Part shown: positions 1-64,000 of the stretch, piece by piece
Layout of the letters: each line of letters starts with the position of its first letter
How positions within the stretch are numbered: the stretch's first letter is position 1
DNA from: Niameybacter massiliensis
GTDB lineage: Bacteria; Bacillota; Clostridia; Lachnospirales; Cellulosilyticaceae
Assembly (NCBI RefSeq): GCF_001282685.1
Contig: NZ_LN875035.1
Coordinates: 3,228,411 to 3,292,410 of the forward strand
Length of the DNA: 64,000 nucleotides
Direction: 5' to 3'
Notes under the pieces: generated by a model
Seen by the model: the letters and a program-made list of their open reading frames with translations, nothing else
Databases searched by the model: none
What the model was told of the DNA's origin: nothing
Translations under genes and position numbers: made by a program

Positions 1-163
1 GTTTATGCAAAATCCACCCTGTTGAATCCCACTCATCTACATAATCAAAATCATATTCAAATCCTATTCTCTTACGTACTTTGATTGTCATTACCTTAAA
101 TTTCAATTTACTATAGATAAATTTTTCAAAGTAACTATCAATTTTTTTATGTACTGTATTCAT
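1..163 (-). CDS. hypothetical protein, N-terminal part only (cut by window edge)
   Basis: An open frame runs from an ATG at 163 off the left edge of the window (54 codons visible). The ATG is preceded by a strong ribosome site, AAGGGAGGAC, four bases upstream, which is the main reason to believe in the gene. The visible protein begins MNTVHKKIDSYFEKF and is rich in basic and aromatic residues (KVRKRIGFEYDFDYVDEWD). There is no signal peptide or membrane segment in the visible part. I do not recognise the family and the fragment is too short to assign a function. Confidence 0.6.
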   Translation of the reverse strand, partial: MNTVHKKIDSYFEKFIYSKLKFKVMTIKVRKRIGFEYDFDYVDEWDSTGWILHK

Positions 164-424
164 ACTGTCCTCCCTTAAGTCTATTCTCTAATTTCTATAA
201 CCCCTTACTATTATTTTACAATAATATACATAAATTTCCTATACACTTGTTAAGGGAATCCAACCTATCATAATGTGTTTAAAGCTCTTACTGTTAATTT
301 ATTTATCAACTATTGCTTCATAAGTTATACTCCAATACATCTAATAAACTTTTTTCTAGATCTTTTATAATATGACTAGAAACGATTATTTGAGTATATA
401 TATGAAAAAGATATAAAAAGACAT
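164..424. other. AT-rich intergenic stretch
   Basis: This gap between the 5' end of the cut-off gene and the asnS terminator is very AT-rich. It must hold the promoter for the minus-strand gene ending at the window edge, but I could not find a convincing -35/-10 pair. I see no RNA gene and no open frame with a ribosome site. Confidence 0.5.
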
Positions 425-464
425 AAAAAACAGGAATAACTTAGCTAAGCTAAATTATTCCTGT
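418..464 (-). terminator. Rho-independent terminator of asnS
   Basis: An inverted repeat (CAGGAATAA at 431-439 against TTATTCCTG at 455-463, with further AGCT pairing in the middle) lies 18 bases past the asnS stop codon. Read on the minus strand it is followed by TTTTTTATGTCTTTTT, a good U-tract. Confidence 0.85.
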
Positions 465-481
465 CTTTATTTACTACATTC

Positions 482-1873
482 TTAGAAGTCAGCTTGACCT
501 GTAGTTCTTGGGAATGGGATTACGTCACGGATGTTTGTCATACCTGTTACGTACATAATTAATCTTTCAAATCCTAAACCGAATCCAGCGTGTCTAGTAC
601 CACCAAATCTTCTAAGGTCTAAGTACCACCAGTAGTCTTCTTCTTTAAGACCAAGCTCTGCCATTCTTTCAAGTAAGACATCAAGTCTTTCCTCTCTTTG
701 GCTACCACCGATAAGCTCTCCTACACCTGGTACAAGAAGATCTGTAGCTGCTACAGTTTTATTGTCATCGTTAAGTCTCATGTAGAATGACTTAATTTCT
801 TTTGGATAATCTGTTACGAATACAGGTTTTTTGAAGTGCTCTTCAGCAAGGAATCTCTCATGTTCTGTTTGAAGGTCACATCCCCAATGCACTGGGTATT
901 CAAATGTTTTACCACAGTTTTCAAGAATTTCAATAGCTTCTGTATAAGTTACACGACCGAAGTCTGAGCTTACTACATGGTTAAGTTTATCAAGTACACC
1001 TTTTTCTACGAATTGGTTGAAGAAAGCCATTTCTTCTGGTGCATTTTCTAAGATATATTTAATAACAAATTTAAGCATATCTTCTGCAAGTCTCATATCA
1101 TCTTCAAGGTCTGCAAATGCAATTTCTGGCTCGATCATCCAGAACTCAGCTGCATGTCTTGGTGTATTTGATTTTTCAGCTCTAAATGTTGGTCCAAATG
1201 TATAAACATCTCTAAATGCCATTGCAAATGTTTCTGCTGAAAGCTGACCACTTACTGTAAGGTTAGCCATTTTACCGAAGAAATCTTCTTTGTAATCTAC
1301 TTTACCTTGATCATCTAATTTAGCACCTACTTGTGGAAGTGTTGTTACTTGGAACATTTCTCCTGCACCTTCACAGTCACTACCTGTGATGATTGGTGTA
1401 TGTGCATATACGAAGTCTCTTTCTTGGAAGAACTTATGAATTGCATATGATGCTAAAGAACGTACTCTAAATACTGCTGCAAATGTATTTGTACGAGGTC
1501 TTAAATGTGCAATTTGTCTTAAGAACTCAAAAGAGTGACGTTTCTTTTGAAGTGGATATTCTGCTGGGCAACTTCCTTCTACAACAATCTCTGTTGCTTT
1601 AATCTCAAATGGTTGTTTTTGCCCTGGTGTTGCTACTAAGTCACCTGTAACGATGATTGCTGCACCTACGCCTAATTTTGCAATGTCTTTGAAGTTATCT
1701 AATTTGTCTTCAAATACAACTTGAACACTTTTGAAGAATGTTCCATCATTTAATTCGATAAAACCAAAAGTTTTTGAATCTCTAACTGTTTTTACCCATC
1801 CTGCTACTGTAACACTTTTGCCTACATACTCATCTGTACTATGGTATAAATGTCTGATTGCTACTGTATCCAT
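482..1873 (-). CDS. asnS: asparaginyl-tRNA synthetase
   Basis: This 463-residue class II aminoacyl-tRNA synthetase charges tRNA-Asn with asparagine in the cytoplasm. An N-terminal OB-fold anticodon-binding domain (about residues 15-105) is followed by the class II core. Motif 2 is seen as [21 protein letters not shown]-like sequence near residue 231 and motif 3 as [12 protein letters not shown] near 430. The RHAEF wording distinguishes AsnRS from AspRS. The length is normal for the bacterial enzyme. The ATG at 1873 has AAGGAGAT upstream. The gene is monocistronic, with its own T-box leader carrying an AAC (Asn) specifier and its own terminator, so expression should rise when uncharged tRNA-Asn accumulates. 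The identification is firm. Confidence 0.97.
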
Positions 1874-1916
1874 TTTTCCATCTCCTTAAATTTGTAGTAA
1901 TTTAATAAAAGACAAT

Positions 1917-2204
1917 AAAAAAAGCTCCATCCCTAATAAAATATAAGGGACGAAGCTAAATCTCCGCGGTACCACCCTAGTTGACCTACTGGCCCAACTC
2001 TTTGGTTAGTATATCTAATAATATACTCTAGATGTAACGGTCTAGTCCCGTCTAAGCCTACTCATTACTTTTCGGTTAGAAACTCCAAGATGTTCTTCAT
2101 CTAAAACTTGTTACCAAATTTCCACCAACATTGGCTCTCTAAAAACGCTGTTTTAGACTACTCTTCTTTTCATCGTCTATTATCTATTCATACTGTAAAA
2201 TATG
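1917..2204 (-). promoter_or_regulatory. T-box riboswitch, Asn-specific, leader of asnS
   Basis: The conserved T-box AGGGTGGTACCGCGG lies on the minus strand at 1978-1964. It is followed by a terminator whose arms are AGCTTCGTCCCTTA and TTAGGGATGGAGCT and whose U-tract is at 1923-1917. Upstream are the AGAGAGCC and GTTGGTGGAA stem I signatures and the specifier loop GAAG-AAC-ATCTTGGAGTT. The specifier codon AAC is at 2094-2092, matching asparagine and therefore the asnS gene it controls. Uncharged tRNA-Asn pairing with the T-box would favour the antiterminator. Confidence 0.96.
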
Positions 2205-2210
2205 CTTCTC

Positions 2211-2239
2211 ATTATAGAGTGTTCCATTCATTTTGTCAA
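2211..2239 (-). promoter_or_regulatory. sigma-A promoter of the T-box/asnS transcript
   Basis: TTGACA at 2239-2234 and TATAAT at 2216-2211 are separated by 17 bases, a perfect consensus. Transcription should start near 2204, giving a leader of about 330 bases before asnS. Confidence 0.9.
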
Positions 2240-2314
2240 CACTCCTAAATCTCTATCTATAGCTTATCCAAATCAACCTGACTTCTATACATCTTATACT
2301 TTAAATAAAACACT

Positions 2315-3106
2315 TTATTGGGTACGTTGACGCATAACTTCATACATACAAATAGATGCTGCTATTGAAGCATTTAATGATTCTAAACCACCTGGCATAG
2401 GGATATATACCTTTTGATCTGCAAGTTCTAAGGCTTCATTAGAAACGCCATTACCTTCATTGCCAATGATAAGCATATTACCTTTTGCAAAGTCTGCTTC
2501 TGCTACCTTACAAGCTGTTTCATCTAATGCTGTTGTATAGAGTGTTAAGTTATTTGCTCTTGCCCAACTAATATAATTTTCTAGGCTTTCTCCTACTACA
2601 ATAGGTACATGTAATAATGCTCCCATTGTACTACGTACTGTTTTAGGACTATATAAGTCTACACATCCTTTTGTAAGGAAGATTGCTTCTACTCCAAATC
2701 CATAAGCTGTACGAATAATGGTCCCTAAGTTACCTGGATCTTGTAAGTTCTCAAGTAAAAGATAAAAACCATCTGATTTTGCCTCTATTTTATTTAATGT
2801 GAATTCTTTCATTTTTACAAGAGCCATAATCCCTTGAGGTGTTTCCGTTCCACTCATTGTCTTAAATAATTCACTTGGTACCACAAGATTTTGTTTTGTT
2901 CCTGCAACTTTAAGCTCTGCTTCATCAAAAAGATCACTCATGACAATAGTATCTATCTCATAATGCTCTGGAATCTCATTGACGCTTCTAATCCCCTCTA
3001 CCAGGAAAAGCCCTTGTTTTTTACGTTCATTTTTCTTAGCCTGTAGTACTTGGATATTTTTAATGATTGGATTACTTGCACTACTAATAAATTTGCTATT
3101 TACCAT
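2315..3106 (-). CDS. TrmH/SpoU-family RNA 2'-O-methyltransferase
   Basis: A 263-residue SPOUT methyltransferase that should transfer a methyl group from S-adenosylmethionine to a ribose 2'-OH in rRNA or tRNA. All three SpoU motifs are visible: LLENLQDPGNLGTIIRTA near residue 121 (motif 1), LIIGNEGNGVS near 213 (motif 2) and IPMPGGLESLNASIAAS near 235 (motif 3). A smaller substrate-binding domain (about residues 1-105, starting with the typical SASNPIIKNIQVLQ) resembles RlmB and TsnR-like proteins. The exact target base cannot be read from the sequence. The start at 3106 overlaps the end of the trkA-like gene by 11 bases, so it is translationally coupled to the potassium-uptake genes. Confidence 0.9.
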   Translation of the reverse strand: MVNSKFISSASNPIIKNIQVLQAKKNERKKQGLFLVEGIRSVNEIPEHYEIDTIVMSDLFDEAELKVAGTKQNLVVPSELFKTMSGTETPQGIMALVKMKEFTLNKIEAKSDGFYLLLENLQDPGNLGTIIRTAYGFGVEAIFLTKGCVDLYSPKTVRSTMGALLHVPIVVGESLENYISWARANNLTLYTTALDETACKVAEADFAKGNMLIIGNEGNGVSNEALELADQKVYIPMPGGLESLNASIAASICMYEVMRQRTQ

Positions 3107-3761
3107 GTCTCTTAGCCTCTAAATATTGAAGTTGCTTATTACTTCCTACTACAACAAGCGTATCTTCTGTTTCTAAAATATAATTTGGAGAAGGTGAAAT
3201 ATCAATAGAACCACCACGTTGAACAGCAATAATGTTAATACCATATGCACCACGTGGATCTACTTCTATAATGCTTTTCCCTTTCCATTCTGGTAGGATA
3301 CCTAACTCAATAATACTGTATTCTGATGATAATTGAATATGATCTAGAATATTACCTGAAATAAGGTTGTTAGCAATACGCATCCCCATTTCTTGCTCTG
3401 GTAAGATGATACGATCTGCACCTATCTTACGCAGTACACGTTCATGTATTTCGCTACTTGCTTTAGCTACAACATATGGAATACCTAATTCTTTAAGCAA
3501 AAGTGTTGTCATGATACTTGATTGTATATCTTTACCAATAGCTACGATTGCTACATCAAAGTTACGAATACCAAGAGATTTAAGTGTATCCATATCTGCT
3601 GCGTCAGCTTGTACAGCATGGGTTACAAGTGGTGCTATTTCTTGTACACTTTCTTCTGATTTATCTACAACCATCACTTCATAACCTGCTTCTGCAAGTG
3701 TTGTTGCTAAGCTAATACCAAATCTCCCAAGTCCAAAAATAACAAATTGTTTCCCTCTCAT
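3096..3761 (-). CDS. trkA: Trk/Ktr potassium uptake regulatory subunit (RCK domain protein)
   Basis: A 221-residue cytoplasmic RCK protein that gates the adjacent potassium channel subunit in response to nucleotide binding. The N-terminal Rossmann domain has the glycine motif GLGRFGISLA at residues 10-19, with an acidic residue ending the second strand (VVDKSEE). A TrkA_C domain follows from about residue 135 to the end. The size is that of KtrA rather than of the duplicated enterobacterial TrkA. The gene lies 15 bases downstream of the membrane subunit and overlaps the methyltransferase gene downstream. KtrA may be the better name; the choice is one of nomenclature. Confidence 0.9.
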   Translation of the reverse strand: MRGKQFVIFGLGRFGISLATTLAEAGYEVMVVDKSEESVQEIAPLVTHAVQADAADMDTLKSLGIRNFDVAIVAIGKDIQSSIMTTLLLKELGIPYVVAKASSEIHERVLRKIGADRIILPEQEMGMRIANNLISGNILDHIQLSSEYSIIELGILPEWKGKSIIEVDPRGAYGINIIAVQRGGSIDISPSPNYILETEDTLVVVGSNKQLQYLEAKRHGK

Positions 3762-3776
3762 AATGCCTCTCTCCTT

Positions 3777-5183
3777 TTAACCTACCATGACTTTCTCTTC
3801 TGGATATTGAATACTTTGTTTTTCTTTTGCTTTCTTTTGTCTTACCATCAATGCTACTGCAATAGTAACAGGACCAAGTCGTCCAATAAACATTAATATA
3901 ATAATCATAATCTTACCTATTGTTGTAAGACTTGCTGTAATTCCTAAAGTTAATCCTACTGTAGCGAATGCAGATACTACTTCAAAGAGTAGATCCAAAA
4001 ACTCTACATTTTCAGTTACTGTTAAAATCATAAGCATTCCAAATATGGCTGTAATAGCAATCATAATAACAGTGAGTGCTCGTGTAATCACGGAGCCTGG
4101 AATACGTCTATTATAAATTTCTGTACTTTCACGTCCTTTGATTGTGGACATAGCACATAAAATAAGTACACCTATTGTCACTGTTTTAACCCCACCAGCT
4201 GTACCAGCTGGAGAACCACCAATAAACATTAAAATAATTGTCATCAGCTTAGATGCTGGAGTAAGATCTGCTAGTGGTAATGTATTAAATCCGGCTGTAC
4301 GAGGAGATACAGATTGGAATAAGGATGCATAAAGCTTGTCTTTAAAGGATAGTGCCCCTAAAGTACTTGGATTTTTAAATTCTACTATAAAGAAGAAGAG
4401 GAAACCAAATACGATTAAAAAGATCGTAATTAACCATACAAGTTTTGTATGTAGAGGCATTTTATAAAAAGCTTGTTTCCAAGTAAAATGCTCTGCTGAC
4501 TGTCTCTTTATCTTAATCATATTATAAGTATCCATCCAAACACAAAAACCTAGTCCTCCTGCAATAATAAGTCCCATAATTGTAAAGTTTACAAGTCCAT
4601 TCCCTACATATGGTGTTAAACTATTGCTTCCTACTAAATCAAATCCTGCATTACAGAATGCAGATATAGCGTGGAAAATAGAATAACCTATTCCTTTTAT
4701 AAGTCCATGCTCTGGTACAAATACAAAAGAAAGTAAAAATGCCCCTATTCCCTCAACAAAGAATGTTAGCATAACAACAGCTTTTGTAAAACGTACAATT
4801 CCTGCTACTGTATTTGAGCTAAATGCTTCTTGCATAATTAATCTATTTTTTAATGTAATTTTCTTGCCCATAAAAACAAAAATCATGCTTACTAAAGACA
4901 TGAATCCTAGTCCACCTATTTGGATACAAAATAGAATAATAATTTTTCCAAATAATGACCAATGTTCAAGTGTATTCACGACTACAAGGCCTGTTACACA
5001 TACAGCAGATGTAGATGTAAATAAAGCATCAACAAAGTTTGTTGTTTCACCACTTTGACTACTAATTGGTAACATCAATAATACTGTAGCTACTAAAATC
5101 AGACATAAAAAACCTGCTACTAATATTTGAGACGGACCTAAGCTGCTTTTAAATATCCCATGCTGCTCATTTAGATTATTCAT
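3777..5183 (-). CDS. trkH: TrkH/KtrB-type potassium channel subunit
   Basis: A 468-residue integral membrane protein that conducts K+ (or Na+-coupled K+) across the cytoplasmic membrane together with the RCK protein encoded just downstream. It is built from four repeated M1-pore-M2 units. Selectivity-filter-like loops are visible, for example STSAVCVTGLVV near residue 60, SAFCNAGFDLVG near 175, SVSPRTAGFNTL near 295 and SAFATVGLTLG near 407. The length is close to KtrB (about 450) and shorter than enterobacterial TrkH. The ATG at 5183 has AGGAGAGG upstream. It is the first gene of a three-gene operon with trkA and the SpoU methylase. Confidence 0.92.
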   Translation of the reverse strand: MNNLNEQHGIFKSSLGPSQILVAGFLCLILVATVLLMLPISSQSGETTNFVDALFTSTSAVCVTGLVVVNTLEHWSLFGKIIILFCIQIGGLGFMSLVSMIFVFMGKKITLKNRLIMQEAFSSNTVAGIVRFTKAVVMLTFFVEGIGAFLLSFVFVPEHGLIKGIGYSIFHAISAFCNAGFDLVGSNSLTPYVGNGLVNFTIMGLIIAGGLGFCVWMDTYNMIKIKRQSAEHFTWKQAFYKMPLHTKLVWLITIFLIVFGFLFFFIVEFKNPSTLGALSFKDKLYASLFQSVSPRTAGFNTLPLADLTPASKLMTIILMFIGGSPAGTAGGVKTVTIGVLILCAMSTIKGRESTEIYNRRIPGSVITRALTVIMIAITAIFGMLMILTVTENVEFLDLLFEVVSAFATVGLTLGITASLTTIGKIMIIILMFIGRLGPVTIAVALMVRQKKAKEKQSIQYPEEKVMVG

Positions 5184-5228
5184 CTTCTTAACCTCTCCTA
5201 TGATTTTCTAGTTTATGTAATCGTTAGA

Positions 5229-5257
5229 TATTATACCACACGCTAATTTAAAATACA
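5229..5257 (-). promoter_or_regulatory. promoter of the trkH-trkA-methylase operon
   Basis: TTGTAT at 5257-5252 and TATAAT at 5234-5229 are 17 bases apart, about 45 bases upstream of the trkH start codon. Confidence 0.65.
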
Positions 5258-5371
5258 AAGCTACTAACGGTTTTTATTAGGTTTCACCTTTTTATTTATA
5301 ATCATGTATATAATATTTGCCACTTTCCATACTAAATGATAGATACTTATATATTTCGAAAGGAGCTCACT

Positions 5372-6577
5372 ATGAATCATCCTATTAATATTTGTCCGGA
5401 TTTTTTTTGGTTAGGTGCCCTAGATCCTGATTTACGAGTCTTTGATGTAGTCATGGAAACCCAATATGGTACAAGCTATAATAGCTATTTATTAAAAACC
5501 GATACTCACAATATTCTTTTTGAAACCGTTAAAGAACATTTTTTCGATACATTTTTAGCAAAACTCCAAACACTTTGCTCCCCTTCTGATATTGATTATA
5601 TTGTTATTAATCATACCGAGCCAGATCATGCAGGTAGCTTAAATTTATTATTAGATTATGCACCTGATGCAACAGTTATTTGTAGTAGTGTTGCCTTAAA
5701 GTATCTCAGCCAAATTATTAACCGTCCTTTTAAACATCAAGTGGTTAAGGATAATGAACAACTCTGTGTCGGCAACCGCAACCTGCGCTTTATTATGGCA
5801 CCTTTCTTACATTGGCCTGACACCATGTATACTTATATTGAAGAAGATCATATTCTTGTAACCTGTGACTCTTTTGGAGCTCATTACGCGCACTCTGATA
5901 TTTTTAGAAGCACTCTTGAAGAGAACTTTGAAAATAACTATCTCTCTGCATATAAATATTATTTTGATATGATTATGGGGCCTTTTAAACCTTACGTTCA
6001 AAAAGCCCTTCAAAAAATTAACACTTTACAGTTAGATTATATTTGTCCTGGTCATGGACTTATTTTAGATGGTGCACAAATCCCAAAACATATGGCATTA
6101 TATGATGATTGGTCCCGTCCTGTAGTACGTTCTAAACCGTCCGTTGTAGTTGCCTATGTATCAGCCTATGGTTATACAGAAAGCTTAGCTGAAGAAATTG
6201 TCAAAGGTCTAAAATCAACACGCCAAGATATTGATATCTTCCTATTTGATCTTGTTACAACACCTTTTGAAAGAGTTCTAAAGGAAGTAGAACTCTGCTC
6301 TGGCCTACTAATAGGGTCACCAACTATATTACAAGATACTCTGCCTCCTATTTGGCAACTTCTTACATCACTTAATCCAACCATTCATCGTGGCAAAAAA
6401 GCAACAGCTTTTGGATCTTATGGCTGGAGTGGTGAAGCTGTAGACTTTATTATTGATCGTCTTGAACAACTTAAGATGAAGATCCTTGTTCCACCACTTA
6501 AAGTCGTCTTCAAACCAAGCTCTGATAATTTGGCTGAGGCTTTCAAACTAGGTGAAGAATTTGGTAAGAATTTATAG
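5372..6577 (+). CDS. flavodiiron protein (FprA-type O2/NO reductase)
   Basis: A 401-residue cytoplasmic enzyme that reduces O2 to water and/or NO to N2O, protecting anaerobes from oxidative or nitrosative stress. The N-terminal metallo-beta-lactamase-like domain carries the full diiron ligand set: H81, E83, D85, H86 (HTEPDH), H147 (FLHWPD), D166 (CDSFG) and H228 (GHG). A flavodoxin domain begins near residue 257 with the FMN loop AYVSAYGYTESLAEEI. There is no fused rubredoxin or flavin reductase domain, so an external rubredoxin-type donor is expected. I chose the ATG at 5372 because AAAGGAG lies seven bases upstream; an upstream in-frame ATG at 5336 lacks a ribosome site. It stands alone on the plus strand. 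Confidence 0.95.
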   Translation: MNHPINICPDFFWLGALDPDLRVFDVVMETQYGTSYNSYLLKTDTHNILFETVKEHFFDTFLAKLQTLCSPSDIDYIVINHTEPDHAGSLNLLLDYAPDATVICSSVALKYLSQIINRPFKHQVVKDNEQLCVGNRNLRFIMAPFLHWPDTMYTYIEEDHILVTCDSFGAHYAHSDIFRSTLEENFENNYLSAYKYYFDMIMGPFKPYVQKALQKINTLQLDYICPGHGLILDGAQIPKHMALYDDWSRPVVRSKPSVVVAYVSAYGYTESLAEEIVKGLKSTRQDIDIFLFDLVTTPFERVLKEVELCSGLLIGSPTILQDTLPPIWQLLTSLNPTIHRGKKATAFGSYGWSGEAVDFIIDRLEQLKMKILVPPLKVVFKPSSDNLAEAFKLGEEFGKNL

Positions 6578-6597
6578 TATCTCTCTCTTTTTAATAC

Positions 6598-6633
6598 AAA
6601 ATGTGGAGGCTGTTTTACCAGCCTCCACATTTT
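6598..6633. terminator. bidirectional terminator between the flavodiiron gene and pyk
   Basis: Arms AAAATGTGGAGGCTG and CAGCCTCCACATTTT flank a short loop, with T-rich sequence on both sides. It serves two convergent genes. Confidence 0.9.
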
Positions 6634-6635
6634 AT

Positions 6636-8399
6636 TTATTCACTTATAATAGCTCCGTTATATACAAGCCCTTTATCACTATCAACTGTAATAGTTGTTG
6701 TATTTCTTACAGCCTCTACTACATTTTTAGCTCCAATAATAACTGGAATATCTAATGTTCTCCCAACAATAGTTGCATGGTTATTTTCTTCATGACTACT
6801 ATCTTCTACTACAATAGCACTTGCTTTTTTCATATATGGTAAGAAAGAGTTATCCGTTTTAGCTGTAATAAGGATATCACCTTTTTTGAAGTATTTATCC
6901 GCTTCATCTAATACTTTTACAACACTTGCTTTACCTGTTACAGACTTTTTACCATAACCAATACCCCTAGCAAGAACATTACCTACATATTGAGCTTTTA
7001 AGATATTTGTTGTACCTGCAACACCTACTGGTACACCTGCTGTAAGAACAACTACATCTCCTTGTTTTGCAAATCCAAGTTCTTCTGCTTTTTTCACTGC
7101 AACTGCAAAAGCTTCATCTGTAGACTCTTCATCAATATTCACAATGAAAGGTGTACATCCCCATACAAGGTTAAGTTGACGTTGTACACGTTCATCTGTT
7201 GTACAAGCTACAATTGGACATGTTGGCTTGAACTTAGATACTGCACGTGCTGTGTGTCCTGATTTTGTAATCGTTACAATCGCACATGCTCCAAGGTCTG
7301 TAGCTGTTTGACATGTTGCATGACTAATTGCATTTGTCATACTAAGTTTGCCTTCACCAAAGCTCATTGGTAAGTTATAAAGTTTACTTGCATTTTCAGC
7401 TGTAATTGCAATACGATTCATCATTCCAATCGCTTCTAATGGATAATCTCCTTTAGCTGTTTCACCAGAGAGCATAATAGCTGAAGTACCATCAAAGATA
7501 GCATTTGCTACGTCACTTGCTTCTGCACGTGTTGGGCGTGGGTTACGAATCATAGAATCTAACATTTGAGTTGCTGTTACAACTGGTTTTCCTAAATCAT
7601 TAGCTTTTTTGATAAGTTCTTTTTGAACAATAGGTACTTCCTCTGCTGGAATCTCTACCCCAAGGTCACCACGTGCAACCATGATTGCATCTGCTACTTG
7701 TAGAATCTCATCAATGTTATTTACACCATCGCGATTTTCGATTTTAGCAATAATTTGTATATCTCCACCACCATTTGCTTCTAATACCTGACGAATTTTA
7801 ACAACGTCATTTGCGCATCTAATGAATGAAGCTGCAATGTAGTCAAATCCTACTTCTGCACCAAACTTAATATCTGCTAAATCTTTATCTGTAAGTGCTG
7901 GTAAATTAACAAATACATCAGGAATATTAATCCCTTTTCTAGAACCTAAAATACCACCATTTTCTACAGTACATTCAACCTCTGTACTTGTTAAATTCTT
8001 TACTTTAAGCTCGATGAGACCGTCATCAATAAGAATACGACTGCCGCGTTTTAAATCATAAGGAAGATTTTTGTAAGTTACGCTTACTCTTTCCTCATTT
8101 CCTTCTATTTCTTCTGTTGTTAAGGTAAATGTATCACCAATATTTAACTTGATATCTTTGTCATCTGCCATAACCCCAGTACGAATCTCTGGACCCTTTG
8201 TATCTAAAATAATAGGAATAGGTCTTCCCATCTCTTTTCTTACTTGTTTAACTCTTTCCACTGTTGCCCCGTGAATTTCATGGTTATCATGTGAAAAGTT
8301 AATACGAATTGCATCTGCCCCTGCTCCGATAATATTACGAATGCTGTCTACATCTCTTGTTTTTGGCCCAAGTGTACTGATAATTTTAGTTTTACGCAT
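6636..8399 (-). CDS. pyk: pyruvate kinase with C-terminal PEP-utiliser domain
   Basis: A 587-residue glycolytic enzyme converting phosphoenolpyruvate and ADP to pyruvate and ATP. The barrel begins MRKTKIISTLGPKT; substrate and metal sites are seen in RINFSHD, DTKGPEIRTG, ARGDLGVEIP and TATQMLDSMIRNPRPTRAE. The Glu in KGPEIRTG is the residue that marks potassium-dependent pyruvate kinases. About 110 extra residues at the C-terminus (from GKASVVKVLDEADKY) form the PEP-utilising mobile domain seen in Bacillus/Geobacillus-type pyruvate kinases, though the catalytic His of true swivelling domains is replaced here (VVEDSSHEENNHATIVG). It lies 39 bases after pfkA in the usual clostridial dnaE-pfkA-pyk order. 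Confidence 0.96.
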   Translation of the reverse strand: MRKTKIISTLGPKTRDVDSIRNIIGAGADAIRINFSHDNHEIHGATVERVKQVRKEMGRPIPIILDTKGPEIRTGVMADDKDIKLNIGDTFTLTTEEIEGNEERVSVTYKNLPYDLKRGSRILIDDGLIELKVKNLTSTEVECTVENGGILGSRKGINIPDVFVNLPALTDKDLADIKFGAEVGFDYIAASFIRCANDVVKIRQVLEANGGGDIQIIAKIENRDGVNNIDEILQVADAIMVARGDLGVEIPAEEVPIVQKELIKKANDLGKPVVTATQMLDSMIRNPRPTRAEASDVANAIFDGTSAIMLSGETAKGDYPLEAIGMMNRIAITAENASKLYNLPMSFGEGKLSMTNAISHATCQTATDLGACAIVTITKSGHTARAVSKFKPTCPIVACTTDERVQRQLNLVWGCTPFIVNIDEESTDEAFAVAVKKAEELGFAKQGDVVVLTAGVPVGVAGTTNILKAQYVGNVLARGIGYGKKSVTGKASVVKVLDEADKYFKKGDILITAKTDNSFLPYMKKASAIVVEDSSHEENNHATIVGRTLDIPVIIGAKNVVEAVRNTTTITVDSDKGLVYNGAIISE

Positions 8400-8438
8400 C
8401 TTTATTCTCCCTTTTAATATTTTAGGTCTTGTTAGGGT

Positions 8439-9410
8439 TTAGCAAAGAATATCTGTTAAGCTATACATATAAGGATCAAGTTCCTTTTTCATTTTCAGTG
8501 CTTCATTGATATCGTAATCTACATATTCTCCTTTAACATAAGCTACTACACGTTTTGCTTTCCCTTCGCAAAGTAAGTCTACAGCTTTTGCTCCCATCAT
8601 AGACGCATGCATTCTATCCACTGCTGTTGGAGAACCACCTCTTTGAAGATGCCCAAGTATTGTCGCACGTGTTTCAATACCTGTCATATCTTCAATCGTT
8701 TTGGCTAATTTTTCTGAACCGCCTACACCTTCAGCTACAACAATAAGGAAATGTTTTTTTCCTTTATGCTTATTTTCAATAATCTTTTTAACGATTTCTT
8801 CATCTGATGGTCTTGGCATCTCTGGTAACAGTACCATTTCAGCCCCTGAATTAATTGCACACCATAATGCAATATATCCTGCATTACGTCCCATAACTTC
8901 TACTATTGAACATCTTTGATGTGAAGTAGAAGTATCTCTGATTTTATTGATTGCATCCATTGCTGTATTAACAGCCGTATCAAATCCAATAGTATATTCT
9001 GTACAAGCAATATCTAAGTCAATGGTACCTGGTACACCAATTGTATTAATACCTAGATTTGCAAGTTTTTCTGCGCCTTGGAAAGATCCATCTCCACCAA
9101 TTACAACAAGTCCGTCAATACCGAAAACGCGGCACATATCTGCTCCTCGTTTTTGTCCTTCAGGTTTTACGAACTCTAAGCATCTTGCTGTCTGAAGAAT
9201 AGTTCCACCACGTTGTATAATATCAGATACACTACGTGTATCCATTTCGAATACATCTCCTGCAAGTAACCCATTGTATCCTTTACGAATTCCCATTACT
9301 TTAATACCACGTGCAATGGCAGTTCTTACAACAGAACGAATTGCTGCATTCATCCCTGGTGCATCTCCACCACTTGTTAAAACACCTATTGTTGATACTT
9401 TTTGATCCAT
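8439..9410 (-). CDS. pfkA: ATP-dependent 6-phosphofructokinase
   Basis: A 323-residue enzyme phosphorylating fructose 6-phosphate with ATP, the committed step of glycolysis. Family motifs: GVLTSGGDAPGMNAAIR at the start, GGDGSFQGA (the Gly after GGD and the Gly in PGTID indicate an ATP rather than PPi enzyme), and EVMGRNAGYIAL. The catalytic loop reads PGTIDLDI where the family usually has PGTIDNDI; the catalytic Asp of TID is kept. I start at the ATG at 9410, which has AGGGGG nine bases upstream; the upstream in-frame TTG at 9419 abuts that site and is unlikely. It is transcribed with pyk. Confidence 0.96.
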   Translation of the reverse strand: MDQKVSTIGVLTSGGDAPGMNAAIRSVVRTAIARGIKVMGIRKGYNGLLAGDVFEMDTRSVSDIIQRGGTILQTARCLEFVKPEGQKRGADMCRVFGIDGLVVIGGDGSFQGAEKLANLGINTIGVPGTIDLDIACTEYTIGFDTAVNTAMDAINKIRDTSTSHQRCSIVEVMGRNAGYIALWCAINSGAEMVLLPEMPRPSDEEIVKKIIENKHKGKKHFLIVVAEGVGGSEKLAKTIEDMTGIETRATILGHLQRGGSPTAVDRMHASMMGAKAVDLLCEGKAKRVVAYVKGEYVDYDINEALKMKKELDPYMYSLTDILC

Positions 9411-9558
9411 TAGATACAACCCCCTGTTGCTGTAATTTTTTTTGACTTGCCCTCATTAAACTTACTTCAACAATTCCATGACTTTATAAAAAAATAACTT
9501 TATTCGCATTATATCTTAATCGTTTTAATTGTACATAACAATACCAAAAATTGCAATA

Positions 9559-12500
9559 TTAATCCGCTGTTTTTGGTACTACTACACATTCAGAACCCAC
9601 AACCATCTTGAGCTCCTGTACAACTTTATCATTAATTATAATATTGTATTTAGCCGGGAAAGCTTTTTTACTATGATCCTCTAATGATTCTACTATTATC
9701 TTTGTATTTCCAGGATATTTTGCAAAAATACTTAGTAACTTATTACGGACTTCTTGCGTACGTTTTGACTCATCTAAGCGAAGCAGTAAATGATCCGCTT
9801 CAGCTACAGGATTTAGTAATGCCTCTAATGTTGTCATATCATCTGCTAGTACGACTGCAGCTTCTTCTTCTTTAATTGAAATATGTCCTTTAATAATGAA
9901 TACATGTTCAGGATTAAGTTTCTCAAATTTTTCAAACTGATTTGGAAACACAATACATTCTAAGTTTCCAGTTGTATCTTCAATGGTTAAGAATGCCATT
10001 TTTTTATTCGTCTTTGTAAAAATTACTTTTTTCTCAGTCAGTAGCCCACCAACTACAACTTGTTGCCCATCTGTAAGCTTGTAATCTTGACTTACCTCTT
10101 CACTACCTTCTTCCTCTATTTCAAGGTCAACGGCATGATGACTAATATAACGTTCTAATTGATTATTTACTTTATCTAATGGGTGACCACTTAAATAGAT
10201 TCCCATAACTTCTTTTTCATAGTTCAAGATTTCTTTCATTTCAAACTCTGGAATATTAGGAAGATGGTCTTGATTTAAGCCTGACTCTTCTTCCTCTTCT
10301 CCACCTAAAGCAAAGAGATTGATTTGACCTTGAATATTATTCTTGCGGTTTGCTGCAATACCATCAGCTATTTGTTTATATGCTGCCATATACTGACTAC
10401 GTCTTCCACCAAAGTCATCAAAAGCACCTGCTAAAATCAAACTTTCTACACAGCGTTTATTGACATCTTTTGAATCCATTCGGTTATAGAAATCTGTAAG
10501 ACTTTTAAATGGGCCATTTTTATCCCGTTCTTCTACTATACGTTCTATCACACTACGTCCTACATTTTTGATAGCTGCTAATCCGTACATGATTTTATTA
10601 CCTTTTGTACTAAAATAAGCGTACCCTTCATTAATATGAGGCGCTACTACTTCTATGCCTAGTTTTTTACAACTATCAATATACTGTCTTACTTTCGGTG
10701 TGACATCCATAATAGATGTCATAAGAGCAGCCATAAATTCTACTTTATAATACGTTTTTAAGTAGGCTGTTTGATAAGCTACTACAGCATAACAAGCCGC
10801 ATGAGATTTGTTGAAGGCATATTTCGCAAAGTCAATCATATCATCAAAAATTTGATTGGCTACATCTTGTGGAATACCATTTGCAACAGCACCTGGTACC
10901 TCCCCCCCATCACCATTCAAGAAGATTTCACGTTCCTTTGCCATCACATCTGTTTTCTTTTTCCCCATAGCACGACGTAGTAAGTCACTTCGTCCTAAGC
11001 TATAACCTGCAAGATCTCTTACAATTTGCATTACCTGTTCTTGGTACACAATACAACCATAAGTATTTTCTAAGATTGGTTCTAGAGCTGGATGAGTATA
11101 AGTAATACGTTCTTTATCACGTTTTCCTTCTACGTACTTAGGTATAAAGTCCATTGGACCTGGACGGTATAAGGATACCCCCGCAATAATATCTTCTAAG
11201 TTCTCTGGACAAAGTTCTTTCATGAAAGACTTCATTCCTGCACTTTCTAACTGGAAGATCCCTTCTGTATTTCCTGAAGCAATCATTTGATATACTTTTG
11301 GATCTTCATAGTCTATAGTGTGCACATCGATCTCTACACCATGATTTTGTTTAACAAGCTTAACTGCATTATCAATAACAGTCAGAGTTCTAAGTCCTAA
11401 GAAGTCCATCTTCAGTAGGCCAAGCTCTTCTAATGTAGTCATTGGATATTGAGTTGTTACCGCACCATCACTGGCACTGAGTGGTACATACTCTACTACT
11501 GGTTTTTTAGAGATTACAACCCCAGCGGCATGAGTTGAAGAGTGACGTGGAAGACCTTCTAGCTTAAGGGCTGTATTAATAAGATAAGCTACTTTTTCAT
11601 CTGCCTTATAAAGGTCATCTAGCTCATTGTTCATGTCTAGTGCCTTTGTAATGGTCATCTTAAGCTCATTAGGAATCATTTTGGCAATGCGGTCTACTTC
11701 TGGATAAGGCATATTAATGGCACGGCCTACATCCCTTATAACCGCTTTAGCAGACATGGTTCCAAAAGTTACAATCTGTGCTACACGTTCTTCACCATAC
11801 TTACGAATAACATAGTCGATAACTTCTTGACGTCTCTCATAGCAGAAGTCGATATCGATATCAGGCATGCTGACACGTTCTGGATTTAAAAAACGTTCAA
11901 AGAGTAAGCTATATTTAATCGGATCAATATCTGTAATTTCTAGTGTATAAGCTACAATGCTTCCTGCTGCTGACCCACGTCCTGGCCCAACTGGAATATC
12001 ATTTCTTTTTGCATATTTAATAAAGTCACTTACAATAAGGAAATAATCTACAAATCCCATTTGAATAATGACATCTAATTCATATTCTAAGCGCTCGCGA
12101 AGTTCATCATTCACTTCTTCATAGCGCTCTTCTAGACCTTCAAAGCAAAGTCTTCTTAAATAGTCCTTTGGTTCTTCATCCGTAGGCACATCAAAGCTTG
12201 GTAATTTCAGATCATGGAATTCAAAGCTTACATTACAGCGCTCAGCAATAGCTACTGTATTTTGAAGGGCCTCTTTTGCATATGGGAAGAGGTCATACAT
12301 TTGCTCAGGGCTCTTTAAGTAATATTGCCCCCCTTCATAAATCATACGATCATCATCCATCATGGTCTTTCCTGTCTGAATACAAAGAAGGACTTCATGT
12401 GGGTTCGCATCTTCTTCTAAAATATAGTGAACGTCATTAGTTGCTACCATTGGCAATCCTGTTTCTTCCGCTAAGCACATAGTCAACTGATTGACTTTAG

Positions 12501-13050
12501 CTTGTTGCTTCATACCATGGTCTTGAAGTTCTAAATAGAAGTTATCTTTACCCATAATTTCACTATAAAGTAAAGCTTGAGATTTTGCCTTTTCATAGTT
12601 ATCTTCTAAAAGAGGCCTTGAAACGGGTCCAGCTAAACACGCACCGAGTGCAATAAGCCCCTCATTGTGTTCTCTTAAAAGGTCAACATCTATACGTGGC
12701 TTACGATAGAATCCTTCCGTAAAGCCTTGTGATACCATTTTAATAAGGTTTTGATATCCGGTATTATTTTTTGCAAGTAACACTAAGTGATTGTATCTTC
12801 CATCTTCTTTTTCTTTATCAAATCGTGTTCTAGGAGAAACATACACTTCACAACCAATAATAGGCTTAACCCCTATATCTAACGCTGCTTTATAAAAATC
12901 AATAGCACCATACATAACCCCATGGTCTGTAATGGCTAATGACTCCATCCCTAGTTCTTTTGCTTTTTTAAGTAAATCTTTAATTTTTGCCGATCCATCT
13001 AACAAACTATATTCAGTATGTACATGGAGATGGGTAAATGGTTGATTCAT
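9559..13050 (-). CDS. dnaE: DNA polymerase III alpha subunit
   Basis: A 1163-residue replicative polymerase of the DnaE class. The N-terminal PHP domain (HLHVHTEYSLLDG at about 7-19, ITDHGVM, and further His/Asp residues) is followed by the palm and fingers, with the catalytic aspartates in MPDIDIDFCYERR near residue 400 and the glycine loop GPGRGSAAGS before it. A helix-hairpin-helix and an OB-fold (about residues 985-1065) lie near the C-terminus. Full length for the family. In Firmicutes DnaE usually works beside PolC, which is not in this window. The ATG at 13050 has GAAAGGAGG upstream. The 148 bases to pfkA contain no clear terminator, but a TATAAT-like -10 near 9514 suggests pfkA can also be transcribed independently. 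Confidence 0.97.
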   Translation of the reverse strand: MNQPFTHLHVHTEYSLLDGSAKIKDLLKKAKELGMESLAITDHGVMYGAIDFYKAALDIGVKPIIGCEVYVSPRTRFDKEKEDGRYNHLVLLAKNNTGYQNLIKMVSQGFTEGFYRKPRIDVDLLREHNEGLIALGACLAGPVSRPLLEDNYEKAKSQALLYSEIMGKDNFYLELQDHGMKQQAKVNQLTMCLAEETGLPMVATNDVHYILEEDANPHEVLLCIQTGKTMMDDDRMIYEGGQYYLKSPEQMYDLFPYAKEALQNTVAIAERCNVSFEFHDLKLPSFDVPTDEEPKDYLRRLCFEGLEERYEEVNDELRERLEYELDVIIQMGFVDYFLIVSDFIKYAKRNDIPVGPGRGSAAGSIVAYTLEITDIDPIKYSLLFERFLNPERVSMPDIDIDFCYERRQEVIDYVIRKYGEERVAQIVTFGTMSAKAVIRDVGRAINMPYPEVDRIAKMIPNELKMTITKALDMNNELDDLYKADEKVAYLINTALKLEGLPRHSSTHAAGVVISKKPVVEYVPLSASDGAVTTQYPMTTLEELGLLKMDFLGLRTLTVIDNAVKLVKQNHGVEIDVHTIDYEDPKVYQMIASGNTEGIFQLESAGMKSFMKELCPENLEDIIAGVSLYRPGPMDFIPKYVEGKRDKERITYTHPALEPILENTYGCIVYQEQVMQIVRDLAGYSLGRSDLLRRAMGKKKTDVMAKEREIFLNGDGGEVPGAVANGIPQDVANQIFDDMIDFAKYAFNKSHAACYAVVAYQTAYLKTYYKVEFMAALMTSIMDVTPKVRQYIDSCKKLGIEVVAPHINEGYAYFSTKGNKIMYGLAAIKNVGRSVIERIVEERDKNGPFKSLTDFYNRMDSKDVNKRCVESLILAGAFDDFGGRRSQYMAAYKQIADGIAANRKNNIQGQINLFALGGEEEEESGLNQDHLPNIPEFEMKEILNYEKEVMGIYLSGHPLDKVNNQLERYISHHAVDLEIEEEGSEEVSQDYKLTDGQQVVVGGLLTEKKVIFTKTNKKMAFLTIEDTTGNLECIVFPNQFEKFEKLNPEHVFIIKGHISIKEEEAAVVLADDMTTLEALLNPVAEADHLLLRLDESKRTQEVRNKLLSIFAKYPGNTKIIVESLEDHSKKAFPAKYNIIINDKVVQELKMVVGSECVVVPKTAD

Positions 13051-13169
13051 AAGAGCCTCCTTTCACTTTATAACTCGTGCTCTTTTATATTAAATATATC
13101 TTTTAATTTCTTGAATTTAAAGGATAAGCTTATTATAGCATTTTTTATAATATCCTAATAGCAAAGTCC

Positions 13170-13215
13170 CTTAAAAAGAAGTAAGGATCGTCAAAAAACG
13201 ATCCTTACTTCTTTA
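13170..13215 (-). terminator. terminator of the sigma-factor gene
   Basis: A 17-base perfect inverted repeat (AAAGAAGTAAGGATCGT and its complement) just past the sigma gene stop, followed on the minus strand by TTTTTAAGG. Confidence 0.9.
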
Positions 13216-13231
13216 TTACTTGATAAATTAT

Positions 13232-14878
13232 TTATTTACTTACCATAATCCAAGTTCCTTCTGCACATATAGGATTTGGAGGTGTACTTAAAATCCCTCT
13301 TTGTATACACCCCTCTACAACCCAATCCATCAATCTTAATTGTGTCATTGTTACAAACATCTTATATTCATTCAAAAGATGCTTGGGTACAAGCTTTTTA
13401 ATAAGTGGATAGAGATCATCTACCGTCTCCTCTACTAAGTCTTTTAGCTCTTCTTGTATTTTATAAGATAGCTCATAAAACTTTTGCTCATCCTTTGTGT
13501 TCATCACTAAAACTTTAGGATATAAATACCCTTCCTTAATCTTTAAATAACCCGCTTCAATAGCTTTTGCTGCAACTTCTTGCTCTTGCTTAGATAATTC
13601 ATCACGCTTTATACCCTCTATTGCCTGTAAAGTTAATAATAATTGCTGATCATTAGCTATATCATGCCCACAAGCAAAATGTTTATCTAGACGTGTTCCA
13701 TAGATATTTTGGCACTTCACCATCTTATAGCCACATACATTATAAGCCATTATGCCATCTGAGCCATAGAACCCCTCATATATACTCCCCTTACTGTCGC
13801 CCACTTCTCCACATGTAATATATTTTTCTTGTCTTTCTTCAATATGACTGAAATATTGTTTTTTTAGGCACTTACTTACTTGTTCCGCATATCTCCAAAA
13901 CATCATGGAAATAAGAGACCATGCCACAAAAGATAGGTCTACCTGTTTATTTAGGAAAGGAAAATCTAAAATTTCTTTTTCATTCTTCTTTAGATAGGCG
14001 CCAATCTTCTCCACAAAATAATCAACTTTTGGTTGGTACATTTGATTAACTTGTTCTATCCCTGTTTTTTCTACCATTATAAAGTTGGCAATATATTTTC
14101 CATTCTCTGTTTTTCTTAATAATCCATATTCTCCATTTGCTCCTGCGCATTGAATCTCTAATTCTTCCTCTATAAAAGGCATTGGTACATTTAAAATGTC
14201 TGCTAGTTCTTTTGCACTACGTGGTATATCTTTGCAAAGATATATCAAATTTTGTGAGAACATGCGCTCTGCCTTTACTGTTGGATCATTTCCAATAGGA
14301 CTTCCTGTCCCCATAAAATCAATATGAATAGGTTGTAAAGTTAAATCTCTGCTTTCCATCTTCTCTACCTCTTTCTTAATTGTATTGCGGGCTGAGAACA
14401 AACGTTGTTTAACTGTGGTTTCTGTAAGACTAAGTTTGGCTGCAATTTCAGACACTTTCATCTCATCTAGATAATACATAATCATAACATCACGGTACAA
14501 TTTAGAAAGGAAGCCTATCTCCCTTTTAATCTTTGTATATTGGCTACGATCTTCCTGATTTTCCATATACTCTTCAATAGAATGTGTTAGCATGCTTGTA
14601 CATTCATTCTCACTGTAGGACTCCATACTTATACGTTCTCTTTGCTTTCTACGTTTTTCACAGTAGTCTGCATAGGTATGGTGAGCTATTGTCCATACAT
14701 AGCTATTGAAGTTTTCAATTTCGCTTACTTGATTTATACCTTTTAAAATCCTTAGAACAATATCCGAGCATAAGTCTTCTGCTTCTTCTGAATGATTACA
14801 TCTCTTATAGGCAAATCCGTATAGTTTATCTAGAAAAAGTTTGTCTTCTATTTGTTTTCTTACGTTTTCTGTTCTCAT
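13232..14878 (-). CDS. ECF-like sigma-70 family factor with a ~370-residue C-terminal extension
   Basis: The first about 180 residues are an RNA polymerase sigma factor: region 2 (LYGFAYKRCNHSEEAEDLCSDI and NFNSYVWTIAHHTYADYCEKRRKQR, about 15-90) and region 4 with a helix-turn-helix (MYYLDEMKVSEIAAKLSLTETTVKQRLFSARNTIKKEV, about 130-170). The remaining about 370 residues have no family I recognise. They include a probable second winged-helix (SAKELADILNVPMPFIEEEL, about 220-245) and several Cys/His residues (KCLKKQYFSH, ITCGE, FACGHD). Ordinary ECF sigmas are about 160-200 residues, so the extension probably senses a signal in cis. The ATG at 14878 follows GAGGGG; the frame extends to a TTG at 14890 without a ribosome site. 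No anti-sigma gene is adjacent. Confidence 0.8.
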   Translation of the reverse strand: MRTENVRKQIEDKLFLDKLYGFAYKRCNHSEEAEDLCSDIVLRILKGINQVSEIENFNSYVWTIAHHTYADYCEKRRKQRERISMESYSENECTSMLTHSIEEYMENQEDRSQYTKIKREIGFLSKLYRDVMIMYYLDEMKVSEIAAKLSLTETTVKQRLFSARNTIKKEVEKMESRDLTLQPIHIDFMGTGSPIGNDPTVKAERMFSQNLIYLCKDIPRSAKELADILNVPMPFIEEELEIQCAGANGEYGLLRKTENGKYIANFIMVEKTGIEQVNQMYQPKVDYFVEKIGAYLKKNEKEILDFPFLNKQVDLSFVAWSLISMMFWRYAEQVSKCLKKQYFSHIEERQEKYITCGEVGDSKGSIYEGFYGSDGIMAYNVCGYKMVKCQNIYGTRLDKHFACGHDIANDQQLLLTLQAIEGIKRDELSKQEQEVAAKAIEAGYLKIKEGYLYPKVLVMNTKDEQKFYELSYKIQEELKDLVEETVDDLYPLIKKLVPKHLLNEYKMFVTMTQLRLMDWVVEGCIQRGILSTPPNPICAEGTWIMVSK

Positions 14879-14989
14879 AATTCCCCTCAATTTAATTTTC
14901 TTTCACTTGTATAGTCGGTAGAAAATATATCTGGTTAGCACCTTACCCTAAATTTTATTATTTTTTATATGATATTACCTGTATATAAG

Positions 14990-15036
14990 AAAAAGCCTAG
15001 AGCAATAAGTCATCTTATTGTCTAAGCTTTCCCCAA
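14990..15036 (-). terminator. terminator-like hairpin in the leader of the sigma-factor gene
   Basis: AAAGC-CTAGA-GCAATAAG pairs with CTTATTG-TCTAAG-CTTT (one mismatch, one bulge). On the minus strand it is followed by TTTTTCTTATA. No minus-strand gene lies upstream of it before the divergent kinase gene, so it sits inside the 5' leader of the sigma gene or ends a short RNA that begins near a TATAAT-like box around 15080. The rest of the 14891-15222 gap holds the kinase promoter region, with no further gene that I can see. Confidence 0.55.
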
Positions 15037-15222
15037 ACCGTGTTCCATTAACAGTTCTAATTTGTCCTAGCCTATTATAACCTAAAGTTGTGCCTATGAC
15101 TATATGTAAAATCATACTTTTTCATTTTCCGACATTTGCGTGGTCCGTATACCTTTTTACAAATATGGTTTATATTAAAGGAAGCTATATTGATCTTTCA
15201 TTTCATATAAGGAGTTTTTATC

Positions 15223-16239
15223 ATGCATTTTCTTGATTTCATACGTACTAAACTTTGGACTTTACTCATTTATATAGGTCTTATGCTCTTTACAAGTTTA
15301 TTTTTTGTTGTTATGCATCTACCTTTATATTCCATTATTTTCTTTAATTTAATTTTTCTTGTAGCTTATACTACTTTATTACTTCATGAATTTTCCAAGA
15401 AATCTAGTTATTACAATAATGTCCTAGATGAACTAGAGCTTCTTGATCAAAAGTATCTCTTATCAGAAGTTATTTCTGAACCTGACTTTCTAGAAGGTAG
15501 ATTGCTTTACACTATCTTGAAATCTACAAATAAATCTATGAATGATAGAATTGACTATTATCAAAAACTTCAATCTGAATACGAAGAATACATTGAGCTT
15601 TGGATTCATGAAATTAAAACGCCTATTGCTTCTGCTAAACTTATTGCCCAAAATCATAGAACACCTGAAATCCGTAGTATGGATGAAGAAATTGATAAGA
15701 TTAATAACTTTATAGAACAGGTTCTCTTTTATTCTAGGAGCCATTTAACTGAGAAAGACTATATTATTAAAGCTTTATCTCTAAAAAAAATAATTAATAC
15801 TGTCATTAAAAAGTATTCTAAGACTTTTATTTCTCTTCCTATTACATTGGAGCTAAATATTCCTGACTATACAATCTATAGTGATTCTAAATGGGTCGAG
15901 TTTATGCTGAGCCAAATTATTAGTAACGCTGTTAAATACTTAGATAAGCCTCATAAAATCATCTCTATTTCTGCTATTGAAAAGGAAAACAGTATTCATC
16001 TTACTATCCAAGATAACGGGGTAGGTATACCAGAAAGCGACTTGCGTCGTGTCTTTGACAAAGGCTTTACAGGTGAAAATGGGCGTAAATACGGAAAGTC
16101 TACAGGTATCGGACTTTATCTGTGTCATACACTTGCCAACAAGCTTGGACTAAGTCTCTCACTTACTTCTACTTTATCACAAGGTACTACTGTCACTCTT
16201 ATCTTTCCCAAAAGTAAAATGCACCTTCTAGAAAGCTAA
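15223..16239 (+). CDS. BceS-type sensor histidine kinase (intramembrane sensing)
   Basis: A 338-residue membrane kinase. Two transmembrane helices (about 12-31 and 35-55) with almost no loop between them are the hallmark of intramembrane-sensing kinases, which read the state of a partner BceAB transporter and not an external ligand. The phosphorylated His is H129 in ELWIHEIKTPIAS. The ATPase domain shows the N box QIISNAVKYL (N235), G1 DNGVGIP (264-270) and G2 GKSTGIGLYL (291-300). The ATG at 15223 has AAGGAG upstream. A matching transporter lies downstream, but the expected response regulator gene is not next to it; the best candidate is at 20891-21556 on the other strand. Confidence 0.92.
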   Translation: MHFLDFIRTKLWTLLIYIGLMLFTSLFFVVMHLPLYSIIFFNLIFLVAYTTLLLHEFSKKSSYYNNVLDELELLDQKYLLSEVISEPDFLEGRLLYTILKSTNKSMNDRIDYYQKLQSEYEEYIELWIHEIKTPIASAKLIAQNHRTPEIRSMDEEIDKINNFIEQVLFYSRSHLTEKDYIIKALSLKKIINTVIKKYSKTFISLPITLELNIPDYTIYSDSKWVEFMLSQIISNAVKYLDKPHKIISISAIEKENSIHLTIQDNGVGIPESDLRRVFDKGFTGENGRKYGKSTGIGLYLCHTLANKLGLSLSLTSTLSQGTTVTLIFPKSKMHLLES

Positions 16240-16261
16240 CTTACAAATTTGTAAGTTAGCT
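16234..16261 (+). terminator. perfect 28-base palindrome at the end of the kinase gene
   Basis: AGCTAACTTACAAA followed directly by its reverse complement overlaps the kinase stop codon. There is no long T-run after it, so it may slow or process the transcript before the TraX-like gene rather than end it fully. Confidence 0.5.
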
Positions 16262-16342
16262 GTTAGTCTAATCTATCGCAACTTCTTTTAGACTTCTGTA
16301 TGATAAATCTATCTTAACGAACTCATTACGGAGGTATTCAAA

Positions 16343-17167
16343 ATGGATTTTATTAAAAAAGGCCTAACTGGCTTTGATCTTAAATTACTCGCACTTATTT
16401 TTATGACATTTGACCACATTCAACAAATGCTTATAGGGATTATCCCTATCCCATTTTGGTTTGGAATTATTGGGCGTATTTCTGCACCTATCTTTATTTT
16501 CATGGTTGCTGAAGGTATGTACCACACTCGTAACCGCATGAAATACATGAGCCGCTTATATATAGCCTCTATAGGTATGGCACTCCTTAACAACCTTGCC
16601 AACACCTATTTCCCTATGCCAAATGGTGGTATGATTATCAATAATATTTTCGCAACGATGTTCCTTATCACCTTCTTTATCCACTTTGGTGAAAAAACTA
16701 TTGTTGCTTTTAAAGAACACAAGCTCGGTCAAGGACTTCTTAACCTCCTTGCTATACTCACTCCTATTCTTGCTTCTTTCATTGTTTTGATGAGTATGGA
16801 AACTCTACCACTTTGGGTACTTAGGATTGTACTTGTAGCCATTCCTTTACCTTTATTAGTAGAAGGTGGTATTCTTTGGATTGCATTAGGTATTGGTTTC
16901 TATTTATGCCATAACAATAAAAAACATATGGGACTTTTCTATACTGTTTTCTGTATCATTACCTTCTATCTGACAACAGGTATGATACTCTCAGTAGAAA
17001 ACCTATTTTATATTAATTACCAATGGCTTATGATTTTAGCTCTACCTTTTCTTCTTCTTTATAATGGCCAAAAAGGAAAAGGTATGCGTTCTTTCTTCTA
17101 TATCTACTACCCAGCTCACCTCTATATCTTACTCGGTGTAGCTTATCTTATAAACGGATTCAAATAG
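16343..17167 (+). CDS. TraX-family membrane protein
   Basis: A 274-residue polytopic membrane protein (about eight hydrophobic segments). The N-terminal signature FDLKLLALIFMTFDHI and the C-terminal YIYYPAHLYILLGVAYLI are those of the TraX family. TraX of plasmid F acetylates conjugative pilin, and chromosomal relatives are thought to be acyl/acetyltransferase-like; what this copy modifies is not known. GGAGG lies upstream of the ATG. It sits nine bases before the BceA-type ATPase gene and so is cotranscribed with a peptide-resistance transporter. That suggests, as an inference, a cell-envelope modification linked to antimicrobial peptide defence. No conjugation genes are nearby. Confidence 0.85.
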   Translation: MDFIKKGLTGFDLKLLALIFMTFDHIQQMLIGIIPIPFWFGIIGRISAPIFIFMVAEGMYHTRNRMKYMSRLYIASIGMALLNNLANTYFPMPNGGMIINNIFATMFLITFFIHFGEKTIVAFKEHKLGQGLLNLLAILTPILASFIVLMSMETLPLWVLRIVLVAIPLPLLVEGGILWIALGIGFYLCHNNKKHMGLFYTVFCIITFYLTTGMILSVENLFYINYQWLMILALPFLLLYNGQKGKGMRSFFYIYYPAHLYILLGVAYLINGFK

Positions 17168-17176
17168 GAGGCTTTT

Positions 17177-17944
17177 ATGGAAAAACTATTAAGTGTACAA
17201 CAAATCCAAAAATATTATGGTTCTCGTGGTAATGTTACCAAAGCTCTAGACCATATTAACCTAGATGTAGACAAAGGAGAATTTGTAGCTATAATGGGGC
17301 CTTCAGGGAGTGGTAAAACCACTCTCCTTAACTGTATTTCAACAATCGATACCGTTACAAGCGGACATATCATTATAGACGAACAAGATATTACAACTCT
17401 TTCTCAAAAGAAGCTTGCTACCTTTCGTCGTAATCATCTAGGTTTTATCTTCCAAGATTTCAACCTACTTAATACCTTAACTGCATTTGAAAATATTGCA
17501 CTTGCACTCACTATTCAAAAAGTAAATCCTAAGGAAATTGAAGAGCGTATCCATACATTAGCTACTCAACTAGGTATTACCAATATCCTCTCTAAATATC
17601 CTTATGAGCTTTCTGGTGGCCAAAAACAGCGTGTTGCTTGTGCGCGTGCCATCATCACACATCCATCTCTTATTTTAGCTGATGAGCCTACAGGTGCTCT
17701 TGATTCAAAATCTTCTAGGCTTCTTCTTGAAAGCTTAGAGTTTTTAAACACCAAACTTAACGCTACTATTATGATGGTTACTCATGATGCTTTTACAGCA
17801 AGCTATGCTAAGCGTATTCTCTTTATTAAAGATGGCAAAATCTTTACTGAGCTTATAAGAGGTAATAATAACCGCAAAGACTTCTTTAATCGTATTATAG
17901 AGGTCGTAACCCTTCTCGGAGGTGACACCCACAATGTTCTTTAA
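17177..17944 (+). CDS. BceA-type ABC transporter ATPase
   Basis: A 255-residue ATPase of the lipoprotein/antimicrobial-peptide (MacB/Bce) subfamily. Walker A is GPSGSGKTT (41-49), the signature is ELSGGQKQR near residue 143 and Walker B is [12 protein letters not shown] near 166, with the H-loop in MVTHD. It should power removal of peptide antibiotics from their lipid targets together with the large permease encoded immediately downstream. The ATG at 17177 follows TAGGAG. Its last 11 bases overlap the start of the permease gene, so the two are translationally coupled. The extra C-terminal tail (about 20 residues after the usual end) is the part that overlaps. Confidence 0.94.
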
Positions 17945-19943
17945 ACTCTCTTTACGTAATGCTAAACGTAGTTTTAAGGATTATATGATTTATTTCCTAA
18001 CACTAACATTTGGTGTATGCATTTTTTATATGTTTAATGCATTAGATGCTCAACAAGCTATGTTGGAGATTACTACTTCTAAATTAGAAATCATCAAGAA
18101 TCTCTCACAACTTATGGGGATTATTTCTATATTTGTAGCATTTATCTTAGGCTTTCTCATGATCTATGCTAACCACTTCCTCATTAGACGACGCAAAAAG
18201 GAGTTAGGTCTTTACCTGACTTTAGGCATGAATCGTCACACTGTTAACTTCTTACTGGTTATAGAGTCTTTGATTATTGCTATCTTTGCTCTTATAAGTG
18301 GGTTAGTTTTAGGTACCTTTTTGTCTCACGGATTATCTATTGTGACAGCACAACTCTTTGCCGTAGACTTAAAGTCTTTTACCTTTATTTTCTCTACCAG
18401 TGCTGCTTGCAAGTCTATTGTATTCTTTGCAATACTTTTTGCTATAGTTATTATTTTCAATACTATTAGCATTGCAAAATATAAACTGATTGATCTCTTA
18501 CAAGGAGAAAAGAAAAATGAAACTTTAAAAATGCTTAATTTCCCCCTAGCATGCTTCTTCTTTATTCTTTCTCTTGTCATTTTAGTAATTGCTTATACCT
18601 TGGCAAGCATTAATGGACTTCGCTCTTTTGATACAAGCTTACTTAGTGCCATTCTCCTTGGTTGTATAGGAACTTATTTATTCTTTTATTCTATAGCTGG
18701 AATTGCATCTAAGCTCTGTATTAAATACAAAACCTTTTACTATAAAAATATTAATCTTTTTATTGTGAATCAAGTGATGAGTAAAATTAAAACACATCAT
18801 ATTTCCATGAGTGTTATTTGCCTTATGCTTTTCTTTACAATTGGCGTACTCTCTACAGGACTTAGCATGAGCAAAACACTTACTTCTACTCTAGAGGCTA
18901 CAACACCTTATGATGCCACCTTATATGTGTGGGGTGAGGAAGACCAGGAGTCTCTCATCAAGCAACTTGAAAGCTATAACTTTCCTCTTAATGATGTTGC
19001 AAAGGAATATCTAGAGTTTAACCTTTACCAAGCACCCATTCATTATAGCGATCTATTTAATCAAGAAATTATGGCAACCTATAGCCACCTGTATAATTTT
19101 AACGAAGACCTTAATCTCACTGCTATTAAGCTTTCAGATTTCAATAAGGTACTTGAGTTACAAGGTGCTACCCCTATTACTTTAAATACCAATGAATATG
19201 CGATTTCATCTAATGTAGATACCTATATTAATCTTTGTAAAGAACCCTTAGGACTTCAAAAGAAACTTACTATTGGTGGTCAAGATTTATCTCCAAAATA
19301 TAGAGACCCACTTAGCTACTCTCTTGAGAGCAGCTACTTTACAAGTAACCAACTCACTTTAGTTTTAAATGATGAGCTTTTAGTCAATGCACCTGTCTCT
19401 AGCATGTATTTAAATATTAATTTCTTTAATAACCAAGAAGAATGTGAAGCACTATTCACTCAATCTCTTGAAGATATAGGACATCATAATCCAGGTTTCT
19501 TTATACCCTATACAACTAAAATCAGTACCTATGAAACTTCTCTAGGATTATCTACAATCGTTACTTATATAGGTATCTATATCGGTTTTGTATTTTTAAT
19601 TGCTAGCGCAGCAATTCTTGCTCTCCAACAACTCCTTGAGATTACAGACCATACAGCCCACTACGAAATTCTCCGCAAACTGGGTGTACCTTATGATACC
19701 CTTAAACGCTCTCTATTCACTCAGATTGCCCTCTATTTCTTCGCTCCACTAAGTCTAGCCCTTGTACACTCAATAGTTGGACTTAATATTACTAATAACC
19801 TTATAGCCCAATTTGGTAGCCTCTCCTTAGGTGTTACAACCTTTATAACAGCCTTCTTCCTTGTTGTTATCTACGGTGGCTACTTCCTTACAACCTATAT
19901 CACCGCTAAAAATGTTATTTTAAATAATGGCTATGTTAGATAA
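17934..19943 (+). CDS. BceB-type ABC transporter permease
   Basis: A 669-residue FtsX-domain permease of the ten-helix BceB type. It begins [24 protein letters not shown], typical of the family. Helices 2-4 lie at about residues 55-165, and a large extracellular domain of about 200 residues (roughly 310-510) separates helices 7 and 8. This domain is thought to bind the peptide and talk to the sensor kinase. I start at the ATG at 17934, since the upstream GTG at 17922 lies inside the GGAGGTG ribosome site. With the kinase and ATPase it forms a peptide detection and resistance module. Confidence 0.93.
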   Translation: MFFKLSLRNAKRSFKDYMIYFLTLTFGVCIFYMFNALDAQQAMLEITTSKLEIIKNLSQLMGIISIFVAFILGFLMIYANHFLIRRRKKELGLYLTLGMNRHTVNFLLVIESLIIAIFALISGLVLGTFLSHGLSIVTAQLFAVDLKSFTFIFSTSAACKSIVFFAILFAIVIIFNTISIAKYKLIDLLQGEKKNETLKMLNFPLACFFFILSLVILVIAYTLASINGLRSFDTSLLSAILLGCIGTYLFFYSIAGIASKLCIKYKTFYYKNINLFIVNQVMSKIKTHHISMSVICLMLFFTIGVLSTGLSMSKTLTSTLEATTPYDATLYVWGEEDQESLIKQLESYNFPLNDVAKEYLEFNLYQAPIHYSDLFNQEIMATYSHLYNFNEDLNLTAIKLSDFNKVLELQGATPITLNTNEYAISSNVDTYINLCKEPLGLQKKLTIGGQDLSPKYRDPLSYSLESSYFTSNQLTLVLNDELLVNAPVSSMYLNINFFNNQEECEALFTQSLEDIGHHNPGFFIPYTTKISTYETSLGLSTIVTYIGIYIGFVFLIASAAILALQQLLEITDHTAHYEILRKLGVPYDTLKRSLFTQIALYFFAPLSLALVHSIVGLNITNNLIAQFGSLSLGVTTFITAFFLVVIYGGYFLTTYITAKNVILNNGYVR

Positions 19944-19965
19944 TATTGAGGATATAGCCGCATAT

Positions 19966-20007
19966 CAAATCCCCCTAGCATTTAAATTAAAATGGTAGGG
20001 GGATTTG
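19966..20007. terminator. stem-loop between the convergent BceB and GNAT genes
   Basis: CAAATCCCCCTA pairs with TAGGGGGATTTG across a 16-base loop. It is strong, but neither side has a clear U-tract, so terminator function is probable rather than certain. Confidence 0.5.
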
Positions 20008-20078
20008 AAGTAAGGAAATAACTATTTGTTTTATTGACATTACTGTTGTAATAGCTTTATAAACTAGAACTTGCTAAA

Positions 20079-20588
20079 TTACATTCGCTTTTGGAACACA
20101 AACATTCCCTCCCCTCCATCACCAATAAAATCTTCAGATGTACCTAATGATGGATTATGTTCATTTTGAAATTCCACTATATGAAAACCACATTTATTTA
20201 TATAAAAATGAATATTTCTTTTGTCAAAATAGGGAGTACTAGTTTCCCATACCTTTGTATTGGGATGCAATTTCTCAATTTCACTCCAAATTGCATAGCC
20301 AATTCCTTTTGTTTGAGCGCTAGATTTTACATAGAGCAAATCAAGGTGATTGTTTTGTGTTTCATCATCAATAACTACGACAGCACCCCCACACATTTGG
20401 CCGTCAACAATTGCTTTATATGCGATAGCACCTTTCTCCTTCAAGGAACAGTCGATATCTTTTTCAGGAAGAATAATACCTCCAGTCTTACCAAAGACAT
20501 CTTCAAACCCTTTCTGAAAGGCCTCCTGCATGTCTTTCTTATATTGCATTAAGTCTACATCATTAATCTTCACAAGTGAAAATTCCAT
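20079..20588 (-). CDS. GNAT-family N-acetyltransferase
   Basis: A 169-residue acetyl-CoA-dependent acetyltransferase. The core shows GGAVVVIDDE, then the beta4-alpha3 segment HLDLLYVKSSAQTKGIGYAIWSEIEKLHP, where QTKGIG is the acetyl-CoA pyrophosphate loop. Near the end, YINKCGFHIVEF is the usual GNAT closing motif. The substrate cannot be read from the sequence. The ATG overlaps the stop codon of a broken upstream GNAT reading frame (TAATG), so this gene was once the second of a pair. AAAAGGGG lies upstream. Confidence 0.88.
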   Translation of the reverse strand: MEFSLVKINDVDLMQYKKDMQEAFQKGFEDVFGKTGGIILPEKDIDCSLKEKGAIAYKAIVDGQMCGGAVVVIDDETQNNHLDLLYVKSSAQTKGIGYAIWSEIEKLHPNTKVWETSTPYFDKRNIHFYINKCGFHIVEFQNEHNPSLGTSEDFIGDGGEGMFVFQKRM

Positions 20589-20653
20589 TATTGCACCCCT
20601 TTTCGTTTTTCAAATATAAACATTCCACATTCCTTTTCTTTATCATATTCATT
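20588..20653 (-). pseudogene. C-terminal remnant of a second GNAT gene
   Basis: Just upstream of the GNAT gene, a short frame ending TAATG reads NEYDKEKECGMFIFEKRKGVQ. It closely resembles the end of the intact protein (GGEGMFVFQKR) and the ends of related acetyltransferases. Upstream in the same frame there is a stop codon, and the rest of the gene is missing. A ribosome site (AGGAGG at about 20663-20658) followed by ATG at 20653 opens a different frame across the same bases. The picture is that of an internal deletion that removed nearly all of a tandem GNAT gene. Confidence 0.55.
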
Positions 20654-20663
20654 TCATACCTCC

Positions 20664-20707
20664 TAAAAATAAAAATACTCGGCTATTACATATATGTAAT
20701 AACCGAG
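20664..20707 (-). terminator. terminator of the candidate small RNA
   Basis: CTCGG-C-TATTACAT pairs with ATGTAATA-A-CCGAG at 20678-20707. On the minus strand it is followed by TATTTTTATTTTT. Confidence 0.85.
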
Positions 20708-20803
20708 CTCACTCGACATCTTTTCTAACAGGCGGCCTGCAAGCGGTATGCTTACTATCCCCTACACTATGGTGTACTGTCCTCCGATGACATTATTTAC
20801 TTT
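20664..20803 (-). ncRNA. candidate independent structured small RNA (~140 nt)
   Basis: A consensus promoter (20838-20810) drives a stretch with no open frame that ends in a strong terminator at 20707-20664. The RNA is unusually GC-rich for this genome in its centre (CGCTTGCAGGCCGCCTG) and contains several short stems, for example UACAC-CAUA-GUGUA around 20772-20759. It fits a free-standing non-coding RNA. It might instead be a leader for the GNAT gene downstream, but the terminator lies between. I cannot assign an Rfam family by eye; raiA-type RNA is one family to test. Confidence 0.6.
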
Positions 20804-20809
20804 TTTATT

Positions 20810-20838
20810 AGAATACCATTTGTCTTTAATAATGTCAA
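20810..20838 (-). promoter_or_regulatory. sigma-A promoter of the candidate small RNA
   Basis: TTGACA at 20838-20833 and TATTCT at 20815-20810 are 17 bases apart, lying between the response regulator stop codon and the structured stretch. Confidence 0.75.
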
Positions 20839-20890
20839 TTACCTCGCTTCAGAGACTACACCGGTAGAGGCACTAATCAAACTGCATGAG

Positions 20891-21556
20891 TTATTCTATA
20901 AAGTAGCCTTGTCCTCTTTTTGTTTGAATCACATTTTCTACACCAATACTTTCAAATTTTTTACGTAATCTATTGATATTAACAGTCAAAGTATTATCAT
21001 CTACAAACCATTCACTGTCCCATAAATAGCTGACCAAGTCTTCTCTTGAAACAATACATCCTTTATCTTTTGTAAGGCAGGCAAGAATTTTTATCTCATT
21101 TTTCGTAAGTTCTACTTCTTGTCCATCATTTATGAGTATGCCTTTAGAGAAGTTTATTTTAAAATTATTAAATTGTACCACCTCTTGGTACCCTGCATAG
21201 GTTCTTTTTAGGAGTACACTTATTCTAGCTAAAAGTATTTGAGTATTATAAGGCTTTGTGACGAAGTCATCTGCTCCTAAATTCATACTCATCAGTTCAT
21301 CCATATCACTATCCCTACTTGTAACAATAATAATAGGCGTATCTAAAGTTTGCCTTATTTCCTTACAAATATAGTACCCATCATATACTGGTAAGTTTAT
21401 ATCTAATAAAATAAGATGTGCTTCTGCCTTTTTAATATCTTCTAACACATTTTCAAACTCTTCTATTATTACTACTTCATAGCCATATCGTCTTAAAAGT
21501 TCACCTAATTCATTACGTATTTTCTCTTGATCCTCTACTATAAGTATTTTATACAT
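20891..21556 (-). CDS. OmpR/BceR-type response regulator
   Basis: A 221-residue transcription factor. The receiver domain has the acidic pocket VEDQE (8-12), the phosphorylated Asp D52 in LLDINLP, and K101 in TKPYN. The C-terminal winged helix (about 130-221) shows LTKNEIKILACL and the recognition segment DDNTLTVNINRLRKKF. Wording such as SREDLVSYLWDSEWFVDDNTL is characteristic of BceR/VanR-type regulators that work with intramembrane-sensing kinases. I start at ATG 21556, four bases after GGAGGA, because the longer frame (to 21664) has no ribosome site and adds a non-family N-terminus. No kinase is adjacent; the likely partner is the kinase at 15223-16239. Confidence 0.93.
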   Translation of the reverse strand: MYKILIVEDQEKIRNELGELLRRYGYEVVIIEEFENVLEDIKKAEAHLILLDINLPVYDGYYICKEIRQTLDTPIIIVTSRDSDMDELMSMNLGADDFVTKPYNTQILLARISVLLKRTYAGYQEVVQFNNFKINFSKGILINDGQEVELTKNEIKILACLTKDKGCIVSREDLVSYLWDSEWFVDDNTLTVNINRLRKKFESIGVENVIQTKRGQGYFIE

Positions 21557-21646
21557 TTCTTCCTCCAGTATATATGTAAGTTTTACATCGATTACTCTTA
21601 GTCTACCATAATCTTTTCCTTTTATCCCCTCTAGAACTTTTACATA

Positions 21647-21692
21647 AATAGAAGAGACTATCACCTAACAATTTGCGATAGTCTCTTCTATT
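21647..21692 (-). terminator. terminator of the ferritin-like gene
   Basis: A 16-base perfect inverted repeat, AATAGAAGAGACTATC and its complement, abuts the stop codon and is followed on the minus strand by a moderately U-rich tail. Confidence 0.8.
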
Positions 21693-22183
21693 TACTTATT
21701 TATATTTAAAATATAGTTGTATTTTGTCGCATGTTTGAGCTCATCTGTTAAAATTTCAAAGACTGCATCTCTATAATACTCTGTTGGAAGTCCAGCACGA
21801 ATGTCACGATATCTTTCTACTGCTGTTAATTCTCCAAATAATGCTTGCTTAACACCATCAATATATGATTTTGGCTTTGTAAATTCTACATCTTTTGGTT
21901 CTGGAATTTGCTGTCCTGTAAAGTTTTGATAAATTTGTCTAAGCATTTGATTATGCTTTTTTTCATCATCACGAATTGTAGTAATAATAGCTTTTTCTTC
22001 TGGTGTTGGTGCTGCACCAATTAAGTAATTATAGAAGAGTTCATCTTCTTTTTCATCTTGAACGGAATCATATATAGACATAAGTGCTTGATCTAATGAT
22101 TTATAAGTTGCAGGTACATTCGTTGTATCATTCCGCATTTTGTTAAGTTGTGCTCTATTATAATGAGGGTAAGAATTTCGCAT
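21692..22183 (-). CDS. ferritin-like (rubrerythrin-fold) diiron protein
   Basis: A 163-residue protein predicted to be a four-helix bundle. Candidate iron ligands are arranged as in ferritin-like proteins: DEKEDELFYNYL in the first helix, DDEKKHNQML (ExxH type), LFGELTAVERYRDI, and LTDELKHATKYN (ExxH). There is no C-terminal rubredoxin domain, so it is not a classical rubrerythrin. Relatives are found in spore-formers, some linked to spore coats or oxidative stress; the exact role here is open. AAAGGAG precedes the ATG. It is monocistronic, between the response regulator and a GNAT gene. Confidence 0.8.
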   Translation of the reverse strand: MRNSYPHYNRAQLNKMRNDTTNVPATYKSLDQALMSIYDSVQDEKEDELFYNYLIGAAPTPEEKAIITTIRDDEKKHNQMLRQIYQNFTGQQIPEPKDVEFTKPKSYIDGVKQALFGELTAVERYRDIRAGLPTEYYRDAVFEILTDELKHATKYNYILNINK

Positions 22184-22229
22184 TTTAAAGCTCCTTTATA
22201 ATCATTCTTCCTTATAGTCTATGGAAAAA

Positions 22230-22775
22230 TTAGGATAAAAGTGCATATTCTCCTCTAGTTAAGCTATAACATAGACATTTTACTTCTTGTTTCTCTAAAA
22301 GATTTAATCTCTTATTTTCTGTAAAACTATATTTAAATCCACATCTTTCTATAACATGTTTTGATCTTTCATTAAACTCAAAATGACTACACCATACAAC
22401 ATCCATGTGTAACGCCTCAAATGCATAACTAAGTACTGCCTTTACCCCTTCTGTTATATATCCCATCCCCCAATATTCTGGATGAAGTACATAGCCTACT
22501 TCTCTTTGTTCCATCACACCAAATTCATCTTTCTTACTTATCTCATGCAGCCCAATACTCCCTATAACTTTATGATGAGATTTTAATTCTATGGCATAGA
22601 CATCTCCTGCTTTTATAAAGCTTTCTACTATTTTCTTACTCATCTCTTCATCCTTATGTGGTGGCCATCCTGCATTGGGCCCAACTCTAGGATCTTTTGC
22701 ATAATCATATAAATCATCTATATCTTCTAATGTCCATGGACGTAATACAAGGCGCTTTGTTTCTAATACTTTCAT
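22230..22775 (-). CDS. GNAT acetyltransferase, RimJ/RimL type
   Basis: A 181-residue acetyltransferase beginning MKVLETKRLVLRPWTLEDIDDLYDYAKDP, the standard opening of the RimJ/RimL subgroup that acetylates protein N-termini or small molecules. The acetyl-CoA loop lies in YVLHPEYWGMGYITEGVKAVLSYAFE, and the family's asparagine region is FNERSKHVIERCGFKY. The target is unknown. The ATG is preceded by GAAAGGGG. Single gene; no partners suggest a pathway. Confidence 0.9.
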   Translation of the reverse strand: MKVLETKRLVLRPWTLEDIDDLYDYAKDPRVGPNAGWPPHKDEEMSKKIVESFIKAGDVYAIELKSHHKVIGSIGLHEISKKDEFGVMEQREVGYVLHPEYWGMGYITEGVKAVLSYAFEALHMDVVWCSHFEFNERSKHVIERCGFKYSFTENKRLNLLEKQEVKCLCYSLTRGEYALLS

Positions 22776-22964
22776 CTCATTTCCCCTTTCACAGCTTCTA
22801 TTACCTTAACTTTTTAAATTTTATCATATTTTCACACTCTTCACACCTAATAAAACTATCCTATTAAATATTCGTATGAAGTGTTCTGTTACCTTCTTAA
22901 TGCTAAATAATAGAACCTCCCTAAAAGCCTCTACCAATAACTCTTAAAATATAGACGTGTATAC

Positions 22965-22996
22965 AAAAAAACTGCTACACCTTAATGTAGCAGTTT
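22965..22996 (-). terminator. terminator of the RNase J gene
   Basis: AAACTGCTACA pairs with TGTAGCAGTTT, followed on the minus strand by TTTTTTGTAT. Confidence 0.9.
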
Positions 22997-23007
22997 CTTC
23001 TATATTA

Positions 23008-24678
23008 TTAAATTTCCATGATAATCGGTAAGATAATTGGATTACGTCTTGTTTTTTGCCAAATGAATGTTCTAAGATCATCTTTAACAACACTCTTAAT
23101 CTCTGACCAACTTACAATGCCTTGATCTTGGCAGTGGTCAAGTGAACGTTGAACAACACGTTTTGCTTCATTCATAAGTGGTTCTGCTTCTCTTACATAC
23201 ACAAATCCACGTGAAATCACATCTGGTCCCGATACAACAGCTTTAGAGTCGCGCTCTAATGTCATAACAACCATGATGAGACCATCTTGTGAAAGAAGTT
23301 TACGGTCGCGAAGAACGACATTTCCTACATCACCTACACCAAGTCCATCTACTAGAACTTGCCCTGATGGTACACGTCCTACAACTTTACAACCCTCTGC
23401 ATTCATCTCAAGCACATCTCCAATAGAGAGAATCATTGTATTTTCTTTTTCCATTCCTAGCTCTACAGCAAGTTCTGTATGTTGTTGTAAGTGTCTATAT
23501 TCACCATGCACTGGAATAAAGTATTTTGGTCTTACAAGTGCATGAATGAGTTTAAGTTCTTCTTGAGTTGCATGGCCTGATACGTGAGTATCTTCACGTA
23601 CAATAATAGTTCCTTTTTTCGCTAACTCATTAACAACTTTTGATACAGTTTTTTCATTCCCAGGAATAGGTGTTGAACTAAGTACAATAACATCTCCTGG
23701 TTTTAAATCAATTTGTTTATGTTCTGAGAATGCCATTCTAGATAGAGCAGCCATTGGCTCACCTTGGCTTCCTGTCATAATTGTTACAAGTTCTTCATCT
23801 TTATAACGATTAATTTGATTTGACTCAATTAAAGTCTTTTCTGGAATATCTAAATATCCTAATTCATTCGCTGTACGTACAATGTTGACCATACTACGAC
23901 CTAGTACTGCTACTTTACGATTATGTTTGTGTGCTGCAGTAATTACTTGTTGCACACGGTCAATATTCGAAGCAAAAGTAGCAACCATAATACGTCTATC
24001 TTTGTATTGGTTAAATACCTTATCTATAGTTTCTCCAACTTTTCTTTCTGATGGGTTATGGCCTAATTTCCCTACATTTGTACTATCTGCAAGTAAGGCT
24101 AAAACACCTTGTTTTCCAAGTTCTGCTAAACGATGTAAATCTAATACACTACCTCTAATTGGTGTGTAATCTACTTTAAAGTCACCTGTGTGAATAAGTG
24201 TACCTACTGGTGTCCAAATTCCTAGCATAACGGCATCTGCTATACTGTGGTTAGAACGGATAAATTCAATTTTAAAGCTGCTTCCGAGTTTAATTGTATC
24301 CCCTTGTTTTACAACAATTCTAGTTGTTGTATTCATCATCTTGTGTTCAATTAATTTATTTTCCACAAGTGCAATAGTAAGTTGTGTTCCATAAACAGGT
24401 ACATTTAATTCTTTTAAGATATATGGTAATGCACCAATATGATCCTCATGTCCATGTGTTAAAACAATACCCCTAATTCTATCTTTGTTCTGTGTCAAAT
24501 AAGTAATGTCTGGAATAACTAAATCAATTCCTAGCATATCATCTGTTGGGAATGATAATCCACAGTCAACGATGATCATATCTTCCCCATATTCAAAAAC
24601 AGTCATGTTTTTTCCGATTTCTCCTAGTCCCCCTAGGGAAATCATTTTAAGTTTTCCTTTTGTGTGTCGTGTTGTCAC
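23008..24678 (-). CDS. rnj: ribonuclease J
   Basis: A 556-residue metallo-beta-lactamase/beta-CASP enzyme with endo- and 5'-3' exonuclease activity that drives mRNA decay and rRNA maturation in Firmicutes. The zinc site is HGHEDH (H75, H77, D79, H80), and the opening KMISLGGLGEIGKNM is typical. Beta-CASP motifs and HVSGHATQEELKLIHALVRPKYFIPVHGEYRHL lie around residues 365-400, with the C-terminal domain after about 450. The start codon is GTG at 24678, six to seven bases after GGAGGT; the nearby ATG at 24682 is out of frame. Its promoter lies about 290 bases upstream, leaving a long untranslated leader. Confidence 0.96.
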   Translation of the reverse strand: MTTRHTKGKLKMISLGGLGEIGKNMTVFEYGEDMIIVDCGLSFPTDDMLGIDLVIPDITYLTQNKDRIRGIVLTHGHEDHIGALPYILKELNVPVYGTQLTIALVENKLIEHKMMNTTTRIVVKQGDTIKLGSSFKIEFIRSNHSIADAVMLGIWTPVGTLIHTGDFKVDYTPIRGSVLDLHRLAELGKQGVLALLADSTNVGKLGHNPSERKVGETIDKVFNQYKDRRIMVATFASNIDRVQQVITAAHKHNRKVAVLGRSMVNIVRTANELGYLDIPEKTLIESNQINRYKDEELVTIMTGSQGEPMAALSRMAFSEHKQIDLKPGDVIVLSSTPIPGNEKTVSKVVNELAKKGTIIVREDTHVSGHATQEELKLIHALVRPKYFIPVHGEYRHLQQHTELAVELGMEKENTMILSIGDVLEMNAEGCKVVGRVPSGQVLVDGLGVGDVGNVVLRDRKLLSQDGLIMVVMTLERDSKAVVSGPDVISRGFVYVREAEPLMNEAKRVVQRSLDHCQDQGIVSWSEIKSVVKDDLRTFIWQKTRRNPIILPIIMEI

Positions 24679-24958
24679 GCATTTACCTCCATATTTCTCT
24701 TTCTTTTTTAATGTATTTATATTTTAGTCTCATTTTTTGCTATACTTATAAATTTGTATCGATTTTTAAGAATATTTCTCTTTCAAAAATACTATTGTTC
24801 TCGGTTTTTAAAATTAAATTTACGTTTATTTCATTTTGTCTAATAATAGGTACAATATTCAGGTTAAATCGTTTAATTTGCCGTTCCGATTTCCTTTTTA
24901 TACCCTTAATATTTACATTTGACCGTTCCATTCAGGTAGCTTTATAAGCTTACTTAAC
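24679..24958 (-). promoter_or_regulatory. long 5' leader of the RNase J mRNA
   Basis: About 280 AT-rich bases separate the predicted transcription start (near 24958) from the GTG start. A 61-codon frame (24931-24746) lies inside, rich in Lys, Asn and Ile and without a ribosome site, so I do not call it a gene. Long leaders that allow autoregulation are known for RNase genes in other bacteria; whether that applies here is inference. I find no terminator hairpin in it. Confidence 0.4.
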
Positions 24959-24964
24959 TCTTTT

Positions 24965-24993
24965 AGTATATAGGTCCACGCCCTAATTGTCAA
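24965..24993 (-). promoter_or_regulatory. sigma-A promoter of rnj
   Basis: TTGACA at 24993-24988 and TATACT at 24970-24965 are 17 bases apart, just after the gshF terminator on the opposite side. Confidence 0.8.
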
Positions 24994-25007
24994 ACCTCCA
25001 TCTTTTG

Positions 25008-25047
25008 ACAATATAAAAAACTAGATAAAACTTTAATTTTATCTAGT
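25008..25047 (-). terminator. terminator of gshF
   Basis: ACTAGATAAAA pairs with TTTTATCTAGT (25020-25047), followed on the minus strand by a TTTTTATATTG tail. Confidence 0.9.
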
Positions 25048-25057
25048 CTCTTTCGTT

Positions 25058-27361
25058 TTATTCAAACCCTAAGAGTTTGAGAATTAAAACTGCTACATTC
25101 CGTTCTTTACCTTTATAAGGGAAAGAATGTATATGGATGGCTGGATTAAAATTGAGTTCAATAATCCCATAACTAGCTTTTACATCTTCTATATTCTCTA
25201 GCATCATATCAACGCCACAAATCTTAGCTCCTACTGCCTTAGCGCTTGCTACAGCAATCTTCTTGAAATACTCATGTACTTGATCTGTATAGTCAATGCT
25301 ATCTCCACCTGTACTAATATTTGAGTTTTCTCTCAAAAAAACTACTTCTTCTAACAAAGGTACTGTTTCAAAATCTTTATTTTGTTGCTTTAGGAAAAGT
25401 TTTGCACTTTCATCCAACTGAATCTTTTCCAGCGGTGTTTTATAGCCTTTTCCTCGTAATACATTCTGGTTCTTTATTTCTACTAATTCCCGAATTGTAT
25501 GTGTACCGTTTCCTATAACATTTGCCGGAACACGATGTAATATACCTACCACTTCATCATTAATCACTAGGAATCGGTACTCTTTTCCAGGAATAAAACG
25601 TTCTACTAGCACTGCATCATCATGAGAAAATGCTATTTCTAAAGCTTTTTGCAAGTCTTCCTTACTTGCACCTGTAGGAAAAATACTAATACCTATACCA
25701 AAATTTGTTGATTTAGGCTTTATTACAATTGGCTTATTTATATATAAGTCTATTTTATCTTTCGCTTCATCTATATGACTAAAACTTTCACCTTCAGGTA
25801 CACGTATCCCTTTCTGCTTAAGCAACTTTTTAGTAACAATCTTATTTTCCATCATAAGTGCTGTTATATAGTTGTCTGCGCCTGTCTTAGTCGCCTGTTT
25901 GATGTATTCTACATGATTTCTCTTTTTAAGAGCAATAAAGTTTTCCTCTCTATCAAGGATTTCTATTTTAATCCCTCTCTTGACTGCCTCTTTCATTAAA
26001 ATTTGAGTAGAGAGCTCCATATCTTCATAACCTTCAAACTTGAAACGTTTTTGATAGGCATCATTTTTATAGTTCCTTGCAAGCTCTATACTTGCCTTAA
26101 GGTAGCCTTTTTCTTTCACCATTTCTACTATTTGATGGGCATAAGTTAGGGTATAATCTTCAACCTTTTTAATCATTTCGTTTAAGACTTCTTCTTGCCC
26201 TAATTCTAGAACATAGTTAATTTCTTGCATGCGTTCTAATATTTCTATACCCCATTCTTCTTTACTAACTAACTTCCCTTCTCTTAAAAGAAGATTCTCT
26301 TTTTGACCATACTTCGCTATACAGCGTTGATTCTTAAGTGCTTCTTGTTGCCATTTGGTATAGTCTGATTCTTCTTCTAATAATAAAAACAGATTAAATA
26401 GATGCATGAAATATAAATCATCTAACTTAATCCCCGATTTTTCAAAAGGATTAATATCAATACTCCTATATTCTAAATAGGCTATACCTTCTTCTTGTAA
26501 AGATTCTAGTAGGCTTTCATTGTCATAAGCTTTTAATCTAATTTGGCTATAGAGTTCTTTAGGGCTTTCAATGAGTCCGTCTGTTACAAACTTCTCTAGA
26601 CTTTTTGTATAGTCTTCTATAGTTTGATAGTTTGGAAATAGCTCAACCTTATTGGTATAACCATACTCACTATTTCTATAAGAAAGGGCACCATCATTGG
26701 TATAACTATCTTCTGCCACTTCCTGTAATTGCTTAACACATTCTTCTACATAACTTTCATGCATAACACTACTACTACCTAATAGGTAAATTAAAAGCCA
26801 ACGATAACGTAAATAGTTTCTCGCAACCTTTAAATAGAGATAGTCTCTAAATTCTCTATAGCTTTTATCCTTAGGTCCATGTTCATATAACTTTCTAATA
26901 AAATCCTCATTAAATGAAAAATTATAATGGATTCCTGAAACAAGCTGGCGCTTGCCTCCATATTTAGCTAATAACTTTCTTCTATAGGCATAAGCTTTTT
27001 CTCCTGAAGGACATTTACAAAATTCTGCAAGTGGAATCTGCTGATCATCAGGGATATTACAAGGCATAGATTGAGGCCATAGATACTCATCTCCTAACTC
27101 TAATGCTGTAATATCATATAAAGCACATAAAAACTTGTGTGTTTCTTCTATTGTTTCAAAAGCAGGTGTAATAAGCTCTACCTGACTCTCAGAAAAGTCT
27201 GTTGTAATATAAGGATTAAAAAGCTTAGCTCCAAATACTTCTGGATGAGGTGTCGTTGCTAAATTTCCATAACTATCACATCTTAAACTTTCACGCTCAA
27301 TTCCAAAATGTCCTTTAAGAAGTTCTTTTCCTTTAAATAATTGTTTGATTTCATTTAGCAT
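25058..27361 (-). CDS. gshF: bifunctional glutamate-cysteine ligase / glutathione synthetase
   Basis: A 767-residue fusion enzyme that makes glutathione in two ATP-dependent steps. The N-terminal half (about 1-450) is a gamma-glutamylcysteine ligase: GHFGIERESLRCDSYGNLATTPHP, VSGIHYNFSFN and LEYRSIDINPFEKSGI are its hallmarks. The C-terminal half (about 480-767) is an ATP-grasp domain related to D-Ala-D-Ala ligase and cyanophycin synthetase: KPIVIKPKSTNFGIGISIF, VERFIPGKEYRFLVINDEVVGILHRVPANVIG and metal-binding GIIELNFNPAIHIH. Length matches the family (about 750). The ATG has AGAGGAG upstream. Single gene with its own terminator. Glutathione synthesis is uncommon in strict anaerobic clostridia, and GshF genes are known to have spread by horizontal transfer. 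Confidence 0.95.
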   Translation of the reverse strand: MLNEIKQLFKGKELLKGHFGIERESLRCDSYGNLATTPHPEVFGAKLFNPYITTDFSESQVELITPAFETIEETHKFLCALYDITALELGDEYLWPQSMPCNIPDDQQIPLAEFCKCPSGEKAYAYRRKLLAKYGGKRQLVSGIHYNFSFNEDFIRKLYEHGPKDKSYREFRDYLYLKVARNYLRYRWLLIYLLGSSSVMHESYVEECVKQLQEVAEDSYTNDGALSYRNSEYGYTNKVELFPNYQTIEDYTKSLEKFVTDGLIESPKELYSQIRLKAYDNESLLESLQEEGIAYLEYRSIDINPFEKSGIKLDDLYFMHLFNLFLLLEEESDYTKWQQEALKNQRCIAKYGQKENLLLREGKLVSKEEWGIEILERMQEINYVLELGQEEVLNEMIKKVEDYTLTYAHQIVEMVKEKGYLKASIELARNYKNDAYQKRFKFEGYEDMELSTQILMKEAVKRGIKIEILDREENFIALKKRNHVEYIKQATKTGADNYITALMMENKIVTKKLLKQKGIRVPEGESFSHIDEAKDKIDLYINKPIVIKPKSTNFGIGISIFPTGASKEDLQKALEIAFSHDDAVLVERFIPGKEYRFLVINDEVVGILHRVPANVIGNGTHTIRELVEIKNQNVLRGKGYKTPLEKIQLDESAKLFLKQQNKDFETVPLLEEVVFLRENSNISTGGDSIDYTDQVHEYFKKIAVASAKAVGAKICGVDMMLENIEDVKASYGIIELNFNPAIHIHSFPYKGKERNVAVLILKLLGFE

Positions 27362-27423
27362 TGTTGCTCCTCTTTCTTCTCATACAATTTAGGTCATTTA
27401 ATTTTATTGTGTCCTAAACTCAA

Positions 27424-27464
27424 AAAAACATGAAAAAGCGTCCCTCATTCTATAGAAGGACGCT
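27424..27464 (-). terminator. terminator of the radical SAM / zinc-ribbon pair
   Basis: AGCGTCC at 27437 pairs with GGACGCT at 27458-27464, followed on the minus strand by TTTTTCATGTTTTTTTG. Confidence 0.85.
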
Positions 27465-27487
27465 ATACTATTTATTTCATTTTATTA

Positions 27488-28378
27488 TTACTCAAACAAT
27501 GATAATTGTAAACTCCCATATCCTTTTTTAGCTAAATGTATAATGTCTTGCATCCTATATACTATCCCTCGTGTTTCACATTCTGTACTAAATAGCTTCC
27601 ACAAGGCCTTGGCATTAGGAGAAGTACACATATAATTTTCACCGTAGTAGGACATATATTTTTCTTTAATGCCTGGAAATTCTTTATCTAAATGCTCATA
27701 AAAATACTCTCGTTGCTGTTGCCTAAGTGTAATCCCCATAGCTGGATAAATAAACTTGGCTCCATTCGCATGCGCTTGCTTTACAATTTGATAAATATTT
27801 TCTTCAGTATCTTCTATAAAAGGTAAGACTGGCATCATCAATATACCAGTAAAAATACCTTCTTCACTTAATGCCCTAACAGCTTCAAAGCGTTCAGATG
27901 AAGGACATACATAAGGCTCTACCTTTTTAGCCAGTCTATCCTCTGCAGCTGTTACTGTAATTTTAGCTATAACAGGTGCGTGTTGTTTGATTACTTTAAG
28001 GACATCTATATCTCTTTTTATCAAGCTACTTTTAGTAGCAATGGCTACACCAAAATCATAGGCACTTATAAGTTCTAGTGCATATCTTGTAAGCTGTATT
28101 TTTTGTTCAATAGGATTATAAGGGTCTGACATAGAGCCTGTTCCTATAATACCTTTTTGTGTCTTACGCCTTAATTCATTACGAATGAGAGTAAGGGCAT
28201 CTGCCTTTACTCTCACTTCATCAAAGTTCTCTATTTGATAACAAGCACTTCTACTATCACAGTAAATACATCCGTGACAACATCCTTTATAAATGTTCAT
28301 ATTATAACGTGTACCAAACCAACTTTCATCTTTTGTTCTTGTTATAATGGTTTTTGCCGGTATTTCTTTTATTTCCAT
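27488..28378 (-). CDS. radical SAM protein (SplB/Rv2578c-like)
   Basis: A 296-residue radical S-adenosylmethionine enzyme. The 4Fe-4S motif is YKGCCHGCIYCDSRS, a CxxxCxxC arrangement starting near residue 33. The SAM-binding GTGSMSDPYNPIE segment and the RxxL-type barrel follow. Proteins of this group resemble the DNA photoproduct lyase family but lack its full signature, and most have no proven function. The start ATG overlaps the end of the zinc-ribbon gene by ten bases and has only a weak ribosome site, so translation is probably coupled to it. Spore photoproduct lyase itself is unlikely, being longer and having a different C-terminus. Confidence 0.85.
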   Translation of the reverse strand: MEIKEIPAKTIITRTKDESWFGTRYNMNIYKGCCHGCIYCDSRSACYQIENFDEVRVKADALTLIRNELRRKTQKGIIGTGSMSDPYNPIEQKIQLTRYALELISAYDFGVAIATKSSLIKRDIDVLKVIKQHAPVIAKITVTAAEDRLAKKVEPYVCPSSERFEAVRALSEEGIFTGILMMPVLPFIEDTEENIYQIVKQAHANGAKFIYPAMGITLRQQQREYFYEHLDKEFPGIKEKYMSYYGENYMCTSPNAKALWKLFSTECETRGIVYRMQDIIHLAKKGYGSLQLSLFE

Positions 28379-28629
28379 CTTTTAAGTGTTGGGAAATAGC
28401 CTCTCATTGCTTGCTTAGCTGCTTCTACATCTGGGTAAACCTTCTCTTTTACAACAATAGGTGCACAGAACTCAATCATCTCATCCATTGTCATCTCACC
28501 TACAAACTTTCCTTCATTAAAGCAATATTTACAATACGCTTCATTTAGGCTACCATCTGCATTTGTTCCCAGTTCCTCCTCATTTGTTAATGGCATTGCA
28601 CAAGACTGACATACTTTCATTTCGCTCAT
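28369..28629 (-). CDS. small zinc-ribbon protein
   Basis: An 86-residue protein with two CxxC pairs, VCQSCAMPL at the start and EAYCKYCFNEGKFV near residue 32, which form a treble-clef or ribbon zinc site (zf-ribbon_2 type, by recognition). The C-terminal half is helical (MTMDEMIEFCAPIVV). The function of this family is unknown; members are common in Clostridia as stand-alone proteins or fused to other domains. It is the first gene of a two-gene operon with the radical SAM enzyme. The ATG has GGGAG upstream. Confidence 0.8.
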   Translation of the reverse strand: MSEMKVCQSCAMPLTNEEELGTNADGSLNEAYCKYCFNEGKFVGEMTMDEMIEFCAPIVVKEKVYPDVEAAKQAMRGYFPTLKRWK

Positions 28630-28717
28630 TGTATTAAGCTCCCTTCTATTTTTTAAATGACTACCTCATAGTCTATAAGTAGCTTAACATTACAAATACG
28701 ACAACTGTATGTCATAT

Positions 28718-29632
28718 TTAATAACTATATTTTTTTAATATAGCATGAGCTTGCTGTCTGAGCTGTTCTTTTATCTCTAATGGTTCTATAACTGTGACTT
28801 GATCTCCAAAGGACAGAAGATAACTCCATACCCATTCACCTCTTGGATAGCGTACATTGACCTCTAGGCTACCATCTTTAAGAAAGCTGACATCCTCTTC
28901 TTCAAATTGATCAAACACTCTAAATGCCATATTAGGGTTAAAATGAAGTTTAAGTTGAATCCACTCTTCAGGTCTTACTTCCTCTACCTGTTTATCTATT
29001 GTAGGCGGTAGTATCTGTTTGATTTCAAATTCATCCTCTAATAGCTGAACCTGTCTCATTCTTGTAATTTTAAAAGTACGATAGGCTTCCTTATTCCTAC
29101 AAAAGGCCTGCACATACCAATTTTGCCCTTTAAAAGTCATTTTTACAGGCTCTACTATCCTCAAAGTCTTTTCCCCATAACTACTTAAATATTCAAACTG
29201 TAGGCATTGATTATTTATAATTCCTTTTTTAATGATTGTAAATTTATCCTTTTCCTCTTTTGGACTTCCCCAATGTGAAAAGTCTACCTCTATCCAATCC
29301 TCTTGTACCTTATCAAAAAGGCTTCCTAATTTCTCTATAACTTGATGAGCATCAGGGTATCTTGCTCCCTTTAAAGTTTGCAATCCCATTAATACTTCAC
29401 TTTGCTCTTCCTCCGATAAGATAGATTTATTTAATGTACAGCGTTCTAAAAGTTTGATTCCACCCCCAACGCCCTTAGTCGTATAGACAGGTATGCCTGC
29501 ACCACTTAATGTATCCAAATCTCTATAGATTGTTCTAGTGGATACTTCAAAACGTTCTGCTAGTTCCTTAGCTGTCACACTTTCTCTATTTAATAAAATA
29601 TATAATATCTCAAACAAACGATTAACTTGCAT
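28718..29632 (-). CDS. WYL-domain transcriptional regulator (YafY family)
   Basis: A 304-residue regulator. The N-terminal winged helix-turn-helix reads RLFEILYILLNRESVTAKELAERFEVSTRTIYRDLDTLSGAGIPV (about 4-50). The WYL ligand domain follows from about 135 (EYLSSYGEKTLRIVEPVKMTFKGQNWYVQAFC), and a WCX-type extension ends the protein. WYL proteins sense nucleotides or other small ligands and often repress neighbours. The operator and target are not evident; it has no obvious partner gene and lies tail-on to the sialate operon. GGGGAGA precedes the ATG. Confidence 0.9.
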   Translation of the reverse strand: MQVNRLFEILYILLNRESVTAKELAERFEVSTRTIYRDLDTLSGAGIPVYTTKGVGGGIKLLERCTLNKSILSEEEQSEVLMGLQTLKGARYPDAHQVIEKLGSLFDKVQEDWIEVDFSHWGSPKEEKDKFTIIKKGIINNQCLQFEYLSSYGEKTLRIVEPVKMTFKGQNWYVQAFCRNKEAYRTFKITRMRQVQLLEDEFEIKQILPPTIDKQVEEVRPEEWIQLKLHFNPNMAFRVFDQFEEEDVSFLKDGSLEVNVRYPRGEWVWSYLLSFGDQVTVIEPLEIKEQLRQQAHAILKKYSY

Positions 29633-29724
29633 AATCTTCTCCCCATTCTTACTTGCTCTTTCTTTTATAGTACCTTATTTTCATTTGCTTTTCCAAGCCA
29701 AAACTTCTATACAACAGGGTCTAA

Positions 29725-29765
29725 AAATAAAAAGGTTGCTACGTTATAAATGTAGCAACCTTTTC
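29725..29765 (-). terminator. terminator of the sialate operon
   Basis: AAAAGGTTGCTAC pairs with GTAGCAACCTTTT, followed on the minus strand by TATTTTTAGA. Confidence 0.9.
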
Positions 29766-29794
29766 TTCTTAATAAGACGTTCTCTTCTATCCCA

Positions 29795-30673
29795 TTAAGA
29801 AAGATATTGTTTAAACACTTGTTGTAATACCTTTTTCTCTTCCTCTTTCAGCATTTTAAAAGGTTCTCTACACCCATTATCCTCAAATCCATAGCACCCA
29901 AGCAACACCTTAACAGATTGCATAACACCATACTTTACAATGTATTCTATTACATGATTTGCTTTACTTTGCAGTAATTTAGCCTCTTCTATATCCCCTG
30001 CTTTAAAATGATCTAACAAATTGATATATAGTTGTGGCATACAATTATAAGTACTTCCTATACCACCATCTGCTCCAGCAATGAGCCCCGAAAGAAGCAT
30101 TTCATCAAAGCCATTATAAACAACTAAATCACTTCTTCTATTCTTGATACGTTCTAATTGATATAAATCTTGTGATGTATGTTTAAGACCTTTGATTAAT
30201 GAATGACTTAGTAATCCTTCCAACTGCTCAATACTAAACTGGGTACCAACTAATGATGGAAAGTTATAAACAATCATAGGCAGCTCACATGCATCTGCCA
30301 CTCGGTCATAATAGCTCTTAATTTCTCCATAGGAAAACTTATAATAAAAAGGTGACACTGAAGAAATTGCATCTACGCCAACTGCCTTCGCATGTAATCC
30401 AAGTTCTATTGTCTTTCTAGTTCCTATATTCCCTATATGTGCTACTACTGGTACCCTACCAGCTACTTGATTCACTACTACTTCTACGATTTTCTTACGT
30501 TCCTCATCTGTTAATAAGAATGCTTCACCTGTACTACCACAAACATAAAACCCATTCATTCCTTGACGAATTAGAAACTCTACAATCTCTCTTAGTTGTT
30601 TATAATCTATTTCACCACTAGGTGTATAAGGCGTAGTTAGTGCTGCTAGTAATCCCTTTATATCTTTACCCAT
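29795..30673 (-). CDS. nanA: N-acetylneuraminate lyase (probable)
   Basis: A 292-residue aldolase of the dihydrodipicolinate synthase family. The Schiff-base lysine is K164 (GLKHTSQD) and the catalytic tyrosine Y136 (YNFPSLVG), one residue from the E. coli NanA numbering. GSTGEAF (46-52) and the segment YNGFDEMLLSGLIAGADGGIGSTYN are the wording of N-acetylneuraminate lyases rather than of DapA, which has GTTGE and a different substrate loop. It should split sialic acid into N-acetylmannosamine and pyruvate. It is the last gene of a transporter operon, which fits a catabolic role. Downstream ManNAc kinase and epimerase genes are not in the window. Confidence 0.85.
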   Translation of the reverse strand: MGKDIKGLLAALTTPYTPSGEIDYKQLREIVEFLIRQGMNGFYVCGSTGEAFLLTDEERKKIVEVVVNQVAGRVPVVAHIGNIGTRKTIELGLHAKAVGVDAISSVSPFYYKFSYGEIKSYYDRVADACELPMIVYNFPSLVGTQFSIEQLEGLLSHSLIKGLKHTSQDLYQLERIKNRRSDLVVYNGFDEMLLSGLIAGADGGIGSTYNCMPQLYINLLDHFKAGDIEEAKLLQSKANHVIEYIVKYGVMQSVKVLLGCYGFEDNGCREPFKMLKEEEKKVLQQVFKQYLS

Positions 30674-30712
30674 TGTTATTAATCTCCTTCTCCTTTATTA
30701 AAATCACTCTAC

Positions 30713-31588
30713 TTATTCTTTAACGCCACCTACTAAAAAGCCTTTAGCAAAATATTTCTGTACAAAAGGATAGATACACAAAATAGGTATTGTACTAATC
30801 ACAATAACCGCACACTTAATCGACTCTGTTGGTGCACTCATTGCAACCTCTGCAATATTCAAATCTGATGCACTTGCCTGTATCATAATACCTCTCATTA
30901 TATTTTGCACCGGTAATTTAGATGGTGTATTAATAAAGATAGAAGCATTAAACCATTCATTCCAATGCCACACAGCATACATCATTCCAACAGTTGCAAT
31001 AGAAGGGACACTGAGTGGTAAAATAATTTTACTAAAGAGTTGGAATTGATTGCATCCATCTATTGTTGCTGCTTCTTCTATACTTTCAGGTAACTGTTGA
31101 AAAAATGCCTTCATAATAAATAGATAAACAGAGTTAATCGTAAACGGAATAATCATTGCCCACAATGTATCCATCATTCCCATTGATCTTACAAGTAAGA
31201 ATAGAGGCACTAAAGGTGCTGGGAATACAATTGCTAAGTTAACAAGAGCAATAACAAACTTTCTCCCTGGTAAATGCTTTTTAGATATGGCATAAGCCAT
31301 AGAGCATGTAAATATAAGTTGTATCAATGTTCCTACGACTACACGAATGATTGTTACAACATAAGCACCATAAATACGAGACCCCGAAGCAAGAATCATC
31401 TTATATGCAGATAAATCAAACTGTTCTGGGATTAAAATAAATCCTCCCCTTCTAATAGCCTCTTCTTCTGATACAAAAGATGTCATAAGCACAATAAATA
31501 ATGGTAATATAAAGAATAATGAAATAATCACTAACATAGTGTTATTAACTGCATCAAGTGTTTTCTCACCTTTAGTTCTTGCTATCAT
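30713..31588 (-). CDS. carbohydrate ABC transporter permease, YtcP type
   Basis: A 291-residue inner-membrane permease with six helices, the second permease of a CUT1-type importer. The EAA loop near residue 180 reads EAATIDGCNQFQLFSKIILPLSVPSIATVG. The C-terminal FAKGFLVGGVKE is characteristic of the YtcP/LplC subgroup, which imports complex glycans or their fragments. GAGGGGGG precedes the ATG. It begins 15 bases after the first permease gene and ends 40 bases before the lyase gene. No ATPase gene is in the operon; such systems generally share an MsmX-type ATPase encoded elsewhere. Confidence 0.9.
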   Translation of the reverse strand: MIARTKGEKTLDAVNNTMLVIISLFFILPLFIVLMTSFVSEEEAIRRGGFILIPEQFDLSAYKMILASGSRIYGAYVVTIIRVVVGTLIQLIFTCSMAYAISKKHLPGRKFVIALVNLAIVFPAPLVPLFLLVRSMGMMDTLWAMIIPFTINSVYLFIMKAFFQQLPESIEEAATIDGCNQFQLFSKIILPLSVPSIATVGMMYAVWHWNEWFNASIFINTPSKLPVQNIMRGIMIQASASDLNIAEVAMSAPTESIKCAVIVISTIPILCIYPFVQKYFAKGFLVGGVKE

Positions 31589-31602
31589 CTTAGTTCCCCC
31601 CT

Positions 31603-32571
31603 CTATGAATACATATTTTCATGACCTAGTTTTTTGGCCACTATATTTGTAATCCACACTAACATTAATCCTATTAGAGACTTAAATAAGTTGACGGCTG
31701 TAGCAAACGAGTACCTTAAGTCTTCAAGGCCTGCTCTATATACATAGGTATCAATAATATCTGCTACGTTATAAACTGCTGGTGAATAAAGTAAAAGTGT
31801 TTCCTCCCACCCTTCATTCATGATGACACCAATTCTTAAGATAAACATAATCATAATAGCAAAACCAATGCTTGGTAATGTAATCTTCCATATTTGTTGC
31901 CATTTACTCGCTCCATCTATACTTGCAGCCTCATATAGTTGTGGATCTATCCCTGACATGGCAGCAATATAAATAATGGAGCACCATCCTATATTCTTCC
32001 ATGCAATTGAAGTTAATAATATCCCTCTAAACCATCCTGGGTCTGTTACATAATATCCTGGTTCTCCTCCAAAAAAGGATACAATACTAGGTATAATCCC
32101 TCCGCTGGTTGAAAAAAGCATAAATACTATTCCGGCAAGTACTACGTTAGAAATGAAATATGGCATATAGGAAATTGTTTGTACAACCTTTTTAAATTTA
32201 GTATGTATAACTTCATTAATCATAATGGCTAGAATAATAGGTAATGTAAATTCTATAAGTAATCTCCATAAAGCTAAAATAACTGTGTTGTTAAAAATGT
32301 TCCAAAAATAATAAGAGCTTGTAAAATCTTTAAAATGCCTTAATCCAACAAATGGTGAAGTAAACATCGCCTCTAATCCCTCAAAAGGAGCTAAATCTTT
32401 AAATGCTATAACATATCCTAGTATAGGGATAATTCTAAATATCAAATAATATATCAGACCTGGTAATAACAATAAATAGAGCAATTTATTATCCCATATT
32501 CTTTTTCCTAAACTAGATTTTATACTTTTTTCAAGTCCTATAGATGTATTATTTCGTTTTACACGTATCAC
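31603..32571 (-). CDS. carbohydrate ABC transporter permease, LplB type
   Basis: A 322-residue six-helix permease of the LplB/MsmE-partner group. The opening KLLYLLLLPGLIYYLIFRIIPILGYVIAFKD is typical, and the EAA loop reads EAASIDGASKWQQIWKITLPSI near residue 217. The start codon appears to be GTG at 32571, five bases after GGGGGGA. A stem-loop in the preceding intercistronic gap probably lowers expression relative to the binding protein. With the YtcP-type partner it would import the ligand captured by the lipoprotein; sialic acid or a sialylated fragment is inferred from the lyase. Confidence 0.9.
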   Translation of the reverse strand: MIRVKRNNTSIGLEKSIKSSLGKRIWDNKLLYLLLLPGLIYYLIFRIIPILGYVIAFKDLAPFEGLEAMFTSPFVGLRHFKDFTSSYYFWNIFNNTVILALWRLLIEFTLPIILAIMINEVIHTKFKKVVQTISYMPYFISNVVLAGIVFMLFSTSGGIIPSIVSFFGGEPGYYVTDPGWFRGILLTSIAWKNIGWCSIIYIAAMSGIDPQLYEAASIDGASKWQQIWKITLPSIGFAIMIMFILRIGVIMNEGWEETLLLYSPAVYNVADIIDTYVYRAGLEDLRYSFATAVNLFKSLIGLMLVWITNIVAKKLGHENMYS

Positions 32572-32594
32572 TTAAATCCCCCCCAACTTATTAA

Positions 32595-32626
32595 TTAAGG
32601 CTACTGCATATAAAGCAGCAGCCTTA
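32595..32626 (-). terminator. intercistronic stem-loop after the binding-protein gene
   Basis: TTAAGGCT-ACTGC pairs with GCAGC-AGCCTTAA across a short loop, with no U-tract. This type of hairpin usually stabilises the upstream binding-protein mRNA or partly ends transcription. Confidence 0.6.
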
Positions 32627-32634
32627 AACTCTAC

Positions 32635-34215
32635 CTATTTCTTTTGGTCAAGATACATTTGTGTATAACACTCAATCCATTTATCTAATCCTGCTTGATA
32701 TAATTGATCTACGAATTGGTCAAATTCATCTATCGGACGTTTTCCCATAACAAATTTAATCGTTTCTTCATCTATCATTCTTTGAATATCAGATGCACCC
32801 GGCACTTTTTCTTTAATAATTGCTGGGTCATATACTATACCTGCATCTACTGGCATTTTAGCTCTTACTAAATCAGTACCATCATTCTTAAGGTAATCTT
32901 GGTGAATGGCTTGTTGTGGATTATTACCTACAACTGCTGTTTCCATAGGTAAACCAATGGCGAAGGCATACTCTGCATAATACCCTTGCTTTTCACCTAT
33001 TGTTTCATATACATATTGATCTTTATCTTCCCATTTCCAGAACATATCTTCTGGCCCATACCATGAAACCATATGATTTTCTGGATTTGCATAGATGAAG
33101 TTAAGCATTTCTATAGCTGCTTTTGGGTCGTTACAATTAGCAGAAATCATAGCACCTTGTGTATCTGCACCTTGTGCTGTCTCTGCTTTACCTTTAGGAC
33201 CTTCTAAGCCACCTAATGGAAAAGCATAAGTTGCTGTTGGAATATTTTTTTGTAAATCATAAGCTGATAAAGTAATATTTGAATACCATACCGCTGCTGA
33301 CCCTGCTCTACCTTGTTTAATGATTTCACGAATCTTATCTTTGCTAAGTGCAGCAAATTCTGGGAACATATACCCTTCTGTATACCATCTATTCATGGTA
33401 GTGAGGAAGTCTTTAAAGCCAGGTTGTAATTCAGCTGGTTTCACTTTTCCATCTGTTTCATCGTACCAATTACTATATCCATATTCTGTAAAGGCACCTA
33501 AGAATGTATTATGTAGCCCCTTAGATGAATGTTTTCCTGCTATATCTGCAAGAAGTGGTATTGTACCTTCCCCACCTGGTTTTTGTTCTTTAAAAGCTTT
33601 AAGCACTTGTTCATACTCATCTATTGTCTTTGGCATTGGAAGTCCTACTGCTTCTAACCAATCTTCACGTATCCAAATAGGATTCCCTAAGAATGGTGTC
33701 ATACGAGGTATCCCCCATATATTTCCGTCTTTGTCTGTCATACAATCCCATGACTCTTGTGGCCATGCAGCTTTAATATCTTGACCTACAGTATCTAAAT
33801 ATTCATTAAGAGGTATAATCATCTTCTTAGATGCATACTCTGGCCACTTACCCCAAAATACATCTATTTGTTCATTAGCTGCAAGTAAAAGATTAAGCTT
33901 TTTCTCTTCTTCTCCTGCCGGTGGAACAACAACATCTACTTCATGCCCTGTACCTTCTTTAAACCATTCTTTAACTTGTGCCATAATTTTAGGATCTGCA
34001 CCAGATTCTGAACCCGGTCCTGCAATTGAGCCACTATTGTTATAAACAACTAGCTGACTTGCAACATCTTCTTTCTTTTGTGCACTTTCCTCTGCCTTAG
34101 GCTTACTTTCTGTTTGTGGAGTAGTTGTAGTTGGTGTACTTCCTGTACTACATCCTGCTAATGATCCTGCACATAGAGCAACACACAATCCTTTTAGAGC
34201 TAACTTTTTAAACAT
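32635..34215 (-). CDS. extracellular sugar-binding lipoprotein (LplA type)
   Basis: A 526-residue solute-binding lipoprotein for the carbohydrate importer. After a short signal peptide (MFKKLALKGLCVALCAGSLAGC) the lipobox LAGC provides the lipidated Cys, followed by a Ser/Thr/Pro/Glu-rich linker and a type 2 extracellular solute-binding domain. The length of over 500 residues is that of LplA-type proteins that bind oligosaccharides. I start at ATG 34215, six bases after GGGGGA, rather than at an upstream TTG (34242) that has none. It is the first gene of the importer operon and is followed by a stem-loop, as is common for abundant binding proteins. Confidence 0.92.
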   Translation of the reverse strand: MFKKLALKGLCVALCAGSLAGCSTGSTPTTTTPQTESKPKAEESAQKKEDVASQLVVYNNSGSIAGPGSESGADPKIMAQVKEWFKEGTGHEVDVVVPPAGEEEKKLNLLLAANEQIDVFWGKWPEYASKKMIIPLNEYLDTVGQDIKAAWPQESWDCMTDKDGNIWGIPRMTPFLGNPIWIREDWLEAVGLPMPKTIDEYEQVLKAFKEQKPGGEGTIPLLADIAGKHSSKGLHNTFLGAFTEYGYSNWYDETDGKVKPAELQPGFKDFLTTMNRWYTEGYMFPEFAALSKDKIREIIKQGRAGSAAVWYSNITLSAYDLQKNIPTATYAFPLGGLEGPKGKAETAQGADTQGAMISANCNDPKAAIEMLNFIYANPENHMVSWYGPEDMFWKWEDKDQYVYETIGEKQGYYAEYAFAIGLPMETAVVGNNPQQAIHQDYLKNDGTDLVRAKMPVDAGIVYDPAIIKEKVPGASDIQRMIDEETIKFVMGKRPIDEFDQFVDQLYQAGLDKWIECYTQMYLDQKK

Positions 34216-34439
34216 AACATTCCCCCTATTATATTTTTTCAAGTTAAAGCTTCGCTAAGCTTCTATCTCCTTTTTAACATAGTAAATACTCCTACGTAAA
34301 TGCTATATTCTCCACACTAATATAACACTTTTTACCCAGCCTTCATTTTACAACGCTCAAGAGTATGTATATTTTCAACATCTACACCAACTATCTACTC
34401 TCTATTTTTATTATTTTTATACTATATATCATTTTTGTT

Positions 34440-36764
34440 CTATTCTATTTTTTTATTTCCATTTATTTTTCTGTATTCTCCAGGTGTAATAGAGTAATAC
34501 TCTTTAAATACTTTAATAAAATAATTTGTATTAGGATAACCTACTTCCATAGCAATATCTTTGATTTTGTACTTTTCATCTGCTAATAGTTGAATGCTAT
34601 GGTCTATTCTAACTTTAGTTAGATAATCAATAAACTTCTTACCTGTTACTTCTTTAAACACTCTACTAATATAAGTTGGATTAAGTCCTAAATCCTCTGC
34701 AAATTTATCTAAGGATATTGCACTACCACAACTTTCTTCTATTTCTTTAATAATATAAGAGACATACTTATTTTTATGGTCTATAATTCCTTCATCAATA
34801 TAGTTAGTTGCTACTTGAAAAATTTCATTGAACCAACAATTTATCGCACCTGTATTATAGTGATCGATTAGCTCCTGATATAAGTTTCTATTCACTCCAT
34901 ACACTTGTGATATTTCTAACCCCATCGATGTAACTGTATTAAAAACTTGGCTCAATACTTCAAAATAGATAAGCTGAGCTTGTTCATAACTTATCTTTTC
35001 TTGCTCTAATGTTCCTTCTGCAAGAATTTGCTCAAATGTACGCTTAGTAGAATCAAGATCCCCATTTCGTAAATATCCACCTAATATATCTAACTTTTCC
35101 TTTGGATAAATAATATTTTTGCTTGTACTTAGTTGACTCTCTCGTAAACCACTTACCCCTACTTTATTATTGACTACTAAGTATTTAAAGAACTGGCTCA
35201 CTTCTTCAAATTCTTCTTGTACCTCTGTAATACAAGTTAGACATCTACTCACTGCAATAATAGGTTGAATCATTAATTCAGCTTCTAAATGTTTACTTAA
35301 GCATTCTAATCTTTTAAATACTTCATGTTCTGGTCTATTATCTAAGTTAATCAGTAATACCCATTTATCATTTTCTACTTCTAGGTTTTCATAACGTATA
35401 TCATTTAAAGTATCCTGAATGATTTCACCAACAAGTATCTTTCTTGTACCTAATACATTTAACTCTACTAACTCCTTCGATGTTTGTGCTGAAAGTATGA
35501 TAATTACAATACCTTCTATATCTAACTTAATGTCTAAAAGTTGTAATTGCTTACTAATCTCTTCTTTTGTTGTATGCTTATATTTTAAAAGTGATAATAA
35601 GAACTTCTCCTTACAAGCGGGTAAAGTATAATCCAGCTTCTGTTTAAGTACATCTGTTTCACCTTGTATAGTTATAAAGCTATTTTGTATACTATCAAAC
35701 TCATTATCTTTTGATTCTTTTCGATAATGACCTATATATTGTAAAACTTTCTTTACAGGTTTATATAACTTATTGGCAAAAATAACTGCTGCAACCAAAA
35801 TAATAGCAATACATATACTACTTAATACGATAATTAAGAATGCGAGTTTAAAGATATATCTTAAATATTTTTCTAAGTTAACTGCATTAACAAAGCGCCA
35901 GTTTGTATAGCCTGAATCCTGTACTGTAATGATATAAGGTACATTATCTATTTTTTGCACTTTTATCATATGATTCTCTAGATTATCTATATTAATCTCT
36001 TCTAACACTTTTTGATACCTTTCATCTTGCAGTAAAACTTCTCCATTAGGTGCCAAAACAAATAATAAATCATTATCACCATTATTGATGCTTCTAATTT
36101 TATAATAAAGTTTTTGTGCATCTAAATTTACAGCTATAATATTATTTGATTCATAATAAGAATGCATAACTAATGTAATGATTGCTTTACTTGTCCCATC
36201 TGATTGTTTAGCAATCCTTGTATTCATAAACTCAGGTGCTACAAAATCTTCTTTTTCATACTTCAGCCACATAGGGTCTATAAATTCTTCTTTATCATAT
36301 TGAGTACCTACATCTGTATAGACAATACCTTTTCTTCCATCTAACAAATAGACAGACTCTACAAATTCATTAGATAATCTAAGAGCACTCATCCGTTTAA
36401 ATATTTTGCTTCTAGATTCTACATAACTATTAATGCCATCTAAGTCTTCTGTAATGTTCATTGTTCGAATAAGCTCTTCGTAGTATCCACCTCTATAAAA
36501 GTTTTCAAAATCCCCAAAAGTATCATCTATAGTCATCTGTTTACAACTATCACTTACTTGTTTAAAGACTATATCAACCGCAGTAATTGCTTGTTTTAAA
36601 TAAGTTTTACTGAACTCCTCTACCTGACTTAATATAATTTTCTTAGTACCTATAAAGGTACTACCACTAACAATAGCTAATGGTACCGCTGCAATAATAA
36701 TGAGATAAATCAGGAGTTGAATAATATATTTATTATAGTGAAATGATAATCTTCTTCCCTTCAT
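34440..36764 (-). CDS. membrane-bound AraC-family sensor-regulator
   Basis: A 774-residue one-component regulator. Transmembrane helices at about 12-34 and 300-325 enclose an extracytoplasmic dCache-like sensor domain of about 260 residues. The cytoplasmic part ends in an AraC double helix-turn-helix (about 675-770: ISLDKFAEDLGLNPTYISRVFKEVTGKKFIDYL, then IKDIAMEVGYPNTNYFIKVFKEYYSITPGEYRK). Such proteins are typically found beside LplA/LplB/YtcP transporters and activate them in response to an extracellular glycan. I start at ATG 36764, close behind GGGGGA; the ATG at 36776 has no site. It lies 225 bases upstream of the binding-protein gene on the same strand. Confidence 0.9.
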   Translation of the reverse strand: MKGRRLSFHYNKYIIQLLIYLIIIAAVPLAIVSGSTFIGTKKIILSQVEEFSKTYLKQAITAVDIVFKQVSDSCKQMTIDDTFGDFENFYRGGYYEELIRTMNITEDLDGINSYVESRSKIFKRMSALRLSNEFVESVYLLDGRKGIVYTDVGTQYDKEEFIDPMWLKYEKEDFVAPEFMNTRIAKQSDGTSKAIITLVMHSYYESNNIIAVNLDAQKLYYKIRSINNGDNDLLFVLAPNGEVLLQDERYQKVLEEINIDNLENHMIKVQKIDNVPYIITVQDSGYTNWRFVNAVNLEKYLRYIFKLAFLIIVLSSICIAIILVAAVIFANKLYKPVKKVLQYIGHYRKESKDNEFDSIQNSFITIQGETDVLKQKLDYTLPACKEKFLLSLLKYKHTTKEEISKQLQLLDIKLDIEGIVIIILSAQTSKELVELNVLGTRKILVGEIIQDTLNDIRYENLEVENDKWVLLINLDNRPEHEVFKRLECLSKHLEAELMIQPIIAVSRCLTCITEVQEEFEEVSQFFKYLVVNNKVGVSGLRESQLSTSKNIIYPKEKLDILGGYLRNGDLDSTKRTFEQILAEGTLEQEKISYEQAQLIYFEVLSQVFNTVTSMGLEISQVYGVNRNLYQELIDHYNTGAINCWFNEIFQVATNYIDEGIIDHKNKYVSYIIKEIEESCGSAISLDKFAEDLGLNPTYISRVFKEVTGKKFIDYLTKVRIDHSIQLLADEKYKIKDIAMEVGYPNTNYFIKVFKEYYSITPGEYRKINGNKKIE

Positions 36765-36804
36765 CCTATCCCCCATTTATTAATTTTCTATATCTTAACC
36801 TAAA

Positions 36805-36847
36805 AATCCCCTTATAAAGTTGCTTAAAACACCTCTATAAGGGGATT
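36805..36847 (-). terminator. terminator of the 115-residue hypothetical gene
   Basis: AATCCCCTTATA pairs with TATAAGGGGATT, followed on the minus strand by TTTTTAGG. Confidence 0.85.
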
Positions 36848-36871
36848 CCTATTCTTTAAGCTAAGTTTCGC

Positions 36872-37219
36872 TTAAGAAACTAACATCCTTTCTATTATAA
36901 ATTGCCCACATTCTTGGTTAAGCCTATGTAAGCTCCCTGCTACCGCATGTCTACCTTGTTTGGTAAACGGTGTTGGCTCTTTTCCTAGTAATTCTTTAAT
37001 CTTAGAAAAAATAGGTTTAACAGATAACTTGCTTTCTAACCATTCATATTGTACATCAAGTGTACTCGGCTCCTTGCTTGGATAAGCTCCTTTAACGACT
37101 GTTCCCACTGATACGATGGTCCCACCTATGTAAGTAAAAATCATATCTCCTTCTAAAACGCCTTCTAAATCAGGTTCTACTTCAAAAGATTTGTTTTGGA
37201 ATACAATATAATAATTCAT
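36872..37219 (-). CDS. hypothetical protein, possible PUA/EVE-like fold
   Basis: A 115-residue cytoplasmic protein with a good ribosome site (AAGGGGG). The first half (YYIVFQNKSFEVEPDLEGVLEGDMIFTYIGGTIVSVGTVVKGAY) has the strand pattern of a small beta-barrel such as the EVE/PUA-like domains, where a polar loop precedes a hydrophobic strand ending in GTV; this is inference from pattern only. The second half is helical and contains GRHAVAGSLHRLNQECGQFI. I do not know the function. It is monocistronic, with its own terminator. Confidence 0.65.
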   Translation of the reverse strand: MNYYIVFQNKSFEVEPDLEGVLEGDMIFTYIGGTIVSVGTVVKGAYPSKEPSTLDVQYEWLESKLSVKPIFSKIKELLGKEPTPFTKQGRHAVAGSLHRLNQECGQFIIERMLVS

Positions 37220-37280
37220 AGCTTATCCCCCTTATAATTAGAAAATAGATGCTATCTTTATTTTACTACAAAATCCAACT

Positions 37281-37335
37281 AAAAAGGGAGATTTGATAAG
37301 AATTTTCTAATTAATTCTTATCAAATCTCCCTTTT
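37281..37335. terminator. bidirectional terminator after the PHP gene
   Basis: A 23-base perfect inverted repeat beginning AAAAGGGAGATTTGATAAG. T-rich flanks lie on both sides, and on the minus strand it ends the PHP gene. Confidence 0.85.
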
Positions 37336-37341
37336 CCTTTT

Positions 37342-38181
37342 CTACTTAAGTAATGGCTCAATATTTACCATGTCTCTTGTTATATTCATACATCCAATGG
37401 TTTGGTCTAAAGTTTTTGCTTCTTTTCCAAACTCTCCATGTTCATCACTTCCTGTTGTAATAAGCATATTGTGCTTTTTACAGAAGTCTAAACAGGTCTT
37501 AGTCATCATTTCACTATGTGTTGGGTAGTAACATTCAACACCTTGTAATCCCATTTTTCTAAGAGTTTCTAATTCTTCTTCTAAAGCTTCTTGTGAGAGT
37601 TCTTTGAAGTAAGACATTGGATGAGCAAGCACGCTATATCCGCCTGCTTCTTTTATTGCATCACACAGCTCTTCAAGACTTGGAAAATCATATTCTGTGA
37701 AATCACAGCCATATTCTCTATAATATCTAAATCCCTCAAATAATCTTGAGCTTAGTCCTTTATCAAATAAATAATGCAGACCTTTCCATCCACCTTTACG
37801 TCTATCATAAGTATAGGCTTCAAAATCAGCTACTGAAACACGTGAATCTACCTTTTCTAAGTTTACAACAAGATCATCACTCATACGATTCATTTCACGG
37901 TCTGCTAAGTCAATTAGCTCAAAAAGACGTTTAGAATCTTCAAATCCATAGGCAAGAAGATGTACTACTTTATCTTTATAGCTGGCATTAATCTCTACTC
38001 CACGAATAGGGATAATACCTGCTTTACGTGCTGCTTCTTGCAATCCTTCCCAGGATTCTAATTTATTATGATCTGTAATAGCCAAAATCTTTACATTTCT
38101 ATCTACTGCTTTATCTACAATTTCTTGTGGCGACATGGTTCCATCAGAAAAATAAGTATGCATGTGTAAATCTACTTTCAT
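37342..38181 (-). CDS. PHP-domain phosphoesterase (RNase AM / TrpH-like)
   Basis: A 279-residue metal-dependent phosphoesterase. The PHP motifs are all present: DLHMHTYFSDGTMSP (motif 1, residues 4-18), ITDHNKLESWEG (motif 2), RGVEINA, LAHPMSYF (motif 3) and TGSDEHGEFG (motif 4). Relatives act as 3',5'-nucleotide bisphosphatases or trim 5' ends of small RNAs; which applies here is not known. I start at ATG 38181, seven bases after AGGAGGAG; the frame extends to 38259 but the added residues (ending KKRLRGGEK) are a translation of the leader. It faces away from the tRNA gene. Confidence 0.92.
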   Translation of the reverse strand: MKVDLHMHTYFSDGTMSPQEIVDKAVDRNVKILAITDHNKLESWEGLQEAARKAGIIPIRGVEINASYKDKVVHLLAYGFEDSKRLFELIDLADREMNRMSDDLVVNLEKVDSRVSVADFEAYTYDRRKGGWKGLHYLFDKGLSSRLFEGFRYYREYGCDFTEYDFPSLEELCDAIKEAGGYSVLAHPMSYFKELSQEALEEELETLRKMGLQGVECYYPTHSEMMTKTCLDFCKKHNMLITTGSDEHGEFGKEAKTLDQTIGCMNITRDMVNIEPLLK

Positions 38182-38296
38182 TTTTTCTCCTCCTCTAAGT
38201 CTTTTCTTTGTTATAACCATTATACCTAAAAGCGCACCTTTACTAAAGCGTAAACTCATTTTCCAAAAATTGTATAATTTTCTTTACCAAACTCTC

Positions 38297-38325
38297 TTGA
38301 CTTCTCTTTTTATTAAGTATATACT
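38297..38325 (+). promoter_or_regulatory. promoter of the tRNA-fMet gene
   Basis: TTGACT at 38297-38302 and TATACT at 38320-38325 are 17 bases apart, ending 16 bases before the tRNA. Confidence 0.85.
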
Positions 38326-38341
38326 ATTTTTATCACATTGA

Positions 38342-38414
38342 CGCGGAGTGGAGCAGTTGGCAGCTCGTCGGGCTCATAACCCGAAGGTCTCAGGTTCAAG
38401 TCCTGACTCCGCAA
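38342..38414 (+). tRNA. initiator tRNA-fMet (CAT)
   Basis: A complete cloverleaf with anticodon CAT in CTCATAA. Two initiator features are clear: the first base pair of the acceptor is a C1-A72 mismatch (5' CGCGGAG, 3' CTCCGCA), and the anticodon stem ends in three G-C pairs (GGG/CCC). The T loop is GTTCAAGTC. The CCA end is not encoded; AATTT follows. The gene stands alone and not in a tRNA cluster. Confidence 0.97.
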
Positions 38415-38417
38415 TTT

Positions 38418-38455
38418 AAAAAGCCTAAATCTTACGATTTAGGCTTTTTTTGTTT
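38418..38455. terminator. terminator after tRNA-fMet, shared with the convergent flippase gene
   Basis: AAAAGCCTAAATC pairs with GATTTAGGCTTTT with a four-base loop, then TTTTGTTTTG on the plus strand. The stem overlaps the last codons of the minus-strand membrane protein gene. Confidence 0.9.
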
Positions 38456-39473
38456 TGTTTTTTAATCGTTCTCTTACTGGTCTTTCATCTTTCTTCCAAA
38501 ATGTAAAGCACATGCCTACACATATAGTTAAATAGAAAGTAATCATTCTCCATATCAATATGGAGACATTTAAAAGATTTGGCGGGAAGAATAGCCTAAA
38601 GAAAGTAAAGAAACTTACCTCTGCCCCTCCAGCTGCGCCTGGTAATGGAATAAAACTTGAAATCATAAGCACAAAAGCTTGTGCTGAAATGATTGATATT
38701 ACTGATCCATTTAGATTAAAAGCCCTTAGTATAAAATAAGGTACTAAAAAATACACTGTAAGCTGAATGACTGAACAAATCATCATTGCTAAAATCATTT
38801 CTTTATTCTGTTTCATCCATTTAAAGCTTTTATAAAAGCTATCAAATTCTTTTCTAATATAGTGCTTTTTTCTTTCTACATCCTTGACCCATCCAAGCTT
38901 CCCTAGCCCATCTATTACTTTGCATGTCCATTTAACAGTCCCATTTTTAAAGTAACCGATAGAAAGTAAGCCAAGAACAACGGCTGTATTCACCGCAAAT
39001 CCAAACCACACCATATAAGTAAAGCCACTTACGGTCTGTGAGAATTCTTCTAGCTTAAAATATAAAACCACCAAGGAGTATAGCGTAAGTACAACTTGAT
39101 AGACTATAAATTTAGTAAGTAGACAGCTACTGGCTATTCCAAAAGGTACACCTGTTTTGACCATATGCAATGCTTGCATCGGCTGACCTCCACTAGAAAA
39201 AGGTGTAATGCAGTTAAAAAACTGCCCGATCATTGTGGTCTGAACCGTAGACTTAAACTTCTGCCTAGGATGAAGCTTTGCAGTCACTAAGTGTAAAATA
39301 AAGCTTTCTAGTGCCCAGTACACCACCATGAGTAGTAGTGTACCTAGAATCCATTCTATCTTTGCCTTACTAAAAATGGTTAATAGATTATTCTGTTCTT
39401 TATAACTTACATAACTAATGATTCCTATAAGAGACATTAAGATAATAACTAAATTTCTTTTTTTAATCTTCAT
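38439..39473 (-). CDS. lysylphosphatidylglycerol synthase-type membrane protein (UPF0104/flippase-like)
   Basis: A 344-residue integral membrane protein with about eight helices, of the family that includes the flippase half of MprF. Family wording is visible in FNCITPFSSGGQPMQALHMVKTGVPFGIASS (about 90-120) and in SSFIPLPGAAGGAEVSFFTFFRLFF near residue 275. The soluble aminoacyl-transferase domain of MprF is absent. The start codon overlaps the stop of the glycosyltransferase gene (TAATG), so the two are made together. This suggests synthesis and membrane translocation of a glycolipid or other envelope lipid (inference). Confidence 0.88.
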   Translation of the reverse strand: MKIKKRNLVIILMSLIGIISYVSYKEQNNLLTIFSKAKIEWILGTLLLMVVYWALESFILHLVTAKLHPRQKFKSTVQTTMIGQFFNCITPFSSGGQPMQALHMVKTGVPFGIASSCLLTKFIVYQVVLTLYSLVVLYFKLEEFSQTVSGFTYMVWFGFAVNTAVVLGLLSIGYFKNGTVKWTCKVIDGLGKLGWVKDVERKKHYIRKEFDSFYKSFKWMKQNKEMILAMMICSVIQLTVYFLVPYFILRAFNLNGSVISIISAQAFVLMISSFIPLPGAAGGAEVSFFTFFRLFFPPNLLNVSILIWRMITFYLTICVGMCFTFWKKDERPVRERLKNKTKKA

Positions 39474-40543
39474 TATCCTACAAACCTATTCAGCAAGGTT
39501 TTAATCTTTACTGGCTTTGTTTCATTTAAGATTTGATTGTAGAATTCATCCCACATGCTTAATACATGGTCTCTATGATAAAATTCATGCCCTTTCCAAG
39601 AGGAAGCACATGCCTTTTGATAGTAGAGTTCATCTTGTGATAGACGCTCTAAAATATTTTTAAATTCTTCTATATTATTTCCTCTTAAATAGAAATCAAA
39701 TAGTATATTTTTATAAATATCAATGTCTCTTAATAAAATAGGTATTTTGCAATTCATAGATTCTAAAATAGTCATTGGGAATAACTCTTCAAAAGATGGT
39801 AAGAACATCACATCTCCTAAGTTATAGACTTCATTCATCAGTTCTCTATCGATAATTCCTAAGAACTTAAGATTGTCTGGTGGATTTTCCACTACTTCTT
39901 TAATTTCTTTATAGCCATCTGTCATTTTGCCAAATGAGAAGCCTCCTGCCCATACAAATTGCATATGAGGCATTTCTTTAGCTATTTGTATAAAGTCAAA
40001 TATACCTTTTCTCGTTTGGAGCTGTCCTACACATAATACCGTAAATTTATCCGTATCTAAGTTATATTTCTCTCTTAAATTCTTCTTATTAGACTTTTCC
40101 ATTGGATAGAATTGTTTATCACAAACAAAGTTAGGAATATAAGTTACCTTTTCTGGGTCTACCCCATAAGCTGCTAATCTATCAATAAAATATGGATTAA
40201 CTGTTACAAGATGATCCATACTTTTATAAAACTGTATAAGATACTTATAAAAAACCGCCTTGCATACCTTCGGTAACTGTAAACTGCTATCTACTGTTTC
40301 TGGCAAGAAGTGCACATATCCTACTGTTACCCCGTTAAATTTTGCAAATGGGATAGATAAGAAATATCTAAAATTGACAGTATGATAATGAGTAATGTCT
40401 GCATCTGGCCATTTATTTTCAGTTACTACAAATTGGTCCTTTAACCCCTCTTTTACAAGGTTTACTTGTTCATCATAAGCAGAAAGTACACCTTGCCCTT
40501 TTACTTTTGCTGCCTGTGAGAGCATATCAATTTTATAAATCAT
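39473..40543 (-). CDS. glycosyltransferase, GT4 family
   Basis: A 356-residue GT-B fold glycosyltransferase. The C-terminal half is clearest: TVLCVGQLQTRKGIFDFIQIAKEMPHMQFVWAGG, LKFLGIIDRELMNEVYNLGDVMFLPSFEELFPMTILESMNCKIPILLRD, in which E..FPMTILE is the GT4 donor-binding E-x7-E motif. The N-terminal acceptor half starts IDMLSQAAKVKGQGVLSAY and contains HYHTVNF. Relatives include diacylglycerol glucosyltransferases and other membrane-lipid glycosyltransferases; the coupled flippase-like gene supports a lipid acceptor, but the exact reaction is unknown. GGGGGAT precedes the ATG. Confidence 0.88.
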   Translation of the reverse strand: MIYKIDMLSQAAKVKGQGVLSAYDEQVNLVKEGLKDQFVVTENKWPDADITHYHTVNFRYFLSIPFAKFNGVTVGYVHFLPETVDSSLQLPKVCKAVFYKYLIQFYKSMDHLVTVNPYFIDRLAAYGVDPEKVTYIPNFVCDKQFYPMEKSNKKNLREKYNLDTDKFTVLCVGQLQTRKGIFDFIQIAKEMPHMQFVWAGGFSFGKMTDGYKEIKEVVENPPDNLKFLGIIDRELMNEVYNLGDVMFLPSFEELFPMTILESMNCKIPILLRDIDIYKNILFDFYLRGNNIEEFKNILERLSQDELYYQKACASSWKGHEFYHRDHVLSMWDEFYNQILNETKPVKIKTLLNRFVG

Positions 40544-40706
40544 AATAATCCCCCGTTCATTTTATAAGCTATACCATGCTGTTTATATTACTATATTATC
40601 AAGCAATTATTAAAAACCATGATTCTATTTCTTAAGTTTTCTTAAAGTTATTCTGGGTTATTCTTAATTATAACAAAATTTTTAAATAATTCAACTTTAG
40701 CAGACC

Positions 40707-41165
40707 TTATAGGACTTTCTTCATGAATAGATCACAGCGACTACATACTTCTATTCCTTTTTCTTGTCTAAAGCCAAAACGCTCATAAAGAGGCAATGCC
40801 TTAACGAGTACTGAATTGGTTTGAAGTGTTATTGTTTTATAGCCTAACGCTTTAGCTGCTTCTAAAGCATTTTCCATAAGCTTCTTACCTAAACCTTTTC
40901 CTTGATAACTTGGTAATAGATACATTTTCCTAAGTTCACAAGTCGTTTCATCTACTTTAAATATTCCTGTAGATCCAATAATTCTATCGTCTTCGAGGAT
41001 AACTTGAAACCATCCCTTATTATTCATATAGTATTTTTTCAAATTGGTGACATCTAAATCCTCCTCTTCTGGATTAAATTCTAATCCATATCCACTAAGC
41101 ACTTCTCTAACAACCTTAAGAACACCTTCTTCATCTCCTTGTTGGGCTTCTCTAAAATTAATCAT
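40707..41165 (-). CDS. GNAT-family N-acetyltransferase
   Basis: A 152-residue acetyltransferase. The acetyl-CoA loop lies in CELRKMYLLPSYQGKGLGKKLMENALEAAKALGY, with the classical Q-G-K-G-L-G turn, and ALPLYERFGFRQ closes the domain. The C-terminal VCSRCDLFMKK contains a CxxC, unusual but in a short tail. Substrate unknown. GGAGAGA precedes the ATG. The 163 bases upstream of the glycosyltransferase gene's promoter side hold nothing else that I can see. Confidence 0.9.
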   Translation of the reverse strand: MINFREAQQGDEEGVLKVVREVLSGYGLEFNPEEEDLDVTNLKKYYMNNKGWFQVILEDDRIIGSTGIFKVDETTCELRKMYLLPSYQGKGLGKKLMENALEAAKALGYKTITLQTNSVLVKALPLYERFGFRQEKGIEVCSRCDLFMKKVL

Positions 41166-41288
41166 AATTTCTTATTCTCTCTCCAATCTTATCATTTATT
41201 TTCCGTTATTTCTTCTATCTTTATTATAGGCTATAAATGTAAATTTTTAATAAGTTCTTACACTTAAGATAAAAGATAAAAAATTAAA

Positions 41289-41328
41289 GGCCCTCTAACT
41301 ACTATGCACACACAGTTAGAGAAGCCTC
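41289..41328 (-). terminator. terminator of the dapF-pyrG-dapL operon
   Basis: GGC-CCTCTAACT pairs with AGTTAGAG-AAGCCT across the loop, followed on the minus strand by TTTAATTTTTTATC. Confidence 0.75.
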
Positions 41329-41348
41329 TATTCTTTATTTTGTATTTA

Positions 41349-42527
41349 TTATTTTAATGCTTTTAAGCGTTTAATTGCTTCTTCTACGTCTTCTCTTTCA
41401 CCAAATGCTGTAAGTCTGAAGTATCCTTCTCCATTCTTACCAAATCCACTACCTGGTGTACCAACGATATGAGCCTCCTGAAGAAGGTATTCGAAGTACT
41501 CCCATGAAGTCATACCAGATTTACACATCAGCCAAATATAGGGTGAATGCTCTCCACCAATAAAAGACATACCTAACTCTGTTAATGCTTCTGTAAGTAA
41601 AGCAGCATTTTGCTTATAGTACTCAATGTTTTCTTTGATCTGCTGTTGCCCTTCTGGTGTGAATATAGCCGAAGCAGCTTTTTGGATAATATAAGGTACA
41701 CCATTAAATTTAGTGGTTTGTCTTCTAAGCCATAATGAATGTAGGGCTACATCACCACATTTTAATTCAAAAGGTACCACTGTATAACCACATCTTGTTC
41801 CTGTAAATCCTGCTGTCTTAGAAAGAGAACAAAATTCGATAGCACATTTTTTTGCACCTTCAATTTGATAAATACTTCTTGGTAATGTTTCATCACCAAT
41901 GAATGCTTCATAAGCAGCATCAAATAAAATAATAGCATTCTTAGCTAATGCATAGTCCACCCACTCTTTAAGCTGGTCTTTTGAGTAGACAGCACCTGTT
42001 GGGTTGTTTGGTGAACATAGGTAAATAATATCTGCATCAACTGTATAGTCTGGCATAGGTAAGAAGTTATTGTCTTTGTTTGCTTCCATATAACAAATTG
42101 TTCTGTTTGCCATAATATTTGTATCTACATATACTGGGTACACTGGATCTGGAATAAGTACAGTATTATCTGCATCAAAAATATCTAAGATATTTCCTAA
42201 ATCACTTTTAGCACCATCACTTACAAAGATTTCATCTTCACTTACCTCTGTATGATGCCCCTTGTAGTACTCACTGATTGCTTGACGTAAAAAAGCATAA
42301 CCTTGTTCTGGTCCATATCCTTTAAATGTTTCTTTAATCCCCATTTCATCTGTAGCTTCATGTAATGCTTTTGTAACCGCTGGACATAATGGCCTTGTTA
42401 CATCACCTATCCCTAATCTAATCACACGTACATCTGGATTTTGTTTTGTAAACTCTGCTACTTTCTTAGCAATAGTAGAGAACAAATAACTTTGTTCTAA
42501 CTTTAAATAGTTCTCATTAATTTTCAT
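41349..42527 (-). CDS. dapL: LL-diaminopimelate aminotransferase
   Basis: A 392-residue PLP-dependent class I/II aminotransferase that converts tetrahydrodipicolinate directly to LL-diaminopimelate, using glutamate as amino donor. This bypasses the succinylase or acetylase branches of lysine synthesis. The start [20 protein letters not shown] and the [21 protein letters not shown] segment are specific to DapL. The PLP lysine is in [24 protein letters not shown] precedes the ATG. It is the third gene of a dapF-pyrG-dapL operon, 20 bases after pyrG. Confidence 0.96.
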
Positions 42528-42547
42528 TCTATCACTCCTTTATAGAT

Positions 42548-44140
42548 CTAACATATACTTGCTGCAATGAAAGCTTTAAAAAGAGGATGTGCTTTGTTTG
42601 GACGACTTTTGAACTCTGGATGGAACTGTACACCTACATAGAAATCATTCTCTGTGTATTCTACAGCTTCTACTAAGTAACCATCTGGTGATGTTCCTGT
42701 TATAGATAAACCACCCTCTTCTAATTGCTCTCTATAAGTATTATTGAATTCATAACGATGTCTATGTCTTTCTGAAATCATTGTTTCTTCGTAAGCTCTT
42801 GCCATCATAGAACCTTCTTGTATTTTACAAGGATATGCACCAAGTCTCATTGTGCCACCTTTAGCATGGCGTTCATATTGATCTTCCATTAAATCAATAA
42901 CTGGGTACTTAGCCTCTGCATCAAACTCACTAGATGTTGCCCCTTCATATCCTAATACATTTCTAGCATATTCCATTACTGCGATTTGCATACCTAAACA
43001 AATACCTAGGTAAGGAATATTATGTACTCTTGCGTAGTTAGCTGTTATAACTTTTCCTTCTACACCACGATTTCCAAATCCTCCTGGAATGAGGATACCA
43101 TCGCAACCTTCTAATACTTCTCTTACATTTTGTTCAGTAATGGTTTCTGAATCAATCCATTTAATTTGAACTTTTGCACTATTTGCATAGCCTGCATGAT
43201 AGAGTGCTTCTGCAACAGAAAGATAAGCATCATGTAATTTTACATATTTACCGACTAAGGCTATCGTTGTTTCTTTTGTACTTCCTTTAATTGTTTCTAT
43301 CAGTTGTTCCCACTCTGTAAGGTCTGGCAGTGGACATTCTAAGTGTAGTTCACGACATACAATACTTGAGAAGTTTTGTTCTTCTAACATCATAGGTGCC
43401 TCATATAGTACTGGCAACGTAATATTTTCAACAACACAATCCATTTTTACATTACAGAATAAGGCAATTTTTTGTTTGATTATTTGATCAATAGGCTCAT
43501 CACTACGTGTCACAATAATATCTGGCATAATCCCTAATGATTGAAGTTCTTTAACTGAATGTTGAGTTGGTTTTGATTTATGCTCATTAGATCCTTTAAT
43601 ATAAGGTACATAAGTGACATGAATAAAGAGGCAATTCTCTCGTCCGACTTCATGTGAAAGTTGACGAATTGCCTCCAAGAAAGGTAGACTTTCTATATCT
43701 CCAGTTGTTCCTCCTACTTCTGTAATGACAATATCGGCATCAGTTTTTTGCCCTACAGCATAAATAAATTCTCTTATTTCATTAGTAACATGAGGAATAA
43801 CCTGTACTGTCTCTCCTAAGTAGTCTCCATTACGTTCTTTATTTAATACACTCCAATAGACTTTACCTGTAGTTAAGTTAGAGTATTTATTTAAGTTTTC
43901 ATCTATAAATCTTTCATAGTGACCTAAATCTAAGTCTGCTTCTGCTCCATCTTCTGTGACATAGACTTCACCATGTTGATACGGACTCATTGTTCCTGGA
44001 TCAATATTAATATAGGGATCTAGCTTTTGTGCTGCTACCTTTAATCCTCTGGCTTTTAATAAGCGACCTAATGATGCTGCTGTGATACCTTTACCAAGTC
44101 CTGATACAACACCACCTGTTACGAAAATAAATTTTGTCAT
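42548..44140 (-). CDS. pyrG: CTP synthase
   Basis: A 530-residue enzyme that aminates UTP to CTP using glutamine. The N-terminal synthetase domain starts [31 protein letters not shown] and shows [29 protein letters not shown]. The C-terminal class I glutamine amidotransferase has its nucleophile in YLGICLGMQ and the His/Glu pair in [13 protein letters not shown]. Full length for the family. Its first four bases overlap the dapF stop. Being placed between two lysine/peptidoglycan-precursor genes is a little unusual and couples a nucleotide enzyme to diaminopimelate supply. Confidence 0.97.
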
Positions 44141-44976
44141 AGTTCTACTACCCCCTCGAAAGTCTTTCGTGCTGCGCCAGTCATATAAACTGTTTCATCT
44201 GAATAGGTGATTTTAAGTTCTCCACCACGTAATTTTACTGTTACTTCTTCATTTTGTTTACAAATGCCATTTAGTACAGCCCCTACTACAGTCGCACAAG
44301 CCCCTGTACCACATGCCAATGTTTCTCCACTTCCTCTTTCCCATACACGCATTTCTAAAGTATGTTCATCAATAACTCTTACGAATTCAGTATTTACTTG
44401 TTCTGGGAATATCTCTGCATGCTCAAAGAGTGGCCCTATTTTTTCAAGTTCCATAGAAGCTACTTCTTCTACAAAAATAATGCAGTGAGGGTTCCCCATA
44501 GATACACATGTTATAGGATAACTATTTCTTCCTATTTGAATATCTTGATGTACAATCTGCGTACCTTCAAGATTGACTGGAATAGCTTTAGGTTCAAGTA
44601 TTGGTGCCCCCATGTCTACGCACACAGATTGTACTTGCCCATTCTCGGCATTTAATTTCAAATGTTTGATACCGCTTAATGTTTCAATATCTATAGACTC
44701 TTTTGTAACTATCTTATGATCATATAAATACTTTCCAACACATCTAATGGCATTGCCACACATTTTACCTTCACTGCCATCTGTATTAAACATACGCATT
44801 TTTGCATCTGCTACATCTGAAGTACAAATAAGTACAATACCATCTCCACCTATTCCAAAGTGTCTATCGGATACTGTGATACTTACTTGTTCTGGATGTG
44901 GCAAATCCTCATTTAGGCAATCAAAATAAATATAATCATTGCCACAGCCTTCCATCTTAATAAATTTTCTTAGCAT
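44137..44976 (-). CDS. dapF: diaminopimelate epimerase
   Basis: A 279-residue PLP-independent racemase turning LL- into meso-diaminopimelate, the precursor of lysine and of the peptidoglycan cross-link. The two catalytic cysteines are C73 (KMCGNAIRC) and C222 ([11 protein letters not shown]). The pseudo-twofold repeat and the start [14 protein letters not shown] are typical. AGGAAG precedes the ATG at 44976. It is the first gene of the operon with pyrG and dapL, so the last two steps to meso-DAP are encoded together. Confidence 0.97.
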
Positions 44977-45021
44977 GTTCTCACTTCCTGTTAATTCATT
45001 CTATTTTAAAAGGCATGGCCT

Positions 45022-45591
45022 TTAACTTTCATAAACCTTTAATATACTCTCTGCAACATTTTTTCTAGTTGTTCGTCTATCCATGGCTTGCTTTTCTATA
45101 TATTTATGTGCCTGTTCTTCACTCATATTTAAATATTGTATAAGTGTACATTTTGCACGATCTACTAATCTAATTTCTTCAATCTTACTTTGTAATTTTA
45201 AGTTTTCCTTTTTAAGCCCCAACATACGTCGTCTAGAGGCTGTTACTAATTTTATTGCTTGGTAAAACAATGCTTTTCCAATAGGTTTTTCAACTATAAA
45301 TACACCATAGTCTTCTACCTTTAATGCGATATCATCTACTAGCTCATTCTTGACTAACATAATCACTCCAGCTGAAGTACGGTCAGTCACAAAGAATGCC
45401 AATTCATCTCCAAATTCATCTGTAAGTGGTGTATTAATAATAACCATTTCAAACTCACTTTGAGCCACTCTTCTCCTAGCTTCACTACCACTCCCGGCTG
45501 AAGTAATGTTATTCATTTGCCCAGCTTTAAGCAATTCCTCTAAAAGGGCTACTCCCTTTGGAGAACTTGACACAATGAGTACGTCTCCCAT
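45022..45591 (-). CDS. ANTAR-domain RNA-binding antiterminator (NasT/AmiR type)
   Basis: A 189-residue protein with a degenerate receiver-like domain (about 1-120) and a C-terminal ANTAR domain (about 125-185: RRRMLGLKKENLKLQSKIEEIRLVDRAKCTLIQYLNMSEEQAHKYIEKQAMDRRTTRKNVAESIL). ANTAR domains bind paired RNA hairpins and prevent transcription termination. The phosphorylation Asp region reads VIINTPLTDE, lacking the usual Asp of active receivers, so it may be regulated by another signal or partner. It is the last gene of the glutamate synthase/glutamine synthetase operon, 26 bases after glnA, which suggests control of nitrogen genes. The ATG at 45591 is preceded by AAAGGA; GTG at 45594 is an alternative. 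Confidence 0.9.
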   Translation of the reverse strand: MGDVLIVSSSPKGVALLEELLKAGQMNNITSAGSGSEARRRVAQSEFEMVIINTPLTDEFGDELAFFVTDRTSAGVIMLVKNELVDDIALKVEDYGVFIVEKPIGKALFYQAIKLVTASRRRMLGLKKENLKLQSKIEEIRLVDRAKCTLIQYLNMSEEQAHKYIEKQAMDRRTTRKNVAESILKVYES

Positions 45592-45620
45592 CACTCACCA
45601 TCCTTTCAACCTAGTCTATA

Positions 45621-46940
45621 CTAAACACGAGTAAAATAAGCCTCTTCCTCAGCCTGAAGCTGGTCCTTAGCACTTATAACTTGGTTATATTCCTCTTCTT
45701 TGATGGCGAGATATTTCTTTAAAGTAATCGGAGCTAAAACCTGTTTAACAAAATCACTTTTCTTGGCATACTCTAAAGCCTCTTTTAATGTACTTGGTAA
45801 TTGTTTAATGCCTTCTATTTTAGAAGGGTCCACTTCATAAAGATTATAATTTGTTGCGGGTTCTAGTGTTTTTTGTGCTTCCATACCTTCTAATCCAGCA
45901 TGGATAATTAAAGCAAATGCTATATAAGGATTACATGCTCCGTCTGCTGAACGTAATTCCATTCGTACGTATTCTCCTTGAGCTGCTGGAATACGAATAA
46001 GTTGAGAACGATTTTGATGAGACCATGTAACATACTTTGGTGCTTCATCTAGTCCTAGTCGTCTATAAGAATTGGTTAGTGGATTTAAGAATGCTGTAAT
46101 CTCTACAATTCTATCTAGTACACCTTGTATAAAACTTTCAGCTTCTTTAGAATGATTATTTTCATTATTTCTAAAGATATTTACACCATTTTTTGAAAGT
46201 GAAAGATTAATATGAAGCCCATTTCCACTTTTGTCTTCAAATGGCTTTGGCATAAATGAAGCAAATAATCCATTTTGTGCTGCCACACTCTTAACAACAG
46301 ATTTAAATGTAATCAGGTTATCTGCTGCTTGCAATGCATCACTATATTTAAAATCAATTTCATTTTGACCTGGCCCCTGCTCATGATGAGAACTCTCTGG
46401 TTGAATGCCCATCTCCTCTAATGTTAGACAAATCTCACGTCTCACATTTTCTCCACGATCAAAAGGTGCAATATCAAAGTATCCAGCTCGGTCATGTGGT
46501 TCTTTAGTTGGATAGCCTTTATCATTTAATTCAAAGAGATAAAATTCACATTCTGGACCAATCTTACATTGATACCCCATCGTTTCTGCTCTTTGTATTG
46601 CTTGCTTTAAGATGTTTCTTCCATCACCTTCAAAAGGCGTCCCATCAGGTTTCTTAATATCACAAAAAATTCTTATGACTCTTCCTTGTTGAGGACGCCA
46701 AGGTAAAATTGAAACAGTGGAAGCGTCAGGGAATAAAAATAAATCAGATTCCTCTACATTCATAAACCCTTTTACTGCTGAAGCATCAAAAGATATCCCA
46801 CTTTGAAAAGCACGTGGCAATTCACTGGCCATAATCGATACATTTTTTTGGTTACCTAATATATCACAAAAGGCTAACTTTACAAACTTCACATCATTTT
46901 CTTCAACAAATTGCAATACTTCATTTATTGTATATTCCAC
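45621..46940 (-). CDS. glnA: glutamine synthetase, type I
   Basis: A 439-residue dodecameric-type glutamine synthetase making glutamine from glutamate, ammonia and ATP. Recognisable motifs: FDASAVKGFMNVEESDLFLFPD, GPECEFYLF and HHEQGPGQNEIDFKY (metal and glutamate sites), the ATP loop MPKPFEDKSGNGLHINLSL, and the RIPAAQGEYVRMELRSADGACNPY segment. The E. coli-type adenylylation Tyr motif is not evident, as in Gram-positive GSI-alpha enzymes. I start at GTG 46940, seven bases after GGAGG; the upstream in-frame GTG (46955) is itself part of that ribosome site. The gene follows the glutamate synthase parts, giving a full GS-GOGAT operon. Confidence 0.96.
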   Translation of the reverse strand: MEYTINEVLQFVEENDVKFVKLAFCDILGNQKNVSIMASELPRAFQSGISFDASAVKGFMNVEESDLFLFPDASTVSILPWRPQQGRVIRIFCDIKKPDGTPFEGDGRNILKQAIQRAETMGYQCKIGPECEFYLFELNDKGYPTKEPHDRAGYFDIAPFDRGENVRREICLTLEEMGIQPESSHHEQGPGQNEIDFKYSDALQAADNLITFKSVVKSVAAQNGLFASFMPKPFEDKSGNGLHINLSLSKNGVNIFRNNENNHSKEAESFIQGVLDRIVEITAFLNPLTNSYRRLGLDEAPKYVTWSHQNRSQLIRIPAAQGEYVRMELRSADGACNPYIAFALIIHAGLEGMEAQKTLEPATNYNLYEVDPSKIEGIKQLPSTLKEALEYAKKSDFVKQVLAPITLKKYLAIKEEEYNQVISAKDQLQAEEEAYFTRV

Positions 46941-46991
46941 TTTTATCGCCTCCACTTATATGCATTCTTTTTATTATATTCCTAATGCTTA

Positions 46992-47714
46992 TTAGTTATG
47001 GGTATAGAGTTGTCTGTAAGGATTTTTTGTATCTGGTTCTAGTACATAGAAGTTCTTTGACCATACTTTTTCTTTATCTACATTAAATGTCTCACAAAAT
47101 GTTTCAACATCTTGCCTAATACCTTCTACGTCTTCTTCTGTCATCACTCTTGCTACAACTTGTTTTGGAAGGTCGGCTGGGAGCTTATCACAACGTAAGT
47201 AGATTTTGCCACCATGCATTCCTGTTCCACAAAAGTGTCCTACTGGAACTTCATCTTCACAGTTTAGCCCAAGCACTACAATGTTTCCTCCTGCTTGGTA
47301 TTCACCTAAGAAACTTCCTGCTTTTCCTCCTATTATAAGAAGAGGTTGTTTCTCCTTATAGGCTTTCATATGTATGCCCGCTCTATAACCAGCATTATCC
47401 CTTACATAAATTTTGCCACCACGCATAGCATATCCTGTGGCATCTCCAGCCGATCCATGAATACAAATAAGTCCTTCATTCATTGTATCTCCTGTAGCCT
47501 CTTGTGTATTTCCATATACCTCTATCACACAACCATCTAAATAGCTACCAAGTGCATTTCCTGGTGTACCTTTAATAATCAGATGTTTACCTGATAACCC
47601 ACTTGCTATATAACGCTGTCCTATACAATTATCTAATGCAATTGTATCTTCTTTATAATTCCTAATTTTATTATTTAAAGTTTGGAAGTGCATTGTTCCT
47701 ACATTAATGTTCAT
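46992..47714 (-). CDS. glutamate synthase GXGXG subunit (GltB domain 3)
   Basis: A 240-residue right-handed beta-helix protein equal to the C-terminal (alpha-3) domain of the large glutamate synthase subunit, here as a separate polypeptide. The repeating G-x-x-G-x-x-x-G pattern is plain: GKHLIIKGTPGNALGSYLDG, GSAGDATGYAMRGGKIYVRDNAGYRAG and GGKAGSFLGEYQAGGNIVVLG. In the fused enzyme this domain is structural and helps form the ammonia tunnel. TAGGAGG precedes the ATG, and the first 11 bases overlap the end of the FAD oxidoreductase gene. Confidence 0.93.
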   Translation of the reverse strand: MNINVGTMHFQTLNNKIRNYKEDTIALDNCIGQRYIASGLSGKHLIIKGTPGNALGSYLDGCVIEVYGNTQEATGDTMNEGLICIHGSAGDATGYAMRGGKIYVRDNAGYRAGIHMKAYKEKQPLLIIGGKAGSFLGEYQAGGNIVVLGLNCEDEVPVGHFCGTGMHGGKIYLRCDKLPADLPKQVVARVMTEEDVEGIRQDVETFCETFNVDKEKVWSKNFYVLEPDTKNPYRQLYTHN

Positions 47715-48942
47715 TTTTTCTTCCTCCTAACTTGTCATCTCTATAATTTCTTGAGAAGGCTATAAGCCCTGGTCTCTCTTTAAGAAGTTCAAAGTTAAGA
47801 CTACTAAGTGGAATTTGCTCTCTTATAATTGATGTATAAATTCCTGCACCTTCAACATCACCTAGCATCATAAAGCCCTTAAGTAAATCATCTTTTACAA
47901 TAAGCTTTTTGTAGTTATTTTCATCTTGGGTAATTATTTCTTCCCCTTCATAACTACCTGCACTTATTAAGTGTAATCCAAAAAATCCAATGGCATTCAT
48001 AGGAATAGCTTTATCAAACTTTTGCTTACCTAATGCCATATTAATCCCGGCACATTCACCTTGTCTATAGGCATTGGGTAAAATAGCCAGAATTTTTTGG
48101 TTACCATCTGTCAGATCTACACTCTCAGTACAATCCCCAGCAGCATAGATATTTTCTAAACTTGTTTGGCAGTATTCATCGAGGATAATCCCTCTATTTA
48201 CTCTGCCACCAGCTTGTTGTACAAGCTCTACATTGGGTCTTACCCCAACAGCTAAAACGAGAATATCAAATTCAACTGTTGTACCATCTTGGAAATAGGC
48301 TGTATGAGCATCTAACTTTTGAACTCCTGTACCTAATTTAAATTGTATATTATAATTCTCTAAATGCTTTTTTAAGCGTGCCCCACACTCCATATCAACA
48401 ATACTAGAAAGTACATGAGGTGCAATATCACATACGGTTAGGCTAGCTACCTTTTTTGAGATTGCTTCTGCACATTTAAGACCAATTAATCCAGCACCTA
48501 CAATGAGCACTTTACTTTTTTCGTTAATCTTTTCGCCTAAGGCTTTTGCAGAATCTAATGTCATAAATGTAAATTGATTTTCTACTTTTTCTAGTCCTTC
48601 AATAGTTGGAACAAATGGTCTTGATCCTGTTGCTACTAGTAACTTGTCATAGCCTATAACTTCTCCAGTTTGTGTAACAATTTCTTTCTTATCTGGATGA
48701 ATTTCTGTAACATAAGTTTCTAATTTTAATTGACAGTTCATTTCCTTATAGAAGTTATCATCTCGATACTTCATACGTTCTAAATCTGTTTTTCCTTGCA
48801 ATAGATAGGAAATGAGTGGTCTTGAATAAGTGTGATAAGCTTCATTTGATAAGACTACAATCTCACTGTTAGTATCTTGACTACGGATTCCCTCTATCCC
48901 TCCAATAGCAGCTGTAGAGTTTCCAATAATAACATATTTCAT
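47704..48942 (-). CDS. NAD(P)H/FAD oxidoreductase of the split glutamate synthase
   Basis: A 412-residue flavoprotein of the nitrite/rubredoxin reductase type. The first dinucleotide motif is KYVIIGNSTAAIGGIEG at the start (FAD) and the second SKVLIVGAGLIGLKCAEA near residue 150 (NAD(P)H). GDCTESVDL carries the FAD-ribityl Asp. The usual GltD small subunit is replaced here by this shorter protein, so it is the likely electron entry to the synthase through the adjacent ferredoxin. I start at ATG 48942, six bases after GAGGTG; a GTG at 48951 is possible. It lies five bases after the ferredoxin gene. Confidence 0.9.
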   Translation of the reverse strand: MKYVIIGNSTAAIGGIEGIRSQDTNSEIVVLSNEAYHTYSRPLISYLLQGKTDLERMKYRDDNFYKEMNCQLKLETYVTEIHPDKKEIVTQTGEVIGYDKLLVATGSRPFVPTIEGLEKVENQFTFMTLDSAKALGEKINEKSKVLIVGAGLIGLKCAEAISKKVASLTVCDIAPHVLSSIVDMECGARLKKHLENYNIQFKLGTGVQKLDAHTAYFQDGTTVEFDILVLAVGVRPNVELVQQAGGRVNRGIILDEYCQTSLENIYAAGDCTESVDLTDGNQKILAILPNAYRQGECAGINMALGKQKFDKAIPMNAIGFFGLHLISAGSYEGEEIITQDENNYKKLIVKDDLLKGFMMLGDVEGAGIYTSIIREQIPLSSLNFELLKERPGLIAFSRNYRDDKLGGRKNEH

Positions 48943-48947
48943 TCTAC

Positions 48948-49376
48948 TCACCTCTCTTCATATACAATCGCTTGATTAGGGCATCCTTTAACACATGCCG
49001 GTTCCCCACTTTGATTACCCATGCATAGTTCACACTTTTGAACAATCCCCTCTGCTGCCATCTTAACCGCGCCATATGGGCAAGATAAAATACATGTACA
49101 GCAACCAACACATTTGTTTTTGTCAACTGCAATAAGTCCATCTTTTTTTGTAAGCGCTCCCGTGATACACCCTTTTACGCAAAGTGGTTCCTCACAATGT
49201 CTACAAGATACTGCAAAGCAAACTTGATCTTTTTCTTCTATTTGAATGCGTGGTTGAACCGTTTTATTTTTAAGTGCTTTAACCATATCTTTTTCTACTG
49301 AGTTTGCAAAAGCACAGTAGTATTCACATAGATGACACCCTAAGCACCACTTTTCATTGACATAAACCCTTTTCAT
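48948..49376 (-). CDS. multi-cluster 4Fe-4S ferredoxin-like electron carrier
   Basis: A 142-residue iron-sulfur protein of the HycB/DMSO-reductase beta type. Four cysteine groups are seen: NEKWCLGCHLCEYYCAFA; CRHCEEPLCVKGCITGAL; NKCVGCCTCILSCPYGAV; and CELCMGNQSGEPACVKGCPNQAI. They could hold up to four 4Fe-4S clusters. It would carry electrons between the FAD oxidoreductase downstream and the FMN synthase upstream. I start at ATG 49376, five bases after GGGGGAG, because the longer start at 49400 lacks a ribosome site; the gene then begins ten bases after the synthase stop. Confidence 0.92.
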   Translation of the reverse strand: MKRVYVNEKWCLGCHLCEYYCAFANSVEKDMVKALKNKTVQPRIQIEEKDQVCFAVSCRHCEEPLCVKGCITGALTKKDGLIAVDKNKCVGCCTCILSCPYGAVKMAAEGIVQKCELCMGNQSGEPACVKGCPNQAIVYEER

Positions 49377-49386
49377 CGTTCTCCCC

Positions 49387-50892
49387 CTATTCTCCTGCAT
49401 GTTGAATGCCTAAGATCTCTAATTCTTTCTCTGTTAAGCCAATTCCACGTAGCATTAAGCGGTTACCTTTTAGCGCTTCAATAGAGTTAATTCCCATACC
49501 GCCCATCATTTCTTTAATTTCATGTTCCCATGCTGAAACTAAGTTGACTAAACGTTTATATCCGATTTCTGGATTAAGTCGTTTAACTAATTCTGGTACT
49601 TGTGTTGCAATACCCCAGTTACATTTACCGCCATGGCAACTTCTACATAAGTGGCACCCCAGTGCTAAAAGTGCACTTGTTGCAATATAAACAGCATCTG
49701 CTCCTAAAGCTATTGCCTTAACGATATCTGCACTATTTCTAATGCTTCCACCAACTACGATAGATACTTCATTACGAATGCCTTCTTCTCTAAGTCTTGC
49801 ATCTACACTTGCTAAAGCAAGTTCAATAGGAATACCTACGTTGTCACGAATACGAGTAGGTGCTGCTCCTGTACCACCTTTAAATCCATCAATTGCAATA
49901 ATATCTGCACCACTTCGTGCGACACCACTTGCAATAGCTGCTACATTGTGTACAGCTGCAATCTTAACTATAACTGGCTTTGTATAGTTTGAAGCTTCTT
50001 TTAAGGAATACACTAACTGTCTTAAATCTTCTATTGAGTAGATATCATGATGTGGTGCTGGTGATATGGCATCTGATCCTTCTGGGATCATACGTGTTTT
50101 AGAAATATCCCCCACGATTTTAGCCCCTGGCAAGTGACCACCGATACCTGGTTTTGCACCTTGACCCATTTTGATTTCTATTGCAGCGCCTGCTTCTAAG
50201 TAATCTTTGTGTACGCCAAAACGTCCTGATGCTACCTGTACAATGGTATTAGGTCCGTATTGATAGAAATCTTCATGTAACCCACCTTCACCAGTGTTAT
50301 AAAGTATTCCAAGTTCTGTTGCTGCACGTGCAAGACTTTCGTGAGCATTGTAGCTAATTGAACCATATGACATAGCTGAAAACATAATAGGCACTGAAAG
50401 TTCTATTTGAGGTGGCAAGTTATTTTTAATCTCACCGTTTTCATCTCTTTCAATAGTTGTTGGCTTTTTACCTAAAAATACTTTTGTCTCCATTGGCTCT
50501 CTTAATGGGTCAATGGAAGGGTTAGTAACCTGTGAAGCATTGATAAGCATTTTATCCCAGTAAATTGGATAAGGCTTTGGATTTCCCATAGAAGAAAGAA
50601 GTACGCCGCCTGTATCTGCCTGACGATAAACCTCATTAATTGTTTCTCCAGTCCAATGGGCATTATGTTTAAAGGTATGATCTGTTTTAACGATTTTAAG
50701 TGCTTTAGTTGGGCAAAGACATACGCAACGATGACAGTTCACACACTTTGCATCATCGGCCATAAGACATTGATTTTCTTCATCATAGCTGTGTACACCA
50801 TTTGCACATTGTCTTACGCAAACTTTACAACCGATACAACGTTTCTCATTTCTTACGACTTCATATTCAGGATATATATAATTAATAGCCAT
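49387..50892 (-). CDS. glutamate synthase central (FMN, Fe-S) subunit (GltB domain 2)
   Basis: A 501-residue protein with two N-terminal 4Fe-4S motifs (RCIGCKVCVRQC and CVNCHRCVCLCP, residues 18-62), followed by the FMN-binding glutamate synthase barrel. Barrel motifs: SYGSISYNAHESLARAA, NTGEGG, EIKMGQGAKPGIGGHLPG, PHHDIYSIEDLRQLV, ADIIAIDGFKGGTGAAP and the 3Fe-4S cysteine region LALGCHLCRSCHGGKCNWG. It makes glutamate from 2-oxoglutarate and ammonia. The added ferredoxin domain marks the archaeal-type split glutamate synthase. TAATG overlap with the amidase gene upstream. Confidence 0.95.
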   Translation of the reverse strand: MAINYIYPEYEVVRNEKRCIGCKVCVRQCANGVHSYDEENQCLMADDAKCVNCHRCVCLCPTKALKIVKTDHTFKHNAHWTGETINEVYRQADTGGVLLSSMGNPKPYPIYWDKMLINASQVTNPSIDPLREPMETKVFLGKKPTTIERDENGEIKNNLPPQIELSVPIMFSAMSYGSISYNAHESLARAATELGILYNTGEGGLHEDFYQYGPNTIVQVASGRFGVHKDYLEAGAAIEIKMGQGAKPGIGGHLPGAKIVGDISKTRMIPEGSDAISPAPHHDIYSIEDLRQLVYSLKEASNYTKPVIVKIAAVHNVAAIASGVARSGADIIAIDGFKGGTGAAPTRIRDNVGIPIELALASVDARLREEGIRNEVSIVVGGSIRNSADIVKAIALGADAVYIATSALLALGCHLCRSCHGGKCNWGIATQVPELVKRLNPEIGYKRLVNLVSAWEHEIKEMMGGMGINSIEALKGNRLMLRGIGLTEKELEILGIQHAGE

Positions 50893-51983
50893 TAAGCTTC
50901 ACTCCCTTCTAGTGTTACAATAACTGGCTCTCCACCTTTTGGTGTCCATACTTTGTCTAATTCTGGCTCTATAACGCGGATTGCACATTCTTCACTGGCA
51001 AAATAAACTTTATCATCCTTTTCACCAATAACCATAGAGCGAAGTTTAAGCCTGTCATTAATAGCCATTAAGCCGCCTTCAAATCCTACTAAAAGTGAAA
51101 ATGGACCTGTAATTAATAAACTTGAAAATACATTTCTTAAGTATGTAAGTCTTTCTTTTTCTGTAGAACTTTGGCTATCTATTGTGCTCCAAAATGGTGC
51201 TGCAATAACCTCTGCAACCTCTTCAAGCTTAAGACCTTGCTTACGACTTAAGAAGTCAATAATATAGGTAATAACTTCAGTATCTGTTAAGAGATTACAC
51301 TTATAGCCAAACATCTCTATAAAGCGTCTATTCGCATCATAAGATGAGATTTCACCGTTATGCACTACTGATAAATCAAGCATTGCAAATGGATGGGCTC
51401 CTCCCCACCAACCTGGTGTATTGGTTGGATATCTACCATGTGCAGTCCAAGAATACCCTTCGTATTCTTCTAATCTGAAGAATCTTCCCACATCTTCTGG
51501 GAATCCTACTGCCTTAAATACGCCCATATTCTTACCACTTGAAAATACGTACGCTCCTTCTATTTCTGTGTTAATTTTAATTACACAGCGTACTACAAAT
51601 TCTTGTTCATCAAGCTGACTATCTTTAAGTTTTGTTGGTAATGGATTCACAAAATATCTCCACATAAGAGGCTCATTTGTAATTTTAGGTGTTTTGTGAA
51701 TCGGAATTTTTGATAAGTTCACAAGGTCAAAATGTCTTTCCAAAAATCTTTCGCACTCTACCCTTGCATTTTGATCTTCATAGAACAAATGGAAAGCATA
51801 GAGGTCCTTGTATTCAGGGTAAATTCCATATCCTGCAAACCCTCCTCCTAAACCATTAGAACGATCATGCATAGTTTCTATTGATTTTATAATAGCTTCT
51901 CCACTCATTAACTTCCCGCTTTTAGAAAAAATACCAGATATGGCACAACCTGAAGGTATTCTAATTTCACCCTCTTTTTTCAT
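50892..51983 (-). CDS. glutamate synthase class II glutamine amidotransferase subunit (GltB domain 1)
   Basis: A 363-residue Ntn amidohydrolase that releases ammonia from glutamine for the synthase subunit. The nucleophile is C13 in IPSGCAISGIF, so a 12-residue propeptide must be removed; this short leader is usual in the split enzymes. HGRYPTNTPGWWGGAHPF and VVHNGEISSYDANRRF are the class II glutaminase loops. I start at ATG 51983, six bases after GGAGGGA; a TTG at 51989 is in frame. It is the first gene of the seven-gene nitrogen operon that ends with the ANTAR protein. Confidence 0.94.
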   Translation of the reverse strand: MKKEGEIRIPSGCAISGIFSKSGKLMSGEAIIKSIETMHDRSNGLGGGFAGYGIYPEYKDLYAFHLFYEDQNARVECERFLERHFDLVNLSKIPIHKTPKITNEPLMWRYFVNPLPTKLKDSQLDEQEFVVRCVIKINTEIEGAYVFSSGKNMGVFKAVGFPEDVGRFFRLEEYEGYSWTAHGRYPTNTPGWWGGAHPFAMLDLSVVHNGEISSYDANRRFIEMFGYKCNLLTDTEVITYIIDFLSRKQGLKLEEVAEVIAAPFWSTIDSQSSTEKERLTYLRNVFSSLLITGPFSLLVGFEGGLMAINDRLKLRSMVIGEKDDKVYFASEECAIRVIEPELDKVWTPKGGEPVIVTLEGSEA

Positions 51984-52009
51984 TTCCAATCCCTCCTTCG
52001 ATAAAATGC

Positions 52010-52069
52010 AAAAAAGGCGCTCATCAAAGTCAAAAACCCCTGTGGTTTTTTCATTTGATGAACGCCTTT
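52010..52069 (-). promoter_or_regulatory. terminator-like branched hairpin at the 5' end of the glutamate synthase operon transcript
   Basis: AAAGGCG-C-TCATCAAA (52013-52028) pairs with TTTGATGA-A-CGCCTTT (52054-52069). Inside is a second stem (AAAAACC/GGTTTTT with a loop read ACAGG on the minus strand). On the minus strand the structure is followed by TTTTTTGCATTTT. It begins only about six bases after the predicted transcription start, so it would block the operon unless antiterminated. An attractive target for the ANTAR protein, though that is inference. Confidence 0.7.
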
Positions 52070-52081
52070 GTTCATATCTAA

Positions 52082-52110
52082 ATTGTATTTTATTGACCTA
52101 AAATTGTCAA
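52082..52110 (-). promoter_or_regulatory. sigma-A promoter of the glutamate synthase / glnA operon
   Basis: TTGACA at 52110-52105 and TACAAT at 52087-52082 are 17 bases apart; the transcription start should be near 52075. Confidence 0.85.
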
Positions 52111-52243
52111 GATAATTTTCCTTTAAAATGATTTTATAAGTTGTACAACTTGCATTTTCATTTCAAGAACAAGTTTAAATCCCTACTTATACTTATCTAA
52201 AGATATTTTTAAAAATTAAATTGCATTTTTCCAAAAATTATAG

Positions 52244-52273
52244 TTGACTTTTGATTTGGTTCGGTCATATACT
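52244..52273 (+). promoter_or_regulatory. promoter of asnA
   Basis: TTGACT at 52244-52249 and TATACT at 52268-52273 are 18 bases apart. The start of transcription should be near 52280. The 130 bases between this and the divergent promoter are AT-rich and hold no gene. Confidence 0.75.
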
Positions 52274-52288
52274 GTTATTAACATCAGC

Positions 52289-52334
52289 AAAGGCGCTGTA
52301 GGTTATTTATTGACCTACAGCGCCTTTTTTTATT
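52289..52334 (+). promoter_or_regulatory. terminator-like hairpin at the 5' end of the asnA transcript
   Basis: AAAGGCGCTGTAGGT pairs perfectly with ACCTACAGCGCCTTT over a nine-base loop and is followed by TTTTTTTATTTT. It starts about nine bases after the predicted transcription start and lies just ahead of the asnA ribosome site, matching the design of the divergent operon. The AAAGGCG opening is shared by both hairpins. Confidence 0.75.
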
Positions 52335-52358
52335 TTCCAAATCGAAAGGGGTATGTCT

Positions 52359-53366
52359 ATGAGTAAAATTTTTGTTCCAAAAGGTTATAGTCCACAATTA
52401 TCACTTTATGAAACCCAAACGGCTATTGGGTTCATCAAAAGAACTTTTGAAGATCGTTTAACTAAGGCTTTAAATTTAAAACGTGTCTCTGCACCTTTAT
52501 TTGTTGATCCAAACACTGGTATTAATGATGACTTAAATGGTGTTGAACGTCCGGTTGCATTTGATATTGCTGAAACAGGCACAACTGCTCAAGTGGTACA
52601 TTCTCTTGCAAAATGGAAACGCTATGCACTTCATCAATATGGTTTTAGTGCTGGAGAAGGTCTCTATACAGATATGAATGCTATTAGACGTGATGAAGAA
52701 ATGTCAAATTTACATTCCATCTATGTCGATCAATGGGATTGGGAAAAAATCATTACTGCTGCTACGCGTAACGAAGCTTACTTAAAAGAAACAGTTACTG
52801 CTATTGTAGGTGCAATGTGTGATACTTTAGACGCTCTCAAAACATCTTATCCAAGTATTACAACAACACTTAGTAGAGATATTACTTTCGTTACAACACA
52901 AGAATTAGAAGATTTATATCCTAACCTCACTCCTAAAGAAAGAGAAAATGCTTTTGTTAAAGAGCACCCTACTACTTTTGTTATGCAAGTTGGTGACCTC
53001 TTAGCCTCTGGTGAAAAACATGATGGTAGAGCCCCTGATTATGATGATTGGAAATTAAATGGAGATATCGTATTCTGGAATGATGTATTAGAAATGGCAT
53101 TTGAAGTTTCTTCTATGGGAATCCGTGTAGATGCTGAAAGCTTAGATAGCCAACTTATCAAAGCTGGTTGTGATGACCGTCGTAAATTCCTCTTCCATCA
53201 AATGCTTCTTAACAATGAATTACCACTTACTATGGGTGGTGGTATTGGCCAATCTCGCCTTTGTATGCTTCTTTTAGGTAAAGCGCATATTGGAGAAGTT
53301 CAATCTTCTATTTGGGATGATGCTACAAAAGTTTTCTGTAATGCGAACGATATTGTATTGCTTTAA
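52359..53366 (+). CDS. asnA: aspartate-ammonia ligase (asparagine synthetase A)
   Basis: A 335-residue enzyme making asparagine from aspartate, ammonia and ATP; related to class II aminoacyl-tRNA synthetases. Family motifs: IGFIKRTFEDRLTKALNLKRVSAPLF near the start, RPVAFDI, HSLAKWKRYALHQYGFSAGEGLYTDMNAIRRDE, YVDQWDWE and MTMGGGIGQSRLCMLLLGKAHIGEVQ-like sequence at the end. Length agrees with E. coli AsnA. I prefer ATG 52359, eight bases after AAAGGGG; ATG 52353 is too close to it. Ammonia use fits its place beside the glutamine synthetases. No T-box is present here, unlike for asnS. Confidence 0.96.
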   Translation: MSKIFVPKGYSPQLSLYETQTAIGFIKRTFEDRLTKALNLKRVSAPLFVDPNTGINDDLNGVERPVAFDIAETGTTAQVVHSLAKWKRYALHQYGFSAGEGLYTDMNAIRRDEEMSNLHSIYVDQWDWEKIITAATRNEAYLKETVTAIVGAMCDTLDALKTSYPSITTTLSRDITFVTTQELEDLYPNLTPKERENAFVKEHPTTFVMQVGDLLASGEKHDGRAPDYDDWKLNGDIVFWNDVLEMAFEVSSMGIRVDAESLDSQLIKAGCDDRRKFLFHQMLLNNELPLTMGGGIGQSRLCMLLLGKAHIGEVQSSIWDDATKVFCNANDIVLL

Positions 53367-53458
53367 TCAATAAACACTTTGACAAGATGATTACTATATA
53401 CCTCACATATTTCACACAACTGTGTACTTAACTTAATTTTATAAGGGAGGATTTATTT

Positions 53459-55549
53459 ATGAAAAATGTAACAGAACTTTTTGGAAGTATGGTATTCAAT
53501 GACCATGTAATGCGTGAGCGACTTCCAAAGTCTACCTATAAAGCTTTAAAAAATTGTATCAATCAAGGTATTAGCTTAGATTTATCTATTGCCAATATTG
53601 TCGCTAACGCTATGAAAGATTGGGCTATCGAAAAAGGTGCTACACACTTTACACACTGGTTCCAACCTATGACAGGTATCACTGCTGAAAAACATGATAG
53701 TTTTATTTCACCTACTTCAGATGGTTCTATTATCATGGAGTTCTCTGGTAAAGAACTGATTAAAGGTGAGCCCGATGCCTCAAGTTTCCCATCAGGTGGT
53801 TTAAGAGCTACTTTCGAAGCACGTGGTTATACAGCTTGGGATCCTACTTCATTTGCCTTTATCAAAGATAATACACTATGTATTCCTACTGCTTTTTGCT
53901 CATATGGCGGAGAAGCGCTTGATAAAAAAACACCTCTTCTTCGTTCTATGTCAGCACTTAATAAAGAAGCCATTCGTATTCTTAAACTTTTTGGTCATGA
54001 AGATGTAGAAAAAGTGCTTACTACAGTAGGTCCAGAACAAGAATACTTCCTCGTTGATAAAGACCTTTTTGCAAAACGTAAAGATCTTATTTTCTGTGGA
54101 CGTACTCTATTTGGTGCTAAGCCTCCAAAAGGTCAAGAATTAGATGATCACTACTTTGGTACGATCAAACCAAAAGTTGCTGCATTTATGGAAGAACTAG
54201 ATGAAGAGCTTTGGAAATTAGGTATTTTAGCAAAAACTGAGCATAATGAAGTTGCACCTGGTCAACATGAACTTGCTCCTATCTTCACAACTTCTAATAT
54301 CTCTACCGATCACAATCAGCTTACAATGGAAATCATGCAAAAAGTTGCAAAACGTCATGGTCTTGTTTGCCTTCTTCATGAAAAACCATTTGCAGGTGTA
54401 AACGGTAGTGGTAAACACAACAACTGGTCTTTAAGTACAGATACGGGTATCAATCTTCTTGAACCTGGCAAATCACCTGAAGAAAATGCCCAGTTCCTTC
54501 TCTTCTTAGCAGCTGTTGTTAAAGCTGTAGATGAGTACCAAGACCTTCTTCGCCTTTCCGTAGCAAGTGCTGGTAACGATCATAGACTTGGTGCAAATGA
54601 AGCACCTCCTGCTATCGTTTCTATGTTCTTAGGTGAAGAGCTTACTGCTATTTTAGAATCCATTGAAAAAGATAGTAGCTATGACAAAAAAGCTGCTGCT
54701 TATATGGAAATTGGTGTAGACGTTCTACCTCGTTTCAAGAAGGATACCACTGACCGTAACCGTACTTCACCATTTGCTTTTACTGGTAACAAGTTTGAAT
54801 TCCGTATGCTTGGTTCAGCGCTTTCTATCTCTGGCCCTAACGTTATTCTTAATACAATTGTTGCCGAAGCGTTATCTTGTTTTGCTGACCAACTTGAAAG
54901 TTGCGATAACTTCCAAGCTACTATTCAATCTATCATCAAATCAACACTTCAAGAACACAAACGTATTATCTTCAATGGTAACAACTATGCGGATGCATGG
55001 GTTAAAGAAGCTGAGCATCGTGGTTTACTCAACCTTAAGTCTACTCCAGATGCACTTCCTTATTTCATTGCTCCTAAAAACATTGAGCTCTTTACAAAAC
55101 ATAAGATTTTCACAGAGTCAGAAATTTACTCTCGTTACGAAATCTTATTAGAAGGCTATTCTAAAGTGCTTCATATCGAATCACTTACTATGATAGAGAT
55201 GGTTAAGAAAGATATTATTCCTGCTGTAGTAAGCTATGTTGATCATCTTACTCAAGCTGCACTACACAAACGTGCACTTCTATCTACAACATGTTCATGT
55301 GACTTAGAAGAGGGACTTATCAATGAACTTTCTTCTTTATCTGGATGCCTTTACAAAAAGCTCAATGCTTTAGATGAATGCTTAATTTCATCAACTTTTG
55401 CTAATGAGCAAGAAAAAGCTAACTACTACAAAGATTCTGTTTTCCCAGCTATGCAAGAATTACGTGCTGTAGCTGATGAAATCGAAACCTTAGTAGGACG
55501 CACCTACTGGCCATACCCAACTTATGGCGATTTATTATTCAGTCTTTAA
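53459..55549 (+). CDS. glnN: glutamine synthetase, type III
   Basis: A 696-residue GSIII enzyme, a second and unrelated-length glutamine synthetase in the locus. GSIII proteins are about 700 residues and hexameric/dodecameric. Hallmarks: [88 protein letters not shown] and [25 protein letters not shown] precedes the ATG. It lies 92 bases after asnA on the same strand, without a terminator between, so the two are probably cotranscribed. Type III enzymes are typical of Bacteroides, cyanobacteria and Clostridia, and are often induced when ammonia is scarce. Confidence 0.96.
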
Positions 55550-55646
55550 TAGTAATAATTTAGCAGTCTAATCATTTTACTTTTTGTATTTTTTGTTTTA
55601 CTTTTTTTGTATATCACTTAACTTAATTAACAATTTCAAAAATAAA

Positions 55647-55690
55647 GGAGTGACGGAACTACCCCACTAGTTCTATCACTCCTCTATTTT
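55647..55690. terminator. bidirectional terminator between glnN and the haem/iron transport operon
   Basis: GGAGTGA-C-GGAACTA pairs with TAGTTCT-A-TCACTCC (55647-55682). TCTATTTTTATTT follows on the plus strand and a T-rich tail (from AAATAAA) on the minus strand. Confidence 0.85.
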
Positions 55691-55703
55691 TATTTATAAA
55701 CTC

Positions 55704-56465
55704 TTAATAAGGAAGTAAATAAATCTTATCTCCTGCCTCATGTAACTTACCTTGAATCTGATAAACTTCTTCTATAAGCTTTTCATTAATAACCTGCTTT
55801 GGCTCTCCTATTTGTACAACCTTACCTTGATGCATAACAATAATATGATCACTAAAGTTAATGGCTTGGTTTAAATCATGAAGTACCATGACAATTGTCA
55901 TTTGATAACGGGTATTCAACATTTGCACCAGCTCCAACAATTGAATCTGATAGTACATATCTAAATAGGAAGTTGGCTCGTCTAAAAAGAGTACATCAGG
56001 TTGTTGGCAAAGTGCCATAGCCAGCCATACACGTTGTCTTTGACCACCGGATAAGGCATCTACCTCTTTATCTTGTATATCGATTAACTGCGTACATTCT
56101 AGTGCCCACTGTATAACCTCTTCTGCTTTTTCATCTTTTTCTTTCCAAAGGTTTTGATACGGCATACGTCCTTGTGACACCAGTTCTCTAACAGTCATAT
56201 GAACCTTCTCTTCATTATGCTGATGTAAAACAGATACATGCTGTGCAAATTCCTTTTGTTTAATATGTTGGACACATCTATCACCGAGATAAACCTCACC
56301 TTTTTGAGGTGCATAAGCTTTAGTTAATAAACCTAATAGAGTAGATTTCCCACACCCGTTAGGTCCTATAATCGTTGTTATTTTGCCTCTTGGAATTTCT
56401 ACATTTAATCCATTAAATAGACTATGTGTTTGGCTGTATGTAAAGTGAATGTTTTTAGCCTTCAT
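55704..56465 (-). CDS. iron/haem ABC transporter ATPase (FecE/FhuC type)
   Basis: A 253-residue ATPase for uptake of iron complexes. Walker A is GPNGCGKSTLL near residue 34, signature ALSGGQRQRVWLAMAL near 138, Walker B VLFLDEPTSYLDMYYQ near 158 and the switch His in MVLHDLNQA. The start MKAKNIHFTYSQTHSLFNGLNVEIPRGKITTI is family-typical. It begins one base after the permease stop. It is the last gene of the operon that makes the surface haem-capture proteins. Confidence 0.93.
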   Translation of the reverse strand: MKAKNIHFTYSQTHSLFNGLNVEIPRGKITTIIGPNGCGKSTLLGLLTKAYAPQKGEVYLGDRCVQHIKQKEFAQHVSVLHQHNEEKVHMTVRELVSQGRMPYQNLWKEKDEKAEEVIQWALECTQLIDIQDKEVDALSGGQRQRVWLAMALCQQPDVLFLDEPTSYLDMYYQIQLLELVQMLNTRYQMTIVMVLHDLNQAINFSDHIIVMHQGKVVQIGEPKQVINEKLIEEVYQIQGKLHEAGDKIYLLPY

Positions 56466-56466
56466 A

Positions 56467-57441
56467 TTAAGATGCCCTCCTTCTTAGCATATATAAAAAG
56501 AATGGTGCACCTATCAGTGACATCATAATACTAATAGGGATCTCAAAAGGATAAATGAGTACGCGACCTAATAAATCTGCACCTAATAGCAACGTTCCTC
56601 CAAGTAATGCTGAAAATGGAATCAGCTGTTTATGGTTATGTCCTATAATAATGCGACTTAAATGAGGTACAACCAACCCAACGAAGCTAATGACACCTAC
56701 TTCTACTGTTGGAATAATAGCCAGTAATACTGCAACAAGACATATAAAAATCCTATCTTTATTTACTTGCATCCCTAAGCTTCTTGCATTACGTTCTCCT
56801 AGTGCCAATGTATTACACTTCTTATATAAAATAAAGCTTAGGGCTAAACCTATCGTTCCATATAAAACAATAAATCTAACAGAGTCCCATCCCTTACCTA
56901 GGCTTTGTGCCTGACTGATCAAACTCCCTCCTATACTTGAAGAGGTCATATAGGAAATCACTTCTCCAAGTGCTCCAAAGAGGGCATTGATAGCGATCCC
57001 TGCTAGAATAATTCTTTGGGGTTTAAAACCATTTTCCCATGCAAAAGCATACACCAATGCACATGCTAATACACCACCTAGAAGACCTGCAATGGGTGAT
57101 GATACAACCAACCCTGGGGCTATTGCTAACATCAATGTATTCATGCAGGTAGCCCCTGCTGATATCCCTATAATTCCTGGATCTGCCAAAGGATTACGCA
57201 TAACGGCTTGTAACAGTACACCTGCTACAGACAACATGCCACCTGTAAAGAGAGCAATAAATATACGTGGTAATCTTACAGCCTTAATAATCTCTATTTC
57301 ACTACTGCCACCATGTATAAGCCCTACTACAATTTCCTTTAAGCTAAGGTCAATGGAACCGACACGCATACATAGAAGTGCTAGTACTAATGCTCCCATT
57401 ATTGTTACAATAAACTTTGTTTTAATATACTTCTTATTCAT
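56467..57441 (-). CDS. iron/haem ABC transporter permease (FecCD family)
   Basis: A 324-residue permease of the BtuC/FecCD type with about ten helices. Seen motifs: RLPRIFIALFTGGMLSVAGVLLQAVMRNPLADPGIIGISAGA (about 54-95), which is the family's best-conserved segment, and VGVISFVGLVVPHLSRIIIGHNHKQLIPFSALLGG near residue 245. It forms the membrane channel for the ligand delivered by the lipoprotein encoded 11 bases upstream. IsdF-like by context; the ligand is not shown by the permease itself. Confidence 0.93.
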   Translation of the reverse strand: MNKKYIKTKFIVTIMGALVLALLCMRVGSIDLSLKEIVVGLIHGGSSEIEIIKAVRLPRIFIALFTGGMLSVAGVLLQAVMRNPLADPGIIGISAGATCMNTLMLAIAPGLVVSSPIAGLLGGVLACALVYAFAWENGFKPQRIILAGIAINALFGALGEVISYMTSSSIGGSLISQAQSLGKGWDSVRFIVLYGTIGLALSFILYKKCNTLALGERNARSLGMQVNKDRIFICLVAVLLAIIPTVEVGVISFVGLVVPHLSRIIIGHNHKQLIPFSALLGGTLLLGADLLGRVLIYPFEIPISIMMSLIGAPFFLYMLRRRAS

Positions 57442-57452
57442 TCTTGTTGTCT

Positions 57453-58352
57453 CTATTCATACAAAATTTTCGCTAATACCTTTAGTGCATCTGCTGTTTC
57501 TAAACTAGCACTTACATTAAAAAGGCTATCATCCAAATCATAAACTGCGCCTTCTTGTACGGCTTTAAATTGCTTCCATAATGGATTCTCATTAAATTCT
57601 TTTGCAAACATCTCTAATACTTCTTCTTTCATTCCATGTGTCATGCGTAAGATGATATCTGGTTCTGATGTTAATAATGCTTCTAAATTCACATTAGCAA
57701 ATGCCATACTAGCATCTGGAACAACATTAATCCCACCTAACATTTCAACCATTTGCCCTACAAAAGATGTGCCTGTTGCTGCTAAGTAATTTCCTGGGAA
57801 TCCAAATAATACAAGTACTTTAGGTGATTCTTTTCCTGCTACACTTGCGATCGTAGCATTAATTTCTGTTCTAAAATCTTCAATCAGCTTGGTAGCTTCT
57901 TCTTCTTTTTCAAAAAGCTTACCTATTTCTTCTATAGATTGTTCAAGGGTATCTATATTATCTAGATTTAAGAAGGTCCCTTCTACACCGATTTGCTGAA
58001 GTTTTGGCTCTATGGTGGATTTTAACGTTGTAACACCAAGTACATGTGTAGGTTTTAACATGGCAATACGTTCTAAGTCTGGTGACATAGGTAACCCTAC
58101 TTCTTCTACCCCTTTAGCATTTTCATGTAAGTTATATTGCGTCTTTGGTACACCAACCATTCCTATCCCTAATTCACCTAGAATATCTACAAGAGATACA
58201 GAAAGTGCAATAATACGATTTTCATGTTCTATTTTTTGTTCTTCTTTTGGTACTTCATTTACAATCACTTCTTGCTTACTGCATCCACTTACTCCTAGAA
58301 CACCTATCAGTGCTACAGCTACCAATTTACCTATGTATTTTAATTTTTTCAC
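57453..58352 (-). CDS. haem/iron-binding lipoprotein (IsdE-like)
   Basis: A 299-residue class III solute-binding protein. The signal peptide ends in the lipobox VSGC (C24). The PeriplasmicBP fold shows RIIALSVSLVDILGELGIGMVGVP, VEEVGLPMSPDLERIAMLKPTHVLG and EPDIILRMTHGMKEEVLEMF. The Met in GLPMSPD and the His in MTHGM fall where the Met and His haem ligands of Staphylococcus IsdE lie, which together with the NEAT proteins upstream argues for haem. The start codon is GTG at 58352, nine bases after AGGAGA. It should take haem from the surface proteins and deliver it to the FecCD permease. Confidence 0.88.
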   Translation of the reverse strand: MKKLKYIGKLVAVALIGVLGVSGCSKQEVIVNEVPKEEQKIEHENRIIALSVSLVDILGELGIGMVGVPKTQYNLHENAKGVEEVGLPMSPDLERIAMLKPTHVLGVTTLKSTIEPKLQQIGVEGTFLNLDNIDTLEQSIEEIGKLFEKEEEATKLIEDFRTEINATIASVAGKESPKVLVLFGFPGNYLAATGTSFVGQMVEMLGGINVVPDASMAFANVNLEALLTSEPDIILRMTHGMKEEVLEMFAKEFNENPLWKQFKAVQEGAVYDLDDSLFNVSASLETADALKVLAKILYE

Positions 58353-58370
58353 TTTCTACTTTCTCCTATA

Positions 58371-59381
58371 TTATTTTCTTTTGAAGAAATAGATGGAACT
58401 TACTCCTGCGGCTAATACCACAATAACTATAACAAGAATTGTCATATGTTTATTTGTTTGCTCTACCTCTACAGATTGTGACTCCGTTTCCTTTGTCTCT
58501 TCTATCTCACTTGTCGCTAAGGCATCCTCTTCATTCAACGTCTCTGCTACTATTTCTTCTAGTTTACCTTTATCTTTATCTGCTTCTATTTCACTCTCTT
58601 TTGGCTCATGTTCTTCTAATTTATCTTCTTTTAATTCGTCCTCTTTTAATTTATCTACTTTTGATTCATCCTCTACCTGAGAGGCTTCATTTATTTGCTT
58701 TACTGGAACAACTGGTTTTTCCATTTTCTCTGGTTCAGCAGCTTTATTAGTAGATTCAGCTTGCTTAACTGGTTCTGGTTTTGATGTTTCTGATTTTGTT
58801 CCTTCCACTTTTGTAGATTCTGTTTGAGTCGATTCTGGCTTAGTTACCTGTGTTTTATTTCCCTCTGTTTGACTTACTTCTGATTGCATAGGTTGTTCTG
58901 CTTCCTTTACTACTTCTTTTTCAATAAGCTTTAAACTTCCTTTATCAAAAGTTAATTCATAAGATACCTCTGTACTCATAGGAATAACATATAAACCTAT
59001 TGTTACTTTTGTATCTACAGAAGGAATAGGGAATTGTATCTTTTTGATATTTGTTGCTGAGTCATTTGAAACTAATTCATAACTAACAGATTTAGAATTA
59101 ATTGTAACTTTAAAATCTCCCATAAACTGAGTATTATTAAATCCAACCGTTACAAAAAGGCCATCAGAACTCATTTTGAGTTCTGATTCCTCTTCAGTAT
59201 ATGACCTAGCCATACCTTGGCCTATTTGACTCTCATGATAAATTTGATTTTTGATCGTATATGTTCCATTTTCTAACTTGCTAGAGGCGTAAACTTGCCC
59301 ACCTAATCCACCACCTCCTACAACTACTACCATAAGGAGTACCATCAGAAGTTGTTTTACTTGATTCCATCGGTATTTCAT
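58371..59381 (-). CDS. membrane-anchored NEAT-like haem-binding protein
   Basis: A 336-residue surface protein: signal peptide (about 1-32, ending VYASS), one NEAT-like domain (about 37-148), a 160-residue linker made almost only of Glu, Lys, Thr, Ser and Pro, and a C-terminal membrane helix (313-332, HMTILVIVIVVLAAGVSSIYFF) with KRK at the end. There is no LPxTG sorting signal, so the helix itself is the anchor. The NEAT-like domain has YHESQIGQGMARSYTEEES in the helix region and YVIPMSTEVSYELTFD at the end: the first Tyr of the usual YxxxY is absent, and Met57 and Met135 lie where ligands are expected. It would relay haem from the large protein to the IsdE-like lipoprotein. Gap to the lipoprotein gene: 18 bases. 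Confidence 0.85.
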   Translation of the reverse strand: MKYRWNQVKQLLMVLLMVVVVGGGGLGGQVYASSKLENGTYTIKNQIYHESQIGQGMARSYTEEESELKMSSDGLFVTVGFNNTQFMGDFKVTINSKSVSYELVSNDSATNIKKIQFPIPSVDTKVTIGLYVIPMSTEVSYELTFDKGSLKLIEKEVVKEAEQPMQSEVSQTEGNKTQVTKPESTQTESTKVEGTKSETSKPEPVKQAESTNKAAEPEKMEKPVVPVKQINEASQVEDESKVDKLKEDELKEDKLEEHEPKESEIEADKDKGKLEEIVAETLNEEDALATSEIEETKETESQSVEVEQTNKHMTILVIVIVVLAAGVSSIYFFKRK

Positions 59382-59403
59382 TTATGTGTACCTACTCTTT
59401 CTA

Positions 59404-62400
59404 TTACTCTATAGCTTTTAGAATATCCTCATAAGCCCAATGACTTTCACTAAGATCCTTAAAGGTATTTTCTTTTTCTTCTAACTCTACTTGATCATGC
59501 CCCATAACTTTATTGATAACTTTTACGACTTGTGCTCTTGTTAAGTTTTTTTCTGGTTTAAATTCTCCATCGTCATATCCGTTGATATAACCAGCCTCAG
59601 TTGCTGCAATAATGTAGTTTTTGTAAATAGAATCTTCAATGTCTTTAAAAGGTAATGCCTCTACTTCTTCTACATTTAATCTTGTAATTTGTGCAATAAT
59701 CTTAACAAATTCTCCTCTTGTAATAGCCGCATTTGGATTAAATAAAGTAGCCTTTTCTTCACCGATTAAACCAAGTTGTTCAAATAAGGTAATCTCCTCT
59801 TTTGCCCACATATCAATATCTTCATACTGACTTCTATATTCACTGTCTCTAAGTGTCTTTTGATCAATTACAATTCTAAGTTCTGGAGCCATATCTCCCA
59901 TAGGTGCAATGCCTGTTTTTAAAGTGATTGGATCTTTTAAGCTATCTGTTTTTATTACAACATAAGCTTTCTTAAGATCTGCTGATTTTTCTACTACTAA
60001 TGGCTCATAGCTTTTTCCTACTTGTTGCCAAACACCTGTAATAATGTTAGTAAATCCAAGTCCTTCATTCTCAATTTCTAAATGAACTTCATAAGATTGG
60101 CCTACTTTTTCAATCATAATATCATCTGTTTTAAAGAATTGTTTTGCCATAGATGCTTCATTTTTATCCTTATGTAGAACATCTATAGATGCTGTTTGAT
60201 AATCTTTTTCTGGTGCATCAATAAATTTAGCTAACATAGCAATCGTTTCTGCTTTTGTCACTTTTTCATTCGGTCTAAATGTATGATCTTCATACCCTTT
60301 TATGTAACGAATGTTTTGCGCATCCTCTTTAATCTCAAATCCAAGTTTGACCTCTACCTTAAGTCCTGAAATAACAAAAACATTTGAACTTATTTCTTCT
60401 TGATTAAATGTAATACCTATTTGAACTTTTTGTTCTTTATCTTTTGCTTCTATTTCATCATAAGTAAAACTTACTTGTGTTCCTTCCATTTTGAAGTCTT
60501 TCAATGTTAAAAGGGTTCCTTCTTTACTACCATCTAGGTATACACGTCCAATAAAGTCATTTGCTGTTAAACTTTTATCTTCCGCAGTAAGTGTTATGGT
60601 CACTTTTCCATTTTCTGCTACCACACTTTGTATAGCTGTTTTTTCATTGGCTACAAGACTTGTATCAATTTGTCCTGCCCCTGGTTTAATACTACTTTCT
60701 ACAAGACGAAGACGTAAAACTGGTTTCATTGGTAGCATTGGTGCAATACCACATCTGAGATACACAATATCATCAATAAATTCAAACTCTACTTCTGTTG
60801 TAATATAACGTTTTTGTGCATCATCAAGATGTGATAAGTGAAGACTTTGATAGTTTCCACCTACTTTTTGTTCTAAAGATGTTATGACATCTTTCATGCC
60901 CATTCCATCTTTTTTCACTTGAATGGTTAAATAAGGTTTGCCATTTACTATAGCTAACGGTAAATTCGTTTGAGTAAAGAATTGTGCTGCCATAGATGTC
61001 TCGTTATTGGTTTCATGAAGAACTTCAATATCTACAGAATAGTCTCCATCTACTAAGCCTTCTATTACACCTTGTGACTTTTCTTGAATCACAACTTCTT
61101 CCAATGAGGATTTTACATTATTATTTGCTTGATCTCTTGCCCCTACTGAGTAAGTCCCTGGCTTAAGTCCTTCAAATGTAGGCTCAGCTTGCCAATTTGC
61201 TCCACCATCTATTGTGTATTCATATGCTCCACTTCCCCCTTGAACTTGAAGCGTAATCGTTCCATCTTCTGCTCCAAAAGCAGTTTCATGAGTCGCAGTA
61301 TAATTCATTTTTAAACTTTGAGTTACTTCCCCTATTTCTGCTTTAAGCTTTTGTATGGTTTCATCTGTTAAACGAATACGTAACACATGGGCCATTTGTC
61401 CCATTGGGGTCATATAGTGACATTTTACATAAGCCGCTTCTTCTACATTTTCTAAATTAATTTTTCCTATTACATATCTAATACTTTCATCGTCTAAGTG
61501 TTCTAGTGGAACATTTACAAATTCTTCGCCTACTTTTTGTTCTATCACTTTAATAGCATCAGTCTGTCCCATTCCATCTTTTTTGATGTTTAGTGCCAGT
61601 ATCACTTGCTTTTCTTCTACAACCATCTCTATTGCTTCTTGATCAAAAAATGCTGCTGCCATTGAAGGTTTATTTGCAGTTTCATGTAATACATCAATAT
61701 CAACAGTATAAGTACCTTTTGGTAACACTAAATTGCCTTTTGCCTCTATTGTCACTTCTTGATAAACAGTCTCCAGATCTGTCTTATCTATATCTTTAAC
61801 ACCTACTTTATAATTACCAGGTGCTAGGTTTTCAAATGTAGACTCTGTACTCCATGTTGTTCCACCATCTATTGTGTACTCGTAATTTCCACTTCCACCT
61901 GCTGCTTCGATAATAATTTTCCCATCATTAGCTTTATAAGCTGTTTCATTAGTAGGCGTAACTGTCACTTCTAAGCCTTCTGGCTTTGTCAAACCTAATA
62001 ATGGTTTAAAGTATTCAATACTTTCTGCTGAAAGTTGAATTCTTAATGCTGGTTGCATAGAAGCAAATGGTAATTCTAATTTACACTGCATATATGTATC
62101 TTCTTGAATATCTTCAAGCATTACTTCTGTTGTAATATATCTTATCTCATCGTTATCTAAGTAATTGACTTCAAGTGGTTCGTATACACCATCTCTAAGA
62201 ATATTGAACCCTTTAACAACATTTTTAAATCCTAGCCCATCTTTATCTATTTTTAAAGTGAGATAGACTTTACCATTTCTAATCTTTGCTGGTACCACAC
62301 CTTTTTCAAAGAAGTCTGCTGCCATTGAATTTTCATCTTTTGTTTCATGTAAAACATTGATACTTGCTGTATGTGTTGCACTAGACACAATATCTACCCA

Positions 62401-63312
62401 TGGGTCTACCAAGTTTTCTCGCGCTTGAATTGTAATATCTTGATAAATAACTTCAGCATCTAAATTTGTTCTATCTTTAGCACCTACTTTATAAATACCT
62501 GGCTCAAGATTTTCAAATGTAGACTCTTCGTTCCAATTTTCTCCTCCATCTATTGTGTACTCATATTTTCCACTTCCACCTACTACTTGAATAGCAATTC
62601 TGCCATCTTCAGCTTTATATATGGTTTCATCAACATGTGTAACTGTCATTTTTAAAGGGTCAATTCTTTCTTGATCTAATAATTCTTTAAAATATTTTTT
62701 GCTCTCCTCTGTTAGCTGAATTCTTAATTTAGGCTGCATAGAACCCATAAATGGTATTTCTAACTTACACTGTATATATGTATCCTCTTCAATATCTTCA
62801 AGTATAACTTCTGTTGTTATGTATCTTATCTTGTTATCCTCTAAATAGTCTAGTTCCAATGCCTGACATCCATTTTCATTACATAGATTGAGCCCCTTAA
62901 TAACGTTGCTAAAAAATGTACTGTCTTTATAAACTTTTAAAGTAAGGTGTACTTTACCATTTTCAATTCTTGCTGGTATATTACTTTTCTCAAAATATGA
63001 AGCTGACATGGAACTTTTATTTTGTGTTTCATGTAAGATATTGATACTCGCCTTATGAGTTACACTAGAGACAATGCTTTCCCATGGGTCTTGTGCTACT
63101 GGTTGTATATCTAATGCTGCACTTGTGGTCTTTTGTGCAACCTCAAGTGCTGAACCTGTTGTTGTACTGATTTGATCATTGTCTGTATAAAGTGTCTCAT
63201 GTTGTATTTTATTTTCGTTCGCAAGTACTGTTACACTTTGACTTATTGTCCCTGTTATTACTGTACAGCACAATGCCATATTCGCTAATTTATATCTCAA
63301 TGATTTTGCCAT
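59404..63312 (-). CDS. giant SLH-anchored surface protein with five NEAT-like haem-binding domains
   Basis: A 1302-residue secreted protein, the first gene of the haem/iron operon. Order: signal peptide (1-31); NEAT-like domains at about 85-200, 313-427, 534-648, 757-870 and 1037-1149; three SprB-like repeats between the first four (222-297, 446-524, 668-744; GGSGxYEYTIDGGxxW); a different beta domain (about 880-990); and S-layer homology motifs at 996-1033, 1163-1210 and 1220-1272, with a partial one at the very end (1283-1302). The SLH motifs bind secondary cell-wall polymer. The fifth NEAT-like domain is inserted between SLH 1 and SLH 2. Every NEAT-like domain has LHxxxxxxSM in its helix and MxPxLR-like sequence (M192, M419, M640, M862, M1141) in place of YxxxY. 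A long ribosome spacing (TAAGGAG, 11 bases) precedes the ATG. Confidence 0.88.
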   Translation of the reverse strand: MAKSLRYKLANMALCCTVITGTISQSVTVLANENKIQHETLYTDNDQISTTTGSALEVAQKTTSAALDIQPVAQDPWESIVSSVTHKASINILHETQNKSSMSASYFEKSNIPARIENGKVHLTLKVYKDSTFFSNVIKGLNLCNENGCQALELDYLEDNKIRYITTEVILEDIEEDTYIQCKLEIPFMGSMQPKLRIQLTEESKKYFKELLDQERIDPLKMTVTHVDETIYKAEDGRIAIQVVGGSGKYEYTIDGGENWNEESTFENLEPGIYKVGAKDRTNLDAEVIYQDITIQARENLVDPWVDIVSSATHTASINVLHETKDENSMAADFFEKGVVPAKIRNGKVYLTLKIDKDGLGFKNVVKGFNILRDGVYEPLEVNYLDNDEIRYITTEVMLEDIQEDTYMQCKLELPFASMQPALRIQLSAESIEYFKPLLGLTKPEGLEVTVTPTNETAYKANDGKIIIEAAGGSGNYEYTIDGGTTWSTESTFENLAPGNYKVGVKDIDKTDLETVYQEVTIEAKGNLVLPKGTYTVDIDVLHETANKPSMAAAFFDQEAIEMVVEEKQVILALNIKKDGMGQTDAIKVIEQKVGEEFVNVPLEHLDDESIRYVIGKINLENVEEAAYVKCHYMTPMGQMAHVLRIRLTDETIQKLKAEIGEVTQSLKMNYTATHETAFGAEDGTITLQVQGGSGAYEYTIDGGANWQAEPTFEGLKPGTYSVGARDQANNNVKSSLEEVVIQEKSQGVIEGLVDGDYSVDIEVLHETNNETSMAAQFFTQTNLPLAIVNGKPYLTIQVKKDGMGMKDVITSLEQKVGGNYQSLHLSHLDDAQKRYITTEVEFEFIDDIVYLRCGIAPMLPMKPVLRLRLVESSIKPGAGQIDTSLVANEKTAIQSVVAENGKVTITLTAEDKSLTANDFIGRVYLDGSKEGTLLTLKDFKMEGTQVSFTYDEIEAKDKEQKVQIGITFNQEEISSNVFVISGLKVEVKLGFEIKEDAQNIRYIKGYEDHTFRPNEKVTKAETIAMLAKFIDAPEKDYQTASIDVLHKDKNEASMAKQFFKTDDIMIEKVGQSYEVHLEIENEGLGFTNIITGVWQQVGKSYEPLVVEKSADLKKAYVVIKTDSLKDPITLKTGIAPMGDMAPELRIVIDQKTLRDSEYRSQYEDIDMWAKEEITLFEQLGLIGEEKATLFNPNAAITRGEFVKIIAQITRLNVEEVEALPFKDIEDSIYKNYIIAATEAGYINGYDDGEFKPEKNLTRAQVVKVINKVMGHDQVELEEKENTFKDLSESHWAYEDILKAIE
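59866..63060 (-). repeat. five NEAT-like and three SprB-like coding repeats
   Basis: NEAT-like units at 62713-63060, 62032-62376, 61369-61713, 60703-61044 and 59866-60204; SprB-like units at 62422-62649, 61741-61977 and 61081-61311. The first four NEAT-like units alternate with the SprB-like ones, so the ancestral unit that multiplied was probably the pair. The first two NEAT units are the most alike; the fifth is the most diverged. Confidence 0.85.
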
Positions 63313-63362
63313 TATTATTCCAACTCCTTATTTGTTAATTTTCTGTAATCTGAACTTCACAA

Positions 63363-63392
63363 ACTATAGCATCTAATTTTTTGTGATGTCAA
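63363..63392 (-). promoter_or_regulatory. promoter of the haem/iron operon
   Basis: TTGACA at 63392-63387 and TATAGT at 63368-63363 are 18 bases apart, about 50 bases upstream of the large surface protein's start codon. Confidence 0.8.
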
Positions 63393-63429
63393 TCCACTCA
63401 GACAGAGTTGGTATTCATAGATACATAAT

Positions 63430-63444
63430 TGATAACAATTTTCA
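63430..63444. promoter_or_regulatory. candidate Fur box
   Basis: TGATAACAATTTTCA differs at two informative positions from the Gram-positive Fur consensus TGATAATNATTATCA. It lies between the divergent haem operon and Crp-like gene, 38 bases upstream of the haem operon -35, and so might act on either. Confidence 0.45.
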
Positions 63445-63499
63445 TTTATCCTTTACTTTTTCCTTTTTTTAATATATCCTATTACAGTAATCTATATTT

Positions 63500-63516
63500 T
63501 TGAGATTAAATCTCAA
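63500..63516. promoter_or_regulatory. perfect palindrome ahead of the Crp/Fnr-like gene, possible own operator
   Basis: TTGAGATTAAATCTCAA is a 17-base perfect palindrome with TTGA/TCAA ends, like Crp/Fnr-family half-sites but with wider spacing. It lies four bases upstream of the ribosome site of the regulator gene, fitting autoregulation. Confidence 0.5.
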
Positions 63517-63535
63517 TATCAAGGAGGCATTTAAA

Positions 63536-64000
63536 CTGTTTGCATCATATATAAATACCTTAAAAAAGATTTCTTTATTCAAAAATATGACTCCTAAAGA
63601 AATTAACGCTTTGCTTCTAGAACTTTCTACAACTATCAAACACTATGAGCAAGGTTCATATATTTGTACCCAAAATCAAGATTTCAATAAGATCGGCATA
63701 GTATTAAAAGGTAAAGTAATGTGCAGCCGTACTTGCCTATGCCACAATGCAACATTTTCTCATATTTTAAAAATATATGAGAGTTTTGGCGAAGACCTTG
63801 TCTGCGCAGGCCATGATAGTCTTCCCTACGATGTCATTGCCTTAGAAAATACAACATTGTTGTTTATTAAAGTGAAGGATTTACTTTTACTTGGGCACCC
63901 TTATAGCCCTTACATAAATAAGTTTCTTATCAATTTACTATCGCTTATTGCTAATCGTCATTTAATTTCAACTGAACAGATAGAATACACACGTATTCCC
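63536..64000 (+). CDS. Crp/Fnr-family transcriptional regulator, N-terminal part (cut by window edge)
   Basis: A frame of 155 codons runs off the right edge. The protein begins LFASYINTLKKISLFKNMTPKEINALLLELSTTIKHYEQGSYICTQNQDFNKIGIVLKGKV, the standard opening of the cyclic-nucleotide-binding fold of Crp/Fnr regulators; the winged helix is beyond the window. The only good ribosome site (AAGGAGG, 63521-63527) points to a CTG start at 63536, eight bases on, and the family N-terminus begins there; the first ATG (63587) has no site and would delete the first helix. A cysteine cluster, MCSRTCLCHNATF, with another Cys in EDLVCAGHD, suggests a metal, redox or haem signal (inference). It is divergent from the haem operon. 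Confidence 0.8.
   Translation, partial: MFASYINTLKKISLFKNMTPKEINALLLELSTTIKHYEQGSYICTQNQDFNKIGIVLKGKVMCSRTCLCHNATFSHILKIYESFGEDLVCAGHDSLPYDVIALENTTLLFIKVKDLLLLGHPYSPYINKFLINLLSLIANRHLISTEQIEYTRIP

Follow-up and report, generated by a model that had tools for sequence, protein, structure and literature searches.

At the locus analysed here, the glutamate synthase operon of Niameybacter massiliensis and the asnA-glnN transcription unit are arranged back to back, with a gap at positions 51984-52358 between them (Table 1; the window denotes the whole 64,000-nucleotide stretch of DNA analysed). Besides the glutamate synthase subunits, the former operon encodes a type I glutamine synthetase and a NitR-like response regulator, which is the only ANTAR protein in the genome to exceed the Pfam cut-off; a second match stayed below it. 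The original prediction had taken the ANTAR gene for the last gene of this operon. While its membership in the operon holds, its terminal position may not, given that dapF lies in close proximity downstream; the terminator scan listed nothing between nitR and dapF.

Table 1. Features of the window, ordered by position
Feature	Position	Strand	Remarks
T-box leader	1943-2182	-	127.8 bits
dapF	44137-44976		45 bases after nitR
Glutamate synthase operon, gltB...glnA-nitR	45022-51989	-	
NitR-like response regulator with ANTAR domain	45022-45594	-	ANTAR 59.7 bits, Pfam cut-off 27.3
GS-I, glnA	45621-46955	-	
GXGXG	46992-47714	-	
NAD(P)H oxidoreductase	47704-48951	-	
Fe-S protein	48948-49400	-	
FMN glutamate synthase	49387-50892	-	
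GATase	50892-51989	-	RBS-spaced ATG at 51983-51981
U tract of minus-strand terminator	52015-52010	-	
Intrinsic terminator stem AAAGGCG...CGCCTTT	52013-52069	-	excludes antiterminator
Antiterminator hairpin AUGAAC[AAAGGC]GUUCAU	52058-52075	-	6 bp, hexaloop A1/G4; excludes terminator
Sigma-A-type promoter, glutamate synthase operon, TTGACA-17-TACAAT	52082-52110	-	11/12 consensus matches
Promoter, asnA-glnN, TTGACT-18-TATACT	52244-52273	+	10/12 consensus matches
Antiterminator hairpin CAGC[AAAGGC]GCUG	52285-52298	+	4 bp, hexaloop A1/G4; excludes terminator
Intrinsic terminator stem, then T tract	52289-52327	+	17 pairs; excludes antiterminator
asnA, aspartate-ammonia ligase	52353-53366	+	TIGR00669 over cut-off
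glnN, type III glutamine synthetase	53459-55549	+	GSIII_N

Anatomy of the divergent leaders

As originally predicted, both strands of the gap carry a promoter that leads directly into a strong terminator hairpin; the promoters of both leaders are defined by consensus matches and the start sites are predicted ones. Within a 551-base region, we counted five promoter-like matches (2.0 expected) and one terminator-like match (0.2 expected). That this terminator scan caught the plus-strand hairpin alone is due to an internal loop in its minus-strand counterpart. Folding of the minus leader (97 nt) and the plus leader (83 nt) gave z-scores of -5.7 and -6.3, respectively, with none of 200 dinucleotide shuffles being as stable in either case, and both 5'-end stems amount to about -30 kcal/mol or lower. 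No Rfam family exceeded its gathering threshold in the promoter-terminator region, and sub-threshold matches (E up to 5) were discarded as chance-like.

The observation that both hairpins open with AAAGGCG was borne out. The AAAGGC therein forms, besides, the A1/G4 hexaloop (A and G at positions 1 and 4) of an alternative hairpin, which overlaps the 5' arm of the terminator and excludes its formation. The loop ACAGG, proposed initially as the recognition element, proved to be wrong: it is the 5-base tip loop of one terminator and not common to aligned relatives, and the conserved hexaloop is AAAGGC. When folding of the growing transcript was followed (values printed at every third length), the AAAGGC hairpin reached pairing probabilities of 0.94-0.99 at nascent lengths of 21-39 nt on the asnA side and of 0.98-1.00 at 18-54 nt on the gltB side; in both leaders, the hexaloop hairpin formed first and was then displaced by the terminator.

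Leaders of this type also occur elsewhere in the genome. The pattern AAAGGCGN{22,52}CGCCTTT was found at four places in the 4.57 Mb, compared with 0 for a control pattern, namely in the two window leaders, in the second unit of a leader in front of amt, and in an AAAGGCG terminator at a gene end that is devoid of the flanking stem. The amt gene encodes an ammonium transporter fused to a PII domain (PF00909, PF00543), and its leader consists of one promoter followed by two consecutive hexaloop-terminator units, with the hexaloops ~51 nt apart and each having its own terminator. As in both window leaders, the A1/G4 hexaloop sits on a stem of at least 3 bp. A fourth leader (L097) emerged as a weaker match (E 0.0022) to the covariance model R1 introduced below; its reading as an ordinary terminator was dropped when re-check revealed a tandem leader of an amino-acid ABC transporter operon. 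Here, a promoter matching the consensus at 11 of 12 positions is followed by GTTGC[AAAGGT]GCAAT and an associated terminator at a distance of 49 nt from the -10 box, outside the usual spacing range, and 87 nt further by ATTAAC[AAAGGC]GTTAGT, again with a terminator of its own. Downstream lie the gene for an amino-acid-type solute-binding protein (PF00497) and a permease-like frame (permease by eye). The solute-binding protein gene (L097:505-1380, minus strand) is read as two frames, one of 194 and one of 71 codons, and may therefore be broken or mis-assembled.

Among the further R1 matches in this genome, we dropped the above gene-end terminator, three reverse-strand readings, and two matches with no stem or a 1-bp stem. 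One additional match, with a 4-bp stem, precedes an AraC-like gene without a strong promoter nearby. The genome also harbours eutB (G000:C11:727182-728483), the only eut gene searched for. With a single ANTAR protein over the cut-off, the eut genes are probably without an EutV of their own.

Distribution and covariation of the element in Clostridia

To find related loci, we searched with the ANTAR protein and kept 80 loci of 125 relatives. Together with the window and the amt and gene-end loci of N. massiliensis, these amounted to ~1.2 Mb, which were scanned for a stem of at least 4 bp, an A1NNG4NN loop, and an overlapping terminator. Eighteen matches were obtained, 17 of which have AAAGGC-like loops (AAAGGC, AAGGGC, AAAGGT, AACGGC); the 15 other base combinations for the first and fourth loop positions yielded 0-14 matches each. 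A promoter-like sequence (9-12 of 12) stands 11-23 nt before the loop in 16 of these 17, that of L066:138 being doubtful, and it is missing only from the second unit of the amt leader.

From 16 of the 17 sites, we built R1, with the terminator as part of the structure, and ran it on 291 Clostridia genomes including that of N. massiliensis, applying the stricter filters used for searches of more than 40 genomes. All 128 matches listed, stemming from 81 genomes, were examined. Seventy-four of these precede a gene resembling the glnN, asnA, glutamate synthase GATase or glnA of the window, or amt, and a stem of at least 3 bp is present in 72. The two stemless ones and one stemmed match (L130, minus strand) are reverse-strand readings of other units. 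Demanding a stem of at least 3 bp, a promoter score of at least 9, and a gap of at most 28 left 84 promoter-plus-element sites, which are spread over 61 genomes and lie mostly in front of glnN, amt, asnA, gltB or glnA. The comparison of leaders across related genomes, suggested earlier as a check, hence placed the element before nitrogen genes well beyond the present species. Divergent elements between a glutamate synthase gene and asnA or glnN recurred as well (L005, L019, L066, G020, G109), making the back-to-back layout common to several genomes. Among laboratory strains, Sedimentibacter hydroxybenzoicus DSM 7310 carries the system.

Pairing of the antiterminator stem (P2) is 100% in the 16-row seed alignment by construction, as its rows were picked for the stem. 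We therefore set these rows aside and judged covariation on matches not selected in this way. R1 scores the two stem sides independently, so that pairing is not built into its matches, and it favours CAGC and GCTG. Across the 74 nitrogen-gene matches, which comprise 30 different arm pairs, stem pairs 2-5 are formed in 97, 99, 88 and 66%, compared with 85, 86, 52 and 47% after shuffling of partners; none of 1000 shuffles was as high as the observed values, with kinship ignored. Pair 1 is an almost invariant C-G and little informative, and pairs 6-8 are not clearly above chance. The arms vary (CAGC/GCTG, GAAC/GTTC, GCAC/GTGT, CGGC/GCCG and others) around a nearly fixed hexaloop. The terminator pairs also covary, as seen in 16 rows picked for having both hairpins.

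A gene-anchored test was performed without R1; its loop pattern was chosen after the family had been seen, and one glnN and one other leader near a contig edge were omitted. The element was present in 13/14 glnN leaders, the exception being a glnN that comes second in an asnA operon, as well as in 8/14 gltB, 2/2 asnA and 1/1 amt leaders. For glnA, the count was 8/62, some of them by chance and several not of this type. Other genes of the same clusters gave 0/14, 0/14, 0/13, 2/17 and 3/76. The element was absent from the glnA leaders of R. flavefaciens-type loci and from 6 of the 14 gltB leaders.

Additional targets, not all of which have a promoter within the above limits, comprise large glutamate synthases at two loci, NifH (G210; TIGR01287 over cut-off), a NifB-like protein (G086; TIGR01290, 315 bits versus a cut-off of 343.65), a GlnQ-like ABC ATPase below its family cut-off, a PucR regulator, and DapF. 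The hexaloop-terminator units before nifH and the nifB-like gene suggest, by their sequence, that some regulons include nitrogenase. In the DapF case (G251), a promoter and a GAAC[AAAGGC]GTTC unit stand in front of dapF itself. Similar units were noticed in front of genes for a LuxR-type regulator, an ABC permease, and a BMP-like lipoprotein (the latter by eye).

In one genus (g27, family f20), the loci L183, L185, L189, L191, L192, L193 and L239-L248 display a promoter, GAGC[AAAGGC]GCUC and a terminator with no gene behind them, the hexaloop reading AAAGAC instead of AAAGGC once. What follows is a conserved non-coding stretch of ~200 nt with a closing helix (by eye), a terminator of its own, and an anti-Shine-Dalgarno segment, CTTTCTCCTTTACAAAACAATTACCAAAC. 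This segment was detected in 10 of 12 g27 genomes (nine exact, one with a single mismatch), and in all 10 it is preceded by the hexaloop unit and a 12-of-12 promoter. We consider this stretch a candidate for an ANTAR-controlled sRNA. No Rfam match was obtained for it in the six loci searched, and a target search with the anti-Shine-Dalgarno segment, allowing up to 3 mismatches, did not rise above a reversed-pattern control.

A single hexaloop near the predicted 5' end and its probable regulator

With the predicted start set 6 nt after the -10 box, the hexaloop lies close to the RNA 5' end: in 69/84 sites, a distance of 11-16 nt lies between the end of the -10 box and the hexaloop, and 0-6 nt separate the predicted start from the antiterminator stem in 67/84. 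A recruitment hairpin (P1) upstream of P2, which characterizes dual-hexaloop leaders, is lacking. A P1-like hairpin inside the predicted transcript was seen at one of the 84 sites (L188 in G109; a 3-bp A1/G4 hairpin), and none was found in the 45 nt preceding the hexaloops of asnA and gltB and the first one of amt, or in L097 from the -10 box to the first hexaloop. As a positive control, the same kind of scan applied to seven same-class eut loci returned P1+P2 leaders, three in L269 and L273 and one in L271, plus a match in L274 that looks like chance; the method is thus able to see P1. With no P1 present, one hexaloop near the RNA 5' end would do the work. Units before gltB have a median length of 68 nt (n = 11), compared with 51, 51 and 52 nt before glnN, amt and asnA, and the longer gltB units would give NitR more time.

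The element is commonest in genomes with a close relative of the ANTAR protein. Sites are present in 46/80 genomes with a close NitR (E < 1e-25, a cut of our own choice), in 10/67 with a weaker ANTAR match, and in 5/144 with none (Fisher p = 3.5e-19 for close NitR versus the rest, uncorrected for phylogeny). In two genomes of the second group (G064, G231), the leader, GS-I and the ANTAR gene stand in line within about 2 kb; for the five genomes of the third group, MAG gaps are possible. Conversely, 34 of the 80 genomes with a close NitR have no site by the criteria used, implying that NitR has other targets, that the element is degenerate, or that sites were missed.

In an alignment of 81 NitR relatives, the receiver acceptor position is occupied by Asn in 68 and by Asp in 6; the first position of the acidic pair is Ser in 65, and the second is mostly Ser, Ala, Gly or Asn (the four commonest residues). 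The N. massiliensis protein has Asn at the receiver Asp position and Ser-Ser at the acidic pair, and so differs from EutV in both the phospho-acceptor and the N-terminal acidic pair. EutV-like phosphorylation is therefore unlikely for most of these proteins. Within the ANTAR domain, HKYIEKQAM is invariant in 81/81. We mapped the RNA contacts of EutV by ungapped alignment to 6wsh, using the residue list in section 21 of PMC8934654. Lys149, Glu160 and Met172 are matched in 81/81 relatives and Arg175 in 80; Lys143 and Lys147 correspond to Arg or Lys in 80 and 81, respectively, and Asn173 to Asn or Asp in 79. Tyr164 is replaced by His throughout (81/81), as it is in AmiR, and Arg142, Arg168 and Arg177 are unmatched.

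Probable attenuation of nitrogen assimilation genes and its alternatives

Judged from sequence and comparative data, these leaders are in all likelihood single-hexaloop attenuators of nitrogen assimilation that are controlled by a NitR-type ANTAR protein with positive autoregulation. The first ~20 bases of each RNA would fold into the small AAAGGC hexaloop hairpin. Left unheld, this hairpin would be invaded in loop and stem by the downstream arm, and the resulting intrinsic terminator would halt the polymerase some 50-70 bases after the start. Under nitrogen scarcity, the ANTAR protein would bind the hexaloop and hold the small hairpin closed, allowing the polymerase to read into gltB...glnA-nitR, asnA-glnN, amt, and the amino-acid ABC transporter operon. 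We infer NitR binding, antitermination, and nitrogen as the signal; the feedback would be positive, more ANTAR protein giving more readthrough, because nitR sits in the controlled operon. Attenuation by the operon's own ANTAR protein through an unusually short 5'-end design, as the original prediction had it, is well supported by the comparative evidence.

The same prediction offered hairpins that protect the mRNA as an alternative. RNase-blocking hairpins are very stable 5'-end stems with a short 5' single strand, and the present leaders fit this description. However, neither mere stabilisation nor constitutive, regulator-independent partial terminators that fix the level of expression would account for the fixed A1/G4 hexaloop, its co-occurrence with the ANTAR gene, or the covariation seen in an arm that the terminator leaves unpaired, which renders this explanation very improbable; a side effect of the hairpins on mRNA stability may still exist. 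Likewise, a palindrome at the start site throughout a regulon, with tight promoter spacing, would resemble a DNA operator of a nitrogen regulator. Yet, operators usually keep their arms and vary the spacer, whereas here the arms show compensatory changes around an almost constant 6-base spacer. Besides, a terminator overlaps in the examined sites (R1 demands one), and we give the operator almost no credence. Could the switch be real, but read by an RNA-binding factor other than the NitR-like protein? The five genomes with sites but without an ANTAR match, and the 34 with a close NitR but without sites, would be in line with this; still, the loop obeys the A1/G4 rule of ANTAR targets (PMC3369931), and the one ANTAR protein above cut-off in this genome is encoded in the controlled operon, so that we regard such a factor as highly improbable.

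A further possibility is dual-hexaloop attenuation of the eut type with P1 overlooked, be it that transcription starts further upstream or that P1 is supplied otherwise. AmiR, NasR and EutV share the dual hairpin, as described in PMC3369931, and according to PMC8934654 both eut hexaloops are needed in vivo in E. faecalis, meaning that one might not suffice. The P1-like hairpin of L188 points in the same direction, as do the two hexaloops of the amt and L097 leaders, though these are ~51 and 87 nt apart and have their own terminators. On the other hand, the 2022 structure (PMC8934654) has one EutV dimer binding one hexaloop, with a recruitment role offered for the other. The 0-6 nt between start and stem at most sites, and the failure to find P1 upstream of the asnA, gltB, first amt and L097 hexaloops with a scan that does see eut pairs, make an overlooked P1 very unlikely.

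Single-hexaloop NitR-type attenuation has relatives among known ANTAR systems. It shares with EutV and Enterococcus eut (PMC3369931, 2012; PMC8934654) an ANTAR response regulator and leaders of nitrogen-related genes in which an A1/G4 hexaloop on a stem of at least 3 bp excludes an intrinsic terminator. It differs from them in the lack of P1, in the position of the hexaloop, usually at the RNA 5' end and with little variation in its distance from the -10 box, and in a receiver without the phospho-Asp in 75/81 NitR relatives. NasR and AmiR also combine an ANTAR domain with leader hairpins (PMC3369931), but have other sensor domains and other targets. Another relative is NitR of Clostridium saccharobutylicum, an ANTAR protein which a passage of PMC6316151, citing Stutz 2007, credits with antitermination that induces the GS/GOGAT genes on nitrogen limitation. 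The gene neighbourhood expected of that system, an ANTAR gene within the GS/GOGAT cluster, is present here. Antitermination was likewise suggested for a C. thermocellum ANTAR protein (a passage of PMC4676874). The general mechanism has thus been known or proposed already. The element, its spread, and the wider target set (amt, asnA, glnN, nifH and the candidate sRNA) go beyond the NitR passage in PMC6316151. ANTAR substrates were also placed before glutamate synthase genes of Desulfotomaculum reducens and nitrogenase genes of Pelobacter, i.e. in nitrogen regulons like the present one, yet with a dual-hairpin covariance model (PMC3369931), whereas here there is one hairpin per terminator. Neither a single-hexaloop 5'-end ANTAR element nor its spread or target set was encountered in the literature searched, a scope that excluded most subscription papers and the original NitR paper.

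We would tentatively go one step further, while harbouring more doubt than confidence about the following as a whole: the leaders might represent a separate ANTAR class, with a non-phosphorylated pseudo-receiver protein, one 5'-end hexaloop and no recruitment hairpin. The ANTAR protein would probably be loaded during promoter escape, which would explain why the distance to the -10 box is nearly constant, and the class would serve a clostridial nitrogen regulon that includes, in one genus, a dedicated anti-Shine-Dalgarno small RNA.

The current model holds that ANTAR antitermination in vivo requires two hexaloops, and the widespread single-hexaloop leaders make this directly testable with templates of 60-70 bases. 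In addition, the NitR system suggests that the signal enters by a route other than phosphorylation. Together, the leaders provide a genome-readable nitrogen regulon of Clostridia that comprises ammonium uptake, GS, GOGAT, AsnA and, sometimes, nitrogenase.
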